Shown here in pieces: positions 1 to 64,000 of a stretch of 64,000 nt of DNA (position 1 is the first letter of the stretch; every line of letters starts with the position of its first letter). Below the pieces are notes generated by a model that was given only the letters and a program-made list of their open reading frames with translations, made no database searches and had not been told where the DNA came from. Location: assembly GCF_020905335.1 (NCBI RefSeq), contig NZ_JAJJMN010000001.1:620001-684000 (forward strand), given 5' to 3'. Both the position numbers and the translations under genes were made by a program. The stretch is from Flavobacterium lipolyticum. GTDB lineage: Bacteria > Bacteroidota > Bacteroidia > Flavobacteriales > Flavobacteriaceae.

Positions 1-901
1 AATAAGCAGAAGCTCCCGGAATTGCCGACAAAATGGAGGCAATTTTTCCTCCGGTAAAACTTTCGGCAGTTGAGATCGTTTTATTTTGTTTGGTTAAGAT
101 CTTACCCACTACCGTTTCAATAGTTTCGTTATCCTCATATCCCACTATAATATCATGAATTATAGCATCTAAAGACTTTACATTTTCTTCAATTGCCGCT
201 TCAAGCTCTTCTTTATTGGTTCCTCTGGCCGACAAACGCAAACGCACTCGCCCGGGATTGGGCAGATAGGCCAACTTGATAAATTCCGGCAGATTATTCT
301 CCCAGTCTTCAATACGTTCTGCAACTAAACTCTCGCCCTGACCATAAGTCAAAATTGTCTTATGAATGATATACGGACGCTTGTACTCGCGAATTATTTT
401 AGGAATTATTTCTTCTTCGACTAAATACTTCATTTCATACGGAACTCCCGGAAGCGAAACAAAAACAGTATTTTCTTTTTTCATCCACATGCCCGGAGCC
501 GTACCCACTTTGTTGTGCAAAACGGTACATTTGGAAGGAACCAGAGCCTGATCTTTATTCAACTGCGAAATTGGGCGTTTGTAAAAACCTTCAATTAACT
601 CCGTCACGTGAGCCAAAACTTTAGCATCCACCACCAGCTCATCCTCAAAATACTCGCAAAATGTTTTTCTTGTGACGTCGTCTTTTGTAGGCCCCAAACC
701 ACCGGTTACAATAACCAGATCAACTTTGTTCTGCAATTGGGCAAATGTGTCTAAAATATGTTTTTTATCGTCACTTATCGAAATCATTTCATGAACTTCG
801 ACACCAATGCGATCCAGTGATTTTGCAATAAAACCCGAGTTAGTATCTACAATCTGACCTATTAAAATTTCATCTCCAATAGTAATAATGCTTGCTTTCA
901 T
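1..901 (-). CDS. cinA: CinA-like protein, 3' end cut by window edge
   Basis: The visible ~300 residues begin [15 protein letters not shown] and carry GGLGPTKDD, both typical of the molybdopterin-binding-like CinA N-terminal domain, which in other bacteria acts as an ADP-ribose pyrophosphatase. Near the window edge the frame enters the PncC-type nicotinamide-nucleotide amidase domain with AESFTGG; the usual form is AESCTGG, so Phe replaces Cys here. The likely role is NAD salvage and pyridine nucleotide repair in the cytoplasm. The start ATG at 901 is preceded by ~120 bp without genes, after the Hpt gene on the same strand. The rest of the C-terminal domain lies outside the window. Confidence 0.93.
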
Positions 902-1023
902 AGCTGTGAATTATTTTTACTTATCGTAAGTCCAATTATTATAATAAAGAATATTGCTGCCGTGATTTTATACGAATGCCAGACATGGCTTGCTTTTGCA
1001 AAAAAAAGAATCAGATCAAAGAT

Positions 1024-1368
1024 TTACAGATCAAAGTCTTTTTTAATCTCTTTGATAGCTTCTTTTACCTGTAACTTAATACTCTTAAAAGTTTCGATAA
1101 TTTCTTTTTTCTTGCCTTCGGCTTTGGTCCAGGCTTCTACTTGAAGAATTTCCTCAAAAGCAACATTCAACCCCATTAAGTCCAATGTAGGTTTTATTTT
1201 ATGTGCATAAGAATAGGCATACTTATGATCCTTCTTTTTAATCCCTTCTTTGATTTGTTTTAAATCTTCAGGAACTTCAGTAACAAACAATTTAAGAATT
1301 TCATTTACAAATTCCGGATCATTGTCTGAAAGTGCATATACTTTCGAAAGGTTGTATTTTAAAGCCAT
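1024..1368 (-). CDS. Hpt-domain phosphotransfer protein
   Basis: A 114-residue single-domain protein of helical type. The histidine phosphotransfer motif AHKIKPTLDLMG places the phospho-accepting His at residue 56. Hpt proteins relay phosphate between hybrid sensor kinases and response regulators in the cytoplasm. No kinase or regulator gene is next to it, so its partners are elsewhere. Its ATG overlaps the stop codon of the upstream FAH-family gene by one base (TAATG), which implies translational coupling. The family is clear; the signalling pathway is unknown. Confidence 0.85.
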   Translation of the reverse strand: MALKYNLSKVYALSDNDPEFVNEILKLFVTEVPEDLKQIKEGIKKKDHKYAYSYAHKIKPTLDLMGLNVAFEEILQVEAWTKAEGKKKEIIETFKSIKLQVKEAIKEIKKDFDL

Positions 1369-1979
1369 TACTTTACTTGTATTCTGAATAATTTTTTATC
1401 TTCTAAAAAGCCTTCTAAAACGTCATTCGGCTTAACCGCAGCAACACCTTCCGGTGTTCCTGTAAAAATAATATCTCCAATTTTTAATGTAAAAAACTGC
1501 GACACATACGAAACAAGCTCATCAATTTTCCAAAGCATGAAACTCGTATTTCCTTTTTGAACGGTTTCAGAATTTTTCGTCAGCTCAAATGTAAGATTTT
1601 CCATCGAAACAAAATCACTCTTTGGTAAAAACTCTCCAATAACCGCAGAGCCATCAAAAGCTTTTGCTTTTTCCCAAGGCAATCCTTTCGCCTTTAATTT
1701 TTCCTGTAAATCTCTGGCTGTAAAGTCAATCCCAACACTAATTTCGTCATAGTACTTGTGTGCAAATTTAGGTTCGATGTATTTTCCAACCTTACTAATT
1801 TTAACAATTACTTCTAATTCGTGATGAATTTCTTCAGAAAATTCGGGGATTACGAACGGATGCTGTTTCAATAAAACTGCCGAATCCGGTTTCATAAAGA
1901 CTACCGGTTCTGCAGGACGCTCGTTTTTTAGCTCTTCAATGTGATTGGTATAATTTCTACCGATACAGATGATTTTCAT
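1368..1979 (-). CDS. fumarylacetoacetate hydrolase family protein
   Basis: A 203-residue protein with FAH-fold landmarks: HHELEVIVKI (metal-binding Glu region), GIDFTARDLQ, KAFDGSAVIGEF and GDIIFTGTPEGV near the C-terminus. Small single-domain members hydrolyse acylpyruvates or decarboxylate oxaloacetate (FAHD1-like), using Mg2+ or Mn2+ in the cytoplasm. Substrate cannot be told from sequence. It is the first gene of a coupled pair with the Hpt protein. An inverted-repeat spacer separates it from the exonuclease gene upstream. Confidence 0.88.
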   Translation of the reverse strand: MKIICIGRNYTNHIEELKNERPAEPVVFMKPDSAVLLKQHPFVIPEFSEEIHHELEVIVKISKVGKYIEPKFAHKYYDEISVGIDFTARDLQEKLKAKGLPWEKAKAFDGSAVIGEFLPKSDFVSMENLTFELTKNSETVQKGNTSFMLWKIDELVSYVSQFFTLKIGDIIFTGTPEGVAAVKPNDVLEGFLEDKKLFRIQVK

Positions 1980-1982
1980 TTT

Positions 1983-2072
1983 TCTATAGATTCTAAGACT
2001 CTAAGCCACTAAGACTCTAAGAAACTATGCAAAAAAATTAGCACCTCAGAACCTTAGCAACTCAGAACCTTA
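1983..2072. repeat. imperfect CTAAG/CTCAG intergenic repeat
   Basis: This gap between two minus-strand genes holds repeated CTAAGACTCTAAGCC-type words, then words of the type AGAACCTTAGCAACTCAGAACC that partly pair with them. It can fold as an imperfect hairpin and has the same vocabulary as gaps at 24.1, 34.5 and 49.4 kb. Function unknown; it may act as a terminator or mobile palindrome. Confidence 0.6.
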
Positions 2073-2840
2073 TTTCGTATTTAATTTTCTTAATTTTATA
2101 GCCGTAAGTACTTTTTTGGTATACAAAGGAAAATCGGCATTTTGAATCCAGCTGAAATAGCCAGGTTCACTTTCTAAGACTTTATCTACTTTAGCACCTT
2201 TGTGTTTTCCAAAAGTAAAAATTTCTTCGTTGTCTTTATCAAAAGCAATCATTCCGGCAAAATCGGCGATTTTTTTACGGGTGGTAAATTCAGACAACGA
2301 TTTCATATCGTTTTCCAATTCCGGATAACGGTCTAATTGTGCTTTTAGGATTTCATAGGTCGCCATTGTATCGGCTTCTGCAGAATGTGCATTCTCCAGA
2401 CTCTTTCCACAATAGAATTTCAATGCAGCACTTAAAGTACGCTCTTCCATTTTATGAAAAATCGTTTGTACATCCACCGAAACTTTGTTCTTCATATCAA
2501 AATCAACTCCGGCACGCAGCAATTCTTCTGCTAACAACGGAATATCGAACCGATCTGAATTAAAACCACCCAAATCACTGTCTTTAATCATATTGTAAAC
2601 CTGTGGTGCCAATTCTGAAAAAGCAGGTTCATTTGCTACTTTCTCATCCGTGATACCGTGAACAGCAGTTGTTTGCGGCGGAATTGGAATCGTAGGATTC
2701 ACTAACCAGGTTTTACTTTCTTTATTTCCGTTTGGAAAAACTTTGAATATCGAAATTTCTACAATTCGATCTTTACCGATATCAATTCCGGTTGTTTCAA
2801 GATCAAAAAAGCAAATTGGTTTGTTGAGTTTGAGTTCCAT
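2070..2840 (-). CDS. DnaQ-like 3'-5' exonuclease with C-terminal DUF3820-like tail
   Basis: A 256-residue DEDD exonuclease. Motif ExoI is FFDLETTGID (Asp13, Glu15), ExoII lies in GGFNSDRFDIPLL, and ExoIII is HSAEADTMATYE with the DEDDh His and Asp. After about residue 205 a second module reads FGKHKGAKVDKVLESEPGYF, resembling the small DUF3820-type domain often fused to exonucleases. The likely role is 3'-5' trimming of DNA or RNA in repair or proofreading. It is probably not the replicative epsilon subunit itself, since Bacteroidota usually encode several DnaQ-like paralogues. The start ATG at 2840 follows the E2 terminator. Confidence 0.88.
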   Translation of the reverse strand: MELKLNKPICFFDLETTGIDIGKDRIVEISIFKVFPNGNKESKTWLVNPTIPIPPQTTAVHGITDEKVANEPAFSELAPQVYNMIKDSDLGGFNSDRFDIPLLAEELLRAGVDFDMKNKVSVDVQTIFHKMEERTLSAALKFYCGKSLENAHSAEADTMATYEILKAQLDRYPELENDMKSLSEFTTRKKIADFAGMIAFDKDNEEIFTFGKHKGAKVDKVLESEPGYFSWIQNADFPLYTKKVLTAIKLRKLNTK

Positions 2841-3001
2841 TTTTAATTTTTATAAGATTACAAATGTAATTTTTAAAGCCGAAATTCCTCTTCTATTCCC
2901 GACTTTTTTAAACAAAAAGGGGCGTAATTCCGCGATTTTAACTTTTAAATAGGTTCGCAAAGTCGGCTAATGTTTGTTTTCTTAACCTTTTCTTACAAAA
3001 C

Positions 3002-3036
3002 AAAAAACCCGGGAATTTATACAAATTCCCGGGTTT
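3002..3036 (-). terminator. rho-independent terminator of the E2 gene
   Basis: A perfect 14-bp stem, AAACCCGGGAATTT (3005-3018) with AAATTCCCGGGTTT (3023-3036) and a 4-base loop. On the minus strand it is followed by a T run, and it lies just past the E2 stop codon at 3058. Confidence 0.9.
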
Positions 3037-3057
3037 AACTTATTTTTAAAACAGAAT

Positions 3058-4371
3058 TTAAAAATCTCTGTTCACATCAAAAGCTTCTAAATATTCAGCA
3101 ACTCTTTTCACAAAACTTCCTCCCAGAGCACCATCTACTACTCTATGGTCGTAAGAATGTGATAAGAACATTTTTTGACGGATTCCGATAAAATCTCCTT
3201 CCGGAGTTTCAATAACCGCAGGCACTTTACGAATAGCTCCCAAAGCCAGGATTCCAACTTGTGGCTGATTGATAATTGGAGTTCCGAAAACACTTCCGAA
3301 AGTTCCAACATTAGTCACCGTATAAGTTCCGCCTTGTGTATCGTCCGGTTTCAATTTTCCGGCTTTTGCACGGTTACCTAAATCGTTCACCGCTTTAGCC
3401 ATTCCAACCAAATTCAGCTGATCGGCATTTTTAATTACCGGAACAATTAAGTTTCCGTTTGGTAAAGCTGCCGCCATACCTAAATTTATATTTTTCTTTT
3501 TGATGATGTATTCGCCATCAACAGAAATATTCATACCAGGGAAATCTTTTAAAGCTTTAGCCACTGCTTCCATCATAATTGGAGTAAACGTAAGCTTCTC
3601 GCCTTCTCTCTTCTCAAAAGCGCTTTTTACTTTATCTCTCCATTTTACAATGTTAGTTACGTCTACTTCAATAAACGATTGTACGTGTGCCGAAGTTTGT
3701 ACCGAAGCTACCATGTAACCTGAAATCAGCTTACGCATTCTGTCCATTTCAACAATTTCATCACCTCCGTTTACAGATACCGGAACGGCTTGCTGGCTTT
3801 TTTGAACCGGAGCTGCAGGCTGAACTGCTTTTGGAGCTTCGACAACTGCTTGCGGAGCCTGAGCACCCGATTTACGAGCTTCAATATATTTTAAAATATC
3901 TTCTTTTGTTACGCGGCCGTCTTTGCCTGAACCTGCAATACGCTCTAATTCAGCTACAGAAACGCCCTCCTCTTTAGCAATATTTTTTACTAATGGAGAA
4001 AAGAATTTATCCGATCCTGAAAAATCCTGCGGTGCAGCTACAGCATCTTTAGCAACTTCGATAGTTTTTTCGATTTCAGTAACTTCTGCCGGAGCAGCAG
4101 TCTCTACTGCCTTAACAGCCGGTGCATCACCTTCTGTTTCAATAATTGCAATAGTTTGTCCTACCTGAACCAAATCGTCTTTACCGAACAATTGCTCAAT
4201 CAAAACTCCTGATACCTCGCTTGGTACTTCACTGTCAACCTTATCCGTTGCAATTTCCAGTACTGCTTCATCAGCTTCAATTTTGTCTCCAACTTCTTTC
4301 AACCAGTTTGTAATAGTTGCTTCAGCGACACTTTCTCCCATTTTAGGAAGTTTCAATTCAAATCTTGCCAT
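3058..4371 (-). CDS. 2-oxoacid dehydrogenase E2 (dihydrolipoamide acyltransferase)
   Basis: A 437-residue E2 subunit with one N-terminal lipoyl domain (residues ~1-80, lipoyl-Lys in EIATDKVDSEV), an Ala/Pro/Val-rich linker, a peripheral subunit-binding domain (~125-165, GSGKDGRVTKEDIL) and the catalytic acyltransferase domain (~205-437). The active-site signature is SHSYDHRVVDG. It forms the core of a pyruvate, 2-oxoglutarate or branched-chain complex. The isolated locus with no E1 or E3 gene and the single lipoyl domain fit a branched-chain-type E2 in Flavobacteria, but substrate is not proven. It has its own terminator. Confidence 0.93.
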   Translation of the reverse strand: MARFELKLPKMGESVAEATITNWLKEVGDKIEADEAVLEIATDKVDSEVPSEVSGVLIEQLFGKDDLVQVGQTIAIIETEGDAPAVKAVETAAPAEVTEIEKTIEVAKDAVAAPQDFSGSDKFFSPLVKNIAKEEGVSVAELERIAGSGKDGRVTKEDILKYIEARKSGAQAPQAVVEAPKAVQPAAPVQKSQQAVPVSVNGGDEIVEMDRMRKLISGYMVASVQTSAHVQSFIEVDVTNIVKWRDKVKSAFEKREGEKLTFTPIMMEAVAKALKDFPGMNISVDGEYIIKKKNINLGMAAALPNGNLIVPVIKNADQLNLVGMAKAVNDLGNRAKAGKLKPDDTQGGTYTVTNVGTFGSVFGTPIINQPQVGILALGAIRKVPAVIETPEGDFIGIRQKMFLSHSYDHRVVDGALGGSFVKRVAEYLEAFDVNRDF

Positions 4372-4455
4372 ATTGTTAATCTAAAAGGTGATTTTGATTT
4401 TCAGATTGCGAAATTACTGAATATTTTGAATATAAATTACACTTAATATAATTTT

Positions 4456-5619
4456 TTACTCGATTTTTACGATTTGCCCTCTGTCATTCCGTGAATTACT
4501 CCCAATAATAAAATTTGTATTTTTGGGGAAAATCTTAAAAGTAATGTTCTTATCTTTAAGAGTTTCTATGATTTTGATACATTTTTTGAATGAAACATAC
4601 TGATTATCCAAAATAATCTCAACTCTTTTACCCTCAAAAAGCTGGCACGAATTTACCATTTTTTCTTTTTTGAAATCTAAAAAGCGGACTTTATTTTTTA
4701 GAATTTCAGGTAATTTTTCAGACAAAATTCGATTTGAAGAGTAAAAAAGGACTCTTTCAGGTAAGGGTTTTGATTTTGTTTTTCCCTCAAACATTTTTAC
4801 AAATGAAAAGAACCAAATACCAATTTGAATGAAAAATTCAAAAAACCATGATTTTCTGAAATGCTTCTGATAGAAAAAATTCATCGCCTCCTGGAAACGT
4901 TTCATGTATTTTTCGTCTTTTACCGTACTTTCTCCTTTATAATGCAAAACGGTCGTTTCGTGAAAATAGTAATTGGATTTCTTTTTTTGCAGTGCACGAT
5001 ACGACAAGTCAATATCATCTGCATACATGAAACATTTTTCGTCAAAACCTTCTAATTCAATGTACAAATCACGCGTCATTAACATGAAGGCTCCCACTAA
5101 AACATCAACTTTCCCGCTTTCATTTGTTCCTAAATGCTGGGCATAATACTGATTAAACAATTTCCAATTTGGAAAGATCTTATACAGTCCGAAAATTTTG
5201 GTAAAAGCTACCCAGGGAGTTGGAATTCCGCGTTTGCTTTCGGGCAAAAAAACTCCGGTACCATCGATTAGTTTACAACCTACAATCCCTAAATTGACTT
5301 GTCTGTCAGCGAAATTCAAAATTTTCTTAAACGTATTTTCAGCAACAACCGTATCGGGATTCAGAATGCAAACGTACTTTCCGCGAGCCTCCGCCACTCC
5401 GATATTGTTCCCTTTTGGAAAACCATAGTTGGTATCATTCTGAATTAGTTTTACTCCCGGAAACTTCGTTTTCATCATCAAACAACTCTCATCTGATGAA
5501 TTATTATCAACCACAATGATTTCAGCATCAAGTGACGAAATAGCTTCCTGAACACTTAAAACACATTGTTCCAGAAAGTAACGTACATTATAATTGAGAA
5601 TAATAACCGATAATTGCAT
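4456..5619 (-). CDS. GT2 family glycosyltransferase
   Basis: A 387-residue GT-A enzyme. The nucleotide-sugar binding N-terminus is SVIILNYNVRYF followed by IIVVDNNSSDES, the DxD-like motif is CILNPDTVV, and YADDIDLSYRAL is the usual acceptor/catalytic region. Around residues 265-285 an aromatic-rich hydrophobic stretch suggests membrane association, and the last ~100 residues form an extra domain I do not recognise. It resembles rhamnosyltransferase-like enzymes of surface polysaccharide or glycolipid synthesis. It stands alone, 84 bp upstream of the E2 gene and divergent from the next gene. Confidence 0.88.
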   Translation of the reverse strand: MQLSVIILNYNVRYFLEQCVLSVQEAISSLDAEIIVVDNNSSDESCLMMKTKFPGVKLIQNDTNYGFPKGNNIGVAEARGKYVCILNPDTVVAENTFKKILNFADRQVNLGIVGCKLIDGTGVFLPESKRGIPTPWVAFTKIFGLYKIFPNWKLFNQYYAQHLGTNESGKVDVLVGAFMLMTRDLYIELEGFDEKCFMYADDIDLSYRALQKKKSNYYFHETTVLHYKGESTVKDEKYMKRFQEAMNFFYQKHFRKSWFFEFFIQIGIWFFSFVKMFEGKTKSKPLPERVLFYSSNRILSEKLPEILKNKVRFLDFKKEKMVNSCQLFEGKRVEIILDNQYVSFKKCIKIIETLKDKNITFKIFPKNTNFIIGSNSRNDRGQIVKIE

Positions 5620-5815
5620 GAAAAATAACGAAATAGATTTTTTGGAAAGTTAGAAATTTTCAGCCAATCCTGATGATAATGATCAGTCGTTTTTTACGAA
5701 CATCAAAATAGGCTATCAAACTTCTAACTCGAAAAACTAAAAACAGGCTGAAAAAGCAATCTGAAATATTCCCACTGAATCCGAAAGAAAAACAGCAACG
5801 CAATTCAAAAAAGTA

Positions 5816-5823
5816 TATTTTTG
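5816..5823 (+). promoter_or_regulatory. -7 promoter box TATTTTTG
   Basis: Matches the Bacteroidota -7 consensus TAnnTTTG. Transcription would start near 5830, so the TTG codon at 5821 inside the box cannot be the start, and ATG 5839 is preferred. No clear -33 TTG was found. Confidence 0.55.
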
Positions 5824-5838
5824 ATTAAAAACTTCTGT

Positions 5839-6420
5839 ATGGAAATCAAAACTCCAATTAAAGTTCCTTCTTTACTCGTGCTAACAAGTATCGTTTTTCT
5901 ATTAACTGCCTTTACCCTTTTTAAAAGTCCAAAAGCAAATTTAGTTCAAACTTCTACTTGGTATATTGCCGGCCCTGCTGTTGAGAGTCAGGAAACCATA
6001 AACCAGGTTCGGCAAGAAAAAAGGATTGTAAAAGTCACGGCAAAAGACAATCCATCGGGTGAAATTGAACTGAACGTCCTGATTACCCCTTCTGATTCTA
6101 ATGACGGTGCTCCGACCAATTTATCAGATGCTTCTAAATTTGTGAGCATTACGTATAAATCTTCTCACCTCATCAAACTTCAGGCGCGTGAAGGAAACGA
6201 AGAAGGAACCGGTTGTGTACATGGCGGTTCTCACCCAAGAGTTGATTTACCTGCATCTCCTAATCAGTTTAAAACGATCAAAATTAAATGGACAGCTTTC
6301 AGACAGGACGGTCTTCCAAACGGGAAACTTCTGAACATTCATAATTTATGCAAATTCAATTTTGTGAATTACCATCCGGTTTCAGGAGCTTTTTTAGAAA
6401 TAAAATCAGTTACTCTTTAA
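5839..6420 (+). CDS. exported protein of unknown function
   Basis: I do not recognise this 193-residue protein. From ATG 5839 it has a short polar start and a hydrophobic segment (VPSLLVLTSIVFLLTAF), a signal anchor or uncleaved signal. The remainder is soluble and beta-rich, with GTGCVHGGSHPRVDL in the middle and a C-terminal stretch (LCKFNFVNYHPVSGAFLEI) that looks like the final strands of a jelly-roll or carbohydrate-binding fold; that reading is inference. It is followed after 12 bp by another small exported protein, so the two probably form an operon. The upstream TTG at 5821 lies inside the promoter box. Confidence 0.7.
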   Translation: MEIKTPIKVPSLLVLTSIVFLLTAFTLFKSPKANLVQTSTWYIAGPAVESQETINQVRQEKRIVKVTAKDNPSGEIELNVLITPSDSNDGAPTNLSDASKFVSITYKSSHLIKLQAREGNEEGTGCVHGGSHPRVDLPASPNQFKTIKIKWTAFRQDGLPNGKLLNIHNLCKFNFVNYHPVSGAFLEIKSVTL

Positions 6421-6432
6421 TTTAAAAAAAAT

Positions 6433-6822
6433 ATGAAAACAAAGCTTTGTCTTTTACTTTTTACTGCTCTATTCTTTTCAAATAACAGCTATAGCCAATC
6501 GAAAAAAATCGATATTAACGGCGTTTGGGAAGACATTAATCCGGGCGTACAAAACGCTGTCGCAATTGTATCGGAACAAAACGGAAAAGTAATTTTCTCC
6601 CATTACCTGGAATGGAAAGGGCAAAAATTTGTGGAAAGCGGCACGGGGAAAAGAACCGGAAACACCATTGTTTATACCGTAGATGTCACCTTACCTATTG
6701 AGGGCTGGGCAACTCAGGGAACACATACGCTGATTTTGTCTGAAGATGGAAATACACTGGAAGGCACTTTTATCGACAACAAGAACAGAACGGGGCCGAT
6801 TTCGTTTAAAAGGGTACGCTGA
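6433..6822 (+). CDS. small secreted beta-rich protein
   Basis: A 129-residue protein with a clear signal peptide (MKTKLCLLLFTALFFSNNSYS, cleavage near SYSQS). The mature part has alternating strand-like segments (INGVWEDINPG, AVAIVSEQNGKVIF, NTLEGTFIDNKNRTG) resembling small lipocalin-like or extracellular beta-sandwich proteins. The GVWE start and GNTLEGTF end are common in such folds. It lies 12 bp after the preceding exported protein, which suggests co-transcription. No enzymatic motif is visible. Confidence 0.75.
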   Translation: MKTKLCLLLFTALFFSNNSYSQSKKIDINGVWEDINPGVQNAVAIVSEQNGKVIFSHYLEWKGQKFVESGTGKRTGNTIVYTVDVTLPIEGWATQGTHTLILSEDGNTLEGTFIDNKNRTGPISFKRVR

Positions 6823-6842
6823 GCGTTTGTTCTTGTTGAAAA

Positions 6843-6911
6843 ATTTCAAGTTTCAGGTTTCAAGTTCAAACTGCACCTGAAACCTGAAACCTGAAACCTG
6901 AGACTTGAAAA
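6843..6911. repeat. tandem/inverted CTGAAAC repeat
   Basis: The 7-base word ACCTGAA(A) is repeated in tandem (about four copies near 6875-6900) and faces its reverse complement TTTCAGGTTTCAAGT upstream. Together they form a long imperfect hairpin between two convergent genes. It may serve as a bidirectional terminator. Confidence 0.7.
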
Positions 6912-6921
6912 TCCTTTCCCT

Positions 6922-8106
6922 CTACAAATGCAGCTGAATTTTGTATTTGTTACAGATTTTCATCACATAAAGCATGATCGTCGAAAAAACTAAAGACCAG
7001 ATGATCCCCGGAACTCCTTCACGAAAATAACCCGGAATAATATGAATATTCAAAGCTTTGCAGAAATAATAAATAGCCCCCGGTAAAATGTAAATCAGTA
7101 ACGGATTTGCAGCAGCGGGCATAAAGAAATTACTCCATTGGGTTTGTTTTTTAACTTCCATCAGCCAAAACAGAAAATAGAACAAAACCGTACAAATTCC
7201 GGCTGACAGCAATGTCCAGGCAGGAGTACCCTGTATTTTTGAAATTCCATAATATTGACGAAGAAAAAATCCGAATGAGAAAAACAATGCAATGAACCCA
7301 ATAACAGGCCAGTTGATTTTCTTTTCGATTTTTTGATCAAAAAACAATAATGAAATTATTATTCCTGCCGTTACCAAGGTAGCGTGTGTTAAATGTCCGG
7401 CAATAAAACGCAGCCACTCCGGTAAATGTAAACTTTGGGTCAAATTAGCGGAGTTTAGAGAAACACATAGTATTAAAAAGACAATCATTGCCCACAATTT
7501 GCCTGAAACCAGCCAATAATAAATTACTGAAATAAGATAAGCCCAGCCAATTAGCCCCAGGATCCCCCACCATTGAGGCGTCATCCCAATAGTACCATCA
7601 GTCTGAACATATAAAAAGTAAAGTGTTATCAGAACTGCTATTCCGCCATACTGAAGTGTATTTTTTAACCAAACAGGAAAGTCTTTCGCATATTTGTTCC
7701 AAATTGGTATTGGCATTGCAAAAGCTAAAAATCCCCAAAATGCGGGTGAAATAACCATTTTTGCAGCATCGTAACCATCTGATGCATTGACCATAAAAAC
7801 ACCGATAATAATCAGAGCCAAAGCTCTTTTCAAAGTATGTGTCCAAATTGTTCTTACGCTATCTCCTTTAATCAATCGGGCATTAAAAGCAAACGGAACT
7901 GACATTCCGACAATAAACAAGAAAGCCGGAAAAACCAAATCTACAAAAGTCATCGCATCAGCATCTGCCGGCATGTGTTTCATCCATTGAGGGACATTTA
8001 CAACACTGGCCAATTCATTTACAAAAATCATAACAAAAATTGTGATTCCGCGCAAAGCGTCTATCGAAATGATCCTTTGATGGTATAAATTTTCTTTTAC
8101 TTTCAT
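6922..8106 (-). CDS. HGSNAT/DUF5009-like membrane acyltransferase
   Basis: A 394-residue integral membrane protein with about ten hydrophobic segments. The N-terminal signature (SIDALRGITIFVMIFVNEL, then FVDLVFPAFLFIVGMSVPF) is that of the family containing heparan-alpha-glucosaminide N-acetyltransferase and bacterial YeiB/DUF5009 relatives. These are thought to move acetyl groups across the membrane onto sugar amines or glycans. The family acceptor in bacteria is largely unknown. No glycan-degradation genes are adjacent, so the context does not identify a substrate. Confidence 0.85.
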   Translation of the reverse strand: MKVKENLYHQRIISIDALRGITIFVMIFVNELASVVNVPQWMKHMPADADAMTFVDLVFPAFLFIVGMSVPFAFNARLIKGDSVRTIWTHTLKRALALIIIGVFMVNASDGYDAAKMVISPAFWGFLAFAMPIPIWNKYAKDFPVWLKNTLQYGGIAVLITLYFLYVQTDGTIGMTPQWWGILGLIGWAYLISVIYYWLVSGKLWAMIVFLILCVSLNSANLTQSLHLPEWLRFIAGHLTHATLVTAGIIISLLFFDQKIEKKINWPVIGFIALFFSFGFFLRQYYGISKIQGTPAWTLLSAGICTVLFYFLFWLMEVKKQTQWSNFFMPAAANPLLIYILPGAIYYFCKALNIHIIPGYFREGVPGIIWSLVFSTIMLYVMKICNKYKIQLHL

Positions 8107-8209
8107 AAATGATTAGATTTTTAGGAATCTCAAATATAATATTTTTATGAAATGACCAATTGTATTAGTTTCATTAAAATTAATCCATCACAAATTCTTC
8201 TTATTTGCA

Positions 8210-8217
8210 TACTTTTG
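8210..8217 (+). promoter_or_regulatory. -7 box TACTTTTG abutting a start codon
   Basis: A TAnnTTTG match ends only 4 bases before the ATG at 8222. If used, transcription would start on or just after the ATG, giving a leaderless mRNA. No good -33 TTG lies at the usual distance, so it may be fortuitous. Confidence 0.35.
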
Positions 8218-8221
8218 CAAC

Positions 8222-8959
8222 ATGTTATCCTTTTTTAAATCAAAACCTCTTTTAAAAGATCTGCTGTCTGATCCTTACGTTGATATTCACTCACATCTGT
8301 TACCCGGAATTGACGATGGCGCGAAAACCATAACCGATACCATAAAGCTTGTCCGTGCGTTTCAGGAAATGGGAGTTTCACAATTTACCACCACTCCGCA
8401 TATCAATCATTATGTATGGAATAATTCGGCTCAGATTATTACCACAAAACAGCAAGAAACTAAGCTTTTATTGGAAGAAAACCACATTCAAATTCCTTTT
8501 CAGGCTGCTGCAGAATATTTTATCGATGATTGGTTTGAAAATCATTTTAAAAACGAAAAACTTCTCACTTTAAAAGACAATTATGTACTGGTAGAGCTCT
8601 CCTATCAAAACGCTCCTATTCACTTGTATAAAACTCTTTTTGAACTACAGGTCGCAGGATATATTCCGGTTCTGGCACATCCGGAACGTTATGTATACTA
8701 TCGAAAAGATTTTAATGAATATGAGAAACTGAAGAAAGTAGGATGTTTATTTCAATTAAATTTATTGGCTGTCGTAGGGTATTATGGAGAGCATATTTGT
8801 AAAACTGCTGAAGAACTTCTTAGAAAAGGAATGTATGATTTCACCGGAACTGATGTCCATCACATGAATCACATCAGAGCTTTTGACCAGAAAATAAAAA
8901 ACGGCAATATTGTTAACTTAAAAGAAGTCATTGCCAACAATCAGTTTTTTAAATTCTAG
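8222..8959 (+). CDS. CpsB/YwqE-type PHP-domain tyrosine phosphatase
   Basis: A 245-residue metal-dependent phosphatase of the PHP superfamily. Metal ligands are visible in VDIHSHLLPGIDDGAKT, TTPHINHY, LAHPERY and GTDVHHMNH. Members dephosphorylate the tyrosine-rich tail of Wzc/CpsD-type kinases and so control chain length and export of capsule or exopolysaccharide. No BY-kinase gene is in the window, but the next gene is a polyprenyl-phosphate sugar transferase in convergent orientation with only 6 bp between stops. The N-terminal extension (MLSFFKSK...) is usual for Flavobacterium members, which supports this ATG. Confidence 0.92.
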   Translation: MLSFFKSKPLLKDLLSDPYVDIHSHLLPGIDDGAKTITDTIKLVRAFQEMGVSQFTTTPHINHYVWNNSAQIITTKQQETKLLLEENHIQIPFQAAAEYFIDDWFENHFKNEKLLTLKDNYVLVELSYQNAPIHLYKTLFELQVAGYIPVLAHPERYVYYRKDFNEYEKLKKVGCLFQLNLLAVVGYYGEHICKTAEELLRKGMYDFTGTDVHHMNHIRAFDQKIKNGNIVNLKEVIANNQFFKF

Positions 8960-8965
8960 AGCATA

Positions 8966-10384
8966 CTAATAGGCGTTTTCTTCTCCATTTACGATGTTGA
9001 TGATCGTTTTTATAATGATTTTAATATCCAGCATCAGGCTCCAGTTCTCGATATACCAAATGTCATATTCCACTCTGTTTTCCATATCGACTAACTCTTT
9101 GGTTTCGCCACGATAGCCATTGACCTGTGCCCAGCCAGTAATTCCGGGTTTGGCATACTGACGCACTAAGTAATTATTAATCAAATCGCTGTATTCTTTA
9201 GCGAGATTCACCATATGAGGTCTCGGCCCTACGACCGACATATCTCCTAAGAAAACATTGAAAAACTGTGGCAGCTCATCAATACTTGTTTTGCGAATAA
9301 AAGAACCAAATTTTGTAACACGGCTATCTCCTTTCTCAGCTTGTTTTTTATGGGCCAAACGATTAACACGCATACTCCTGAATTTATAACACATAAACGA
9401 CCGGTTGTCGCGCCCCGATCTTTCCTGCTTGAAAAACACAGGTCCCGGCGATTCAATTTTAATGATCAGCATAATAACAGGAAAGAGCCACGGAAATACC
9501 AGCAAGATTACGGAAAGTGAAAAAACAACATCAAAAACTTTTTTTATCAGTCGGTTCACAGCAAACTCCAAAGGCTCCGTTCGGAACATCAAAACCGGTG
9601 TGTTTTCATAAAACGTCACTTCTACCTTACTGGACTTTGTATACTGCTGAAAATCGGGAATAAACTTAATACGCACCATGTTTTGCTCACAAATCTGTGT
9701 CAATTTATTAATAACCTCAATTTGATCAATATGCAGTGCCACGTACATTTCGTCGACCTTTCTTCCGACTACAAATTTATGAATGGCACTAAAATCGCCT
9801 AACACTGAAGTAGCATCAATAATTGAGTGACTTCTGCTCTCATCAAAAAAACCTAAAAATTTATAACCGTACGTCAGATCTTTTGCGAGTATCTTACGCA
9901 TTCTTTCTCCTGCCTCGTTTGCTCCTACAATAATAAATGTTTTAAAATTATACCCACGACTTCTGATGTACTTTAAAAGTTTCATGGACAAATAGCGGGA
10001 GATCATCAGTAATCCAAAAAAAATCAAATAAAAAGAAAGCAGTCTGAGTCTTGAGATCTCATTGTATTTGAGATACACCACAAAAATGGAAATCAAAGCA
10101 GCGTGAATCACTAACTTCTTAACAGTTCTGACCAATATTGATTCGATAGGTTCTACTCTTACGCTTCTATTGGAATCATTTTGAAACAATAAGGCTACCC
10201 AAATTAAAATTGCCAGCAATGAAACTGTACGTTCTTCTTTTAATAAAAGCTTGTCTAAACTGCCAAATCTTGTCAGTGCAGAAAGTACTGTTGCCAGATT
10301 TAACAACACAACATCAACGCAAACAAATAAAAGCTTGAAATAGCGCGAAAAACGATAATGCGACAGTTTCTGTAAAATTTCCAT
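8966..10384 (-). CDS. polyprenyl-phosphate sugar-1-phosphate transferase (WcaJ-like)
   Basis: A 472-residue initiating glycosyltransferase. The N-terminus has four or five membrane segments, the middle has a Rossmann-like region (FIIVGANEAGERM), and the C-terminal third is the sugar transferase domain: FFKQERSGRD, CYKFRSMR, SIDELPQFFNVF, SVVGPRPH, KPGITGWAQVNGYRG. It transfers a sugar-1-phosphate from a nucleotide sugar to undecaprenyl phosphate at the inner membrane, the first step of exopolysaccharide or O-antigen synthesis. It sits alone next to the CpsB-type phosphatase rather than in a full polysaccharide operon. Confidence 0.93.
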   Translation of the reverse strand: MEILQKLSHYRFSRYFKLLFVCVDVVLLNLATVLSALTRFGSLDKLLLKEERTVSLLAILIWVALLFQNDSNRSVRVEPIESILVRTVKKLVIHAALISIFVVYLKYNEISRLRLLSFYLIFFGLLMISRYLSMKLLKYIRSRGYNFKTFIIVGANEAGERMRKILAKDLTYGYKFLGFFDESRSHSIIDATSVLGDFSAIHKFVVGRKVDEMYVALHIDQIEVINKLTQICEQNMVRIKFIPDFQQYTKSSKVEVTFYENTPVLMFRTEPLEFAVNRLIKKVFDVVFSLSVILLVFPWLFPVIMLIIKIESPGPVFFKQERSGRDNRSFMCYKFRSMRVNRLAHKKQAEKGDSRVTKFGSFIRKTSIDELPQFFNVFLGDMSVVGPRPHMVNLAKEYSDLINNYLVRQYAKPGITGWAQVNGYRGETKELVDMENRVEYDIWYIENWSLMLDIKIIIKTIINIVNGEENAY

Positions 10385-10544
10385 ATCGGGGATATATACT
10401 TACTCTAAGCGAAATAAAAACTGATTAAAAATCAGTTAAAAAATTAATAGTGCAAAATAGTATTTTAATTATATTTTTCAGCATTATTTAAAATCTATCT
10501 TTAAAAGTTTACTTTTATATTATGCAAATTTAATATTGCAGACC

Positions 10545-11510
10545 ATGATTAAGACTTTTTTACTCTTTTGCCTGACTGTCTCTTTTGCTAATGCTCAAGT
10601 TTTAAGCTGTACCGACCCGCTTTCTAAAAATTACAATACCGCTGCGACAGTTAACGACGGAAGCTGCAACTATAAAAAAATCCACCTCAGCCCCCTATAT
10701 TCTAAACTCCTGAGCGATTCGATTAAAGAAACCTCTGGATTGATTGCTTTCGATAATTTACTCTGGACGCACAATGACGATCATGACACCACAATTTACG
10801 GATTGGATTCAGTGGGTAAAATTCGAAAAAAAGTTGTTCTGAAACAGGTTATCAATCACGACTGGGAAGAGATTTCACAAGACAGTTCTTTTATATACCT
10901 TGGAGATTTCGGGAACAACTACTTCGGTAACAGAACCGATCTGAACATTCTAAAAATAGAGAAAAAATCGTTCTTGGAAGGAAATCCTGCAATTGAAAAA
11001 ATTTCCTTTCAATACGCCGACCAAACTGATTTTTCTGCAAAAAAACCAAACACTGCTAATTTTGACTGCGAAGCATTCATCGTGTCCAAAGACAGCATTT
11101 ATTTATTTACCAAACAATGGAAAACATCTAAAACCAACATTTACGTTTTGTCTAACCAAGCGGGTTCTCACGTTGCACGACTAAAACACACCTTAAACAC
11201 AAAAGGCCTGGTGACCGGCGCGACTTATTTAGCGTCTAAAAAAACAATTGTTCTTTGTGGGTACTCTAAACTTGGCAAACCCTTTTTGTATCTTTTGTAC
11301 GATTTCAAAAACACTGATTTTCTGTCGGGAAATAAACGAAGGATTAAACTGAAGCTACCCTTCCATCAAATAGAAGGAATTGCAACTCATGACGGTCTGC
11401 ATTATTATTTAACCAATGAATCCCTCATTCGAAAACCGATCCTTTATGTACCCCAGCAGCTTCATTATTTCGATTTGAGTTCTCTACTAAGTTTCTACCT
11501 TCATAATTAA
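10545..11510 (+). CDS. exported protein with CTDP...DGSCNY repeat unit
   Basis: A 321-residue secreted protein; ATG 10545 gives a good signal peptide (MIKTFLLFCLTVSFANAQ), whereas the in-frame TTG at 10536 adds nothing. The mature N-terminus holds one CTDPLSKNYN...DGSCNY unit, a short Cys-pair module frequent in secreted Bacteroidota proteins. The remainder (HNDDHDTTIYGLD, DWEEISQDSSFIYLGDFGNN, QIEGIATHDGLHYYLTNE) looks like a beta-propeller of the SdiA-regulated/esterase-like type. Enzyme activity cannot be stated. No type IX sorting domain is obvious at its C-terminus. Confidence 0.75.
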   Translation: MIKTFLLFCLTVSFANAQVLSCTDPLSKNYNTAATVNDGSCNYKKIHLSPLYSKLLSDSIKETSGLIAFDNLLWTHNDDHDTTIYGLDSVGKIRKKVVLKQVINHDWEEISQDSSFIYLGDFGNNYFGNRTDLNILKIEKKSFLEGNPAIEKISFQYADQTDFSAKKPNTANFDCEAFIVSKDSIYLFTKQWKTSKTNIYVLSNQAGSHVARLKHTLNTKGLVTGATYLASKKTIVLCGYSKLGKPFLYLLYDFKNTDFLSGNKRRIKLKLPFHQIEGIATHDGLHYYLTNESLIRKPILYVPQQLHYFDLSSLLSFYLHN

Positions 11511-11572
11511 TTCACAAATAATATCTCTTTCAGTTTCACAATCAATGAAAATTGAAACGATTGCTTCTCTGT

Positions 11573-12562
11573 TTAATGCGGGCAACCGAAACATTTTGCA
11601 TAAGAATCAAATTGATAGGTTAATAAAACTTCATAAACACCCCCTGTCCTTCCAATATTAGAGGTATTCATATCATAAGAAACACCTAATTTCAAATTTT
11701 CGTACTGTAGTCCTGTAAAAAAATTTATCGAAGTCAGTAATTGATTCCCAATATCGTTTTTTGACGGGTTAGTAGTTACTGTTGCTCCAAAATATATATT
11801 TTCGAATAGGACTGATGTACCTATATCAAATCGATTATAACGCCCTTGTTGCATATAGTTTGATGTAACAAGCATCTTGGCTTCATACGGCAAAAATACG
11901 ACATCGACATAATCCGCCAATAGAAATTTGTAACCTGAGCTTAAAGAAAAGAAAGAATCTAAACGTGCATTTCCGTTTGTTGTAAAAGATATATCGGGTC
12001 TGTTAAGATGTTTCATAGACAAACTAATCCATAGACTTTCGGTATTGAAAACCATTCCCGCTGATACATCAAAGAAATTGATTTTATCATTTTTTAGTAT
12101 TGGATCAATTGAAGTGGGGTTAATTGTACCTGTTTTTATGTTTATCTGATCTTCAAGCAATAGATTTTGAAAACCGAATGACTTTACCCCAAAACCTACT
12201 TCAATTGCCGGTCGAAAAACCCAGGTATCATTATACTCTACTTTATAGGCATAGTTCCCATTAATTTGTGTATAACTATAATGGTTTACATTCTGTCTTT
12301 GATTTAAAACACTCAATCCATAACCGCTGTTCATATTTTCATTCCAAGTATTAATAAAGGCATAATCGGTATCCATTTTTAGATCTAAATCCGGCCATTG
12401 TTCTCTATGAATAATACCTGCGTAAGTAGTTTCTCTAAACCCACTGAAACCGGGATTAAGTGTTTCCGGAATTAAGAAATACTGTGTAAAAATGGGATCC
12501 TGAGCTCTTGTTTCTGAAAAAAAACAACATGCCAGGATTATGATAAAAAGATTTAATTTCAT
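11573..12562 (-). CDS. PorP/SprF family type IX secretion membrane protein
   Basis: A 329-residue outer-membrane protein with signal peptide (MKLNLFIIILACCFFSETRAQ) and the family N-terminus QDPIFTQYFLIPETLNPGFSGF. The remainder consists of amphipathic strands typical of a PorP/SprF beta-barrel. SprF in Flavobacterium johnsoniae is needed for surface delivery of the adjacent SprB adhesin through the type IX system. It follows the giant SprB-repeat gene by 8 bp on the same strand, the classical adhesin-sprF arrangement, so it probably handles that protein specifically. Confidence 0.93.
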   Translation of the reverse strand: MKLNLFIIILACCFFSETRAQDPIFTQYFLIPETLNPGFSGFRETTYAGIIHREQWPDLDLKMDTDYAFINTWNENMNSGYGLSVLNQRQNVNHYSYTQINGNYAYKVEYNDTWVFRPAIEVGFGVKSFGFQNLLLEDQINIKTGTINPTSIDPILKNDKINFFDVSAGMVFNTESLWISLSMKHLNRPDISFTTNGNARLDSFFSLSSGYKFLLADYVDVVFLPYEAKMLVTSNYMQQGRYNRFDIGTSVLFENIYFGATVTTNPSKNDIGNQLLTSINFFTGLQYENLKLGVSYDMNTSNIGRTGGVYEVLLTYQFDSYAKCFGCPH

Positions 12563-12570
12563 ACAGTACT

Positions 12571-15500
12571 TTATTTAATTAGTGTAAATGCTCCTTTTTC
12601 GGTTACCGTATGATTGTAAAAAGTTTTTCCGGTGAGCATAAAATAATAATTCCCGCTCTGAGCATCCACATCTTTTATCTTCCCGTTCCATCCACTAATA
12701 TTTTTTCCTGTTTCAGTATAGACAACACCTCCCCAGTTATCAAAAATAATCAGACTAATATCCTCTAAGCCAGTAAATACGGGTGTAAATATATCATTGT
12801 AACCGTCATTGTTTGGAGTAAAGGAATTCGGCATCATTATACTATATCCTTTTGTGATGATCAATGTGGATGTATATTTGTACTGACATCCAAAAGAATA
12901 AGTAACTGTCTGTGTAACAGCATGCGTCCCTTCTCTTGTATAAATGTGTTTTGGATTTACTTCATTAGAAAAATTACCATCCCCAAACTCCCAAGATGTA
13001 TTTATAAAATCTCCCGTAGCTAAATTTGTGAATAAAATTGGGTCATAAACAGAATATGTATCATAAACATCTTTAGTATATGAACCAGTAGTATAATTGG
13101 CTATACCCAAAACAGTTTTTTTAACATTGTAAGGAATAGTAGCTGTACAACCAAAACTGTCAGTCACACTAAACGTAATCAGTCCTTCTTTATTTGTATT
13201 CATTATTTCATTGTTATCTCCTGTGACAATTCCATCAGACCAACTTAATCTATATGGAGGAACCCCTCCTTTTACATGTCCGATATAGGTTTGATTTATA
13301 TACTTGGTTTCGCAATTAAGATCTGTTTTAACTTCGATAGTAGGTGTTAGCTCTTCAAATCGGGTAATTTTCCACTCGCCGGATTTTTTACAGCCATTTA
13401 CATCAGTAACGGTTACCTGATAGGTTCCCGGCGGAATTTTATTTAAATCTTCGGTTTTGGCACCATTGGACCACTCGTATGTAAATGGAGCTTTCCCTCC
13501 CGTTACAATTAAATTAATAACGCCTGTATTGGCATCTGCACAATCTAACGGGTTCGAAACATCTGCATTTAGTTTCAATAATGAAGGTTCTGAAATAGTA
13601 AAGGTTTCTTTTATTACACATGATTTAGAATCTGTAATTGTCACGCTATATTTTCCCGGTCCAATATTATTCCGTTCTATTCCGGCCGATGGATTATCAT
13701 CCCAAACTAAAGTAATTGGCGCTTTACCTCCTAAAAGATTTAAGTGGATATAACCATCCTTTGCACCAAAACAGGAAATGTCTTTAATATCCGGTTTTAT
13801 ACTAAAAACAGGGGCATTTTCTATGATCAATGATGATTCTTTTGAACAGCCCAATGAATCTGTAATTGTAATGGTATAAGATCCTGCTGATAAATTATTT
13901 TGTGTAAGTCCGGTACCCAAATTACTCCATTTTACACTGTAGGGATCTCCGGTAGTGAAAGGAACTCCTCCTTTTATATTGTCAATACTAACAGAAGCAT
14001 TTGCAGAATTAAAACACGATATTTCGGATTTAGTGTAATTAAAAACGATTTCTGCATTTTGGGTTAATATGACTTGCAAATGATCTGTACAACCTGATTT
14101 ATCTGTAACAATCAAATTATAAGTCCCTACAGCTAAATTTTTCAAATTTTGAAGATTACTTGTAAAGCCATTTGGACCTGTCCAGCTATAATTGTAATCA
14201 AAGACTCCCGAAGATGTTTCGATAGGTCTTCCTCCAACTGTATTTATTTCGATTTCACCTGTAGAATATCCATAACAAAAAATATTCATTTGTTTGGTCA
14301 GATTTACTTTTAATACTGGAGGCTCTTCGATTGTATAAGTTCCTTTAAGTAGGTTACAATTGTTTACTTCTGTAATTATCACATCATATGTTCCAGGTTT
14401 GAGATTATCTATATATTCAACAGTTTCTGGATAAGGATTTCCGTTTTTTTTCCACTCATAGGTGTAAGGTTGTGTTCCTCCTTTAACCGATAGCCTGATA
14501 TTTCCATCATTTAAACCAAAACAGCTTATATCATTTTTAATTGCCGAAAATTGAAATAATTCCGGCTCAGCAACGTTGTAAATCTTTGTGAAGGGGCAAT
14601 TACCATTGTCAGTTACGTTTAAAACATAGTCACCGGGTTTTAAGCCCGAAATATCTTCATTAGTACTTGTAAAACCATCAGGGCCTGTCCATAGAAATGC
14701 ATACGGATTTACGTTTATAAAAGGAATACCTGCGTTTACAATCAGATCAATAGAACCGTTATTTGCCCCAAAACAGGTACTTTTTTTTACCGTTTCGATT
14801 ACTTCTATTAATGGATCGACTGTAACTGTTATTGTAAAATTTGCTCCGGTACAGGCCTTTGACATAGGTGTTACTGTATAAGTCACTGTTGCCGGACTGT
14901 CTATATTACTTACTAAAGTCTGACTAATATTGTCTTTTGGCGAGGATTGTGCACTTGCACCACTTACAGATCCGGCAGGAGAAATTATAGGTTCAGACCA
15001 TACATAAGTAGTCCCTATTGGTACATTCTCTGTTGTGTTGGTGACGGGTGTAACCTGAAAGGTGTTTTTGCTGCATACCTTTACTGTCTTTGAACTTATA
15101 ATAGGCTTAAGGGTTAAAGCTACCGAAAAAGGAACTGTTTTTGTAGTAGTCCCACAACTGTTGGTTACACTAAATGTAACGGTATAATTACCACTGTTGG
15201 CATAATTTACTGCCCCGGGATTAAGTGAGGTAGATGAAGAAGGTGTGGCTCCGGGGAAACTCCAGAGATAGCTGATTTCTGAACCCGGAGAACAATTTTG
15301 ATCTACAGTCGCAACGGGATTAATAGATATAGAGTTACAGTAATCAGGAATAGGATTCAGCGTAATGACAGGAGGTTTTTTTACTTGTATCATTTCTGTT
15401 ACAGACTGGAAAATTCCACATGCGTTCCTAGTAGTTAGCTTTACATAGTATGTTCCCGGATTTGCAAAATTAAAAACCGGATTCTTAGACGAAGCATTGG

Positions 15501-16935
15501 TTCCGTTTACAAAATTCCATGCTGCTGATCCCCCACAAAATTCTTCACTATATCTGATAACTTCCCAATTATAACTTTCAATACTACATCCCTGACTTGC
15601 ATCTGTATTATTTGTAATAATAACATCTTTTAAAACACATGCATTACTGTAAGTAAATTGAGGTTGCAGTACCGGTTCAACACAAACTGTTTTTGTAACT
15701 TCATTACCGGCACCGCAAGGTGTTCTTGCTGTTAATTTAATGGTATAAGTGCCCGGTGTTGAATATATATGTTCTGGACTACCTTCATTTGATATGTTTC
15801 CGTCTCCAAAATCCCAGGTGTAAACACCTGCAGCACCGCAATTATTACCATATCCTGCACTAGATTTATTGATAAATATTATAGGTGTATTAGAACATAA
15901 GATAGCATTAACGGCAAAGTCTACTTTAGGAACATCTAATATAATAACAGGACCTACTGTAAAAGTACTGCGTCCGCATGTTGTTATTATATTTAAGTTG
16001 ATCGTATTTCCTAAGGGGCAATTTGCCTTTGTGAATTGATGTAATACAGGAAAGTTTAGAGAAGCCGAAGGGTTCGTAGAATTATATTGTATGGAACTCT
16101 CCATGTCTTTTTGACTGTAAGTCTCAATGGTACCGTCCCCAAAATTAATTTCATATTGTGTATCTGATGGATTAGAACCCCATGAAACTATTTCGAATTC
16201 CATTGTATCAACCGGAAGACATAAATTAGTAGTATTACCCGGAGTTATAAGAGCTCCCTTTGGACTGGTCGAATTATTGACTATATAGGTAACAGAATTA
16301 TTACAGCCATTAGCTCCCACTCCGGTAATCACCATCTTATAAGATCCTAATTTTAAATAGGCATGCGTTTTAGGAAAAGTAATATTGTTTTCTAAACTTC
16401 CGTCTCCCCAATCCACATCATAGGATTTAATGCATGATACTGAATTAGATATATTGCCAACATTAATAGTGTATTTGGGATTCTGGCTATCTCCACATTT
16501 TTCAAAAGATGTTCCTGAGTTATCTAAGTTTATGAATCTTAGATTTGGTTTCTGTTTTACTGTAATCGTTTTTGCAATAGTGCTTGCTTCACCATTGACA
16601 TCAGTAACAGTCAATTTTATGGTAAAATTTTGAGTCCCGCAACCTAACGCTTCAAAAGTATGAGAGGGATTACTGCTGGTTGAAGTTTTTCCATCTCCAA
16701 AATTCCAAGAATATTGAAAAGGACCATTACCGTTAACAGCTGAAATAAATGTAATAAGGGTACCTGAACAAGAGTTGTCATTGGTGAAGCTAAAATCGAC
16801 GCCGGGAGGTACTGAAAGAGAATTACAATTCCTTTCTGAAAGAGCAGTATTAGTAGCAATACTATTCGTAAAACTATAACCAAAAGAAGTAATAGCTAAT
16901 GAAAAATATAGCATTAAAAAATAAAGTTTTTTCAT
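12571..16935 (-). CDS. giant PKD/SprB-repeat surface adhesin with gliding C-terminal domain
   Basis: A 1454-residue secreted protein. After a signal peptide come PKD-type domains recognised by YSWNFGDGKTS, VDWGDGS, YTWDFGDGNIS and, near the end, SWEFGDGNFS. Residues ~720-1240 hold about seven SprB-type repeats, each starting with a Cys motif such as SCFGANNGSI or SCFGLNDGNI and closing with GTYDVIITEVNNC-like text. The last ~90 residues (MPNSFTPNNDGYNDIF...GNYYFMLTG) are the type-B gliding-motility C-terminal domain that directs type IX secretion. It is probably carried along the cell surface for adhesion or gliding. The SprF-like partner is immediately downstream. Confidence 0.94.
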   Translation of the reverse strand: MKKLYFLMLYFSLAITSFGYSFTNSIATNTALSERNCNSLSVPPGVDFSFTNDNSCSGTLITFISAVNGNGPFQYSWNFGDGKTSTSSNPSHTFEALGCGTQNFTIKLTVTDVNGEASTIAKTITVKQKPNLRFINLDNSGTSFEKCGDSQNPKYTINVGNISNSVSCIKSYDVDWGDGSLENNITFPKTHAYLKLGSYKMVITGVGANGCNNSVTYIVNNSTSPKGALITPGNTTNLCLPVDTMEFEIVSWGSNPSDTQYEINFGDGTIETYSQKDMESSIQYNSTNPSASLNFPVLHQFTKANCPLGNTINLNIITTCGRSTFTVGPVIILDVPKVDFAVNAILCSNTPIIFINKSSAGYGNNCGAAGVYTWDFGDGNISNEGSPEHIYSTPGTYTIKLTARTPCGAGNEVTKTVCVEPVLQPQFTYSNACVLKDVIITNNTDASQGCSIESYNWEVIRYSEEFCGGSAAWNFVNGTNASSKNPVFNFANPGTYYVKLTTRNACGIFQSVTEMIQVKKPPVITLNPIPDYCNSISINPVATVDQNCSPGSEISYLWSFPGATPSSSTSLNPGAVNYANSGNYTVTFSVTNSCGTTTKTVPFSVALTLKPIISSKTVKVCSKNTFQVTPVTNTTENVPIGTTYVWSEPIISPAGSVSGASAQSSPKDNISQTLVSNIDSPATVTYTVTPMSKACTGANFTITVTVDPLIEVIETVKKSTCFGANNGSIDLIVNAGIPFINVNPYAFLWTGPDGFTSTNEDISGLKPGDYVLNVTDNGNCPFTKIYNVAEPELFQFSAIKNDISCFGLNDGNIRLSVKGGTQPYTYEWKKNGNPYPETVEYIDNLKPGTYDVIITEVNNCNLLKGTYTIEEPPVLKVNLTKQMNIFCYGYSTGEIEINTVGGRPIETSSGVFDYNYSWTGPNGFTSNLQNLKNLAVGTYNLIVTDKSGCTDHLQVILTQNAEIVFNYTKSEISCFNSANASVSIDNIKGGVPFTTGDPYSVKWSNLGTGLTQNNLSAGSYTITITDSLGCSKESSLIIENAPVFSIKPDIKDISCFGAKDGYIHLNLLGGKAPITLVWDDNPSAGIERNNIGPGKYSVTITDSKSCVIKETFTISEPSLLKLNADVSNPLDCADANTGVINLIVTGGKAPFTYEWSNGAKTEDLNKIPPGTYQVTVTDVNGCKKSGEWKITRFEELTPTIEVKTDLNCETKYINQTYIGHVKGGVPPYRLSWSDGIVTGDNNEIMNTNKEGLITFSVTDSFGCTATIPYNVKKTVLGIANYTTGSYTKDVYDTYSVYDPILFTNLATGDFINTSWEFGDGNFSNEVNPKHIYTREGTHAVTQTVTYSFGCQYKYTSTLIITKGYSIMMPNSFTPNNDGYNDIFTPVFTGLEDISLIIFDNWGGVVYTETGKNISGWNGKIKDVDAQSGNYYFMLTGKTFYNHTVTEKGAFTLIK

Positions 16936-17344
16936 TATTTTTTTGATTATTTGATTAGAGAAATATAATTAAGCTCATAATTAGCATTTTATCTTGTCAT
17001 TAAAAAAACCAAAGCAGCCATTCATAAAATCAAAATTAACAAGAACACCCTTATTTATTTTTTTAGATGCAATAACCGGTCTTTGAGTGTAATAATCGAC
17101 ATCTTTTAAGACATAACTGGATAAATAGAAGTCTTAAAAAAACCGTTGGATGTAAAAGAGTAAAGGGTATTTTTCAACTGAACCAGAATACGGTAATTCC
17201 ACTTTATTCAATACCAGCGACTAACAATTGTCTATCGTATTTCTAACAAAGAGAATCTATTCAAAAGCTTTGACATTTAAAGTTGCTGCATCTTTTATGT
17301 TCGAACACTATTTTTAAGCTATTTTTTTGTTTGATCCAAAAAGG
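16936..17344. other. gene-free AT-rich region
   Basis: About 400 bp between the divergent adhesin and ABC-F genes. I see no open frame with plausible start and composition, no RNA gene and no repeat. It presumably carries the adhesin promoter on the minus strand; no convincing -7/-33 pair stood out. Confidence 0.5.
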
Positions 17345-17352
17345 TATCTTTG
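17345..17352 (+). promoter_or_regulatory. -7 box TATCTTTG of the ABC-F gene
   Basis: A TAnnTTTG match with TTTG words at 17326 and 17330, slightly closer than the usual ~19 bp. A start near 17359 would leave a leader of about 97 nt before ATG 17456. Confidence 0.5.
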
Positions 17353-17370
17353 CACCGTCAAAATTAAATT

Positions 17371-17450
17371 CCTATTAAAAATTTAGAGATCTAATTAGAG
17401 ACCTCGTTAAAATTTTTAATAAATAAAAAAGCCTTGTTTTAGGCACTTTT
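17371..17450 (+). promoter_or_regulatory. structured leader upstream of ABC-F gene (possible attenuator)
   Basis: The leader contains TATTAAAAATTT at ~17372 and its complement AAATTTTTAATA at ~17412, able to form a 12-bp stem. A second hairpin, GCCT-TGTTTT-AGGC followed by ACTTTT, lies just before the ATG. Leader attenuation is known for antibiotic-resistance ABC-F genes in other phyla. Its operation here is inference. Confidence 0.4.
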
Positions 17451-17455
17451 ACAAC

Positions 17456-19318
17456 ATGAATTACCTATCTGTAGAAAACATATCCAAATCATTTGGCGAA
17501 AAAACCTTATTCGAAAACATCTCTTTTGGAATCAATAAAGATCAAAAAATTGCCTTCATCGCAAAAAATGGTTCCGGAAAAACGACCATTATGAGCATTA
17601 TCAATGGTTTGGACGAACCGGATACAGGGCAGGTCGTTCTGAGAAAAGGCATTCGAATGGCTTTTCTTTCTCAGGACAATAACCTACAGGACGAATTAAC
17701 TATCGAAGAAAGCATTTTTGCTTCCGATAATGAAACGCTTAAGATTATTGAAGCTTATGAAAAAGCATTAGAGAACCCAAATGACGAAGAAGCTTACCAA
17801 AAAGCTTTTGACGGAATGGATCAGCACAATGCCTGGGATTTTGAAACACAATACAAGCAGATTTTATTCAAACTAAAACTGGAGGATTTTAAACTGAAAG
17901 TAAAAAATCTTTCAGGAGGACAAAAGAAACGTCTTTCATTGGCGATCATTTTGATCAATCGCCCTGATTTATTGATTCTGGATGAGCCAACCAACCACCT
18001 TGATTTAGAAATGATCGAATGGCTGGAAAGTTATTTTGCCAAAGAAAACATTACCCTTTTTATGGTAACGCACGACCGTTTCTTTTTAGAGCGTGTTTGT
18101 AACGAAATTATCGAACTTGATAACGGAAAATTATACCAATACAAAGGAAATTACTCTTACTATTTAGAGAAAAAAGAGGAGCGAATTACTTCTGAAAATG
18201 CCAGTGTTGACAAGGCCAAAAACTTATTCGTTAAAGAATTGGAATGGATGCGCCGTCAGCCTAAGGCAAGAACTACAAAGTCAAAATCCCGTCAGGATGA
18301 CTTTTACGTGATCAAAGAAAAGGCACAAAGCCGTCGTAAAGAAAATAAAGTAGAACTTGAAATTAATATGGAACGTATGGGAAGCAAAATTATTGAGCTT
18401 CACAAACTTTCTAAAAAATTCAAAGACAAAGTTATACTCGATCATTTTAGTTTTGATTTTCAGCGTGGCGAGAGAATTGGAATTATTGGTAAAAACGGAA
18501 CCGGAAAATCTACTTTTCTAAACCTTCTTACAGGAACGATCCCACCGGACAGTGGACGAGTTGTAAAAGGCGACACCATCAAAATTGGTTATTACACGCA
18601 AAGCGGAATCAATCCGAAACCGGGACAAAGAGTTATCGATATTATTAAAGAATACGGAGAATATATTCCGTTAGCCAAAGGCAAAATTATATCGGCTTCA
18701 CAATTATTGGAGCGTTTTCTTTTTGACGCCAAAAAACAATATGATTACGTTGACAAATTAAGTGGTGGAGAATTAAAACGTTTGTATTTATGTACGGTTC
18801 TGATTCAGAATCCTAACTTTTTAATTTTAGATGAGCCTACAAACGATTTAGATATTGTAACGCTAAACGTTTTAGAAAGTTTCCTTTTAGATTATCCGGG
18901 ATGTTTACTGGTAGTTTCGCACGACCGTTATTTCATGGATAAAATTGTCGATCATTTATTTGTTTTCAGAGGACAGGGCGAAATCGAAAATTTCCCCGGA
19001 AACTACTCTGATTTCAGAGCCTACGAAGACAGTGCCGATGTGGCTCAGAAAGAAGAGAACAAGGCCGAAAAGAAAGACTGGAAGCAAAACAATCCAACCG
19101 GAAATCTAAGTTTCAACGAGCAGAAAGAATATCAGAAACTGGAAAGAGAAATCAAAGATTTAGAAATCGAAAAGACTAAAATCGAACAATTATTCTCTGA
19201 CGGAAAAGTTGCCGATGCTGATATCGAGAAAAAGGCAAACGAATTACAAAACATCATCAACAAAATAGATCAGAAAGAAGAACGTTGGTTCGAGCTTTCA
19301 GCTAAGATTGAGGGATAG
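17456..19318 (+). CDS. ABC-F ribosome-associated ATPase
   Basis: A 620-residue protein with two ABC domains and no membrane segments. Domain 1 has FIAKNGSGKTT (the first Walker A glycine is Ala), LSGGQKKRLSL and LLILDEPTNHLD; domain 2 has GIIGKNGTGKST, LSGGELKRLYL and FLILDEPTNDLD. Between them lies the basic inter-domain linker (LEWMRRQPKARTTKSKSRQ), and the C-terminus is a predicted coiled coil (residues ~545-615), as in Uup-type members. ABC-F proteins bind the ribosomal E site and rescue or protect stalled ribosomes. The structured leader raises the possibility of induction by translation stress. Confidence 0.93.
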   Translation: MNYLSVENISKSFGEKTLFENISFGINKDQKIAFIAKNGSGKTTIMSIINGLDEPDTGQVVLRKGIRMAFLSQDNNLQDELTIEESIFASDNETLKIIEAYEKALENPNDEEAYQKAFDGMDQHNAWDFETQYKQILFKLKLEDFKLKVKNLSGGQKKRLSLAIILINRPDLLILDEPTNHLDLEMIEWLESYFAKENITLFMVTHDRFFLERVCNEIIELDNGKLYQYKGNYSYYLEKKEERITSENASVDKAKNLFVKELEWMRRQPKARTTKSKSRQDDFYVIKEKAQSRRKENKVELEINMERMGSKIIELHKLSKKFKDKVILDHFSFDFQRGERIGIIGKNGTGKSTFLNLLTGTIPPDSGRVVKGDTIKIGYYTQSGINPKPGQRVIDIIKEYGEYIPLAKGKIISASQLLERFLFDAKKQYDYVDKLSGGELKRLYLCTVLIQNPNFLILDEPTNDLDIVTLNVLESFLLDYPGCLLVVSHDRYFMDKIVDHLFVFRGQGEIENFPGNYSDFRAYEDSADVAQKEENKAEKKDWKQNNPTGNLSFNEQKEYQKLEREIKDLEIEKTKIEQLFSDGKVADADIEKKANELQNIINKIDQKEERWFELSAKIEG

Positions 19319-19400
19319 TTATTTTAGTTTTCAGTCTCGGTTTTCAGTCTCAGTTCGTAGTTACAGGTTGCAGTCTCGGTTTTCAATCACAGGTGTCGTT
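19319..19400. repeat. degenerate CAGTCTCGGTTTT repeats
   Basis: Intergenic words such as TTTTCAGTCTCGG and CAGTCTCAG recur in tandem with drift. They are complementary in part to the GTGACTGAA-type words at 19.86-19.97 kb on the other side of the next gene. Confidence 0.55.
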
Positions 19401-19478
19401 TTTGTTTGAAAGATGTTTTTTTTGTAAGAATAATTTTAATATATTTATTGTCTTTATGTAAAAAATTACAACTACATT

Positions 19479-19847
19479 ATGGACTTTAAAGAACTATTAG
19501 CATATCAAAAATCATTTGAACTGGCGATGCAAATATTTGATCTTTCAAAAACATTTCCTAAAGAGGAAAAATATTCTCTGACCGATCAAATTAGACGTTC
19601 TTCAAGGAGTGTTTCGGCTAATATTGCTGAATCATACCGAAAAAGAAGATATGTAAATCATTTTATAAGTAAATTGACTGACAGTGATGCTGAGAATTCG
19701 GAAACTAACGTCTGGCTGGAGTTTTCACTTAGATGCGATTACATTAATCAAAAAACTTTTAACGAACTTAACGTCAAAACTAGAGAAATTGGAAAGCTCA
19801 TTAATTACATGATAAAAAATCCTGAGAAATTTGGGTGCTCGATTTAG
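19479..19847 (+). CDS. four-helix bundle protein (S23/IVP family)
   Basis: A 122-residue helical protein with the family landmarks DFKELLAYQKSFELA near the start, then TDQIRRSSRSVSANIAE and a Leu-rich final helix. This family was first seen encoded in 23S rRNA intervening sequences, but in Bacteroidota it is usually a free-standing chromosomal gene of unknown function. It is flanked on both sides by degenerate repeats built on CAGTC/GACTG words. That isolation between repeats may indicate acquisition as a small cassette. Confidence 0.88.
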   Translation: MDFKELLAYQKSFELAMQIFDLSKTFPKEEKYSLTDQIRRSSRSVSANIAESYRKRRYVNHFISKLTDSDAENSETNVWLEFSLRCDYINQKTFNELNVKTREIGKLINYMIKNPEKFGCSI

Positions 19848-19850
19848 TTT

Positions 19851-19972
19851 GCAGTTTACAGTCGCAGTCAACAGTTGCAACTGAATAATGAAAACTGTGA
19901 CTGAACATTATGACTGTAAACTGAGTCTGAACACCGAGACTGAATACTGTGACTGAATACTGTGACTGCGAA
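19851..19972. repeat. GTGACTGAATACT / CAGTC repeat cluster
   Basis: Starts with CAGTTTACAGTCGCAGTC-type words and continues with complementary GTGACTGAA words, including two tandem CTGAATACTGTGA units near 19940-19970. It forms a large imperfect palindrome between the four-helix-bundle and FKBP genes. Confidence 0.65.
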
Positions 19973-20010
19973 CCAATTCATTATATTTATACCCTTAAAA
20001 AAACACCACA

Positions 20011-20469
20011 ATGAAAAAATTATTAGCTTCACTATTTGCCGTAATGCTTTTTATTTCTTGTTCAAAAGATGAAAAAGAAAAGGATTACACCGCTCAAAAC
20101 GAAAAAGAAATTACGGATTATATTGCAAAAAATAAACTAACTGCACAAAGAACCAGCACAGGACTTTACTACGTTATTGATGTTCCGGGAACAGGAATTC
20201 AGCCAACGGCAAAATCTAATGTAACTGTAGCTTACAGAGGCTCTTTTACCAATGGAACGGTATTCGATCAAAGTAATTCAGATGGAATTTCGTTCTATTT
20301 AGATGAAGTGGTAAAAGGATGGACAGAAGGCATTCCTTATTTTAAAACCGGTGGAAGTGGGATTCTTCTTGTTCCTTCGCATTTGGGCTATGGCAGCAAA
20401 GGAAATAATAAAATCCCCGGAGGCTCAGTACTTATTTTTGATGTTAAATTAATCAAGGTAAACAAATAA
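20011..20469 (+). CDS. FKBP-type peptidyl-prolyl isomerase lipoprotein
   Basis: A 152-residue lipoprotein with lipobox FISC (Cys at residue 17) after a short signal sequence. A charged linker is followed by one FKBP domain (~residues 50-150) with VTVAYRGSFTNGTVFDQS, GWTEGIPYFKTGG and LVPSHLGYGSKG. FKBPs catalyse cis/trans isomerisation of X-Pro bonds and help fold exported proteins. The Tyr, Asp and Trp of the usual active-site pocket are present. It resembles GldI-type periplasmic lipoprotein isomerases but lacks gliding-gene neighbours. Confidence 0.9.
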   Translation: MKKLLASLFAVMLFISCSKDEKEKDYTAQNEKEITDYIAKNKLTAQRTSTGLYYVIDVPGTGIQPTAKSNVTVAYRGSFTNGTVFDQSNSDGISFYLDEVVKGWTEGIPYFKTGGSGILLVPSHLGYGSKGNNKIPGGSVLIFDVKLIKVNK

Positions 20470-20532
20470 GCTTCAATTAACAAAATGATTCTACAAAGAT
20501 CAATTAAGGGCTTTAATTTAGAATCAAATACT

Positions 20533-20622
20533 CAAACAAATACACAGAGATTCGCAAAAAAAGCGAGCTGCAGAAATTTTTTTTGCGAATCTTTGCATTT
20601 CTCTGTGAATCTCTGCGAAACA
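20533..20622. repeat. ACAGAGATTCGCAAA inverted repeat
   Basis: ACAGAGATTCGCAAA near 20541 faces TTTGCGAATCTTTG and TCTGTGAATCTCTGCG near 20580-20620, forming an imperfect hairpin directly before the methyltransferase ATG. It belongs to the same class of intergenic palindromes seen elsewhere in the window. Confidence 0.55.
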
Positions 20623-20627
20623 AAAAA

Positions 20628-21419
20628 ATGCTACATACAATAAAATCATATCTCAAATTTCTTTGGAACTCTAAAAACGAGCATGCTGTTCATTCTCCGT
20701 TTGTATTCCATCTATTGACGAAATGTTTTTACGACAGGAAACCAAAACCGGAATATTTAATTCTAAAAAAATATCGAAAATCACTTTTAGAAAATAAAAA
20801 CTTCATTGAAGTAACCGATTTTGGAGCGGGTTCAAAAATTTTTAAATCCAACAACAGGCAAATCTCAAAAATTGCTTCAACAGCCGGAATCTCTCCAAAA
20901 CGAGCTGAATTGTTATTTCGCGTAACCAATTATTTTCAGCCTAAGAATGTTTTAGAAATTGGAACATCATTAGGTTTGGCAACTGCAGCTTTGGCTTTAG
21001 GGAATCCAAAAGCAAAAGTTATTACATTAGAAGGTTGTCCAAATACAGCAAATGTTGCCCAAAATCAATTTACGGAATTTGATTGTTTGAATGTAAATTC
21101 AATTGTAACAGAATTTGAAAACTATCTTCAGGATATTCAACGGAGACTGAATACGGAGGCTCAAAACTTCGATTTAATCTATTTCGACGGTAATCATTCT
21201 AAAAAAGCAACTCTGGAATATTTTGAGCTTTTATTACCAACAATCAATAATGATTCGGTTTGGATCTTTGACGACATTCATTGGTCAGAAGAAATGGAAG
21301 AAGCCTGGGGAATCATCCAAAATCATCCAAAAGTAAAAGTCACTATAGACACTTTTCAATGGGGATTTGTATTTTTTAGATACGAACAGGAAAAAGAACA
21401 TTTTGTGATTCGCGTTTGA
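20628..21419 (+). CDS. class I SAM-dependent methyltransferase
   Basis: A 263-residue protein from ATG 20628; the ATG-less extension upstream is repeat sequence. The SAM-binding motif is NVLEIGTSLGLATAAL with VITLEGCP as motif II, then FDLIYFDGNHSKKATLEY and VWIFDDIHWS. These are features of the O-methyltransferase fold (catechol-O-methyltransferase-like). The N-terminal ~100 residues are a family extension (FLWNSKNEHAVHSPFVFHL) common in Bacteroidota. The methyl acceptor is unknown. Its stop overlaps the region upstream of the next gene, which has its own promoter. Confidence 0.87.
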   Translation: MLHTIKSYLKFLWNSKNEHAVHSPFVFHLLTKCFYDRKPKPEYLILKKYRKSLLENKNFIEVTDFGAGSKIFKSNNRQISKIASTAGISPKRAELLFRVTNYFQPKNVLEIGTSLGLATAALALGNPKAKVITLEGCPNTANVAQNQFTEFDCLNVNSIVTEFENYLQDIQRRLNTEAQNFDLIYFDGNHSKKATLEYFELLLPTINNDSVWIFDDIHWSEEMEEAWGIIQNHPKVKVTIDTFQWGFVFFRYEQEKEHFVIRV

Positions 21420-21443
21420 CAAATTTCAGTATACAATTTTTAT

Positions 21444-21451
21444 TACATTTG
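21444..21451 (+). promoter_or_regulatory. -7 box TACATTTG
   Basis: A TAnnTTTG match 19 bp before ATG 21470. Transcription from ~21458 would exclude in-frame starts further upstream and supports ATG 21470. Confidence 0.5.
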
Positions 21452-21469
21452 TTACTATACGAAGTTTAT

Positions 21470-22324
21470 ATGAATGCAATCAAAATTGATACCCCTTTAG
21501 AATACTCTATAGCCGTAACTGAATTCCTTTCAGACAATCCAAATGCCAATTGTGTTATTATTGCTTCTGCCACAGGAGTCAAGCAAAATTATTATCAGAA
21601 TTTTTCAAAGTTTTTATCTAAAAACAATTACTCTGTTTTTACTTTTGACTATGGCGGAATTGGCGATTCTAAACTTCAACCTCTTTCTAAGTTTTCTACA
21701 ACAGCTTCAAATTGGGCACAAAACGACTTTGAAAGTGTAGTTAAATATGTCAAAAATAAAACTCCAAACAGCAAATTATTCATCATAACACATAGTATTG
21801 GCGGTCAGCTTATTGGCTTAGTTCCTTCGAATAATTTATTTGACGGCGTTATAATGGTGGCATCACAATCCGGAAGCTGGATACACTGGAAAGGATTTGA
21901 CCGATTAAAAATGCAGTTTTTGTGGTATGCAATTATACCGTCTCTTACTAAAATCTTCAATTACCTCCCTTCCAGTCACTTCACCCGAATGGAAGATCTA
22001 CCAAAAGGAATGGCGATTGAATGGGCCAAATGGTGCAAGAAACCCAACTACCATTTTGACTGCATCGAAAATGCAAAAGAACATTACGATAAAATAAACT
22101 GCAGCATTAAATCCTATAGTATCGACAACGATTTTTATGCCACTGTATCGGCAATTGATTGGATTGCTTCCAAATTTAAAAAATCTGAAGTAAGCAGAAT
22201 TCATTTAAAAGCAGAAGAATTTGGCGTAAAAGACATAGGTCATTTCGGTTTTTTCAGAAGTCAGTTTAAAGATACGATCTGGCCTATTTTTTTAGAAGAT
22301 TTAAAAAGATTTCAATCTCAATAA
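21470..22324 (+). CDS. alpha/beta hydrolase
   Basis: A 284-residue protein of the alpha/beta-hydrolase fold. The oxyanion and strand region is CVIIASATGVKQNYY, the nucleophile elbow is THSIGGQLIG (Ser in HSIGG), and the catalytic His is probably in DIGHFGFFRSQF near the C-terminus. It resembles the YheT/serine-aminopeptidase-like group that acts on small esters or lipids. Upstream frames overlapping the methyltransferase stop were rejected in favour of ATG 21470, which follows a TACATTTG box. No substrate can be inferred. Confidence 0.83.
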   Translation: MNAIKIDTPLEYSIAVTEFLSDNPNANCVIIASATGVKQNYYQNFSKFLSKNNYSVFTFDYGGIGDSKLQPLSKFSTTASNWAQNDFESVVKYVKNKTPNSKLFIITHSIGGQLIGLVPSNNLFDGVIMVASQSGSWIHWKGFDRLKMQFLWYAIIPSLTKIFNYLPSSHFTRMEDLPKGMAIEWAKWCKKPNYHFDCIENAKEHYDKINCSIKSYSIDNDFYATVSAIDWIASKFKKSEVSRIHLKAEEFGVKDIGHFGFFRSQFKDTIWPIFLEDLKRFQSQ

Positions 22325-22341
22325 TTTACAAAATAGTAGAT

Positions 22342-22378
22342 AAAAAAAATGGCAACCATTTCTGGCTGCCATCTTTTT
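22342..22378. terminator. bidirectional terminator
   Basis: ATGGCAACCA (22349-22358) pairs with TGGCTGCCAT (22363-22372) with one wobble, flanked by an A run on the left and T run on the right. It lies between convergent hydrolase and lipoprotein genes. Confidence 0.85.
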
Positions 22379-22399
22379 ACTAATTCAAAATTTTAAAAC

Positions 22400-23059
22400 T
22401 TACTTCTTAGCCGCTGCCGTTTCTTCAGACTTCGCCCCCATTCTGTTTAAAGTATACATTGGCGCAAATTTTAATTTCAAACCGGCAATTTTACGATTGT
22501 CTTCGCCTGTTAAGCCTTCTTTTTCTACTGTATTTTTTCGGCTGTCAAGTGCTTCATACATCAATTTAATTTCGTCCCAGTCTTCACGGGAGTAACTGTC
22601 TTTATTTTTTTCTACCGTATGCACAAACTGTTGGTAGACACTATGAATGTTTTTAGCATTCACCCAGGCAAAACTCATATCTTCTCCAATTTTTCCTTCA
22701 CCAAATAAAGCATTACGCAATTGCTGTTTTGGACTTGGGGCCGGAGGAGCAAGAATAGTCACCATATTATTTCTAAATTCTTCGTATTTGATCTTACTCG
22801 TATTTATTTTCTCTGTCGCGGCATTATTTTCTTTAATATCAGCAAGTGCCAGTTGAGCATTCGTAGCTCTTTTTTCATACTCGGCTTCAACCGCTTTCCA
22901 ATCAGCCTTTAAATCATCAGCCTTAACATTTTTAACAGAATCGACATAGGCAACATAAGAATCGATTGTTTTTTCGGCCTGTTCTTGTTTTTCATCTTTA
23001 CAGGATACAAAACCTAATGCGATTACCGCAATTCCGGATAATAATGATATATTTTTCAT
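22400..23059 (-). CDS. helical lipoprotein of unknown function
   Basis: A 219-residue protein with signal sequence and lipobox GFVSC (Cys at residue 20). The mature part is highly charged and almost wholly helical (KADDLKADWKAVEAEYEKRA...), with a Pro-rich break (APPAPSPKQQ) in the middle. The ending is Ala/Lys-rich. No catalytic motif is visible. It resembles uncharacterised lipoproteins widespread in Flavobacteriaceae. It stands alone, convergent with the hydrolase gene and sharing its terminator. Confidence 0.8.
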   Translation of the reverse strand: MKNISLLSGIAVIALGFVSCKDEKQEQAEKTIDSYVAYVDSVKNVKADDLKADWKAVEAEYEKRATNAQLALADIKENNAATEKINTSKIKYEEFRNNMVTILAPPAPSPKQQLRNALFGEGKIGEDMSFAWVNAKNIHSVYQQFVHTVEKNKDSYSREDWDEIKLMYEALDSRKNTVEKEGLTGEDNRKIAGLKLKFAPMYTLNRMGAKSEETAAAKK

Positions 23060-23361
23060 AATCTTAGTTGTTTTAGTTACTATCTTAACAAATCTACCTA
23101 AAACCTAACCTAAAAAATTACACAATTATCATCTTTTAAACCTTAAAAACATATTAAAACTATAAAATACAAAATTCGATGTTAATTATGTAAAATTTAC
23201 CAAAAACAACATAACGCTCTTCTGTCGAAAAAAGATATGTTTTTTGATTATTTTCAGATGAATAAAAACAAAAGACAATTTGTAACAAAAACCAAATCTC
23301 GACTACTCATACTTTTATTGAAAAGTCTTTTGTACATTTAAATCCAAAATTGTAAATCGAA
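23060..23361. other. divergent intergenic region, no gene seen
   Basis: About 300 bp, extremely AT-rich, between a minus-strand lipoprotein gene and the plus-strand LolD-type gene. It must hold both promoters. I see no clear TAnnTTTG/TTG pair and no open frame. Confidence 0.45.
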
Positions 23362-24066
23362 ATGGCAAATCCATTAATTAAAATAACCAACATCAAACGA
23401 GATTTCGTTCTGGGTAATGAAATTGTTTATGTTTTAAAAGGAATCGACCTGCAAATCAACAAAGGAGAATATGTGGCTTTAATGGGCCCATCCGGATCCG
23501 GAAAATCAACTTTAATGAATTTACTGGGTTGTTTGGATACGCCAACTTCCGGACAATACGTATTGAATGGAAAAGATGTCAGTCAAATGCGTGATGATGA
23601 ACTGGCTGAAATTCGAAACAAAGAAATTGGTTTTGTATTTCAGACCTTCAATCTGCTGCCTAGAACTACAGCCTTAGACAATGTTGCCTTGCCTATGATT
23701 TATGCCGGTTACTCCAAAACAGAACGTGTTAAAAGAGCCGAAGAAGTTTTAAAGCAGGTAAATCTTGCCGACCGAATGGACCATCAGCCCAACCAGCTAT
23801 CAGGAGGACAGCGTCAGCGTGTTGCCATTGCACGAGCTTTGGTCAATAAACCCTCTATTATTCTTGCCGATGAGCCAACCGGAAACTTAGACAGTAAAAC
23901 TTCTGTGGAGATCATGAAACTCTTTGGCGACATTCACGAACAGGGAAACACCGTAATTCTGGTAACACACGAGGAAGACATTGCAGCCTATGCACATCGT
24001 GTAATACGCTTAAGAGACGGATTAATCGAAAGTGACACCCAAAAAGAAGTTAAATCGTTTAGTTGA
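23362..24066 (+). CDS. LolD/MacB-type ABC transporter ATP-binding protein
   Basis: A 234-residue ATPase with Walker [10 protein letters not shown], signature [15 protein letters not shown] and Walker [14 protein letters not shown]. The MNLLGCLD and [18 protein letters not shown] motifs are typical of the LolD/MacB/FtsE group, which drives lipoprotein release or extracytoplasmic mechanotransmission rather than solute uptake. No permease gene is adjacent, so its membrane partner is encoded elsewhere. Likely roles are lipoprotein trafficking or macrolide/peptide export. Confidence 0.88.
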
Positions 24067-24136
24067 TTAACCGTTTAATCGCAAAGAAAAGCCTTTGAAC
24101 CTTTGCACCTTAGAATCTTAGCACCTCAAAAAAAAA
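24067..24136. repeat. CCTTTGCACCTTAGAATCTT repeat
   Basis: A spacer made of words such as TTTGAACCTTTGCACC and TTAGAATCTTAGCACC, of the same vocabulary as those at 1.98 and 56.1 kb. It lies between two co-oriented genes. Confidence 0.45.
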
Positions 24137-24706
24137 ATGAAAGTATATACAAAAACAGGAGACAAAGGAACTACTGCTCTGTTTGGCGGTGACCGTGTTC
24201 CCAAAGACCATATCCGAATTGACAGTTACGGTACTGTAGACGAACTAAACTCTTATATAGGGCTTATTCGTGATCAGGAAATGGATGCACATTATAAAAC
24301 TATTTTAATTGAAATTCAGGATCGTCTGTTTACCGTTGGTGCCATTTTGGCTACTCCGGCAGAAAAAGAGGTTCTTAAAAATGGGGAACTTCGTCTAAAA
24401 AACCTTGGAATTATCGATACCGATATCGAATTATTAGAGAATGAAATTGATCAAATGGAAGAAAGTCTTCCACAAATGACTCATTTTGTTTTACCTGGAG
24501 GACATCCTACTGTGTCACATTGTCATATAGCACGTTGTATTTGTCGTCGCGCCGAGCGTTTGGCAGTACATTTAAGCCATAATGAAGCTGTTCCTGAAAT
24601 CGCAATTCGATACTTAAACCGACTTTCTGACTACCTTTTTGTCTTGGCACGGAAGTTGTCCTCAGATTTAAACGCGGAGGAAGTGAAATGGATTCCCAGA
24701 AAGTAA
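24137..24706 (+). CDS. cob(I)yrinic acid a,c-diamide adenosyltransferase (PduO type)
   Basis: A 189-residue PduO-type enzyme. The ATP-binding N-terminus is KVYTKTGDKGTTALFGG, followed by DSYGTVDELNSYIG, and the second conserved block is FVLPGGHPTVSHCHIARCICRRAERL. It attaches the 5'-deoxyadenosyl group of ATP to cob(I)alamin, giving coenzyme B12 in the cytoplasm. Adenosylcobalamin would serve methylmalonyl-CoA mutase, whose accessory GTPase MeaB is encoded at 56.2 kb. It may be co-transcribed with the ATPase gene 70 bp upstream. Confidence 0.94.
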   Translation: MKVYTKTGDKGTTALFGGDRVPKDHIRIDSYGTVDELNSYIGLIRDQEMDAHYKTILIEIQDRLFTVGAILATPAEKEVLKNGELRLKNLGIIDTDIELLENEIDQMEESLPQMTHFVLPGGHPTVSHCHIARCICRRAERLAVHLSHNEAVPEIAIRYLNRLSDYLFVLARKLSSDLNAEEVKWIPRK

Positions 24707-24835
24707 ACAGTTTACAGTCGCAGTCACAGTATTCCATTGAAAAGCGAATTACTAAAAAAAGTAATTCAATCACAGTTTTCAGCTCTCAGTACTCACTGTC
24801 AACTGTGACCGGAAACTGATAACTAACAAAGACGT
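24707..24835. repeat. CAGTTTACAGTCGCAGTC repeat cluster
   Basis: Degenerate CAGTCACAG / CTGTGACC words face each other around an inner palindrome, AATTACT-AAAAAAA-AGTAATT at ~24747-24767. It shares words with the clusters at 19.3 and 19.9 kb. Confidence 0.6.
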
Positions 24836-24867
24836 TCTTAAATTTTATTAAAATAAATCAAATTTTA

Positions 24868-24898
24868 CTTGTCTTTTTCAGTAAAAAATTTATTTTTG
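24868..24898 (+). promoter_or_regulatory. promoter with -33 TTG and -7 TATTTTTG
   Basis: TTG at 24869-24871 is separated by exactly 19 bases from TATTTTTG at 24891-24898, an almost ideal Bacteroidota promoter. Transcription should start near 24905, before ATG 24921. Confidence 0.75.
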
Positions 24899-24920
24899 CA
24901 CAAAACTAAACAGATAACAG

Positions 24921-25142
24921 ATGTATTGGACATTAGAATTAGCATCTTATTTAAGTGATGCGCCATGGCCTGCTAACAAAGATGAACTTATTGACTACGC
25001 TATTAGAGCTGGTGCTCCATTAGAAGTGGTAGAAAACCTTCAGTCGATTGAAGACGAAGGCGAGATATATGAATCAATGGAAGAAATTTGGCCTGATTAT
25101 CCAACAGACGAAGATTATCTTTGGAATGAGGATGAATATTAA
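24921..25142 (+). CDS. DUF2795 family small acidic protein
   Basis: A 73-residue protein (MYWTLELASYLSDAPWPANK...) with a very acidic C-terminal tail ending DEDYLWNEDEY. The N-terminal half matches the DUF2795 pattern in which a short helical domain resembles part of a helix-turn-helix (ELIDYAIRAGAPLEVVENL). Function is unknown. It has its own strong promoter and terminator, so it is monocistronic, and sits directly upstream of secA. Conserved placement in Flavobacteriaceae is likely but could not be checked here. Confidence 0.85.
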   Translation: MYWTLELASYLSDAPWPANKDELIDYAIRAGAPLEVVENLQSIEDEGEIYESMEEIWPDYPTDEDYLWNEDEY

Positions 25143-25148
25143 AAAATA

Positions 25149-25191
25149 AACCAAAGGAAAAAGTCTCATCACCGAGGCTTTTTTTTTGGTT
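25149..25191 (+). terminator. rho-independent terminator
   Basis: AACCAAAGGAAAAAGTCTC pairs imperfectly with GAGGCTTTTTTTTTGGTT around loop ATCACC; a run of nine T follows the core stem. It closes the DUF2795 transcript before secA. Confidence 0.85.
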
Positions 25192-25229
25192 CAAATACAC
25201 ATTTACATAAAATAGAAATACAATAAATC

Positions 25230-28200
25230 ATGAGTTTCATAAACAGTATTATTAAAGTCTTTGTAGGTGATAAATCACAGAAAGATGTCAAAGCTTTACA
25301 GCCTTACTTAAACAAAATTAAAACATTCGAAACCAGCCTAATGAGCTTGTCTCACGACGAATTAAGGGCCAGAACTGTATTTTTTAAGGAAAGAATAAAA
25401 GAAGCCAGAGCTGATAAAGATGCTAAAATTGCTTCGCTTAAAGCAGAAGTAGAAAACATCGAAGACATCGACAAAAGAGAAGATCTTTATGATGCGATTG
25501 ATACTCTTGAAAAAGAAGCTTACGAAATCTCAGAAAAAATTTTATTGGAAATCCTTCCTGAAGCTTTCTCTGTAGTAAAAGAAACTGCAAGACGTTTCAA
25601 AGAAAATTCTCATATTGAAGTTACCTCAACTGCAAAAGACCGCGAATTTTCGGCAACAAAACCATACGTTGTTATAGATGGCGAAAAATCTGTCTGGGCT
25701 AACAAATGGAATGCTGCCGGAAAAGACATCACCTGGGATATGATTCACTACGATGTTCAGTTAATTGGCGGTATGGTGTTGCACGAAGGTAAAGTTGCCG
25801 AGATGCAAACAGGGGAAGGTAAAACTTTAGTTGCTACACTTCCATTATACTTAAATGCCTTGACCGGGAACGGAGTTCACTTAGTAACCGTGAATGATTA
25901 CCTTGCCAAACGTGATAGTACATGGAAAGCACCTTTATTTGAATTCCATGGTTTAACTGTTGATTGTATCGATAATCACCAGCCAAGTACGGAACAAAGA
26001 AAGAAAGCATACGACGCCGATATCACTTACGGAACCAATAACGAATTTGGTTTTGACTATTTAAGAGATAACATGGCACATTCGCCAAGCGATTTAGTAC
26101 AAAGAAAACACAACTATGCTATTGTCGATGAGGTCGATTCTGTATTGATTGATGACGCCAGAACACCACTTATTATTTCAGGACCGGTACCTCAGGGAGA
26201 CCGTCATGAATTTAATGAGCTGAAACCAAAAATCGAAAACTTAGTAGCACAACAACGTCAGTTGGCAAACGGTTTCTTAGCAGAAGCAAAAAAATTAATC
26301 AAAGAAGGAAATACTAAAGAAGGTGGATTCTTATTGTTAAGAGCTTACAGAAGTTTACCTAAAAATAAAGCATTAATTAAATTTTTGAGTGAAGAAGGAA
26401 TCAAACAATTGCTTCAAAAAACCGAAAATCAATACATGCAGGACAACAATCGCGAAATGCATAAAGTGGATGAAGCTTTGTATTTTGTAATTGAAGAAAA
26501 AAACAATCAGGTTGAATTGACAGATAATGGTATCCAATATCTTTCAGGAGATACTGATCCTGACTTTTTCGTACTTCCGGATATCGGAACTGAAATTGCC
26601 GCTATCGAAAAGCAAAAACTAGACAAAGATGGTGAAGCAGAAGCGAAAGAAAGATTATTCCAGGATTTTGGAGTAAAAAGCGAGCGTATTCATACTCTAA
26701 CTCAACTTTTAAAAGCCTACGCTCTTTTCGAGAAAGATGTAGAATATGTGATCATGGACAACAAAATTATGATTGTCGATGAGCAAACTGGCCGTATCAT
26801 GGATGGCCGTCGTTATTCTGACGGTTTACACCAGGCGATCGAAGCTAAAGAAAATGTAAAAATCGAAGCTGCTACACAAACTTTTGCAACTGTTACATTA
26901 CAGAATTATTTCAGAATGTACAGTAAATTAGGTGGTATGACCGGTACAGCTGTTACAGAAGCTGGCGAGTTATGGCAGATTTACAAATTAGACGTTGTTG
27001 AAATTCCAACCAACCGTCCGATTGCGAGACAAGATAAAGAAGACTATATCTACAAAACAACACGTGAAAAATTCAATGCTGTAATTGAAGACGTAACTGA
27101 ATTATCAAATGCAGGAAGACCTGTTCTTATTGGAACAACTTCTGTAGAGATTTCAGAGTTATTAAGCCGTATGTTGAAAATGAGAGGCGTTACACATAAC
27201 GTTTTGAATGCTAAAATGCACAAACAAGAGGCACAAATTGTAGAAGAAGCAGGAAAAGCCGGAGTAGTAACGATTGCAACCAACATGGCTGGTCGTGGTA
27301 CCGATATTAAATTAACTCCAGAGGTAAAAGCTGCCGGAGGTTTAGCCATCGTGGGTACAGAGCGTCATGACTCTCGTCGTGTAGACAGACAGTTACGTGG
27401 TCGTGCAGGACGTCAGGGAGATCCGGGAAGTTCTCAGTTTTATGTTTCACTTGAAGACAACTTAATGCGTTTATTTGGTTCTGAAAGAGTAGCCAAAGTG
27501 ATGGACAGAATGGGACTTCAGGAAGGCGAAGTAATTCAGCATTCTATGATGACGAAATCTATCGAGCGTGCACAGAAAAAAGTAGAAGAAAATAACTTTG
27601 GTGTTCGTAAACGTTTATTAGAATATGATGACGTAATGAACTCTCAACGTGAAGTAGTATACAAACGTCGTCGTCATGCTTTGTTTGGTGAGCGTTTGAA
27701 ACTGGATATCGCAAACATGCTTTACGATACTTGTGAGCTAATCGTAAGTCAAAATAAAGCAGCTAATGATTTCAAAACTTTCGAATTTGATCTGATCCGT
27801 TATTTCTCTATCACTTCTCCAATTTCTGAAGCTGATTTTACGAAATTATCAGACATCGAAATTACAGGAAAAATATACAAAGAGACTTTGACTTTCTATA
27901 CTGAAAAAACAGAAAGAAGCGCCAGAGAAGCTTTCCCAATCATTAAAGGAGTTTACGAAGAGCCAAACAATCATTTTGAGCGTATCGTAGTTCCATTTAC
28001 AGACGGTATCAAAACACTGAATGTGGTAACCGACTTGAAAAAAGCATACGACAGCGAAGGAGCTCAGTTAATTGCCGATTTCGAGAAAAACATTACTCTT
28101 TCTATCGTTGATGAGGCCTGGAAAAAACATTTACGCAAAATGGACGAATTGAAACAATCAGTTCAATTGGCCGTTCACGAGCAAAAAGATCCATTGCTTA

Positions 28201-28571
28201 TTTACAAATTAGAAGCTTTCAATTTGTTCAGAGGAATGTTAGACAACGTTAACAGAGAAGTTATTTCATTCTTGTTCAAAGGGGATTTACCGGCTCAAAA
28301 CGTTCCTGAAATTCACGAAGCTAAAGAAGTACGTCAAAAAGAAAACTTCAAATTAAGCAAAGACGAAATCGTAAACAGCGAGGAAATCAACCGTGAAGCC
28401 GGAGAAACACAACAGCGTCAGGTTACAGAAACGATTGTAAGAGATATGCCAAAAATCAATCGTAATGATACCGTAACTGTTCAGGAAGTTGCAACCGGCA
28501 AAACAGAAACAATGAAATTTAAAAAAGCGGAATCTTTAGTAGCCTCAGGCGAATGGGTTATCGTTAAATAA
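25230..28571 (+). CDS. secA: preprotein translocase ATPase SecA
   Basis: A 1113-residue SecA, longer than the ~900-residue Escherichia coli protein, as is usual in Bacteroidota. Walker A is [12 protein letters not shown], the DEAD-like motif lies in [18 protein letters not shown], helicase motifs include [11 protein letters not shown] and [18 protein letters not shown], and the preprotein-crosslinking domain is enlarged (insertion ~residues 325-400). SecA drives unfolded precursors through SecYEG at the inner membrane. The C-terminus ends [12 protein letters not shown] and lacks the Cys-rich zinc tail that binds SecB in Proteobacteria. It is followed by paired palindromes. Confidence 0.97.
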
Positions 28572-28591
28572 TAAAGACTTTTAATTAAGCT

Positions 28592-28624
28592 AACCCGACA
28601 GGTTTCAAAAAACCTGTCGGGTTT
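28592..28624 (+). terminator. CCCGACAGG palindrome, terminator of secA
   Basis: AACCCGACAGGTT and AACCTGTCGGGTT form a perfect 13-bp stem around a short loop, followed by TATCTTTTT. It is one of three related palindromes in the window (also 28662 and 62530). Confidence 0.85.
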
Positions 28625-28661
28625 ATCTTTTTAAATCATCCGATTTACGAAAACAATTATC

Positions 28662-28694
28662 AAATCCGACAGGTTTTAAAAACGTGTCGGATTT
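28662..28694. repeat. TCCGACAGG palindrome, second copy
   Basis: AAATCCGACA (28662-28671) pairs with TGTCGGATTT (28685-28694) and is followed by ATTTTTTTG. Its centre GGTTTTAAAAACG differs by one base from a perfect palindrome. It is nearly the same element as at 28592 and 62530 and lies just before the promoter of the next gene. Confidence 0.8.
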
Positions 28695-28745
28695 ATTTTT
28701 TTGAAAAAAAAACAGCATTTGTTCGTTCAAAAAACGATTATAGTG

Positions 28746-28753
28746 TATTTTTG
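28746..28753 (+). promoter_or_regulatory. -7 box TATTTTTG of the Cys-motif gene
   Basis: A TAnnTTTG match with TTTG at 28718-28721 as a possible -33 box (24-base gap, a little long). The TTG at 28751 lies within the box, so translation must begin further down, at TTG 28778. Confidence 0.5.
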
Positions 28754-28777
28754 CATTCGAAACAACGAAATCTACTC

Positions 28778-29155
28778 TTGAAGAAGTTATTTACCATATT
28801 TCTTTCCTGTATGCTCCTAGTGCCCTCATTCGGCAGTTTTGTTGTTTATACCTCTTTCAAATTAAATCAGGACGAGATCGTAAAAACGATTTGTGTGCAG
28901 CGTAAATTAATTTTTAACACCTGTAACGGTCGATGCGAACTTCAGAAAAGTTTAAAAAAATACGCTGACAACGAAAAGAAAATGCAAAACAACCTGAAAG
29001 AAAAATCAGAGATCGTTTACATTCAAAATACAACCACAGCCGATTTTAAATTAGTAGCACCTATAGAATCTAAAGTAAAAATTTATGCTTCTTTAGACGA
29101 AAAACCTATTTCGGTTTCTATTACTACTTTTCATCCTCCCTCCTATTTTATATAA
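28778..29155 (+). CDS. small membrane-anchored protein with C-x9-C-x3-C motif
   Basis: A 125-residue protein. Starting at TTG 28778 (the earlier TTG 28751 is inside the promoter box), it opens MKKLFTIFLSCMLLVPSFGSF, a signal sequence or anchor. It then has an absolutely spaced cysteine motif, Cys39, Cys49 and Cys53 (ICVQRK...TCNGRCELQK), followed by a Lys-rich amphipathic helix. Proteins with such CNGKCxL-like motifs recur in Bacteroidota next to copper or metal genes, from memory. Here it directly precedes the MbnP/MbnH block. A role in metal binding or delivery outside the cytoplasm is inferred; no enzyme motif is seen. Confidence 0.65.
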   Translation: MKKLFTIFLSCMLLVPSFGSFVVYTSFKLNQDEIVKTICVQRKLIFNTCNGRCELQKSLKKYADNEKKMQNNLKEKSEIVYIQNTTTADFKLVAPIESKVKIYASLDEKPISVSITTFHPPSYFI

Positions 29156-29194
29156 TTTTTTATGACTATTCGTGACTAATACCAAGCTGGTAAA

Positions 29195-29285
29195 ATTAGC
29201 CACAGATTAGAATGATTTCCACAGATTTCTTTATTAATTGTGTATAAAATCTATGTAAATCTGCAAAATCAGTGGCGAAAAAGTA
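29195..29285. repeat. GCCACAGATT / AATCTGC...AGTGGCG inverted repeat
   Basis: TAGCCACAGATTAGAATGATT and ACAGATTTCTTT are answered by GTAAATCTGC and CAGTGGCGA about 60 bases later, forming a long imperfect hairpin between the Cys-motif gene and mbnP. It looks like a member of an intergenic palindrome family. Confidence 0.55.
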
Positions 29286-29435
29286 CCCTTGGTGTGCATT
29301 GAGGACAGTCATATAATTTTTTAAATCCCGTTTCATTATCAATTGAAATGATTTTTTATTGTACCTAAAAAACAATAAAAAATGTGCTTGCTCGCACCCA
29401 AAAATTTAAAATTACAATTATATAAAATTCTTAAA

Positions 29436-30239
29436 ATGAAAAATACTTTATACAAAGCCCTTGCTATTGTAGCACTATCTATATCTTTATTTTCCTGTTC
29501 AAACGAAGACAATAACGAAACTGTTTCAGGAAATGGAAACATCACTTTAAAATTCGACAATGCTTATGGTGCAAACGATCTTATTTTAAACACACAGGGT
29601 AATATAACTTCAAACAACGAAGTACTAAAAATCAACCTTGTGAAGTATATCGTGAGCAATGTTGTTTTCACAAAAGCAGACGGAACGACTTTTACCTATC
29701 CCAAAAGCAAAAGCTACTTTATTGCTGACGAATCTACCACTGCCGGTCAGCAATTTAAACTAACAGATGTTCCCGCAGGTGATTATGTGAAAGTAAAATT
29801 CGGAATCGGAGTTGACGAAGCGCAATGGAAACTGGGTGCTGCGGGTCAGGGAGATTTTCTTGCACAGGCAGACGCTGCCGGTATGATGTGGTCATGGGCT
29901 GCCGGATATAAATTTCTTGCTTTCGAAGGTACTTTTACCTCATCGACTGTTACAACTGCTACGCCATTTATGATCCATACCGGAAAAACAGGAACAGATT
30001 ACAACTATACTGAAGTAACTGTCGATTTTCCAACAAAAGCTTTGGTTCGTTCTAACATTACTCCTGCTGTTCATATTATAACAGATCTTTCTAAAATAAT
30101 TGACGGTCAGAACAAAATCAAACTTTCCGATAATAATATGGGTGGTATGGGTGCCATGATTATGGGTGGCGCAAAACTGCCATTAATCACTCAAAACATT
30201 TCAACAATGTTTAGAATTGACCACGTACACAACGATTAA
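29436..30239 (+). CDS. mbnP: MbnP family lipoprotein (copy 1)
   Basis: A 267-residue lipoprotein from ATG 29436 (lipobox LFSC, Cys21). The domain starts ITLKFDNAYGANDLILN, and the family hallmark MMWSWAAGYKFLAFEG places Trp at residues 152 and 154; another Trp is at 131. MbnP proteins are periplasmic or surface proteins found with MauG-like MbnH enzymes; in the studied system MbnH oxidises a tryptophan of MbnP to kynurenine, creating a Cu(I) site. Lipid anchoring here would place it on an envelope membrane. It begins a run mbnP-mbnH-mbnP-mbnH. The C-terminal Met/Gly-rich segment (NNMGGMGAMIMGG) could add copper ligands, by inference. Confidence 0.85.
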   Translation: MKNTLYKALAIVALSISLFSCSNEDNNETVSGNGNITLKFDNAYGANDLILNTQGNITSNNEVLKINLVKYIVSNVVFTKADGTTFTYPKSKSYFIADESTTAGQQFKLTDVPAGDYVKVKFGIGVDEAQWKLGAAGQGDFLAQADAAGMMWSWAAGYKFLAFEGTFTSSTVTTATPFMIHTGKTGTDYNYTEVTVDFPTKALVRSNITPAVHIITDLSKIIDGQNKIKLSDNNMGGMGAMIMGGAKLPLITQNISTMFRIDHVHND

Positions 30240-30257
30240 TTTATTTTTTAAGAAGTA

Positions 30258-30330
30258 CAAACCTTTAGGCAAAACCTAAACAATCCACTATACCGTATCT
30301 TTTGTGTCCGCTAAAATGGACACAAGAGTA
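30258..30330 (+). promoter_or_regulatory. two hairpins between mbnP1 and mbnH1
   Basis: TTTAGG-caaaa-CCTAAA (~30263-30279) and TTGTGTCC (30302-30309) with GGACACAA (30318-30325). Neither is followed by a strong T run, so these look more like mRNA processing or regulatory structures than terminators. They occupy the 229-bp gap, the widest inside the cluster. Confidence 0.4.
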
Positions 30331-30468
30331 TATTGGTAACGGAAAAAAACACAGATACTTCTGCAAATCAAAGAGTAATCCCGGTAATTTTTAGTTTGTT
30401 CTACTTTGTGCTAACTCACGCAGGTAGTAATAAAAAATGCTCTTTACTCTTTTTACACCCAAAATATC

Positions 30469-31509
30469 ATGCTGAAAATAAAATACTTTCTTTGGCTATT
30501 GATTCCACTAATATGGAGCTGTTCGAATGAAGAGGAAGAATATGTAAATATTCCTTTAGAATTTAAAGTCCCTTCTAATTTCCCCGCTTTAGCGTACAAT
30601 ATTGCTCAGAATCCTCCAACAGTAAAAGGATTTGAACTGGGCAAAAAACTATTCTATGACGGACGTTTAGCGTCAGACGGAGTTGTTTCCTGTGGCTTTT
30701 GTCACATACAGGCTAATGCCTTCACTCATCACGGACACACGGTTAGTCATGGTGTAAACGATGCTCAGGGAACACGAAATACACCACCAATTCAAAATCT
30801 GGCTTACCAGTCTGTGTTTATGTACGATGGTTCTGCGGATCATTTAGACCTGCAGCCTATAATTCCGTTGACGAGTATTATAGAAATGAATGGGAATCTG
30901 AATGCTATTCTAAAAATGATGAAAGCCGACAAAGAATACCAAAAATTATTTGGACAGGCTTTTACTGACAAAGAAATCTCAACCGAAAACATGCTGAAAG
31001 CGCTTTCGCAGTTTATGGTTATGGTTACTTCTTCTAATTCAAAATTTGACAAATACAGACGTAAGGAGGCCGGCGGAACTTTAACTGCAGACGAATTGGC
31101 AGGATATGATTTGTTCCAATCAAAATGTGCTTCCTGCCATGCTACTGATTTACAAACCGACAATTCGTTTCGAAACAATGGTCTGGCTGTGAACCCAATG
31201 GTGAATGATGTCGGAAGATACAAAGTCACCGAACTGGCGAGCGATTACTACAAATTTAAAGTGCCCAGTTTACGGAATGTAGAAGTCTCCGGACCTTATA
31301 TGCACGACGGGCGATTCGGAACTCTGGAAGGTGTTCTGGATCACTATGCAAGAGGAATAGAATCCTCACCAACTCTGGATCCGATATTAAAACAAAACGG
31401 AAAATTTGGAATCACACTTTCCGAAACCGATAAAAAGCAAATCATAGCCTTCCTGAAAACATTAACCGATACAAGCTATTTAACTGACAAACGTTTTTCG
31501 GAATTTTAA
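30469..31509 (+). CDS. mbnH: MbnH-like di-haem c-type enzyme (MauG/CcpA superfamily), copy 1
   Basis: A 346-residue lipoprotein (lipobox IWSC, Cys18) with two haem-binding motifs, CGFCH (Cys75, Cys78, His79) and CASCH (Cys220, Cys223, His224). The conserved tail YMHDGRFGTLEGVLDHY is typical of bacterial di-haem peroxidases and MauG-like proteins. Paired with MbnP, such enzymes use peroxide or oxygen to oxidise a Trp on the partner rather than detoxifying peroxide in bulk. The last ~41 codons are much more similar to copy 2 than the rest of the gene. It follows mbnP1 on the same strand. Confidence 0.88.
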   Translation: MLKIKYFLWLLIPLIWSCSNEEEEYVNIPLEFKVPSNFPALAYNIAQNPPTVKGFELGKKLFYDGRLASDGVVSCGFCHIQANAFTHHGHTVSHGVNDAQGTRNTPPIQNLAYQSVFMYDGSADHLDLQPIIPLTSIIEMNGNLNAILKMMKADKEYQKLFGQAFTDKEISTENMLKALSQFMVMVTSSNSKFDKYRRKEAGGTLTADELAGYDLFQSKCASCHATDLQTDNSFRNNGLAVNPMVNDVGRYKVTELASDYYKFKVPSLRNVEVSGPYMHDGRFGTLEGVLDHYARGIESSPTLDPILKQNGKFGITLSETDKKQIIAFLKTLTDTSYLTDKRFSEF

Positions 31510-31537
31510 AAAACAATTTATTATAAAAACTTATAAA

Positions 31538-32320
31538 ATGACAAAACTTAAAAACATAACCTTAATTCTTATTTCTTTAATAGCTCTTAGCGCATGCTCT
31601 AGTGACGATGCACAGGCACCTGATGTTAGTGGAAATACACAAATCACTTTTGATTCAAAAATAGGAACCACAGATTTTGCCCTAAACACACCATTTACCA
31701 TTGCCGGACAATCTTACAAATTTGAACGTTTACGTTATTGGGTAAGTGATATGAAATTGGTAAGCGATCAAAACAAAACCTATTCGTTAGCAAATTCTTT
31801 CTTTTTGATGGAAGAAACAAATGAAATTTTAATTCAGGAAAAATACAAATATGCAGCGGCCAAAAGAGAAACGATAGACTTAGCAAATGTACCGTCGGGT
31901 TCCTATACAAAACTTATTTTCTCTGTTGGTGTTGACGCAACTCATAATGATAATATGAGTATTCAGAATGGTGAATTATCTCAACTTAACGGAATGACGA
32001 ATGTTTCATGGATGTGGCATACAAGTTATATTTTCTCTAGTTTGATTGGTAAAAATGTAACACCAACTACACCCGTAGCCATTTCTGTAGAAACAGGCCT
32101 GAATACAAATTACAAAACAGTAGAAATTACTTTACCAACTGCTTTAGTAGTAAGCGCAAGCAAAACAGCTAAATTGAACTTAAATGTTGATGTTGAGAAA
32201 ATTGTTAAGGACATTGATTTAGTTACCAATCCAAAAGTGTCTGCCAATAAGCCTGAATTAATGGCTAAAGCAGCCGATAATTACAAAAACAATGTTTTTA
32301 CATTTAAAAGCATCGAATAA
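31538..32320 (+). CDS. mbnP: MbnP family lipoprotein (copy 2)
   Basis: A 260-residue lipoprotein (lipobox LSAC, Cys20). The domain begins ITFDSKIGTTDFALN and carries the hallmark SWMWHTSYIFSSLIGK with Trp158 and Trp160; copy 1 has GYKF where this has SYIF. The Trp131 of copy 1 has no counterpart (THNDN here). It shares the MbnP layout but differs strongly in sequence from copy 1, so the pair is an old duplication or separate acquisition. It starts 28 bp after mbnH1 and ends 3 bp before mbnH2, so it is very likely co-transcribed and matched with mbnH2. Confidence 0.83.
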   Translation: MTKLKNITLILISLIALSACSSDDAQAPDVSGNTQITFDSKIGTTDFALNTPFTIAGQSYKFERLRYWVSDMKLVSDQNKTYSLANSFFLMEETNEILIQEKYKYAAAKRETIDLANVPSGSYTKLIFSVGVDATHNDNMSIQNGELSQLNGMTNVSWMWHTSYIFSSLIGKNVTPTTPVAISVETGLNTNYKTVEITLPTALVVSASKTAKLNLNVDVEKIVKDIDLVTNPKVSANKPELMAKAADNYKNNVFTFKSIE

Positions 32321-32323
32321 TTA

Positions 32324-33385
32324 ATGACAAACAAAAGCATTAAAATTGGGAGCATTATGGGATTGGTTTTTCTAAGCCTTTCCTGTAATGATCTTGATGA
32401 TTCTTATCAGGAACTACAACCATTGGTTACGATTCCTGCTAATTTCCCTGAATTTATTGATTCTAAAACAAATCCTCTCAGTGCAGACGGAATTGCATTA
32501 GGAAAAAAATTGTTCTTTGATAAAAGACTTTCTGGAAACAATCAGATTTCATGTGCAACTTGTCATCAACAAAATTTAGCCTTTTCTGATGGTTTTGCCT
32601 TAACTAATAATGGTATTTCCGGAAAAAAATTAGAGCGAAACTCCCCTGCATTAATGAATTTAGCCTGGACTACTAACGGGCTATTTTGGGATGGAGGTTC
32701 TACGAATTTAGAATCTCAAGCTTTTGCACCACTAGCTCACGAAGATGAAATGCATCAGAATTTAGGAGAGTTAATAGAGGAATTAAATGAGGATGCTCAT
32801 TACCCTGCAATGTTTCAAAAAGCATTTGGAAAAGCGATTAATCAAGCTGATATTGTAAAGGCAATAGCGCAATTTGAGCGAACTATGATTTCTGGAAACT
32901 CAAGATATGACAAATATGTCCGTGGAGAAACCGGGGGCCATTTAGATGAAAATGAATTAAAAGGGCTCCAACTTGCGGAACAATTTTGCTTCTCTTGTCA
33001 TAAGACTCCTTTATTAACTGACAATTTGTATCACAACAACGGGATTGACAGCAATTTTACTGATGACACTGAGCTTATGATCAAAAAAGGGAGAGCCAGG
33101 GTTACAAATTTAGCGGATGATTTGGGCAAGTTCAAAACGCCTACTTTACGCAATGTTGAAAAGACGGGTCCATACATGCATGATGGAAGATTTGCAACTT
33201 TAGATGAAGTACTTAATCATTATTCTGAAGGAGTTAAAGATTCCCCTAGTTTAGATGTAATCCTAAAACAAAACGGAAAGTTTGGAATCACACTTTCCGA
33301 AACGGATAAAAAACAAATCATAGCTTTCCTAAAAACGTTAACGGATACAGCATTTTTAACTGATAAACGTTTTGCAGAATTTTAA
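32324..33385 (+). CDS. mbnH: MbnH-like di-haem c-type enzyme, copy 2
   Basis: A 353-residue lipoprotein (lipobox SLSC, Cys21) with haem motifs CATCH (Cys77, Cys80, His81) and CFSCH (Cys222, Cys225, His226), and the tail YMHDGRFATLDEVLNHY. Compared with copy 1 it has FERTMISGNSRYDKYVRGE in place of FMVMVTSSNSKFDKYRRKE; the FERT form is nearer to classical cytochrome c peroxidases. It follows mbnP2 by 3 bp, so the two are an operon pair. The enzyme would sit lipid-anchored in the envelope and accept electrons or oxidise the partner MbnP. Confidence 0.88.
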   Translation: MTNKSIKIGSIMGLVFLSLSCNDLDDSYQELQPLVTIPANFPEFIDSKTNPLSADGIALGKKLFFDKRLSGNNQISCATCHQQNLAFSDGFALTNNGISGKKLERNSPALMNLAWTTNGLFWDGGSTNLESQAFAPLAHEDEMHQNLGELIEELNEDAHYPAMFQKAFGKAINQADIVKAIAQFERTMISGNSRYDKYVRGETGGHLDENELKGLQLAEQFCFSCHKTPLLTDNLYHNNGIDSNFTDDTELMIKKGRARVTNLADDLGKFKTPTLRNVEKTGPYMHDGRFATLDEVLNHYSEGVKDSPSLDVILKQNGKFGITLSETDKKQIIAFLKTLTDTAFLTDKRFAEF

Positions 33386-33451
33386 AAATACGGCCGCAGA
33401 TTATTGTACTGTAGAAATATATAAGCTGTAATAAAAAACATAATGAAAACC

Positions 33452-33538
33452 GAAGTCCTAGCCCCGATAGAGGCGGTATCCTTTTTGGGTGATTTTTCTT
33501 CACCCAAAAAGATAAAGCCGAAAGCGGGATTAGCTTCT
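33452..33538 (+). ncRNA. structured RNA element resembling Flavo-1
   Basis: Three nested stems are visible: outer GAAG...CTTC with CTA/TAG and CCCG/CGGG, middle GGCGGTATC with GATAAAGCC, and an inner hairpin TTTTTGGGTGA / TTCACCCAAAAA. The text GCCCCGATAGAGGCGG and CCGAAAGCGGGA match my memory of the Flavo-1 motif, a conserved RNA of unknown function in Flavobacteria. It lies between mbnH2 and the outer-membrane protein gene. Confidence 0.6.
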
Positions 33539-33551
33539 AAAAATAATTAAG

Positions 33552-34511
33552 ATGAAAAAAATAATAGTAATGTTCGCCCTTTTGACTGGTTCATCAGCCT
33601 TTAGTTTTACTTCGAAAGATAGTATTTCCGCCTTCACTTTTCAGCGTATGGCTTTGATGGAGGATTTCGATTGTGACGCCTGTGGTTGTTCGGCAAGTGG
33701 AGGGAGTATGGGATTTAGCTCTATGCTGAACAACAATTTTGTAGGTCTGAGATATTTCAAACAAAGTTATACCAGCCGCGACGGAATCTTTGCAAACTCT
33801 CCGTGGATTGACGAAAATTTCAATACTGTTCAGGCATGGGCACGTATACCAGTTACAGAAAAAGTACAAATTTCAGCATTGATTCCGTATCATTTTCATG
33901 AAAGACAATTAACTGCAGGAACCGAAAATATTGCCGGTTTGGGCGATATTACGGTAATGGCTTTGTACACTGTTTTTGAAACTCAAAAAGACAGCACCAT
34001 TTTTACACATAAAGTAAGCCTCGGCGGTGGTGTTAAAATTCCAACCGGAAAATTTACGGAAGCCAATAATATAGGAAGTATCAACCAAAGTTTTCAATTG
34101 GGGACCGGAAGCTGGGACTTTCCGTTGGCCACTGAGTATGTGGTAAAACGCAAAAATCTGGGACTAAATACTACTCTGAATTATATTTTTAAAACCCAAA
34201 ACAGCAAAAATTATCAGTACGGTGATCAGTTTAATTATGCTGCCACTTTCTTTTATTTATTTAATACAAAATCAATTCAAATTGTTCCGCAAGCCGGATT
34301 GGCAGGTGAACTTTATCAAACCAATAAACAGCATAATCTGAATTTACCCAATACAGCCGGCGATATTTTGTTTGGGAAATTTGGTCTTGAAGCCGGAAAA
34401 GATAAATTCTCGATTGGTGTAAATGCAATGCTGCCAATTGCTCAGAACCTTTCAAATGGAAACATGGAAGCCAATTACAGATGGAGTATTAATTTGAATT
34501 ATACTTTGTAA
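33552..34511 (+). CDS. outer-membrane beta-barrel protein with CDACGC motif
   Basis: A 319-residue exported protein. After the signal peptide (MKKIIVMFALLTGSSAFS) the mature start carries DFDCDACGCSASGGSMG, a C-x2-C-x-C cluster that could bind metal, followed by ~270 residues of alternating amphipathic strands ending in Leu (SINLNYTL), typical of an outer-membrane barrel. It resembles uncharacterised transporter-like proteins found beside MbnP/MbnH genes in Bacteroidota. Its position as last gene of the block suggests it forms the outer-membrane passage or surface receptor of the system, by inference. Confidence 0.78.
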   Translation: MKKIIVMFALLTGSSAFSFTSKDSISAFTFQRMALMEDFDCDACGCSASGGSMGFSSMLNNNFVGLRYFKQSYTSRDGIFANSPWIDENFNTVQAWARIPVTEKVQISALIPYHFHERQLTAGTENIAGLGDITVMALYTVFETQKDSTIFTHKVSLGGGVKIPTGKFTEANNIGSINQSFQLGTGSWDFPLATEYVVKRKNLGLNTTLNYIFKTQNSKNYQYGDQFNYAATFFYLFNTKSIQIVPQAGLAGELYQTNKQHNLNLPNTAGDILFGKFGLEAGKDKFSIGVNAMLPIAQNLSNGNMEANYRWSINLNYTL

Positions 34512-35020
34512 GAGGTTCTAAGTCTCTAAGATTCTAAGCAGCAAAGGCTCACAGGTACAAAGGCACAAAGGTTCAAAGGAGCAAAGTTTTTTAGCCACGA
34601 CCCAAGCGATAGCGAACAGGCGAAGCAATTCACGAATACTTTTAAAAATTCGTGAATTTGTGGCTATTTTTTCTATCAGCTATTATCTTCAAAAGGTTCA
34701 AAACTGCAAAGGTTCAGAGACGCAAAGGTTTTTTACTGTGAATTCAAGAATGCATTTTTTACTAAAATTCGTGAATACGGGACTATTTTTTCTATCAGCT
34801 ATTATCTTCAAAAGGTTCAAAGCTGCAAAGGTTTTTAGCCACGTATTCACGAATGCTTTTAAAAATTCGTGAATACGGGACTATTTTTTTCAATCTGCTA
34901 TTATCTTCAAAAGGTTCAAAGCTGCAAAGGTTCAGAGACGCAAAGGTTTTTTACTGTGAATTCAAGAATGCATTTTTTACTAAAATTCGTGAATTCGGAA
35001 CTATTTTTTTGGGAAATTTT
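34512..35020. repeat. array of hairpin-forming repeats, left array
   Basis: After an opening of CTAAG- and CAAAGG-type words, the block TTCGTGAATTTGTGGCTATT, then TCTATCAGCTATTATCTTC, then AAAGGTTCAAAGCTGC recurs about four times with 100-120-bp spacing (anchors near 34679, 34799, 34900). Each unit also has AATTCAAGAATGCATT-like text complementary to AAAATTCGTGAAT, so it can fold. Open frames in this tract are repeat-derived. Confidence 0.8.
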
Positions 35021-35062
35021 GAAAATAGCTAACGTCAACCGCTTTTACAATTAGGGATTTTT

Positions 35063-35070
35063 TATATTTG
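35063..35070 (+). promoter_or_regulatory. -7 box TATATTTG
   Basis: A TAnnTTTG match ~30 bp before the TTG start of the DUF2306 gene, just after the repeat array ends. No ideal -33 box was seen. Confidence 0.45.
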
Positions 35071-35099
35071 AAAACTAATAAATCCTTTACAAAAAAAAA

Positions 35100-35735
35100 T
35101 TGAAAAAGAATATTCGATTTTCATTGCAATTAATTGGGACTTTCCTTTTTAGTTACTTCTATGTTTTAATGTTACAGCTCACGTTACAATATGTTCCACT
35201 GAAAAAAAACATTGCTTTTCTTCAAATCAAACAGACTGAAGTTTCCGAAATTCCATTTTACATTACTTTCTTTTACATACATGTATATACTGCAATTTTT
35301 GTTTTGCTCGCCGGATTTTTCCAATTCAGTGATATTCTCTTAAAAAAACATCCTGCAACTCATCGAAATATTGGAAAATTTTATGTTTTTACAGTGCTCC
35401 TTTTTAGTGCTCCGTCGGGATTATTTATTGGTCTTTTCGCTAACGGTGGACTTTTCGCCAAGATCTCTTTTGTTGCCTTGTCAATTTATTGGTTTTACTT
35501 CACTCTTAAAGGTTTTACGGCTATAAAAAACAAAAACATTCTGAAACATAAAGCATTTATGCTACGAAGTTTTGCCCTAACCTTTTCTGCCGTAACACTA
35601 CGTTTTTGGAAGGTTATTCTTGTATATTTGTTTCATCCCGCACCAATGGATTTGTATCAGATTATTGCATGGTTAGGCTGGATTCCCAATTTATTAATCG
35701 TTGAGTATTATCTTTATAACCAATTAAAAAAATGA
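35100..35735 (+). CDS. DUF2306-like membrane protein
   Basis: A 211-residue protein with about six membrane segments; the start is TTG at 35100 (LKKNIRFSLQ...), as no ATG precedes the first membrane segment. The conserved region ILLKKHPATHRNIGKFYVF and the charged motif KNKNILKHKAFMLRSFALTFSAVTLR match the DUF2306 family of predicted membrane proteins, possibly haem-associated through conserved histidines. Function is unknown. Its stop overlaps the ATG of the next gene (ATGA), so the two are translationally coupled. Both genes lie between two repeat arrays. Confidence 0.75.
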   Translation: MKKNIRFSLQLIGTFLFSYFYVLMLQLTLQYVPLKKNIAFLQIKQTEVSEIPFYITFFYIHVYTAIFVLLAGFFQFSDILLKKHPATHRNIGKFYVFTVLLFSAPSGLFIGLFANGGLFAKISFVALSIYWFYFTLKGFTAIKNKNILKHKAFMLRSFALTFSAVTLRFWKVILVYLFHPAPMDLYQIIAWLGWIPNLLIVEYYLYNQLKK

Positions 35736-36619
35736 AAAAACTTTTTTGTCTACTACTATCAATATTACTTTTTTCCTGTAATTCTAAAGAGAAAAAAACG
35801 ACAAAAGACATTACCAAAGACCTGCCAAAAGAAATTAGAACCGATTTGTATGGTTCTTACGTAGGTGACTTTACTATTTTGGAACGCGATACCAGCAAAC
35901 CAGCGAAAGAAAATTACATCAACAAAATCAATATTGTAATAAAAAGAATCACATCCTCAAAAGTTACAGGACAAAGTATTGTTGCCGGAAATAGCAGGCC
36001 CCTTACCGGTACAATGACTACAAAAGGCAGCACCGTTCATTTTATACTTAAAGAACCTGGTGATGATAAAAATGATGGTGTTTTTGATTTTGAGATCAAA
36101 AATGACACTCTTTTAACTGGAATCTGGGTAGCCAATAATCCTAAGAAAGAAGTCTCTAAAAGGAAATTTGAACTTATTAAAAAAGAGTTTAAGTATGATC
36201 CTAATGTGATGCTTCCGAAAGACGGGATGTATATTGATTATGAAAACCCAAGAGAAGAACAAGTAACAGATTTAGAGGTTGAAGAGGGAAAAGAAGCTGA
36301 AACTTACATAGAAGCGGTATTCAGAGCTGCATCGGAAAGCATTATGACGATAAACTCGTCTACGCAAAAATTAAAAGAATCAGATTTAAAAAATTTAAAG
36401 AAAATTGATTTAGAGATTCTAAGAAACACCATTTTCGCAAGACACGGACTGACTTTTAAAACCAAAACAGTTCGTCAGTTTTTTGATAGTGTAGAATGGT
36501 ATATTCCTGTTTCAGACAACGTAAACAACGAACTAACCACTACTGAAAAAGAAAACATCGTATTGTTAAAACGCTTTGAAAAATATGCCGAAGACAATTA
36601 TGACTCTTTTGGAAGATAG
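35732..36619 (+). CDS. lipoprotein with C-terminal YARHG domain
   Basis: A 295-residue lipoprotein (lipobox LFSC, Cys16). Residues ~30-150 are beta-rich (LYGSYVGDFTILERD...STVHFILKEPGDDKNDG...LLTGIWV), resembling a lipocalin-like fold. The C-terminal ~75 residues form a YARHG domain: LEILRNTIFARHGLTFKTK and FDSVEWYIP. This domain is thought to sit outside the cytoplasm, possibly on cell-wall or peptide ligands. It overlaps DUF2306 by four bases. No enzymatic motif is seen, and the right-hand repeat array begins immediately after its stop. Confidence 0.85.
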   Translation: MKKLFCLLLSILLFSCNSKEKKTTKDITKDLPKEIRTDLYGSYVGDFTILERDTSKPAKENYINKINIVIKRITSSKVTGQSIVAGNSRPLTGTMTTKGSTVHFILKEPGDDKNDGVFDFEIKNDTLLTGIWVANNPKKEVSKRKFELIKKEFKYDPNVMLPKDGMYIDYENPREEQVTDLEVEEGKEAETYIEAVFRAASESIMTINSSTQKLKESDLKNLKKIDLEILRNTIFARHGLTFKTKTVRQFFDSVEWYIPVSDNVNNELTTTEKENIVLLKRFEKYAEDNYDSFGR

Positions 36620-36629
36620 TTTTATAGGT

Positions 36630-37765
36630 GTTTTTAGCCCAAAATTTCACTTTAAAAAAGGCCCAAAGTGGCAAAGGTTCAAAGGAACAAAGGTTTTTAG
36701 CCGCGAATTGACGAATGCTTTTTTTTTGATCTTTTCTGATTTTGTAGAGGTACAAAGCTACAAAGGTACAGAGGGACAAAGTTTTTTTTCCACGACCCAA
36801 GCGATAGCGAACAGGCGAAGCAATTCACGAATGTTCTTTTTTGATTTTGTAGAAGTACAAAGCTGCAAAGATTCAAAGGAGCAAAGGTTTTTAGCCACGA
36901 ATTGACGAATGCTTTTTTTATTAAAATTCGTGAATTCGTGGCTATTTTTTTCTATCTGCTATTATCTTCAAAAGGTTCAAAGTGGCAAAGATACAGAGGG
37001 ACAAAGTTTTTTTTTCCACGACCCAAGCGATAGCGAGCAGGCGAAGCAATTCACGAATGTTCTTTTTTGATTTTGTAGAGGTACAAAGCTGCAAAGATTC
37101 AAAGGAGCAAAGGTTTATAGCCACGAATTGACGAATGCTTTTTTTATTAAAATTCGTGAATTCGTGGCTATTTTTTCTATCTGCTATAATCTTCAAAAGG
37201 TTCAAAGTGGCAAAGGCTCAAAGGAGCAAAGGTTTTTAGCCGCGAATTGACGAATGCTTTTTTTACTAAAATTCGTGAATTCGTGGTTATTTTTTTCTAC
37301 CTGCTATTATCTTCAAAAGGTTGAAAGTGGCAAAGGTACAGAGGGACTAAGTTTTTTTTTCCACGACCCAAGCGATAGCGAACGGGCGAAGCAATTCACG
37401 AATGTTCTTTTTTAATCTTTTCTGATTTTGTAGAGGTACAAAGCTGCAAAGATTCAAAGGAGCAAAGGTTTTTAGCCGCGAATTGACGAATGCTTTTTTT
37501 ATTAAAATTCGTGAATTAGTGGCTATTTTTTTCTATCTGCTATTATCTTCAAAAGGTTCAAAGCGGTAAAGGCTCAGAGTTGCAAAGGTTTTTTGCTGTG
37601 AATTCAAGAATACATTTTTACTAAAATTCGTGAATTCGTGGCTATTTTTTTCTATCTACTATAATCTTCAAAAGGTTCAAAGCGATAAAGGCTCAGAGTT
37701 GCAAAGGTTTTTTGCTGTGAATTCAAGAATACATTTTTACTAAAATTCATGAATTTGTGGCTATT
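36630..37765. repeat. array of hairpin-forming repeats, right array
   Basis: About 1.1 kb of recurring blocks: TATCTTCAAAAGGTTCAAAG (anchors near 36965, 37191, 37310, 37549, 37670), CAAAGGAGCAAAGGTTTTTAG, GCCACGAATTGACGAATGC and its complement AATTCGTGAATTCGTGGC. A longer unit, CGACCCAAGCGATAGCGAAC followed by AGGCGAAGCAATTCACGAAT, occurs at least three times. Spacing alternates near 120 and 235 bp, implying a higher-order unit. It contains no gene. Confidence 0.85.
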
Positions 37766-37769
37766 TTTA

Positions 37770-38310
37770 TTACCTGGGATTTTCTTCGTAGTACCTTGCT
37801 TCGATTCGTTTAATATCTTTTACTGAGTTTTTTGCCCAAATCAATCGCTTTTCCAGAATTTCTTCGTCTGATAATTGCCATTGGATGTCTGAATTTCGCA
37901 ATCGGTTGGTCAGGTTTTGAATGATAATGGCTGCCGAAACGGAAATGTTTGAACTTTCTGTACAACCTACCATCGGAATTTTAAGAAAACCATCCGCTTT
38001 TTCCATAATTTCAGAAGATAATCTGTCTTTTTCTGTTCCGAAAAATAAGGTCCTTGGTTTTGTGATATCGAAATCCGGAATTAAACAATCGTTTTTATCA
38101 GGAGTTCTCAATAATTTGATATCCTTGGTTTCACAAAGAAGTCATACCCTCCTCTACGGTATCAAAACGATTGATGTCAACCTATTTTTGTGCACCTAAA
38201 GCGATTTGTTTGTCGATTCTTTTTCCAAAACGCTGCTCAATATTAAGTTCCTGAATCCCGAAAACCTTGCAACTGCGTATTGCGGTGCAGGTATTTTGCA
38301 ACACGTACAA
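37770..38310 (-). pseudogene. decayed TrmH/SpoU-family methyltransferase copy
   Basis: The 113-codon open part (38111-37770) equals the C-terminal half of the intact gene at 41439. Over ~120 bp (37891-38013 against 41566-41688) I count only two mismatches. The 5' half continues to ~38305 but has a 2-base deletion at the point matching GTTGTCGCAATAATTT, which shifts the frame, a 3-base deletion near 38240 and rising divergence, and no start codon. It lacks the N-terminal substrate region and cannot make a functional enzyme. It is a direct repeat of the intact gene ~3.67 kb away. Confidence 0.85.
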
Positions 38311-38432
38311 TAGCTACAATCTTCTGGGGAGGCTTAATACATCAATTTGTTGATGAATCTTATTATTAAAAAAAACGTTTTCTTCAAATCTATCAACTTA
38401 CTATTCAACAGATTAAACTCACCCAAGTAGGA

Positions 38433-38711
38433 TTAAACTATTTTAGAAGCCAAACTAACCAAGAAACTAACACCATTCTCAATGCCAATAATGTCCTTAC
38501 TCTTTTCATTATTTGACTTTGTAGCATTATTGATCTCATCCAAAACCTTTAGTATGTTAGCATTACTAATATTACTTTGAGTTATAAAGCAATCTATTTC
38601 AGTAACTTTTAAGTTGGTTAAAGCTGCTAAACTATTTTTAAACTCATTATCCGTTTGAGCTGCCGCACTGGCAGCAAGTGCATTCCAATCTATTGCTGAC
38701 ATAAATTCCAT
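38433..38711 (-). CDS. small helical protein of unknown function
   Basis: A 92-residue protein without signal or membrane segment; ATG 38711 or the Met three codons later may be used. It is rich in Ala and Asn (NALAASAAAQTDNEFKNSLAAL) and predicted helical, and ends in a hydrophobic stretch (VSFLVSLASKIV). I do not recognise it. It is last of three co-oriented genes (40345 to 38433) lying between the two TrmH copies. Short spacing (~40 bp) to the lipoprotein gene suggests one transcript. Confidence 0.6.
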   Translation of the reverse strand: MEFMSAIDWNALAASAAAQTDNEFKNSLAALTNLKVTEIDCFITQSNISNANILKVLDEINNATKSNNEKSKDIIGIENGVSFLVSLASKIV

Positions 38712-38751
38712 TTTTATGATATTAAGTATATTTTACAACTACAGTATTCAA

Positions 38752-39300
38752 TTATTTTTTCAATACTTTTTCAATACTTTCTTCTATTTTTTTCACATCC
38801 AGTTTATCTTTAGTAATGAGTTTGAAAATGGAATTAGAAGCATTTTCTTTAGCATTCTTTAGTCGAATATTAGAGTCAATTAAATCTTGCAGAGAAGCTG
38901 TTGCCTCAGTATAATTACCAAAACTGTTGTTTAATTGGCCAATAATCTCCTGCTGCTGTATATTTAATACATTTTGTAAAGAATCTTTCTTTTGGTAAAT
39001 AACGGGAAGGATACCCATTACAATGTTAGGAAATTCCTTTTTATAGTTAACTGAATCGGGAATCCTTTTCTGATAATTTTCTATGATAGCAGGGATGCAA
39101 TTTTCCTGAATAAAAGAGTCCAATCTTAATTTCCGTTCTGTAAAAAGTTGATTGGTTAATGCTATATTTAAATCATGCATACCGACTCCCTCCTTGATAA
39201 CTTCTCGTGTTAAAATAGTCGTCGAATCAGGAAGCACACTACAAGAGATAAGCAATCCAAAACCAAATATGGAAATATAGAGGCTAAAAAATCTCATCAT
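38752..39300 (-). CDS. lipoprotein of unknown function
   Basis: A 182-residue lipoprotein with signal sequence MMRFFSLYISIFGFGLLISC (Cys20). The mature protein is helical and charged, with no Cys and a Lys/Glu-rich end (KKIEESIEKVLKK); the middle (VNYKKEFPNIVMGILPVIYQ, then LQNVLNIQQQEIIGQL) suggests a coiled-coil arrangement. I do not recognise the family. It lies in the middle of the three-gene unit between the TrmH copies, after the membrane protein and before the small helical protein. Confidence 0.65.
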   Translation of the reverse strand: MMRFFSLYISIFGFGLLISCSVLPDSTTILTREVIKEGVGMHDLNIALTNQLFTERKLRLDSFIQENCIPAIIENYQKRIPDSVNYKKEFPNIVMGILPVIYQKKDSLQNVLNIQQQEIIGQLNNSFGNYTEATASLQDLIDSNIRLKNAKENASNSIFKLITKDKLDVKKIEESIEKVLKK

Positions 39301-39463
39301 ATTAGAAGTTTATATATTAAGTTTATTACATTCTCAAAGTAAAATCCCACTTTCTATGTCATTGTAAACTCCGTCAATGAGTTTTGATACTATAGTTTAA
39401 ATGTGTAAAATATTCTTCCGGTTTATTTGGATGATATTTCATTTCTGAAAGAAGATTCACAAA

Positions 39464-40345
39464 TCATGATTCTTTCTTTATAGGCACAACCTCAAACGTT
39501 TTCTTTATTTTGTTAATCAAACTGTACAGAATACTGAAAAGAACATCAGATGCAAACCCTCCGAGAATAGCAAGCAAACTTTTATTGAACAACAGACCGG
39601 AATCTTTATGATCAAAAAACTGGAATGAAAGAATCTCAGACATAATAAGGCCTGAAATCAATCCTAAAATAATTACTATAGGGAAGTAGGCGGAATCTTC
39701 GGGTGTAATGGTGCCTTTTCTAATAGAATAATTTATACTTCTCAGTAAATAAAACATAACCCCTAAACCTGCAAGAGAAATTAAATATAATAAGTTCAAC
39801 AAACCCGATATGCCTTCATTGTTCAATACTCCTTCGTCCAACGAATTCATATTAACCTCAGAAGATAAACTTGTACAAATAAAAGCAATAAGAAAACAAC
39901 AGGAAGTAATAAATAAATTCTTTGTTATAGGCATTTTAGTAAATATATTTTTACTATTCCACTTACTAGCCATCAATTTACAAAACGATATAGATTTGGG
40001 AGTAACGGGAGAAATATTTTTGCACAATATATTATATGCTTTGAGCAAACTATCAATATTACTGTTTTGAACAAGACTATTAATCTCCGGGTCAACTATT
40101 ATACCATTATGTACGGCAAAAGAAATCATATTGTTAATATCGTTATTCAATTCAGCTATAACTTCTTTAGATATTCCTAATTCGCTTTGAACATCCTCTG
40201 CTGAGGTTAACTTATTATCACTTTCATTAGTCAGGTTTTCTGTAGACTCAATTACAATCTCTTTAGATATCCTCAGTTCGTTTCGAACATCCTTTAAGGT
40301 TAACTTATTATCACCTTTATCAATTAGATTTTCTATATTATCCAT
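39464..40345 (-). CDS. four-TM membrane protein with internal N-terminal duplication
   Basis: From ATG 40345 (MDNIENLIDKGDNKL) this is a 293-residue protein; the 14 codons upstream give a Cys-rich stretch that looks unlike a true N-terminus. The first ~70 residues hold two copies of a ~30-residue unit (LIDKGDNKLTLKDVRNELR against LTNESDNKLTSAEDVQSELG, each followed by ISKE). Four hydrophobic segments follow (~150-170, 190-210, 230-250, 265-285). The final part LLAILGGFASDVLFSILYSL recalls a membrane module found in assorted uncharacterised bacterial proteins. No enzymatic domain is visible. Confidence 0.65.
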   Translation of the reverse strand: MDNIENLIDKGDNKLTLKDVRNELRISKEIVIESTENLTNESDNKLTSAEDVQSELGISKEVIAELNNDINNMISFAVHNGIIVDPEINSLVQNSNIDSLLKAYNILCKNISPVTPKSISFCKLMASKWNSKNIFTKMPITKNLFITSCCFLIAFICTSLSSEVNMNSLDEGVLNNEGISGLLNLLYLISLAGLGVMFYLLRSINYSIRKGTITPEDSAYFPIVIILGLISGLIMSEILSFQFFDHKDSGLLFNKSLLAILGGFASDVLFSILYSLINKIKKTFEVVPIKKES

Positions 40346-40387
40346 TCTTTTTTCATTTTTATAATATACTAAACAACATACTTTCAA

Positions 40388-41438
40388 AATAAATGAATGT
40401 TTTTTTGATCAAACGCGATGACACCATCACTTTCATCACGTACATTAATTTCTTTGGCTGTCGTTATTAATTAATATTCCCTGAATTTACTTGTTTTCCC
40501 AACAGTCAAGTCATATCCCCAATACGGAAAGGTATTCCGGGACTAAACAACTGATATACCCTTATTTTTAACATGGTTATACGGAATTACAAGATTTCAA
40601 ATTCAAAAATAAGAATATTCCTATAAACAAAGCAGTATCCTTAAAAGTTTAACACGAAAAAAAAAAGATAAAAGCAGATAGTTCTTCTTTAAAAAAAATA
40701 AGCCTAATAAATTATTTTGGAAGCTCTTACAGATTATTAAACAAACAATTGTTAGTTTTATAAATTTAGTCTGAATAATTATGTTTGAAAACATTACAAA
40801 CAGGCTACTTTTCAAACTTTAGACAAGTTTTATGGTATGAGATTTCTTTTTTAAAATTCTCACAATCCATGATTTGATTATAAAAATTTCCGAACATTTT
40901 TCACCAGAAAAAGGCTTAGAATCGTTATGGCAAACAAAAAATCAATCCTTTCTTAAAATCTGTACATAATTATAGAATAAAAATACAATAGAGTTAGAAA
41001 CAGCAGAGCATCTGTTATTAGGAAACAGAGAGTTCCTTCCGGAGGGAGTCATCGAGTAGAAATAGTGCCCCGTATTCTATCCTAAATTAGGAACAAATGT
41101 TCAATGAAAATTACAGACAGTTTGAGGATTTGTTTGGTAAGACAATTTTAAATTATCAGACCGTATTTACCATTATTAAAAATCTTGCAAATCCAAAGCT
41201 AAGAATTAATAATGTTGTCATTAGCTAAAAGACAAAGCATTCCAGTTTAAAGATAACCTCTATTTTTATCCTATCGTTGTCCGGTACCATTTACAGAAGG
41301 AGTGGCATTAAAATGATTCTGTTTTGCAACACGAATTTCGACAACTCTTTTTTATTGAAAAAAAATTTAAATCATTTCATTATCATTATTCAATACAATC
41401 GGAGTATTTCGTTTACATTGCGAAGATCTCCAAAAATA
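40388..41438. other. 1-kb gene-free tract, possible gene remnants
   Basis: No confident gene in either strand. A 43-codon plus-strand frame (ATG 41098, MFNENYRQFEDLFGKT...) ends in TAG/TAA and is followed in shifted frames by text such as KDNLYFYPIVVRYHL, which could be a broken gene. It also holds long A/T runs near 40650-40700. Composition and lack of repeats differ from the flanking arrays. Confidence 0.4.
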
Positions 41439-42113
41439 CTAATCTGATGTTTCTTTCTCAGAATAATATCGTGCTTCAATACGCCTAATATCTTTAATCG
41501 AATTTTTCGCCCAAATCAATCGTTTTTCTAGAATTTCTTCGTCTGACAATTGCCATTTGATATCTGAATTTCGCAATCGGTTGGTCAGGTTTTGAATGAT
41601 AATGGCTGCCGAAACGGAAATGTTTAAACTTTCTGTAAAACCTACCATCGGAATTTTAAGAAAACCATCCGCTTTTTCCATAATTTCAGGAGATAATCCG
41701 TCTTTTTCTGTTCCAAAAAATAAGGCACTTGGTTTTGTGATATCGAAATCCTGAATTAAACAATCGTTTTCATGCGGAGTTGTCGCAATAATTTGATATC
41801 CTTGGTTTCGCAAAGAAGTCATACAGCCCTCTACGGTATCAAAACGATTGATGTCAACCCATTTTTGTGCACCCAGAGCGATTTCTTTATCGATTCTTTT
41901 TCCGAAACGCTGCTCAATAATATTCAGTTCCTGAATTCCGAAAACCTCACAACTGCGCATCACAGCACTAGTATTGTGCATCTGAAAAACATCTTCTACA
42001 GCAACTGTAAAATGTTTGGTGCGATTGGCCAGAACATCCAAAAATCGTTCTTTGCGGTTGTCTGTTAATATATTTTCAAGAAAAGCGAGGTAATCTAAAT
42101 CAATCATTTCCAT
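41439..42113 (-). CDS. TrmH/SpoU-family RNA 2'-O-methyltransferase
   Basis: A ~224-residue SPOUT enzyme; ATG 42113 or ATG 42107 is preferred because TTG 42128 lies inside a TATTTTTG promoter box. Motif 1 is NTSAVMRSCEVFGIQ, motif 2 lies in SALFFGTEKDGLSPEIME and motif 3 in IPMVGFTESLNISVSAAIII, the knotted SAM-binding site. Such enzymes methylate ribose 2'-OH, typically Gm18 of tRNA. The decayed copy at 37770 shares its 3' half almost exactly. Being intact, this copy is probably the working gene. Confidence 0.92.
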   Translation of the reverse strand: MEMIDLDYLAFLENILTDNRKERFLDVLANRTKHFTVAVEDVFQMHNTSAVMRSCEVFGIQELNIIEQRFGKRIDKEIALGAQKWVDINRFDTVEGCMTSLRNQGYQIIATTPHENDCLIQDFDITKPSALFFGTEKDGLSPEIMEKADGFLKIPMVGFTESLNISVSAAIIIQNLTNRLRNSDIKWQLSDEEILEKRLIWAKNSIKDIRRIEARYYSEKETSD

Positions 42114-42125
42114 CTTAATTTGCCA

Positions 42126-42133
42126 CAAAAATA
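42126..42133 (-). promoter_or_regulatory. -7 box TATTTTTG of the TrmH-family gene
   Basis: Read on the minus strand. The last G of the box would place transcription near 42119, giving a leader of only 6-12 nt before ATG 42113 or 42107. The TTG at 42128 lies inside the box and is not a plausible start. Confidence 0.5.
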
Positions 42134-42215
42134 CACTTTATTTATTAAAGAGATTTATTTTTTTGTAAGAAAAAACACCTTCAGATAAAACAAAAAGAAA
42201 AACTGAGATCTTTTT

Positions 42216-43184
42216 TCAATGTGACGCATCTTCTACAAAAATATTCCCCAGTTTTTCATGCAAATTGTTTACCAATGTCAAATCGATTTCTAAGGCTTCC
42301 TCTTTAAACGAATCGCCTTCAAAAGTGGCATTTCCATTTTTAGAGTGTCTGTTGAGTCTTTCATACATTTTTTCAAGTTCATTGGTACTGTAATCAATAT
42401 TAATAAAGGAAATATACTTTTCGATGACGCTTCTCATACCATCGTTATAATTGAGTTTTACGACATTTTGATCTGTTTCATAAAAATCCAGAAAACCCTG
42501 AAAATACTTCCCTAAGACCAAGGCTCCATATTGCTGGAAACTGATCTCGCTAATTTCTCTGGCGGTAATCCCAAAAACTTCCGGCGGTAATAAATTTGGA
42601 ACCATGTGCATCCCCATCATTTTTTGATGTGATTTTAAGACTTCACCCGGATTCCTAAAAAGCAAAGCAAAAGGCAGCCCGGAAAATATTGACCTCAGAT
42701 ATCCGGCTTTAAAAATATGCCAGGCATCTAATTTTACAATTAAATTCTTTTGTTCCGGAAATCTTTTTTGACCTAAGAATTTCAAAGCCGATTGTAAAAG
42801 CACGCTTTTTTTATCTGTTCCAAAATTATGACTCCTTAAAATTTCATCGATAAGAGGTGCTTCCGAAATCATAATATTCTCCTTCGAAGTTGCCAGCGAT
42901 TGACTCAGCATTGTAGAACCACATCGGGAAACATGAAATACGAGTGATTTTAAATCTGCCGAAACCAATTCGTTTGACCAGTCTACTAAATTTTCTACCG
43001 TACTAACAATTTTAAATGATGTTGAATTATAGGCATGACTCTTACATTTCGAAATGGTTTCATCAAAAAAAGGATCGACATATCTTTTATCAGCCAGGTA
43101 CAGCCATTCCAGATAAACTTCATTTTCTTTTTCGATTAATTTATAGGGAATCCAATTTAGTAAAGGATGATTTGTGTTTTCCAT
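42216..43184 (-). CDS. sulfotransferase-like protein
   Basis: A 322-residue protein from ATG 43184 (MENTNHPLLNWIPY); an upstream in-frame extension overlaps the preceding gene and looks spurious. The PAPS 5'-phosphosulfate-binding loop is SRCGSTMLSQSLATS, with the usual Arg-Cys-Gly-Ser-Thr, and the 3'-phosphate-binding region is probably LLFRNPGEVLKSHQKM. Sulfotransferases move a sulfo group from PAPS to hydroxyl or amine acceptors. It follows the aspartyl/asparaginyl hydroxylase-like gene by 13 bp and an APS kinase beyond, so sulfation is strongly supported while the acceptor is unknown. Confidence 0.85.
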   Translation of the reverse strand: MENTNHPLLNWIPYKLIEKENEVYLEWLYLADKRYVDPFFDETISKCKSHAYNSTSFKIVSTVENLVDWSNELVSADLKSLVFHVSRCGSTMLSQSLATSKENIMISEAPLIDEILRSHNFGTDKKSVLLQSALKFLGQKRFPEQKNLIVKLDAWHIFKAGYLRSIFSGLPFALLFRNPGEVLKSHQKMMGMHMVPNLLPPEVFGITAREISEISFQQYGALVLGKYFQGFLDFYETDQNVVKLNYNDGMRSVIEKYISFINIDYSTNELEKMYERLNRHSKNGNATFEGDSFKEEALEIDLTLVNNLHEKLGNIFVEDASH

Positions 43185-43197
43185 TCTTCGGTATTTA

Positions 43198-43884
43198 TTA
43201 GGATTGCAAATCGGCAATAATCTGAGCTCCAGCTGCCGACGGGTTTCGGGAAAGTTCTGCAATAATCATTTGTTTTACCTCATCAGAATATTGCTCTTTT
43301 TCTCGGGAATAATGAATATCAAAGCCCATTTCAGCAAACAATTGATCGGACCAGTCATTTCGGACACAATCCAACGTAAGATGAATACGTGCCTCAGCAC
43401 TTTTATTCTCTACACTATGGGGAAGCTGAAAATTTGCGTACCAGCACTCCCCTATTTTCATGGGAACCAGTTTTTTATCCACATAAAAAAGTACATCAGA
43501 ATTGGTTATGATCGGAACGTGAATTCTAAAAAACCCATCTTCATAAGAGGTATCGTTATCCGTATGTTCTTTTATTTCGCTTTGCGGTCCTAACCTGAGC
43601 AAACGCACAGCTTCCTTCTCGCACTGAAACCAATCCATGATCTCCTTAAAATAAGGACATTTCTCCAGTAATGCTGTGTTTTTATACTCTTGATTAGCAA
43701 AAGAGGTAATATCGTTTACTAAACCGGACTGTGACCTTAAGGATACACTTGTCCAATTGCCGCTATAGTCGCCAGTATTAAAATGGGGCGTCCAGAGATC
43801 ATTTTCGCATATTGCCAGTTCTTTTTGCAATTTATCTGCTAAAAAAGAAACAGGAAGTTTACTGGAAGAAGGGTTCATAAGCAT
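43198..43884 (-). CDS. aspartyl/asparaginyl beta-hydroxylase domain protein
   Basis: A 228-residue double-stranded beta-helix oxygenase. Iron ligands and 2-oxoglutarate contacts are seen in SEIKEHTDNDTSYEDG (His and Asp), FRIHVPIITNSD and WYANFQLPHSVENKS followed by ARIHLTLD (His, Arg). Members hydroxylate beta-carbons of Asp or Asn side chains in proteins or small molecules. Here it sits between an APS kinase and a sulfotransferase gene. A plausible but unproven scheme is that a hydroxyl added by this enzyme becomes the sulfation site. Confidence 0.85.
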   Translation of the reverse strand: MLMNPSSSKLPVSFLADKLQKELAICENDLWTPHFNTGDYSGNWTSVSLRSQSGLVNDITSFANQEYKNTALLEKCPYFKEIMDWFQCEKEAVRLLRLGPQSEIKEHTDNDTSYEDGFFRIHVPIITNSDVLFYVDKKLVPMKIGECWYANFQLPHSVENKSAEARIHLTLDCVRNDWSDQLFAEMGFDIHYSREKEQYSDEVKQMIIAELSRNPSAAGAQIIADLQS

Positions 43885-44000
43885 TAAAAAATTAAATTAG
43901 ACGGTATGCTTTGGGGTTTGTAAATATAAAAAAATTACAAACGCTTTATCATCAAAGAAATAAGTAAAATAAATAGTATTTGGGAACCTGATTTTAAAGA

Positions 44001-44534
44001 TCAAGCCAAATCAGGTAAACTGTTTAAAATAAAATGATACAGTTTATGAGTCGAAACCGGAACGCTTTCTACATCAGTTTTCAGCACTAAATCTGGTTGT
44101 AACGGAGTTTCAAAAATATCGCTTATACCGGTAAAATTCTTTATTTTATCAGGATCATTATCCGATAATAATGCTTTTTTATACAACCCCTTAGGATCTC
44201 TTTCGATTAAATTATCGATCGAACAATCTAAATATACAGTTCTGACAAATTCATGATTGCGCAATTCGTTTCTCAGGTTTTCATATGGATTTATAACTGA
44301 CATCAAAACGATCGTGTCCGATACAACAAAATTTCGTCCAACATTAAAAAGACGTCTGACATTTTCGCAGCGGTCTTCTTTAGAAAATCCCAGGTCTTTA
44401 CAGATGGTTTTCCGATATACATCGCCATCAATTATCTCGACTTTATACTTTTTTTCTATTAAAAGCTGTCGAACATTTTCAGCTAATGTTGTTTTACCCG
44501 AACCCGATAATCCTGTAAATTGTATTAAAATCAT
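44001..44534 (-). CDS. cysC: adenylyl-sulfate kinase
   Basis: A 177-residue APS kinase with P-loop GLSGSGKTT (residues 8-16), IDGDVYR, KDLGFSKEDRCENVRRL and the RDPKGLYKKA / FTGI motifs all in order. It phosphorylates adenosine 5'-phosphosulfate to PAPS, the sulfo donor for sulfotransferases or reductive assimilation. No ATP sulfurylase or PAPS reductase is near, while a sulfotransferase lies two genes downstream, so a dedicated PAPS supply is likely. The gap of ~115 bp to the hydroxylase gene leaves room for separate transcription. Confidence 0.9.
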   Translation of the reverse strand: MILIQFTGLSGSGKTTLAENVRQLLIEKKYKVEIIDGDVYRKTICKDLGFSKEDRCENVRRLFNVGRNFVVSDTIVLMSVINPYENLRNELRNHEFVRTVYLDCSIDNLIERDPKGLYKKALLSDNDPDKIKNFTGISDIFETPLQPDLVLKTDVESVPVSTHKLYHFILNSLPDLA

Positions 44535-44709
44535 TTAAAATTTCTTTTCTTTTATTGCTCACTAAAACTAGATAATTTGTAAGACCGAAACAATAAGTAT
44601 AAATACGCTTTTATCGGTTATCTAAACTATTAAAAAAAATGTAATGGTAATACTGCTATTCTGAAACTAAATGGAGAAATCACTATTTTTATCCTTTAAT
44701 TACACTACA

Positions 44710-45408
44710 ATGAAAAAGAAATTAGTGGTTTTAACCGGAGCCGGAATTAGTGCTGAAAGCGGGATCAAAACTTTTCGCGACAGTGATGGTTTATGGGAAG
44801 GTCATGATGTGATGGAAGTTGCCACTCCTGAAGGCTGGAGAAAAAATCAGGAATTGGTTCTGGACTTTTACAACAAAAGACGCCAGCAGCTTAAGGAAGT
44901 AGAACCCAATTCAGGACATAACATTCTAGCCGAACTAGAGCATGATTTTGATGTGCACATCATCACCCAAAATGTAGACAATCTGCATGAGCGTGCCGGA
45001 AGCACCAAAGTCCTGCATTTACATGGAGAATTACTAAAGGTACGAAGCACTCAAAATCGCAACTTAATTTTAGACTGGACAGAAGACCTCTATACTGGTG
45101 ATCTGGACCCAAACGGACATCAGCTTCGCCCTCATATTGTATGGTTTGGCGAAGACGTTCCTGCTCTTGAAGAAGCCATCAACATTACCGAAACAGCTGA
45201 TTATTTTGCCGTTATTGGAACATCGCTACAAGTATATCCGGCGGCAGGATTAATTTCATATACGCCCTCTGTCACACCTGTTTTCTATATTGATCCAAAT
45301 CCAATCAGCATCCCAAACCTTCGTAATAAAGTAGACGTAATTGCCGAAGTCGCCTCAAAAGGTGTAGCCACTTTAAGAGATCGTTTAAAATCTGGTTTTA
45401 GTTTTTAA
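44710..45408 (+). CDS. cobB: cysteine-free NAD-dependent deacylase (sirtuin)
   Basis: A 232-residue sirtuin from ATG 44710 (MKKKLVVLTGAGISAESG). NAD contacts are GAGISAESGIKTFRDS, the catalytic His is in HLHGEL, and TQNVDNLHERAG is the nicotinamide pocket. FYNKRRQQL supplies the Tyr-x-x-Arg pair that marks class III (desuccinylase/demalonylase) members. The four zinc-binding cysteines of most sirtuins are missing; the segment between VRSTQNRN and RPHIVWFGE is short and the protein contains no Cys at all. It would remove acyl groups from lysines in the cytoplasm. Confidence 0.9.
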   Translation: MKKKLVVLTGAGISAESGIKTFRDSDGLWEGHDVMEVATPEGWRKNQELVLDFYNKRRQQLKEVEPNSGHNILAELEHDFDVHIITQNVDNLHERAGSTKVLHLHGELLKVRSTQNRNLILDWTEDLYTGDLDPNGHQLRPHIVWFGEDVPALEEAINITETADYFAVIGTSLQVYPAAGLISYTPSVTPVFYIDPNPISIPNLRNKVDVIAEVASKGVATLRDRLKSGFSF

Positions 45409-45482
45409 GTCCTTAGTGATTAGTCCTTAGCCTCGAGAATAAAACAAACATCTAAGGACTAATCACTAATCACTAAGAACTA
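45408..45482 (+). terminator. long inverted repeat after the sirtuin gene
   Basis: GTGATTAGTCCTTAG (45416-45430) pairs perfectly with CTAAGGACTAATCAC (45452-45466), loop of ~21 bases, and a further CACTAAG partly duplicates the stem. A T-rich stretch follows near 45484. Likely terminator or palindromic repeat. Confidence 0.65.
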
Positions 45483-45507
45483 TCCTTTTTTATCCACAAA
45501 TTCTGTT

Positions 45508-45515
45508 TATATTTG
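45508..45515 (+). promoter_or_regulatory. -7 box TATATTTG of purB
   Basis: A TAnnTTTG match 25 bp before ATG 45541, giving a leader of ~19 nt. Confidence 0.5.
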
Positions 45516-45540
45516 TGCCTTTCGAACAAACAACATAACA

Positions 45541-46887
45541 ATGACTACTTTAAACGAATTGAATGCTATATCTCCAATTGACGGAAGATATAGAAATAAA
45601 ACCCTTTCATTAGCACCATTTTTCTCTGAGGAAGCTTTAATCAAATACCGGGTACTGGTTGAAATTGAATATTTCATCGCTTTGTGCGAAGTACCTTTGC
45701 CACAGCTTTCGGACGTAAATCCTGATCTGTTTGAAAGTTTAAGAAACATCTATAAAAATTTCTCTACTGAAGATGCTCTTTGGATTAAAGAAACCGAAAA
45801 AGTAACCAATCACGATGTAAAAGCCGTAGAATACTTTATCAAAGATGCTTTCGAAAAACTGGGTTTATCTCAATACAAAGAATTCATTCACTTCGGATTA
45901 ACTTCTCAGGATATCAACAACACTGCGATTCCACTTTCAACAAAAGAAGCGTTTGAGCAGGTTTATATGCCTTCGTTAATTGCTTTAATTTCTAAATTAA
46001 AAGAACTAAGCGTAGAATGGGCAGCTATTCCAATGTTGGCACGCACACACGGACAGCCTGCTTCTCCTACTCGTTTAGGAAAAGAAATTTTAGTTTTTGT
46101 AGAGCGTTTAGAAGAACAAATGCGTTTGTTATTTAATATTCCGTTTGCTGCTAAATTTGGTGGTGCAACCGGAAATTACAATGCACATCACGTAGCTTAC
46201 CCACAGATCGACTGGAAACAGTTTGGTAATAAATTTGTAGAAACGGATCTTGGCTTACACCATTCCTTCCCTACCACTCAAATCGAACATTATGACCATT
46301 TTGCTGCATTCTTCGATGCTTTAAAAAGAATCAATACGATCATCATCGATTTAGATCGTGATATCTGGACGTATGTTTCGATGGATTATTTCAAACAAAA
46401 AATCAAAGCGGGAGAAATTGGCTCCTCTGCTATGCCACATAAAGTAAACCCTATTGATTTCGAAAATTCAGAAGGAAACTTAGGAATTGCGAATGCTATT
46501 TTTGAGCATTTAGCCGCAAAATTACCGGTTTCGAGATTGCAGCGTGATTTAACAGACAGCACCGTTTTACGTAATATCGGAGTTCCAATGGGACATACCA
46601 TTATTGCTTTTGAGGCTTCTTTAAAAGGTTTAAACAAATTATTGCTGAATGAAGCTAAATTTGCTGAAGATTTAGAGAAAAACTGGGCTGTTGTAGCCGA
46701 AGCAATTCAAACAATCCTTCGTCGTGAGGCTTATCCAAATCCGTATGAAGCCTTGAAAGGTTTAACCAGAACAAATGAAGCAATTGACAAAAATGCCATT
46801 CATAATTTTATTGCTACTTTAGAAGTTTCTGATGCTGTCAGAGCCGAATTATTAGCCATTACCCCTAGTAATTATGTGGGAATTTAA
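45541..46887 (+). CDS. purB: adenylosuccinate lyase
   Basis: A 448-residue fumarase/aspartase-superfamily enzyme. The N-terminus LNAISPIDGRY and the signature SSAMPHKVNPIDFENSEGN identify PurB rather than argininosuccinate lyase or fumarase; further conserved blocks are HFGLTSQDINNTA and MLARTHGQPASPT. It splits adenylosuccinate to AMP plus fumarate and SAICAR to AICAR in purine synthesis. It has its own promoter and a strong terminator, so it appears monocistronic. Confidence 0.97.
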   Translation: MTTLNELNAISPIDGRYRNKTLSLAPFFSEEALIKYRVLVEIEYFIALCEVPLPQLSDVNPDLFESLRNIYKNFSTEDALWIKETEKVTNHDVKAVEYFIKDAFEKLGLSQYKEFIHFGLTSQDINNTAIPLSTKEAFEQVYMPSLIALISKLKELSVEWAAIPMLARTHGQPASPTRLGKEILVFVERLEEQMRLLFNIPFAAKFGGATGNYNAHHVAYPQIDWKQFGNKFVETDLGLHHSFPTTQIEHYDHFAAFFDALKRINTIIIDLDRDIWTYVSMDYFKQKIKAGEIGSSAMPHKVNPIDFENSEGNLGIANAIFEHLAAKLPVSRLQRDLTDSTVLRNIGVPMGHTIIAFEASLKGLNKLLLNEAKFAEDLEKNWAVVAEAIQTILRREAYPNPYEALKGLTRTNEAIDKNAIHNFIATLEVSDAVRAELLAITPSNYVGI

Positions 46888-46909
46888 AGAAAACCTAAAA
46901 TATTTTCTC

Positions 46910-46941
46910 AAAAAAAGCTATCTTTATCGATAGCTTTTTTT
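46910..46941 (+). terminator. rho-independent terminator of purB
   Basis: AGCTATC (46916-46922) and GATAGCT (46929-46935) with loop TTTATC, preceded by A6 and followed by T6. Confidence 0.9.
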
Positions 46942-47115
46942 ATTTACAAATTGTATTAAAAAATTAGTCCTGTTGATTCACTCCACTTTTGTTTTTCAAA
47001 GGAGTTCAGTGAATTTATTTGCCATGAAAAACTGTTATTTCCAAACGCCGTATCTTTTTTAGCAAAACACTGAAACAAAAAGCCGGATGATTTTCTTAAC
47101 AAAAAACACTACTCT

Positions 47116-49353
47116 ATGATCGCATTAAACGCCGCCACCGCATCTACCCACCACTTACAACCTCTAATTAGCGACTTAGGTCTCATCCTGCTGACTGCAG
47201 GAATTGCCGTTCTGTTATTTAGATTAATCAAACAACCTCTGGTTTTAGGTTATCTAATAGCGGGTTTTTTGGCCGGAAATCATTTTGATTTCTTTCCTAC
47301 CATTACTGAAATGAAAAGTGTTGAAGTTTGGGCAGAAATTGGTGTAATCGTTTTACTATTTAGTTTAGGTCTTGAATTTAGTTTTAAAAAGCTAATGAAA
47401 GTTGGAGGAACCGCTTCCATAACAGCTATTACTCAAATTGTAACGATGGTCGTCATGGGTTATATGGTCGGGCGCTGGATGGGCTGGGAACAAATGGACA
47501 GTATCTTCTTAGGTGTTATACTTTCTATTTCTTCGACAACTATTATCCTGAAAACCTTTGATGAACTAGGCGTAAAAGCTCAAAAATTTGCCGGAATTGT
47601 AATTGGGTCTTTAATTGTGCAGGATCTTGTTGCTATTTTGATGATGGTGTTACTTTCAACCATTGCTGTAAGTCAGCAATTTTCAGGAAGTGAACTGATG
47701 ATGTCTGTGCTAAAACTGATTTTCTTCCTGACCGTATGGTTTCTGGGCGGAATCTTTTTTATCCCAACCTTACTTAAAAAAGCCAAACATTTACTAACAG
47801 ACGAAATGTTGCTGATTATTTCGCTTGCCCTTTGTTTAACTATGGTAAGTTTTGCCGCAAATGTTGGTTTCTCACCTGCTTTGGGCGCTTTTATCATGGG
47901 ATCTATCATTGCCGAAACGACTCAGGCAGAGCACATCGAACATCTTATAAAACCTATAAAAGATCTATTTGGAGCTATTTTCTTTGTATCAGTTGGAATG
48001 CTTATCGACCCTAAAATGCTATACACGCATGCACTGCCTGTCGCTATTTTAACTTTGGTAACCATCATAGGTCAGTCTGTCAGTTCGACTATTGGTGCAT
48101 TACTGGCCGGACAACCTTTAAAACAATCTGTACAAACAGGGATGAGTTTATCTCAAATCGGGGAGTTTTCGTTTATCATTGCTACATTGGGAATGACACT
48201 AAATGTAACCAGCTCCTTTTTATATCCGGTAGTTGTTGCCGTTTCGGCCATCACTACTTTTACAACGCCGTTTATGGTCAAATATGCCGTGCCATTTTCT
48301 GATTTTCTGGAACGAAAACTTCCCAAAAGATGGGTTAAAAACATTAATCGTTACAGTGTCAATGCACAGGCGATAAAATCAGTCAGTGTTTGGCAAAAAG
48401 TGCTTAATGCCTATATCATTCAAATCGTTCTGCATACTATTATTATTACAGCAATTATTTTATTATCGGTAAAATTTGTTGCGCCTTTAGTTGCTGAAAC
48501 AAGATTCGGAAATACATTGGCAGCTCTTATCACCCTGGTAATTATTGCGCCATTCTTATGGGCACTCTCCCTTCGAAGAGTGGCAGTAGAAGAAGTCGAT
48601 TCTTTATGGGAAGAACGTAAATACCGTGGTGCAATATTGATGCTGATTCTCATTAGAATGAGTCTCGGATTGTTCTTAATCGGATTTTTACTAAACATTT
48701 TCTTCTCTCCTTTAGTTGCCTTTATTGCTTTGGTTGTTGCTATTGTGGTCTATCAAATATTCCCTAAAAAATTAAACGAACAATACCATAAAATTGAAAG
48801 CCATTTTCTTAAAAATTTAAATGATCGCGAAAACAAAAAAATCGACAGACGTTACGCTAATTTAATGCCATGGGACGGTCACATGTCTTTTTTTGATATT
48901 GGGACAGAATCCAATTTAGTGGGTAAAACTCTAGAAGAACTGCGTATTCGTGAATCGATGGGAATCAATATTGCTTACATCAAACGAGGAGATATTACAA
49001 TTCCAATTCCAACTAAAAACGAACGTCTGTTTCCCGGTGATGAAATTTGTGTTATCGGTACCGATGCTCAGGTTACTGAATTCAATAAATACCTCAATCA
49101 AAATGAAATTGAGGCTCCGGCAAAAGTAGAAGAAACAGATATTGTTTTACGTCAATTTGAAGTTTCTCCCGAAGATTTTGTACAAAAAAGCATTGGTCAA
49201 TTCCGTACAAAAACCAATGGTATGGTGGTTGGAATTGAGCGAAATGGAAATAGGATTCTGAATCCGGAATCAAGCTTAATTTTAGAAAAAAATGATATTC
49301 TTTGGGTTGTAGGAGATAAAAAGAAAATGGCCGAATTGGTCAAAAGTCACTAA
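47116..49353 (+). CDS. KefB-type cation:proton antiporter with two TrkA-C domains
   Basis: A 745-residue CPA2-type membrane antiporter with ~12-13 membrane segments (residues ~20-400; FSLGLEFSFKKLMK and SSTTIILKTFDELG typical), a further hydrophobic region (~435-555), and a cytoplasmic end with two TrkA-C-like domains (~600-660 and ~670-745, FDIGTESNLVGKTLEEL and FEVSPEDFVQKSIGQF). There is no NAD-binding RCK-N domain, unlike KefB/KefC. It probably exchanges K+ or Na+ for H+, with the TrkA-C domains sensing a ligand. Confidence 0.9.
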   Translation: MIALNAATASTHHLQPLISDLGLILLTAGIAVLLFRLIKQPLVLGYLIAGFLAGNHFDFFPTITEMKSVEVWAEIGVIVLLFSLGLEFSFKKLMKVGGTASITAITQIVTMVVMGYMVGRWMGWEQMDSIFLGVILSISSTTIILKTFDELGVKAQKFAGIVIGSLIVQDLVAILMMVLLSTIAVSQQFSGSELMMSVLKLIFFLTVWFLGGIFFIPTLLKKAKHLLTDEMLLIISLALCLTMVSFAANVGFSPALGAFIMGSIIAETTQAEHIEHLIKPIKDLFGAIFFVSVGMLIDPKMLYTHALPVAILTLVTIIGQSVSSTIGALLAGQPLKQSVQTGMSLSQIGEFSFIIATLGMTLNVTSSFLYPVVVAVSAITTFTTPFMVKYAVPFSDFLERKLPKRWVKNINRYSVNAQAIKSVSVWQKVLNAYIIQIVLHTIIITAIILLSVKFVAPLVAETRFGNTLAALITLVIIAPFLWALSLRRVAVEEVDSLWEERKYRGAILMLILIRMSLGLFLIGFLLNIFFSPLVAFIALVVAIVVYQIFPKKLNEQYHKIESHFLKNLNDRENKKIDRRYANLMPWDGHMSFFDIGTESNLVGKTLEELRIRESMGINIAYIKRGDITIPIPTKNERLFPGDEICVIGTDAQVTEFNKYLNQNEIEAPAKVEETDIVLRQFEVSPEDFVQKSIGQFRTKTNGMVVGIERNGNRILNPESSLILEKNDILWVVGDKKKMAELVKSH

Positions 49354-49386
49354 GGCGCTGAGATACTAAGGTCCTAAGATGCTAAG

Positions 49387-49426
49387 AAAAAAAAGCTCCA
49401 TACAAAAAAATGTATGGAGCTTTTTT
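49387..49426. terminator. bidirectional terminator
   Basis: GCTCCATACA and TGTATGGAGC separated by A6, with A and T runs outside. It serves the antiporter (plus) and the chitinase gene (minus), which converge here. Confidence 0.92.
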
Positions 49427-49437
49427 ATAGTAATACC

Positions 49438-50601
49438 TTATTTAAACGGTTGCATTTTATCGCATTGGCATTCACAATTAGGGTCACTGGTGTTGAGAAC
49501 AGTTAAATATCTTTGATAAAAACCTCTTCTTGATTGTGTTTTATCACTATCTGCTTTATTGCATTCTAAAGCACCATTGATAATATTAATTGTCGCTCCA
49601 AACCCGGGTTTACGTCCCTCATTAATATCCTGTTGGGTAGGCAGCCACTGACCAACCATTACCGCATGACACGAAGGTTTAGGAGCCTGTGGTGTCATCC
49701 AAAACCATATAGCAGTCTGGAACGCCAAAGCCGCATCTTTGGCTACATTTTCAGGATTCTTAAGCAGTACGTTTTTATCTCCATATAAAAATTCACTTAT
49801 CTGCCCATAATTATAATTCCAACTCAACTGTATGGGGCCTCGACCGTGGTAGGATTTCTTTACTACCGGAGGATAAGCCACGTTATTCTCATCTCTGTAA
49901 CCTGTGGTACTATTTTCATCATAGCCTACCTCTTCACGAAAGTGTAAACCCCATGAATAGGCTCCTCCCGGTGCCGTTGACCAGCCACCCGTAGTTTCAT
50001 GAGATATATTAGCAAGAAAAGCGGCTAGTTCTCTTTTTCGTACTTCCAAAGAACCAATGCTTATAAAATCTGCATAATCAACTTCTTGTCTCACTACAGT
50101 ATTATTGTTCCAGGAAGCACTGAAATCGGCATCTTCTTTAATCACTTTTGTTTCATTAGTCGATTTTTTAGTACGGGTTATTTTCTGAAACCACCCTTTT
50201 CTTTCGATAACAACCTTTAGGTCTGCCATAAGATCAACTGCTTTCATCAACGCATCGTAGGTATAAAAATCTTTTGAAGGATTCACTATCCAGTTATTGC
50301 TCTGCTCTGCTCCATAACGATAAGGGAACAACTCCTGAAATTGCTGTTTACTTATAAGGTCTTTAAGCCCTGCATTATTCCCTGGAGTACTTGGAGTATC
50401 CGGCTTTTGAGGTTCTTCACCAGGTTTAGGATTTTCTATCGTAGGATCCTTCTTTTCTTGCAGATTATCATGACTACAAGAAAATAGTACCGAAAAGAAA
50501 CAAAATAAAACAGGTAAGAAAACAAGTGGCGTAAACCTCCTTAATAAGGTTTGTTTTTTAGTAACATCGCCTTTACAATTCGTATGGTGTTTTTTAGTCA
50601 T
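49438..50601 (-). CDS. GH19 chitinase-like lipoprotein
   Basis: A 387-residue lipoprotein (long charged N-terminus, then hydrophobic segment and lipobox LFSC). After an acidic, Pro-rich linker (KDPTIENPKPGEEPQKPD) the catalytic region starts ~residue 75. NISHETTGGW holds the general-acid Glu, HFREEVGYD a second acidic pair, and SYHGRGPIQLSWNYNYG plus NIINGALECNK complete the GH19 signature. GH19 enzymes cleave chitin by inversion and some are lysozyme-like. A surface lipoprotein form suggests use against fungal or insect chitin or bacterial wall. It lies 9 bp after a metalloprotease-like lipoprotein gene, so co-expression is probable. Confidence 0.88.
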   Translation of the reverse strand: MTKKHHTNCKGDVTKKQTLLRRFTPLVFLPVLFCFFSVLFSCSHDNLQEKKDPTIENPKPGEEPQKPDTPSTPGNNAGLKDLISKQQFQELFPYRYGAEQSNNWIVNPSKDFYTYDALMKAVDLMADLKVVIERKGWFQKITRTKKSTNETKVIKEDADFSASWNNNTVVRQEVDYADFISIGSLEVRKRELAAFLANISHETTGGWSTAPGGAYSWGLHFREEVGYDENSTTGYRDENNVAYPPVVKKSYHGRGPIQLSWNYNYGQISEFLYGDKNVLLKNPENVAKDAALAFQTAIWFWMTPQAPKPSCHAVMVGQWLPTQQDINEGRKPGFGATINIINGALECNKADSDKTQSRRGFYQRYLTVLNTSDPNCECQCDKMQPFK

Positions 50602-50610
50602 AATGCAATT

Positions 50611-51558
50611 TTATTTTTTGGATTTGTCCAAATTTCCGATGGTTAACGTTAGTAATCCTCTGCTTTTATTATACAAATTCTGGTAGCCTGTAGTGATTCC
50701 TTGTGCAGGTGTACGGGTGACATTCGCAATTTGATCTTTGTATGATTTTATTTCGGCATCTGTCAGAGTGGTAGGATTCATGACTACCAAAAGTGATTTA
50801 AAACTTTTCTGCGAATTAGTACTGTTCGGTATTCTTGTTTTATTGGTAAAACGGGGATCATTATAAATAGCCAGACTCTCGGCATCTTTAATCTCTGAAG
50901 CAGAAATCGCTCCTGCAAGATACAATTCAATATCGGCAATGTTATTGGATATTCCGCTAAGTATTCCTTTTACTTTATCCCAATGGTATACATAATTTTG
51001 GGGAACAGCATAATTGGCCCATCTGTGAAACATCTCATGTAAAATAGGTCCGCCCTGGATATTGTTTAGGTAAAGAAAATAAACTCCTTGTAGTTTACCC
51101 GCAGAACCATAATCTTTTGTGTTGTCTGACATACTAAGTCCGATACCCTGTGCATCATTTTTTACCCTTTGATAAATACCATAAGGCATTCCGGCAGGAG
51201 GAGTACTTGTTGCATTATTTAATACGATCACAATGAAATCAAAATCATCTTTCAAAACCTGATAAATTTCAGTTTTACAAAGCGTTTTTAGTTTTTCTAC
51301 GGCTGCTGTTTCATTAACAGTATGGCTGTTCCAGTAATTAAAATCGTTTTGTGATACTTTTAAAATTCCAAACGTATTGGAGGATTCTATACTCAGGTTT
51401 GCGGTAACAGCTAATGGAGGTGTCTTTGTCTCGGGATTTGTAGTATCAGGAGTCTTTGATTCAGAATCAACAGAACTATCTCCCTTCTCACAGCTATTGA
51501 AAAGAAATAGCATACTTACGAGCGAACCGATCGTTCTGAAGTTTGTTTTAGAAATCAT
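50611..51558 (-). CDS. HExxH zincin-like lipoprotein
   Basis: A 315-residue lipoprotein (lipobox FNSC, Cys23; Ser/Thr/Pro-rich linker after it). The catalytic-type motif ILHEMFHRWANYAVP contains HExxH, preceded by strand-like YFLYLNNIQGG and followed by DIELYLAGAIS, a plausible third-ligand region. I do not recognise the family; the arrangement suggests a zinc metallopeptidase. It is the upstream partner of the chitinase gene with a 9-bp gap, so both may act together on an extracellular target. A second, dissimilar HExxH lipoprotein is at 62.7 kb. Confidence 0.7.
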   Translation of the reverse strand: MISKTNFRTIGSLVSMLFLFNSCEKGDSSVDSESKTPDTTNPETKTPPLAVTANLSIESSNTFGILKVSQNDFNYWNSHTVNETAAVEKLKTLCKTEIYQVLKDDFDFIVIVLNNATSTPPAGMPYGIYQRVKNDAQGIGLSMSDNTKDYGSAGKLQGVYFLYLNNIQGGPILHEMFHRWANYAVPQNYVYHWDKVKGILSGISNNIADIELYLAGAISASEIKDAESLAIYNDPRFTNKTRIPNSTNSQKSFKSLLVVMNPTTLTDAEIKSYKDQIANVTRTPAQGITTGYQNLYNKSRGLLTLTIGNLDKSKK

Positions 51559-51860
51559 ATTATTTTGAGGTTTAGTTACATTTTTTTGAATACCATAAAG
51601 GAGTTGCTTTTATTATCGACTCTTGCAAACTGAAATAAGATCCAAATCTTTTGGCGCAATTCAGATTTCAATCGTGAGCCATACAAAGAAATCCTTGTTT
51701 AAGCATTCATACAGCGAACTTACAATACAAATCTTTTATTGAGAAAAACAATTCAATAGCTGGCAACTTTTGTTTCATAAGCGGGCGATTAATCACTTTT
51801 TGTGTCTACTCTAAACCGCATAATCCCAAAATTATTATTCGACCCCTGAATCCGGAAAAA
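51559..51860. other. gene-free region upstream of the HExxH lipoprotein gene
   Basis: About 300 bp with no plausible gene or repeat. It must carry the minus-strand promoter of the HExxH/chitinase pair. Confidence 0.45.
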
Positions 51861-51912
51861 ATAAAGATTCCGAACCTCTAAGAAAAAACTCTTAAAAACT
51901 CGGAATCTTTAT
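51861..51912 (-). terminator. terminator of the peroxiredoxin gene
   Basis: ATAAAGATTCCGA (51861-51873) and TCGGAATCTTTAT (51900-51912), a perfect 13-bp stem with a ~26-base loop containing a short inner stem. It lies 30 bp past the peroxiredoxin stop on the minus strand. Confidence 0.75.
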
Positions 51913-51941
51913 TAAATCCAATGACTAAAAAACTCAGCCCC

Positions 51942-52580
51942 TTACTTATTAGGCTGCGGTGTAATACGCAAATAAGGTTTTATTGGTGTATATCCTTTTG
52001 GAAATTTCGCAGGAATATCACTATCCGGAACAGCCGGTGTAATCACCACATCTTCTCCGTCTTTCCAGTTGGCGGGAGTGGCTACACTATAGTTGGCTGT
52101 TAATTGTAAACTGTCAATAACACGCAGTAACTCGTCAAAATTTCTTCCAGTTGAAGCCGGATAGGTTAAAGTAAGTTTGATTTTTTTATCGGCACCTACT
52201 ACAAACACAGAGCGCACCGTAAATTTATCACTTGCATTTGGATGCAGCATATCGTATAAAGTCGCAATTCTTTTATCCTCGTCCGCAATGATTGGAAAAT
52301 TAACGGTTGTATTCTGAGTTTCGTTAATGTCCTTGATCCACTCTAAATGGGAGTCTAAACCATCTACACTTAACGCGATAACTTTTGTATTTCTTTTGGT
52401 GAACTCCGGAAGGTAATTGGCAACTGTTCCCAATTCGGTAGTACAAACTGGAGTAAAATCTGAAGGATGCGAAAATAAAACACCCCAGGAATCACCTAAC
52501 CATTCATGAAATTTAACGGGTCCTTCGGTGGTTTCTGCATGAAAATCCGGAGCGATATCTCCTAATCTTAATGTTGACAT
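51942..52580 (-). CDS. 1-Cys peroxiredoxin (Prx6 type)
   Basis: A 212-residue peroxiredoxin from ATG 52580 (MSTLRLGDIAPDF). The peroxidatic cysteine is in SHPSDFTPVCTTELG; no resolving Cys is seen in the C-terminal extension (residues ~150-212), which with the length marks the 1-Cys/Prx6 class. It reduces H2O2 and organic hydroperoxides in the cytoplasm. An upstream 15-codon extension to 52625 lacks homology and was rejected. It neighbours an AEC transporter and a Crp-type regulator. Confidence 0.94.
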   Translation of the reverse strand: MSTLRLGDIAPDFHAETTEGPVKFHEWLGDSWGVLFSHPSDFTPVCTTELGTVANYLPEFTKRNTKVIALSVDGLDSHLEWIKDINETQNTTVNFPIIADEDKRIATLYDMLHPNASDKFTVRSVFVVGADKKIKLTLTYPASTGRNFDELLRVIDSLQLTANYSVATPANWKDGEDVVITPAVPDSDIPAKFPKGYTPIKPYLRITPQPNK

Positions 52581-52692
52581 AATAGTATATTTTTTAGTTT
52601 CTCTAAAATTAGTCAAAAAAAGCACAAAGAAAACACCGATTTTCTAAAAAAAAGTTAAAGTTCTACATTCTCTATCTAATTAGTATTTAAAA

Positions 52693-53604
52693 CTAAATTA
52701 AACTCAGAATCCAATACCAAATGCTAAGGGTAACAAATGAAATCGGGATTCCGAAACCAATCATCATACTGCTCAATCTCGGTTTCAATCCATAAGTCGA
52801 AGCTAAGATCGCACCTGTAATCATGGGAGCCATGGCCATTTCCATAATGGTTATTTTTATGGCTTCAGAATGCTGCTTTAAAATAAAAACGTATAAAACC
52901 AAAATGACCAACGGAACTACTACAAGCCGAAAGAAAAGTCCGAGGCGCAAAAATTGCCAATGCTGGCTTTTTCGGTCAAAAGTAAGCTGTAATCCAACCG
53001 AAAGTAAGGCCAAAGGAGTTACAAGGCTCCCTATTTTGACTAAAACAGACTGAATATTGGTATCTAAATCGTATTGAAGAACATTCAACAAACAGGCCAC
53101 TAAAAATGTAATAAACGGAGGGAATAAGATGATCTTTTTTAAAATGCTAAGGGAATCCGCGCTTCCTTTAGAATAAAAAGCTGCTACAAAAACTCCAAGT
53201 GTAGAAACCACTACAAACGTTCCCGGCTGGTCTACAAGAATTGCAGTTTCTAAGCCTTTTTTACCAAACAGAGCCTCAATTATAGGGTAGCCTAAAAAAG
53301 AAGAATTGCATAGTCCCGCAGTTAAAATCAAACAGCCAATCAATTTGTTTGACCAGCCTAATCTTCTTCCGAGAAAATGAAAAAATACAAGGGCCAGTAG
53401 AAAACCAATCCAGCCCGACAGTATAGGGAACAATAATTCATTGCTCCATTTTATTTTCGGAATATGATACAATGTAATTGCAGGCAGACAGACATAAAGA
53501 ACGACCTTATTTAAAACCTTATAAAGGTGAGTTGGAAATTGCTTTATGCGTTGTAAAAGTAAACCCAGTGCAAGAAATAGAAATATTTGAATAAAGTTGC
53601 TCAT
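52693..53604 (-). CDS. AEC family (auxin efflux carrier-like) transporter
   Basis: A 303-residue membrane protein with about ten segments. The typical AEC landmarks are the Asn-rich GLCNSSFLGYPIIEALFG motif around residue 100, and LLSVGLQLTFD in the second half. Relatives export or import small organic acids such as malonate or malate. It lies 112 bp upstream of the peroxiredoxin gene on the same strand and divergent from the Crp-type regulator, which may control it. Confidence 0.9.
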   Translation of the reverse strand: MSNFIQIFLFLALGLLLQRIKQFPTHLYKVLNKVVLYVCLPAITLYHIPKIKWSNELLFPILSGWIGFLLALVFFHFLGRRLGWSNKLIGCLILTAGLCNSSFLGYPIIEALFGKKGLETAILVDQPGTFVVVSTLGVFVAAFYSKGSADSLSILKKIILFPPFITFLVACLLNVLQYDLDTNIQSVLVKIGSLVTPLALLSVGLQLTFDRKSQHWQFLRLGLFFRLVVVPLVILVLYVFILKQHSEAIKITIMEMAMAPMITGAILASTYGLKPRLSSMMIGFGIPISFVTLSIWYWILSLI

Positions 53605-53710
53605 ATCATTTAGTAGTCACAAAAATAGACATTTATTATGGGATGCATCACACAAATCAGACCGCTTCAATTCTTTTTTTGCTACTTTTAAGATCTAATT
53701 TCAAAAACAA

Positions 53711-54277
53711 ATGCAATCGATAAGAGACAATTTTGAACGAATGGCAAGACTTTCAGATGCCGAATGGAATACTTTTTCATCTAAGCTCATCCGGGAAGAA
53801 TTTCCAAAGAAAACCCCAATACTGAAAGCGGGTACCATCGAAAATTATCTTTCTTTTGTCGAAAAGGGATTGGTAAGATATTACATTCCCGGTGAAGATC
53901 ACGACCGTACTTTTACTTTTGTATTCGATGGCGAATTTACAAGTGGTTATGATTCGTTTATCACAAGATTACCTGTCACATACACGATTGAAACCCTCGC
54001 AGAAACCGTTCTTTGGCGTATATCTTACGAAGATCTTCAGGATATTTATGCCGAAACTAAGATTGGTAATGTAATTGGACGCTTTGCCAGTGAAGGATTG
54101 TTTCTTAAAAAAACAAAAAGAGAACTTTCGCTGCTGAACGAATCCGCCGAGCAGCGTTATCTGAATCTGTTTACAGAACAGCCACAGCTCATACAAAGGA
54201 TTCCTCAAAAATATCTTGCCTCTTATATTGGCATCACTCCACAAGCTTTGAGCAGAATCAGAAAACGCATTTATTAA
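53711..54277 (+). CDS. Crp/Fnr-family regulator
   Basis: A 188-residue protein with an N-terminal cyclic-nucleotide-binding fold (LKAGTIENYLSFVEKGLVRYY, GEFTSGYDSFIT) and a C-terminal winged helix (YLASYIGITPQALSRIRKRI). It lacks the Cys cluster of FNR and the canonical cAMP-binding RS pair, so ligand is unknown. It lies divergent from an AEC/peroxiredoxin gene pair and 53 bp before a DoxX-type gene in the same direction, a common arrangement in Bacteroidota. Confidence 0.9.
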   Translation: MQSIRDNFERMARLSDAEWNTFSSKLIREEFPKKTPILKAGTIENYLSFVEKGLVRYYIPGEDHDRTFTFVFDGEFTSGYDSFITRLPVTYTIETLAETVLWRISYEDLQDIYAETKIGNVIGRFASEGLFLKKTKRELSLLNESAEQRYLNLFTEQPQLIQRIPQKYLASYIGITPQALSRIRKRIY

Positions 54278-54330
54278 CCCAGGTTCATTGTTTTCAATTG
54301 CTTTACTGCGCAACTTTGTTAAAAAAAGAT

Positions 54331-54810
54331 ATGGAAACTTTAATTGTGTTACTAGGTGTTTTTACCATTACGTTGCTTTTGATAAAGCTAATCTCAAAAA
54401 AAATTGAAATTTTTCAGTCAGCCCGAATTGCCATGGCTGTCATGCTGGTTTTTACAGCTGTAAGTCATTTTGTATTTACCAGGGGAATGGCGATGATGGT
54501 CTCTTTTTTGCCCTGGCCAACAACAATTGTTTATGCAACGGGAATTATAGAACTCATGGCAGCAGTGGGCTTATTGATTCCAAAAACGAGAGTGCTTACC
54601 GCAAAACTGCTGATTGTATTTTTTATCGTTTTACTTCCTGCCAATATCTATGCAGCCGCACACAGTATCAATTTACAAACAGCCAATTATAGCGGAAAAG
54701 GCATTTCTTACTTATGGTTCAGAGTACCGCTGCAACTTTTGTTTATTAGCTGGGTATACCTCTCTTCCATCAAAAAGCAATCTAGTAATAAAGCAGTTAC
54801 AACTTACTAA
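54331..54810 (+). CDS. DoxX-like membrane protein
   Basis: A 159-residue protein from ATG 54331 with four membrane segments (IVLLGVFTITLLLIKL, IAMAVMLVFTAVSHFVF, TGIIELMAAVGLLIP, LLIVFFIVLLPANIYAA). FTAVSHFVFTRGM and GIIELMAAVGLL are typical of DoxX/SURF4-like proteins. Members are linked to redox or membrane stress, but no catalytic role is known. It follows the Crp-type regulator, so it is a probable target. Confidence 0.83.
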   Translation: METLIVLLGVFTITLLLIKLISKKIEIFQSARIAMAVMLVFTAVSHFVFTRGMAMMVSFLPWPTTIVYATGIIELMAAVGLLIPKTRVLTAKLLIVFFIVLLPANIYAAAHSINLQTANYSGKGISYLWFRVPLQLLFISWVYLSSIKKQSSNKAVTTY

Positions 54811-54911
54811 AACTCGCATTTTGTGTCACTTTAACCTGAACTTCTTTGCAGCATAGTTTCAAAATAAAATTAATTTTTAGTTAAAACTTTTTTTTGTTTC
54901 AAAAAACACCA

Positions 54912-54919
54912 TACATTTG
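54912..54919 (+). promoter_or_regulatory. -7 box TACATTTG of the Rrf2-family gene
   Basis: A TAnnTTTG match with TTTG at 54893-54896 (15-base gap, short of the usual ~19). Transcription near 54926 supports ATG 54939 over in-frame codons further upstream. Confidence 0.5.
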
Positions 54920-54938
54920 TAACATATTTTATTACAGT

Positions 54939-55346
54939 ATGATTTCAGGTAAGTTTGCCATAACGATTCACATTTTAACTTTGCTCACTAAATTCCCGAA
55001 CGATTTTTTGTCGTCGGAATTTATTGCAGGAAGTATTAATCTGAATCCGGTTTTGGTGCGAAAAGAAATTGCCAATTTAAAAGCACATCATGTTGTTGAA
55101 AGTAAAGAAGGTAAAAACGGCGGTACAAGACTTGCGGTTGATCCTTCGAAAATTACATTGAAAGAAATATTTGAAATGACTTTTGAAACGATCAATCTGG
55201 GTTATGCCAAAAATCAGCCTAATCCGGATTGTCCGGTTGGAAAAAAGATCAATCAAAATTTGAGCTCTTTGTATGCTGAAATGAATCAAAAAGTTAGTTT
55301 ACAATTAGAGGGAGTTTCCTTGGAAGATTTTTCTAATCAATTCTAA
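54939..55346 (+). CDS. Rrf2-family transcriptional regulator
   Basis: A 135-residue regulator from ATG 54939. The helix-turn-helix region is SSEFIAGSINLNPVLVRKEI and the wing KEGKNGGTRLAVDP. One Cys remains (NPDCPVGKKI), so an Fe-S cluster is unlikely and the group resembles B. subtilis YwnA. The next gene is an NAD(P)-binding protein like YwnB, repeating the ywnA-ywnB pairing. It probably represses that gene in response to an unknown redox or electrophile signal. Confidence 0.85.
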   Translation: MISGKFAITIHILTLLTKFPNDFLSSEFIAGSINLNPVLVRKEIANLKAHHVVESKEGKNGGTRLAVDPSKITLKEIFEMTFETINLGYAKNQPNPDCPVGKKINQNLSSLYAEMNQKVSLQLEGVSLEDFSNQF

Positions 55347-55403
55347 AACTATTTTTTTACACAAAACTGTAACATTTTTTATTACTAATTAAATTTATAT
55401 ATT

Positions 55404-56045
55404 ATGAAAATCGCAATTATTGGAGCAACCGGATTTGTAGGTACCGCAATCTTAAACGAACTGGCTAACAGAAATCATGACCTTACGGCTATTGCCAGAA
55501 ACCCAAAAGACAACTCAAATGCAACGTGGAAAAGTGCAGACATTTTTAATGTAGAAGCTTTGTCTGAAATTTTGAAAGGAAATGATATCGTGATCAATGC
55601 TTACAATCCGGGATGGACCAATCCAAATATCTATGATGATTTTATTGCCGGGTCAAAAGCCATTCAGGAAGCGGTAAAAAAATCGGGGGTACAACGTTTT
55701 ATTACTATCGGAGGAGCGGGAAGTTTGTTTGTTGCTCCGGGCCTACAGGCAGTTGACACACCTGATTTTCCAAAAGAATACCATGCAGGAGCAACGGCAG
55801 CTAGAGATTATCTGAATATTTTAAAAGAAGAAAAAGAACTGGATTGGGCTTTCTTTAGTCCTGCTTTCGAAATGCATCAGGGAATCACCACCGGACGAAC
55901 TGGAAAATACCGTCTAGGATTAGAAAATCCGGTTTTTAATGACGATCAGAGAAGTATTCTATCCGTAGAAGATCTGGCAGTAGTTATTGCTGACGAAGCT
56001 GAAACTCCAAAACACCATCAGGTTCGTTTTACCGCAGCTTACTAA
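55404..56045 (+). CDS. NAD(P)-binding NmrA-like protein (YwnB-like)
   Basis: A 213-residue Rossmann-fold protein with GATGFVGTAILNELANR at the N-terminus, DIVINAYNPGWT, and ITIGGAGSLFVAPG in the middle, typical of the NmrA/SDR-atypical group. It lacks an obvious YxxxK active site. It probably senses or reduces NAD(P)-linked substrates. It lies 57 bp after the Rrf2-type regulator, and both are likely one unit. Confidence 0.86.
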   Translation: MKIAIIGATGFVGTAILNELANRNHDLTAIARNPKDNSNATWKSADIFNVEALSEILKGNDIVINAYNPGWTNPNIYDDFIAGSKAIQEAVKKSGVQRFITIGGAGSLFVAPGLQAVDTPDFPKEYHAGATAARDYLNILKEEKELDWAFFSPAFEMHQGITTGRTGKYRLGLENPVFNDDQRSILSVEDLAVVIADEAETPKHHQVRFTAAY

Positions 56046-56160
56046 ATCCTAAGGCGCAAAGGCACATAGGGGCAAAGGGGCAAAGGTTTTATCACTTTGT
56101 ATCTTTGTACCTATGCCCCTTTGTACTTATGTAGCTTTGAACCTTTGAACCTTTGCAGCT
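56046..56160. repeat. CAAAGGGGC / GCCCCTTTG inverted repeat
   Basis: CAAAGGCACATAGGGGCAAA words are followed by the complementary TATGCCCCTTTGTACTTATG and TTGAACCTTTGAACC, forming a large imperfect hairpin before meaB. The words resemble those in the 34.5- and 36.7-kb arrays. Confidence 0.65.
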
Positions 56161-56223
56161 AAAAAAAATCCTTTTTGAAACTGTTTTTGTTTTCTGTACT
56201 TTTACACTACCAAAAAGTATACT

Positions 56224-57315
56224 TTGTCAGCTTCAAAAAAACGATCAAGCAGTTTACACGAAAAAGCCGGAATTTCTCCCCCAGAAATCACCAATGTTTC
56301 TGCTATTCAGCAAATTAAAAAAAACAGAAGACAACAACCTTCTTCAAAGGAGTTAATTGATGGTATACTAACCGGAAATATCACGGCTCTGAGTCGTGCT
56401 ATCACGCTGGTTGAAAGTACGAATCCGGAGCATACCGCAAAAGCAAACGAGGTTATAAAAGGTTGTTTACCGCATGCCAATCAATCGATCCGAATTGGAA
56501 TCACAGGAGTTCCCGGTGTTGGAAAAAGTACTTTTATTGAAACTTTCGGAAGTTACCTGACTCAATTGGGAAAAAAAGTAGCCGTTCTGGCTGTTGATCC
56601 CAGCAGCTCTATTTCACACGGCAGTATTTTAGGGGATAAAACCCGAATGGAAGAACTTGTAAAAGACGAAAATGCTTTTATCAGACCAAGTGCTTCGGGA
56701 GATACTTTGGGTGGTGTAGCTCGTAAAACAAGGGAATCGATTATTTTATGTGAAGCCGCAGGTTTTGACACGATTGTTATAGAAACAGTTGGTGTAGGAC
56801 AAAGTGAAACTGCTGTTCACAGTATGGTGGACTTTTTCTTACTACTAAAAATTTCAGGTGCAGGAGACGAACTTCAGGGTATCAAACGCGGCATTATGGA
56901 AATGGCAGATGCAATCGTAATCAACAAAGCCGATGGCGATAACATCAAAAAAGCCAATCAGGCCAAACTGGAATTCAATAGGGCTTTGCATTTGTTTCCA
57001 CCAAAAAAATCGAACTGGCAGCCAAAAGTCACTACCTGCAGCGCCATTACCAAAGAGGGCATTTCTGAAATCTGGAACACCATTTCTGATTATACGGAAA
57101 CAACTGGCTCAACCGGCTTCTTTCAGGAAAGACGAAAAGAGCAAAACCAATTCTGGATGATGGAAACCATTGACGAACATTTGAAATCAAACTTTTACAA
57201 TCATCCTGAGATTATTGGGCAATTGCTACAAATCAAAAAAGCGGTGCAAAATGATGAAATATCACCTTTTGCAGCCGCTCAGTTCTTATTAAATGAATAC
57301 AAAAACAGCCTTTAA
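56224..57315 (+). CDS. meaB: methylmalonyl-CoA mutase-associated GTPase MeaB
   Basis: A 363-residue G3E GTPase, TTG start at 56224. Walker A is GVPGVGKSTF, then VAVLAVDPSSSISHGS and LGDKTRMEEL, FIRPSASGDTLGGVARKTRE, and VINKADGDN as the base-specificity motif. MeaB protects and reloads adenosylcobalamin on methylmalonyl-CoA mutase. The mutase is not in the window, but the PduO-type adenosyltransferase at 24.1 kb serves the same cofactor. The extended N-terminus (~45 residues) is poorly conserved, so a later start is possible. Confidence 0.94.
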   Translation: MSASKKRSSSLHEKAGISPPEITNVSAIQQIKKNRRQQPSSKELIDGILTGNITALSRAITLVESTNPEHTAKANEVIKGCLPHANQSIRIGITGVPGVGKSTFIETFGSYLTQLGKKVAVLAVDPSSSISHGSILGDKTRMEELVKDENAFIRPSASGDTLGGVARKTRESIILCEAAGFDTIVIETVGVGQSETAVHSMVDFFLLLKISGAGDELQGIKRGIMEMADAIVINKADGDNIKKANQAKLEFNRALHLFPPKKSNWQPKVTTCSAITKEGISEIWNTISDYTETTGSTGFFQERRKEQNQFWMMETIDEHLKSNFYNHPEIIGQLLQIKKAVQNDEISPFAAAQFLLNEYKNSL

Positions 57316-57336
57316 TTTCTTAAAACTTTTTTTCAT

Positions 57337-57873
57337 TTACTTCACATTAATAACAAGTGTATAAGTTTCTTCACTTTCTTTAATAGAGTATTTACCGGGA
57401 ACTAAAATGTTTGAATTGAATTTTAAAGATTTAACTAATTCAGGATCTATAGTCTGTCCTTCAGGTATTACATAAACTTCTCCGTTTCGTAATAATACTT
57501 TTTTATGTTCTGGGGTTAAAGCACTTTTTTGAATTTCCATAACAAAATTTCCTTTAACATTTGTAACACGCACCGGTGTTCCATCAGGGGCTGGTTGTAC
57601 AAAGCTAAAGTTTCCCCATATGTAAAAAATAAAATTACAAAAACCTTCCGGTTGGCTGCAGTCAACATTATGTGCTCCCCAATCTCGCACAATAACGCCT
57701 TCATAGTGAGGTAATCTTCTTTGAGTATTGGGCTGATTTTGCTGCTCAGTGTTTGATAATTGAGCATTTTGATCTTCAACAGAGTCGTTATTGCAGCTTA
57801 TAAAAAAAGCAGCAGACACAAAAACTAACATTACTTTTAGCACTTCAGATTTTTTTTGTTGTATTCTTTTCAT
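57337..57873 (-). CDS. small lipoprotein of unknown function
   Basis: A 178-residue lipoprotein from ATG 57873 (MKRIQQKKSEVLKVM...AFFISC, lipobox Cys27). The mature start is Asn/Gln-rich (NAQLSNTEQQNQPNTQRR), then come HYEGVIVRDWGAHNVDC, EGFCNFIFYIWGNF and a beta-rich C-terminus ending YTLVINVK. Two cysteines after the lipobox may form a disulfide. I do not recognise the family. It follows the LtaS-like gene on the same strand after a strong terminator, so it likely has its own promoter. Confidence 0.7.
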   Translation of the reverse strand: MKRIQQKKSEVLKVMLVFVSAAFFISCNNDSVEDQNAQLSNTEQQNQPNTQRRLPHYEGVIVRDWGAHNVDCSQPEGFCNFIFYIWGNFSFVQPAPDGTPVRVTNVKGNFVMEIQKSALTPEHKKVLLRNGEVYVIPEGQTIDPELVKSLKFNSNILVPGKYSIKESEETYTLVINVK

Positions 57874-57985
57874 AATAAATAATTTAATTGTCCCTACTCT
57901 ATCTTTGGCTTTTCGGGTTACGCCTTTTGGTTTAGTATAGATCAATTAAATTTATTCTTTGTTACCCCTATTTTTAGATTTTAAC

Positions 57986-58029
57986 AAAAAAAAGCTGCTA
58001 AGTACTTCCATACTTAGCAGCTTTTTTTT
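57986..58029 (-). terminator. terminator of the LtaS-like gene
   Basis: GCTGCTAAGTA and TACTTAGCAGC pair perfectly around loop CTTCCA, with an A8 run on the left and T run on the right. It lies between the stop of the LtaS-like gene and the small lipoprotein gene. Confidence 0.92.
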
Positions 58030-58045
58030 TACAATAAACTGAAAA

Positions 58046-59986
58046 TTACTTTTTCTTATCCCTCAGTTTATATTTATTTTCTTTATATAAATTTCCTGCT
58101 GTAATAACATGTGCCAAAGCATCTTTTGCTAAATCTTCATTTAATTTAACGGAAATTAAAGTGGTGTCGTTTTTGATTTCAAACTGTAAAGGTTTCAAAT
58201 TAGGCTGCATAATTACCACCTGATTCTCGACTCTGAAGGCATTGATATCATTGAACTGCATAATTGATCTTCCCTGCGTTTTTGGATCTAATTTATTTAG
58301 ATTTCTTCCTACCATCGGAGTTTCAAACGGTAATCCCAAATAGCTCAACAAAGTTGGCGGAATATCAATCTGACTTGCTAATTTACTGTAAACCGTTCCT
58401 TTTTTAACTCCTGGTCCCATGATCAGAGCCGGAATATGAAACTTATTGATTGGCACTAAATTTTTACCATAGGTTCTGGTATTATGGTCCGCGATTACGA
58501 TAAAAATGGTGTTTTTGAAATAAGGCTCTTTTTTAGCCATTTCGAAAAATTTACCAATCGAGAAATCGGCATACTTCATGGCATTATTTACCGTTGCAGG
58601 TTTAGCATCATAAGGTTTGATACGTCCTGCAGGATATTCAAAAGGTTCATGATTGGAAGTCGAAAACATTAAAGAAAAGAATGGTTTATCTCCTTTTGCT
58701 TTAAAATAATTATTGGCTTTGGTTACCAGATCTTCATCTGAATACCCCCAGGTTCCTTTAAAAGCGTATTTGTTTCCGTCTGATTCAAAATCTTCCTGAT
58801 CTACGATATCCTGAAATCCATTTCCGTTAAAAAAGGAAGCCATATTATCGAAATTCGCCATTCCGCCATAAATAAAACTGGTTTCGTACCCTTTTTGTTT
58901 CAGTGCATCGGCTAAGGTGAAAAATCCTTGCTGCGAGTTTCCTAATTTCACAACACTTTCTGAAGGCGAAGGTAAAAATCCGGTCACTACTGCTTCGATT
59001 CCACGTACGCTTCGGGTTCCTGTACAATACAAGTTGGTAAACAATAATCCTTCTTTTGACAGTTTATCGAATTCAGGCGTTAAAGGTTTCCCTCCTAAAA
59101 TTCCAACGTACTCCGCTCCTAAACTCTCCTGTAGAAAAATAACCAAATTGTAAGGTTTCTTCAAAAGTGTGTCCGGTTGCTGTACATGTAAAAACGGAAT
59201 TTCAGCATCTGTAAAATCACCAGGTCCGGTGATCATGTATTTTTTAACACGGGCAATGGCCTCGGCTTCTTCCATCTTACCATACATCTTGGTGTTTCCT
59301 TCGTTTTTAATGGAATACGCCGCAAAAGCAACGGTATAAAAAGAATTCAACCCTAAAGTATTAGTCAACTGATCTGTTGAGAAAACAGCATTACTGGCAT
59401 TGATCGGACGTTTTGAGGTAAGACTTGAACGTGCTCCAAAAAACAATAAAAAAGCCAATAACGGAAAAACCATTAATTTAAATTTATAGTCTGAACTACT
59501 CGTGTAGAAGTATTTTTTTCCTTTTTTGAAGGCAAAATACAAGACTACTCCCAAAATTAAAAAAGTCACAATGATCGAAGTCAGATAACTTTTAAGAAGC
59601 ATTCCGACTACTTCTTTTGGATAGATCAGATAATCTAAGAAAATCTTATTAGGACGGGTGTCGTATTGTTTTACAAAATCCGGCGTTGCCAACTCTACAA
59701 ACAGAATCAGAAACAACAATAAAAAACTATAAATTACAAGAAATTTATTGGTAAACTTCGATGCTTTATCAGGCAGAAAAGTAATTAAAACTGCCGGCAG
59801 GAAAGACATATAGCAAAGTAAAATCAAATCCATTCGAAGTCCGATTGGAAAAATGTACCAGAAATTTGGTGTTTCTGTTACTCTGTCTTTAAAAATAAAA
59901 AACAAAAATAATCGGCTTAAGGTAGTAATCAGTAACCCAATCGCAATAAAATTGACGATGGGTTTTAAAAAACTTAATTTTTTCAT
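58046..59986 (-). CDS. LtaS-like membrane sulfatase/phosphoglycerol transferase
   Basis: A 646-residue protein with about five N-terminal membrane segments (~residues 10-190) and an extracytoplasmic alkaline-phosphatase-fold domain. Metal and nucleophile motifs are VIFLQESLGAEY (Glu), NLYCTGTRSVRGIEA (catalytic Thr) and FIVIADHNTRTYG (Asp-His). Relatives in Gram-positives polymerise glycerol phosphate; in Gram-negatives they move phosphoglycerol or phosphoethanolamine onto glycans or lipids. The exact donor here is unknown. It is monocistronic with its own terminator. Confidence 0.9.
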   Translation of the reverse strand: MKKLSFLKPIVNFIAIGLLITTLSRLFLFFIFKDRVTETPNFWYIFPIGLRMDLILLCYMSFLPAVLITFLPDKASKFTNKFLVIYSFLLLFLILFVELATPDFVKQYDTRPNKIFLDYLIYPKEVVGMLLKSYLTSIIVTFLILGVVLYFAFKKGKKYFYTSSSDYKFKLMVFPLLAFLLFFGARSSLTSKRPINASNAVFSTDQLTNTLGLNSFYTVAFAAYSIKNEGNTKMYGKMEEAEAIARVKKYMITGPGDFTDAEIPFLHVQQPDTLLKKPYNLVIFLQESLGAEYVGILGGKPLTPEFDKLSKEGLLFTNLYCTGTRSVRGIEAVVTGFLPSPSESVVKLGNSQQGFFTLADALKQKGYETSFIYGGMANFDNMASFFNGNGFQDIVDQEDFESDGNKYAFKGTWGYSDEDLVTKANNYFKAKGDKPFFSLMFSTSNHEPFEYPAGRIKPYDAKPATVNNAMKYADFSIGKFFEMAKKEPYFKNTIFIVIADHNTRTYGKNLVPINKFHIPALIMGPGVKKGTVYSKLASQIDIPPTLLSYLGLPFETPMVGRNLNKLDPKTQGRSIMQFNDINAFRVENQVVIMQPNLKPLQFEIKNDTTLISVKLNEDLAKDALAHVITAGNLYKENKYKLRDKKK

Positions 59987-60023
59987 TAATGTGTGGTATT
60001 TTAACGTAAAAAACTGGCGGAAT

Positions 60024-60251
60024 TTACTCTTCGTAACGGTTTATTTCACGATCGTAAAACTCGTTTGCCAAAACAATTAGGCCTTCCATTTCAGCATTTA
60101 ACTCTGCTTCATCAAGATCTTCTGCTTCTTCCATGAATTCTACCTCATCATCTTTTAAATTGATAATGAATCTTGGATAATCCAGGTGAATGATGAAAAT
60201 ATCATCTGGAAAATCAGTATTGTCTCCGAGTAAAAATTTAGGTAATTCCAT
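60024..60251 (-). CDS. small acidic conserved protein
   Basis: A 75-residue highly acidic protein (MELPKFLLGDNTDFPDDIFI...). The first half is strand-like with FIIHLDYPRFIIN, and the second is a Glu/Asp-rich helix ending DREINRYEE. No signal or membrane segment. It resembles small cytoplasmic proteins widely present in Flavobacteriaceae, but I cannot name a function. It lies between the LtaS-like and MATE genes on the same strand, with ~40 bp to the former. Confidence 0.7.
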   Translation of the reverse strand: MELPKFLLGDNTDFPDDIFIIHLDYPRFIINLKDDEVEFMEEAEDLDEAELNAEMEGLIVLANEFYDREINRYEE

Positions 60252-60355
60252 TTGTATTGATTTATTATTTTTATGTATTGGCTCACCAATTGCAGCGGTT
60301 TTAAGGGGTTTTAAAATCTCTTTTTAGCTGCAACTGATTCTTTTGCAGTCCAAAT

Positions 60356-61741
60356 TTAAGTATTTGAAACTGAATTTCTGATTAATTTTTTAGTCAGGTA
60401 ATGAAATCTAAGATAAAGAAATATTGCAGCAGTCGTTAATCCCGCCAAAAGTCCTATCCAAACTCCCTGCGCTTTTAGCTCTGTATATTCAGCAAGGTAA
60501 TAGGAAATCGGAAAACCAACGATCCAATAGGCTACAAATGTAATGTACATCGGGATTTTTACATCCTGTAATCCACGTAATGCTCCCAGAACAACCACCT
60601 GAATTCCATCAGAAATTTGAAAAACGGCTGCTATTAAAAGTAATTTTGACGCGATACCGATTACCTCGTTGTTATCCAGAAGCTGCCCTCCGTTTTCCAT
60701 ATTCAAAAACATATGAGGCAGGAAATCATGAAACGCTACAAAGAGAATCGCAAAGAATGTTTCGATGATAATCGCGAGCAAAAAGATCGAACGCGCTACC
60801 ACCACTAAGTTTTTATAGTCCATCAAACCTCTTTGATTGCTTACTCTAATCATCGAAGTTACACTTAATCCCATAGCAAACATAAAAGTCATTGACGCCA
60901 GACTTAAAGCAATTTGATTGGCGGCCTGACTGGTTTTTCCAATGTTTCCGCAAAGCCAGATCGACGCAGTAAACAAAACCACTTCAAAAAGCATTTGCAT
61001 TGCCGATGGAAATCCGATACTGATTATTTTTTTAAGGGTCTCTTTTTTGATTTGATTAAAACTAAAGTTTTTAAAGAAACGTTTCAAATCGTTTCTTCTT
61101 GAAAGCATGATGTGCATGAACATCACTAAAAATATTCTTGAAATCACCGTCCCCAATGCTGCTCCGATAATTCCCATTTTTGGAAAAATCCAGATTCCGT
61201 AGATCAACATGTAGTTGATTCCAACGTGCAGCACATTGGCCATAATCATCGCATACATGGAATATTTGGTCAGTGAAAGTCCGTCGGCAAATTGTTTGTA
61301 CCCCTGATACACAATTAATGGGATCAAAGAAAAGGCAACCCAATCCAGATACGGTTTCGCAAGAGCAATTACATCGGCTGGCTGCTCTAGTAACTCCATT
61401 AACGGTTTGGCCAAAACAATAACTCCAAAAAGTATCAGTCCTAACAAGATGCATAAAAACAATCCGTGATGAAACGCGGAACGAATTTTACTATCATTTT
61501 TTTCGGCGTCACCTTCTGCTACAATTGGTGTAATGGCAGTCGAAAAACCAATCCCTAACGACATGGCGATAAAAATCAAACTGTTTCCTAACGAAACGGC
61601 TGCCAATTCTGTACTTCCTAACTTTCCTACCATTATATTGTCGACAATTCCTATTAGGGTATGTCCGACCATTCCTAATATAATGGGGTATGCTAATTTT
61701 AAATTATATGAAAACTCTTTGGTATACTGCTTAAAATTCAC
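60356..61741 (-). CDS. MATE family efflux transporter
   Basis: A 461-residue protein with 12 membrane segments. Family landmarks are YPIILGMVGHTLIGIVDNIM, LGSTELAAVSLGNSL and, in the second half, ISIGFPSAMQMLFEVVLF. MATE proteins export cationic compounds using Na+ or H+ gradients. The conserved Asp in the first repeat (IVDNIMVG) is present. No regulator or drug-resistance genes adjoin it, so substrate is unknown. Confidence 0.95.
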   Translation of the reverse strand: MNFKQYTKEFSYNLKLAYPIILGMVGHTLIGIVDNIMVGKLGSTELAAVSLGNSLIFIAMSLGIGFSTAITPIVAEGDAEKNDSKIRSAFHHGLFLCILLGLILFGVIVLAKPLMELLEQPADVIALAKPYLDWVAFSLIPLIVYQGYKQFADGLSLTKYSMYAMIMANVLHVGINYMLIYGIWIFPKMGIIGAALGTVISRIFLVMFMHIMLSRRNDLKRFFKNFSFNQIKKETLKKIISIGFPSAMQMLFEVVLFTASIWLCGNIGKTSQAANQIALSLASMTFMFAMGLSVTSMIRVSNQRGLMDYKNLVVVARSIFLLAIIIETFFAILFVAFHDFLPHMFLNMENGGQLLDNNEVIGIASKLLLIAAVFQISDGIQVVVLGALRGLQDVKIPMYITFVAYWIVGFPISYYLAEYTELKAQGVWIGLLAGLTTAAIFLYLRFHYLTKKLIRNSVSNT

Positions 61742-61930
61742 TTCACTTCTTTTTTAGTCGGCAAAGATAATCAGAAGCTTTGGATTCTTTGTTACGATTA
61801 AAAACATAAGCTAATATTAAGTGCTTTTTAAGAGACACCGATATTATATAACAAATCCTAAAAATTATATAACAGAATGTTAAGATTCTGAAACTAATTT
61901 TACACTATTAGAAATTCAAAAATGATTGTC

Positions 61931-62434
61931 ATGAGAAATTTAAAAATGTTATGCCTTGCTGCTTTTGCTTTCTTATACGCCAATACCACTTTCGCTCAGG
62001 ACAGTACCGTTAAGAATTATGATCAGGGTTTTAGATTAGGCTTTGGTTTAAATGGTGGTATCCCGACGGATAATGACTATAAATGGTCACTTGGCGGAGA
62101 TGTTCGTCTGCAGTACGATTTATCTAAAAAAACATCGCTAACCTTAACAACAGGTTTTACAAATCTGTTTATGAAAAATGACGCAAAAGATCTTGGATTC
62201 ATTCCGGCAAAAGCAGGTTTTAAAGCTTTTATCTGGGAAGATCAGTTTTATGTTTTGGGAGAAGTAGGTGCCGGTTTTGCTGTCACAAACGGGTATGACG
62301 ATACTACTTTTTTATGGGCACCGGGAATTGGCTATGCCAACAAATACATTGATATCAGTGTCCGTTATGAAGATTATAATAAATTCAAAACCAATCAGGT
62401 TGCTTTACGTTTAGCTTATGGTTTTGATTTATAA
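61931..62434 (+). CDS. small outer-membrane beta-barrel protein
   Basis: A 167-residue exported protein from ATG 61931 (MRNLKMLCLAAFAFLYANTTFAQ). The mature part consists of eight or so amphipathic strands (FRLGFGLNGGIPT, GGDVRLQYDLSKK, LTLTTGFTNLF, FYVLGEVGAGFAVT...) and ends YGFDL, aromatic-ended as in outer-membrane barrels of the OmpA/OmpX type. It is followed by terminator-like hairpins. Function unknown. Confidence 0.85.
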   Translation: MRNLKMLCLAAFAFLYANTTFAQDSTVKNYDQGFRLGFGLNGGIPTDNDYKWSLGGDVRLQYDLSKKTSLTLTTGFTNLFMKNDAKDLGFIPAKAGFKAFIWEDQFYVLGEVGAGFAVTNGYDDTTFLWAPGIGYANKYIDISVRYEDYNKFKTNQVALRLAYGFDL

Positions 62435-62470
62435 AGATTAAGTTTAATTTATTTTTTTGTTTTTGGTATG

Positions 62471-62500
62471 AACCCGGTAGAAGTTAAATTCTATCGGGTT
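62471..62500 (+). terminator. hairpin after the small barrel gene
   Basis: AACCCGGTAGAA (62471-62482) with TTCTATCGGGTT (62489-62500), one wobble, loop GTTAAA, followed by TGGTGTTTTT. Confidence 0.65.
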
Positions 62501-62529
62501 TGGTGTTTTTAGGAACACGGTACAAAATC

Positions 62530-62562
62530 AAATCCGACAAGTTTTAAAAGCCTGTCGGATTT
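62530..62562. repeat. TCCGACAAG/CCTGTCGGA palindrome, third copy
   Basis: AAATCCGACA (62530-62539) pairs with TGTCGGATTT (62553-62562), followed by GTTTTTTT. The centre AGTTTTAAAAGCC differs by few bases from the copies at 28592 and 28662, ~34 kb away. Confidence 0.8.
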
Positions 62563-62698
62563 TGTTTTTTTGGGGCTACTCTTTTAATGATCAGTAAAAC
62601 CTGATAATTTATATAGGTTTTTTCTTTCTTTTTTATATGCATCAGATTTAATTATTGAGTAAATTAATGGTATTATTCTTATTTAAAAGCCAGATGTT

Positions 62699-64000
62699 AT
62701 GAAAAAGCAATTTTTAATGCCCGTATTTTTTACACTAGTGCTATTTTGCTCTTGTGATGATGGTGAAGTTGTACAAACGGAAAATGCAGCTGTAAACACT
62801 GATGAGAACCATTTGAAGACCGTATCCGCCACAGAATCGGTTACTTTTTTAAAAGATTTTCAGCAACAGCAGTCTACCCAAAAAAACGCTAACTTTAACC
62901 TGACAATAGATTTTCAATCTATAGAACAGATTGATATAACGGATACTGACGCTAAACTAACGGTTGTGAAGGCAGAAACTGGCCTGGACAATGTAGATTC
63001 TAGTATTTTACAAATCAGGATCAATGGAGAATTGCAGACTGTACTTTTTAATTTAATTCCCGAAGAGGGATTCAATAATAAAAAAACAGGAAAGGTGATA
63101 GAGCGTTATGGTGAATTTAGCGGTGCTGTTGTGGTTACCGATTTGAGAGGGGCCGTTCTGAACGATTTCATTTATAAATCCGGAAATTTGCTTGGAGAAG
63201 TGAAGTCTCCGGGTCCTGACCCGATTCCGCTGAACAACGTCAATGTATATCCTAAACCTAAAATAACTGACATCATTTTTCCCTATATTAAACCGGGCTA
63301 TCGCTTTAGAGGCGAAGGCAGTCCGACCAATTATGCCAGTATGGGAGTGGCTTTTGCCAGTTATTATGCCACAGCAATGGTTAACGAAATTGAAAAAAGA
63401 ATAACCGATAAAAACCTGACGCCCTGCCAGAAAGCAGTACTCGAAAAACTAAAAGCCAACAAAAATGTCGATATCGCCAGAATGCTTGCGAGATTGGGAG
63501 CCAATAGTCCTTATACGTTGAATATCACAACAGGAGATTTTAAAGAACCGGCCACTACCAGATATACGCAAAAATCTCCTATATCAAGATTTGATTATAC
63601 GACGATCATTAGTAACGATTATACGGACAGAACAGCATTGTCTTTGGCCGGAAATATTCTTCATGAAGTGGTACATGCTTATTTTTTTAGCCTTCAGGAT
63701 CAGGTCGCCGCTCAGGGAAGCTCTGCGCCGCTAACTGAATTCCCTGCTCTTTTTGAGGTATACATACAACAAAAAGCTCCCAAGGGTGCCTGGATGACTC
63801 CTGATTTACAGCACAAACAAATGGCAGAAACCTATGTCAATGCCATTGCAGCTGCCCTTCAGGAATTTCAAACGGGAAATAGTGCCGCGACTTCTATCAA
63901 ACAGGAATATCTAGATTTGGCTTGGGGAGGTTTATATAAAACACCTGTGTTCGATCAAACTTTTCCGGAAGGGTCGGCGGACAGGAGTAGAATTTTAAAT
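62699..64000 (+). CDS. HExxH lipoprotein, 3' end cut by window edge
   Basis: ATG 62699 opens a frame that stays open for 434 codons to the window end. MKKQFLMPVFFTLVLFCSC gives a lipobox (FCSC), then an acidic linker. The first ~200 residues are beta-rich (STQKNANFNLTIDFQSIEQI...), followed by a helical region around MGVAFASYYATAMVNEIEK. NILHEVVHAYFFS carries HExxH with a downstream Glu (LTEFPALFEVY) as possible third ligand. I do not recognise the family; it could be a zinc metallopeptidase. It is not obviously related to the HExxH protein at 50.6 kb. Confidence 0.75.
   Translation, partial: MKKQFLMPVFFTLVLFCSCDDGEVVQTENAAVNTDENHLKTVSATESVTFLKDFQQQQSTQKNANFNLTIDFQSIEQIDITDTDAKLTVVKAETGLDNVDSSILQIRINGELQTVLFNLIPEEGFNNKKTGKVIERYGEFSGAVVVTDLRGAVLNDFIYKSGNLLGEVKSPGPDPIPLNNVNVYPKPKITDIIFPYIKPGYRFRGEGSPTNYASMGVAFASYYATAMVNEIEKRITDKNLTPCQKAVLEKLKANKNVDIARMLARLGANSPYTLNITTGDFKEPATTRYTQKSPISRFDYTTIISNDYTDRTALSLAGNILHEVVHAYFFSLQDQVAAQGSSAPLTEFPALFEVYIQQKAPKGAWMTPDLQHKQMAETYVNAIAAALQEFQTGNSAATSIKQEYLDLAWGGLYKTPVFDQTFPEGSADRSRILN

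Follow-up and report, generated by a model that had tools for sequence, protein, structure and literature searches.

In the six-gene block of Flavobacterium lipolyticum described here, the first gene is probably a copper-sensing leader that controls the translation of the downstream MbnP/MbnH genes in cis, and the operon probably serves copper uptake. The block was examined within a stretch of 64,000 nucleotides (the window). The reading is based on a promoter box located only before the leader, on a Cys box and a Pro-Pro pair 62-73 residues apart, and on predicted pairing between the two arms listed below. The features are as follows, with window positions and strand:

28746-28753, +: -7 promoter box TATTTTTG of the Bacteroidota type TAnnTTTG, with no other TAnnTTTG on the plus strand between 28500 and 34600
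28778-29155, +: leader gene, TTG start, 125 residues
28892-28936, +: leader Cys box C39-x9-C49-N-G-R-C53, the three Cys being invariant in 25 divergent rows
29135-29140, +: codons of the Pro-Pro pair (residues 120-121), where the stall is proposed
29145-29157, +: 5' arm of the putative closing helix, formed by the last leader codons and the stop (fold of 29135-29447)
29416-29428, +: 3' arm of the putative closing helix, 7 nt 5' of the mbnP1 ATG
29436-30239, +: mbnP1, core-type MbnP with WxW 152/154, His181 and C-terminal HVH (PF20243, 146.6 bits)
30469-31509, +: mbnH1, di-haem enzyme of the MauG/CcP type with two CxxCH (PF03150, 164.4 bits; 6e1c, E 4e-40)
31538-32320, +: mbnP2, diverged MbnP with WxW 158/160 and Glu185 replacing the core His (PF20243, 120.4 bits)
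32324-33385, +: mbnH2, di-haem enzyme of the MauG/CcP type, partner of mbnP2 (PF03150, 193.9 bits; 6e1c, E 3.5e-46)
33552-34511, +: outer-membrane barrel, CDACGC close to the N-terminus of the mature protein

According to the list of open reading frames, the small gene, mbnP1, mbnH1, mbnP2, mbnH2 and the barrel gene follow each other on the plus strand 3' of secA. All six genes are present and co-directional, as stated in the preliminary description, and the gaps of 28 and 3 nt around mbnP2 were found as claimed; 229 nt separate mbnP1 from mbnH1 and 166 nt mbnH2 from the barrel gene. The reported C-x9-C-x3-C motif was located at residues 39, 49 and 53 of the 125-residue form of the small protein, and CDACGC was present in the barrel protein. 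The WxW positions given for both MbnP hold provided that mbnP1 starts at ATG 29436, which was taken here as start, instead of 29382, where the longest ORF begins. Lipoboxes had been assigned to all four MbnP and MbnH proteins. A lipobox-like Cys was found in each of them, but the Trp at position -2 of MbnH1 is untypical. The start assigned to the small gene, 28746, had to be given up: it coincides with the -7 promoter box, and the gene most likely spans 28778-29155 with a TTG start.

Leader family and operon context

For the leader family no Pfam or NCBIfam model came near its cut-off. Searches for homologues yielded 615 close ones, a protein named from Flavobacterium johnsoniae being among them, and the leader was detected in 43 of 249 family genomes, in 208 of 298 genus genomes and, across Bacteroidota, in 152 of 395 genomes and 67 of 170 genera. 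Its parts follow in the order hydrophobic N-terminus, Cys box, variable linker and Pro-Pro near the stop. In 25 divergent rows one Ile, three Cys, a Gly, a Leu and two Pro were invariant. Pro-Pro lay within the last 14 residues in 41 of 42 first-set homologues, compared with 3 of 425 other called genes; the sole exception was a shortened frame of 54 residues. All 31 homologues whose profile match stopped short of this position nevertheless carried Pro-Pro, thus the motif is no artefact of the search profile. In a larger set of 116 leader frames, taken from 100 chosen loci and the window, Pro-Pro was present in 115, 2-8 residues from the stop. The distance from Cys box to Pro-Pro was 62-73 residues in this set, while the linker sequence varied. 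The residue preceding Pro-Pro (n=115) was H in 47, P in 37, R in 22, Q in 4, K in 4 and M in 1 case; the window leader has HPP. By a hydrophobicity measure, 113 of 115 leaders had a hydrophobic 15-mer ahead of the Cys box. Gene calling in the locus scans relied on a plain longest-ORF scheme, and a hydrophobicity rule decided the next start; both add noise to the locus, partner-permutation and pairing-scan counts.

The genes behind the 116 leaders, counted up to the next leader, included an MbnP in 36 cases, a TonB receptor in 63 and both in 4; PepSY_TM was found in 13 cases (the two PepSY references being PF03929) and none of the marked genes in 14. The TonB-copper model TIGR01778 was the best NCBIfam match in four of six scanned receptors, and a siderophore subfamily in the two PepSY-linked receptors, all of these matches lying below cut-off. 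Of 64 receptors counted in the retrieved loci, 38 carried the motif C-x3-MDP. The downstream operons are likely of the copper uptake type. A Cys box does not reveal metal specificity, and SecM-like leaders sense export, so the family could respond to zinc, thiol oxidation or export status instead of copper. Some CutF-like proteins adjoin nickel/cobalt genes (PMC9973294). The copper-type genes behind the leaders, namely MbnP/MbnH, the C-x3-MDP receptors and those with TIGR01778 as best, though sub-cut-off, match, speak against such a signal, which we regard as quite improbable.

In Bacteroidota the -7 box has the consensus TAnnTTTG. It was found ahead of 77 of 115 leaders (about 11 expected), the exact box being absent ahead of the other 38, and in only 1 of 108 gaps after the leader (about 7 expected). 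Loci L217-L221 carry two units in succession, leader-MbnP-MbnH-barrel first and then another leader with a receptor and PepSY. A separate leader for each adjoining operon is as expected for a cis-acting element.

In the preliminary description the small Cys protein was instead taken for a periplasmic copper carrier that would serve MbnP, receptors and barrel in trans. The protein looks exported, given the hydrophobic segment before three conserved Cys, and it is found together with copper-type genes. A carrier, however, has no need of a kept linker length with varying linker sequence, of a Pro-Pro near the stop, of an own copy in each of two side-by-side operons or of last codons that pair with the next gene. 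A cis-acting leader accounts better for the Pro-Pro at the end, the nearly constant spacing, the place at the operon head and the RNA pairing, and the carrier function appears improbable.

Predicted pairing of the leader end with the next start

The stretch of mRNA that immediately follows the codons for Pro-Pro, comprising the last leader codons and the stop, is predicted to pair with a segment 5' of the next ATG. For the first set, the true partners gave -10.54 kcal/mol versus -6.52 with permuted partners (100 loci; sd 0.25, lowest of 5000 permutations -7.54) and -7.39 kcal/mol with permutation within gene class (100 loci). The own partner ranked in the top 5% in 42 of 110 loci. Ordinary gene pairs, used as control, showed a small excess (-8.22 versus -7.41 permuted; 30 of 252 in the top 5%). 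The effect was weaker in the second set, which shares some Flavobacterium loci with the first: the values were -9.67 versus -7.86 (57 loci), and 8 of 57 loci had their own partner ranked within the top 5%. Without Flavobacterium the second set gave -9.76 versus -8.26 (48 loci; lowest of 5000 -9.66).

Scans along the leader located the peak of complementarity at the Pro-Pro end. In the genus it reached -9.34 over a baseline of -4.25 (20 loci), and -8.22 over -5.79 in the other first-set loci (56 loci). The peak of the second set was less sharp (-8.15, with an uneven baseline of -6.57; 46 loci). Furthermore, the gap after the leader was more strongly folded, relative to shuffled sequences, than the leader coding sequence, with mean z of -2.43 versus -0.70 in the first set (110 loci) and -2.90 versus -0.37 in the second (46 loci).

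A common helix of 11 pairs was identified in 13 genus loci, with 97.2% of cells paired; sliding of the helix reduced pairing to 41-61%. Its covariation score was 0.172 versus 0.043 and was reached by none of 500 shuffles, and 8 cells were changed on both sides versus 2.4 in shuffled data. The number of double-changed pairs (3) was ordinary compared with the shuffles (127 of 500). Nine TonB-receptor loci showed two double-changed pairs. In the window the helix joins 29145-29157 to 29416-29428 (z of the fold of 29135-29447, -6.29), and it is kept despite a gap lengthened by a partly repeated stretch.

Instead of opening the next start, the leader could also act on transcription, with attenuation of the Rho-dependent or intrinsic kind taking place in the gap. 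CruR acts through Rho (PMC9426467), and terminator-like hairpins were detected in 35 of 110 gaps (8.6 expected), which suggests attenuation in part of the leader family. In the scan used, 75 of the 110 gaps had no such hairpin, and a terminator as sole device was rejected on this count. The pairing arm at the next ATG, found in all three sets, is not needed for attenuation. Control by attenuation instead of start opening is rather unlikely.

For control at the next start, the following course is proposed. At low copper the ribosome would stall at Pro-Pro. Given the size of a ribosome footprint, it would then cover most of the 5' arm, which begins a few nucleotides downstream; the helix would stay open and MbnP/MbnH would be made. 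Copper on the exported Cys box would release the stall, the helix would close and expression would drop. The Cys box should have passed the translocon and lie in the periplasm while the ribosome is on Pro-Pro, because the spacing is 62-73 residues, compared with 45 in CutF. The CruR polarity, expression at low copper, was chosen because the operons are of the uptake type. As to the products, Cu(I) would sit in MbnP1 at a site that MbnH generates from Trp, and MbnP2 would be a diverged partner alongside.

Relation to known copper leaders

For CruR, copper was proposed to free a RAPP-stalled ribosome, after which Rho ends transcription (PMC9426467), and arrest was shown in vitro, the P and A sites being occupied by the Pro-Pro codons (PMC12992588). 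For CutF, copper prolongs a stalling-like state which opens a stem-loop over the next start; the proline motif alone gave no stall in the published fusion test, and the authors placed the Cys motif in the SecY vestibule (PMC9973294). We read the small gene as a probable copper-sensing nascent leader working like CruR and CutF, but outside DUF2946.

With CruR (DUF2946, Bordetella; PMC9426467) the leader shares the form of a small uORF with a putative export signal, a Cys motif and Pro-Pro near the C-terminus, the conserved motif spacing, and the position at the head of operons with a TonB receptor, PepSY_TM and MbnPH-like genes. It differs in HPP, RPP or PPP in place of RAPP, in C-x7..11-CxGxC in place of CXXC, in a spacing of 62-73 instead of 45 residues and in a helix at the next start where a Rho site was shown for CruR. 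PF11162 (DUF2946) had no match at E up to 1 among 25 members of the leader family. The model itself matched 4 of 118 Bacteroidota genomes, one of them over cut-off, and the source genome was not among them. Lacking both a PF11162 match and a C-terminal RAPP, the leader was rejected as a member of DUF2946/CruR.

CutF and CutF-like proteins (Rhodobacter and census; PMC9973294) resemble the leader in having fewer than 150 residues, Pro-Pro at most 15 residues from the end, a same-strand gene within 1000 nt and, for CutF, a stem-loop over the next start; their N-terminal export signal has a putative counterpart in the hydrophobic N-terminus of the leader. The window leader has 125 residues, Pro-Pro at 120-121 and mbnP1 280 nt downstream. 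In contrast to CutF, the leader heads uptake and not detoxification operons, hence the opposite polarity is likely; moreover, its Cys-to-proline spacing is longer and one helix arm consists of its own last codons. The RAPP/RGPP arrest peptides (PMC12992588) likewise come from small uORFs ahead of TonB and copper genes and end in a Pro-Pro motif; they are exported, as the leader probably is, but the leader family carries neither RAPP nor RGPP.

Of the 5,334 proteins in the CutF-like census (PMC9973294), 19% belong to Bacteroidota, a share that normalisation raises to 40%, and the census probably overlaps the leader family. Since it includes Bacteroidota, the kind of element is already known; apart from it, no Bacteroidota copper leader was found described in the literature searched. 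As far as this literature shows, new are the definition of the leader family with its spacing, the link to MbnP/MbnH operons, the helix from the leader's last codons and the His-to-Glu type of MbnP.

As a wider and tentative reading, possible but short of probable, much of the copper uptake in Bacteroidota would be governed by a single family of exported nascent-chain sensors found across the phylum, with an own leader for each operon. The last codons would form the helix arm that shuts the next gene, and the Pro-Pro-paused ribosome would be both read-out of the sensor and opener of the lid; here two ancient MbnP/MbnH systems would be served, the His-to-Glu change of MbnP2 marking a different metal or redox site. 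A leader that acts as proposed further above would show how copper import is controlled across a phylum of outer-membrane bacteria. It would also fill a gap in the RAPP/RGPP survey, which gives no copper-related uORFs of its own motif in Bacteroidota (PMC12992588), and would offer a compact system to dissect nascent-chain metal sensing, ribosome pausing and RNA opening.

A conserved module with two MbnP/MbnH pairs

The two MbnP/MbnH pairs, together with leader and barrel, are conserved as a module. When genomes of named species were scanned with an MbnP2-type profile, 49 loci were obtained. In 40 of them a Pro-Pro-ended leader lay upstream on the same strand, with MbnH2, MbnP1, MbnH1 and the barrel within 7 kb; the other nine miss one or more parts, at least three of them (L242, L257, L261) because of contig ends. 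Conservation of the neighbours, on which the preliminary description had made its proposal depend, was thus found, and since the block recurs in other genomes it is not a product of chance. The order leader-P1-H1-P2-H2-barrel occurs in Flavobacterium and also in Leeuwenhoekiella and Sinomicrobium. Chitinophaga, Pedobacter and Sphingobacterium mostly show P2-H2-P1-H1-barrel, and in Dyadobacter the leader splits the two pairs. Within the genus sample, close relatives of MbnP2 (at least 73%) were detected in 4 of 298 genomes, the source genome included. An MbnP2 match of 100% comes from Flavobacterium sp. UGB4466, found in rainbow trout larvae.

Both MbnP exceeded the Pfam cut-off of PF20243 (27) and both MbnH that of PF03150 (25.6). 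The equivalog cut-off of TIGR04052 (140) was missed by both MbnP (42.8 and 33.2 bits) and the cut-off of TIGR04039 (362.85) by both MbnH (215.2 and 255.1 bits), although TIGR04039 was the best NCBIfam match for both MbnH. In alignments WxW was kept in 27 of 27 MbnP rows, and the two CxxCH of MbnH were conserved. The Methylosinus MbnP/MbnH (7l6g, 6e1c) and CorA share with the block the MbnP fold, WxW and the adjoining di-haem partner, whereas the block has two old paralogous pairs in one operon, with scores below these two NCBIfam cut-offs. CorA is a copper-repressed, surface-bound Cu(I) protein with a Trp-derived kynurenine (PMC3912023).

The assumed duplication is not a recent one. MbnP1 and MbnP2 are only 24-27% identical within each of five loci, hence the pairs, judged from their sequences, are old paralogues, two old lineages kept together and not a fresh copy. 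Recurrence of the pairs in swapped order likewise led to rejection of a recent tandem duplication. The proposal of two substrate-enzyme pairs stands as far as the conserved module is concerned, but their equivalence is doubtful, because MbnP2 lacks core His residues. H181 of MbnP1 aligns with a His of 7l6g, where MbnP2 has Glu. This Glu was found in 51 of 52 rows of the MbnP2 type, the remaining row having a gap, and His in 47 of 52 rows of core MbnP. MbnP2 may be a diverged partner with a metal or redox site different from that of MbnP1, and its type offers a natural way to find out on which residues near the Trp pair kynurenine formation and copper binding depend. H161 beside WxW was considered as a further fixed mark of MbnP2, being present in 6 of 6 first-set rows, and was dropped at 39 of 52 in the larger set. 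The structure matches listed for MbnP2 contained no CorA or MopE row and gave no evidence of a different fold.

A plasmid search with MbnH2 returned 347 records, all below 60% identity. The whole genome has two PF20243 matches, both in the block, and MbnP is common, occurring in 139 of 299 family and 190 of 299 genus genomes. The barrel shows 12-14% identity to the COG4313 channel (4rl8) and FapF (5o65), from which a conserved CDxCxC near the mature N-terminus sets it apart.

C-terminal tails and WDG position of the MbnH enzymes

The C-terminal 50 residues of the di-haem enzymes MbnH1 and MbnH2 are encoded in the window at:
31357-31506 (+), tail of MbnH1
33233-33382 (+), tail of MbnH2

These tails share 88% identity (DNA 81%), whereas 28-66% was found for the remainder of both proteins. 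Compared with the tails of two MbnH2 orthologues, the MbnH2 tail of the window reached just 64-66% identity. Taken together, these values suggest gene conversion between the 3' ends of mbnH1 and mbnH2. At 30823-30825, Tyr is encoded in core MbnH1 of the genus (Phe in one case); MbnH2 and other genera carry the Trp of WDG at this position.

Leader genes and the gap to mbnP1

The gap between the leader gene, proposed to encode a copper-sensing peptide, and mbnP1 is longer than in most relatives (29160-29330). Its extra stretch occurs elsewhere in the genome as one copy of 95 bp (88%) and four shorter copies.

Second leaders were observed in loci of other genomes. In L212-L214 and L241-L244 the order is barrel gene, 204-residue gene, second leader (..IYHPPR..) and 288-residue gene. 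At L110:2992-4225, two successive leaders with a 145-residue gene in between head an MbnP-MbnH-barrel operon.

Further genes in the window

The ORF list of the window contains a partial copy of a presumably rRNA-methylase-like gene and, nearby, a full one (37770-38111 (-) and 41439-42128 (-)).
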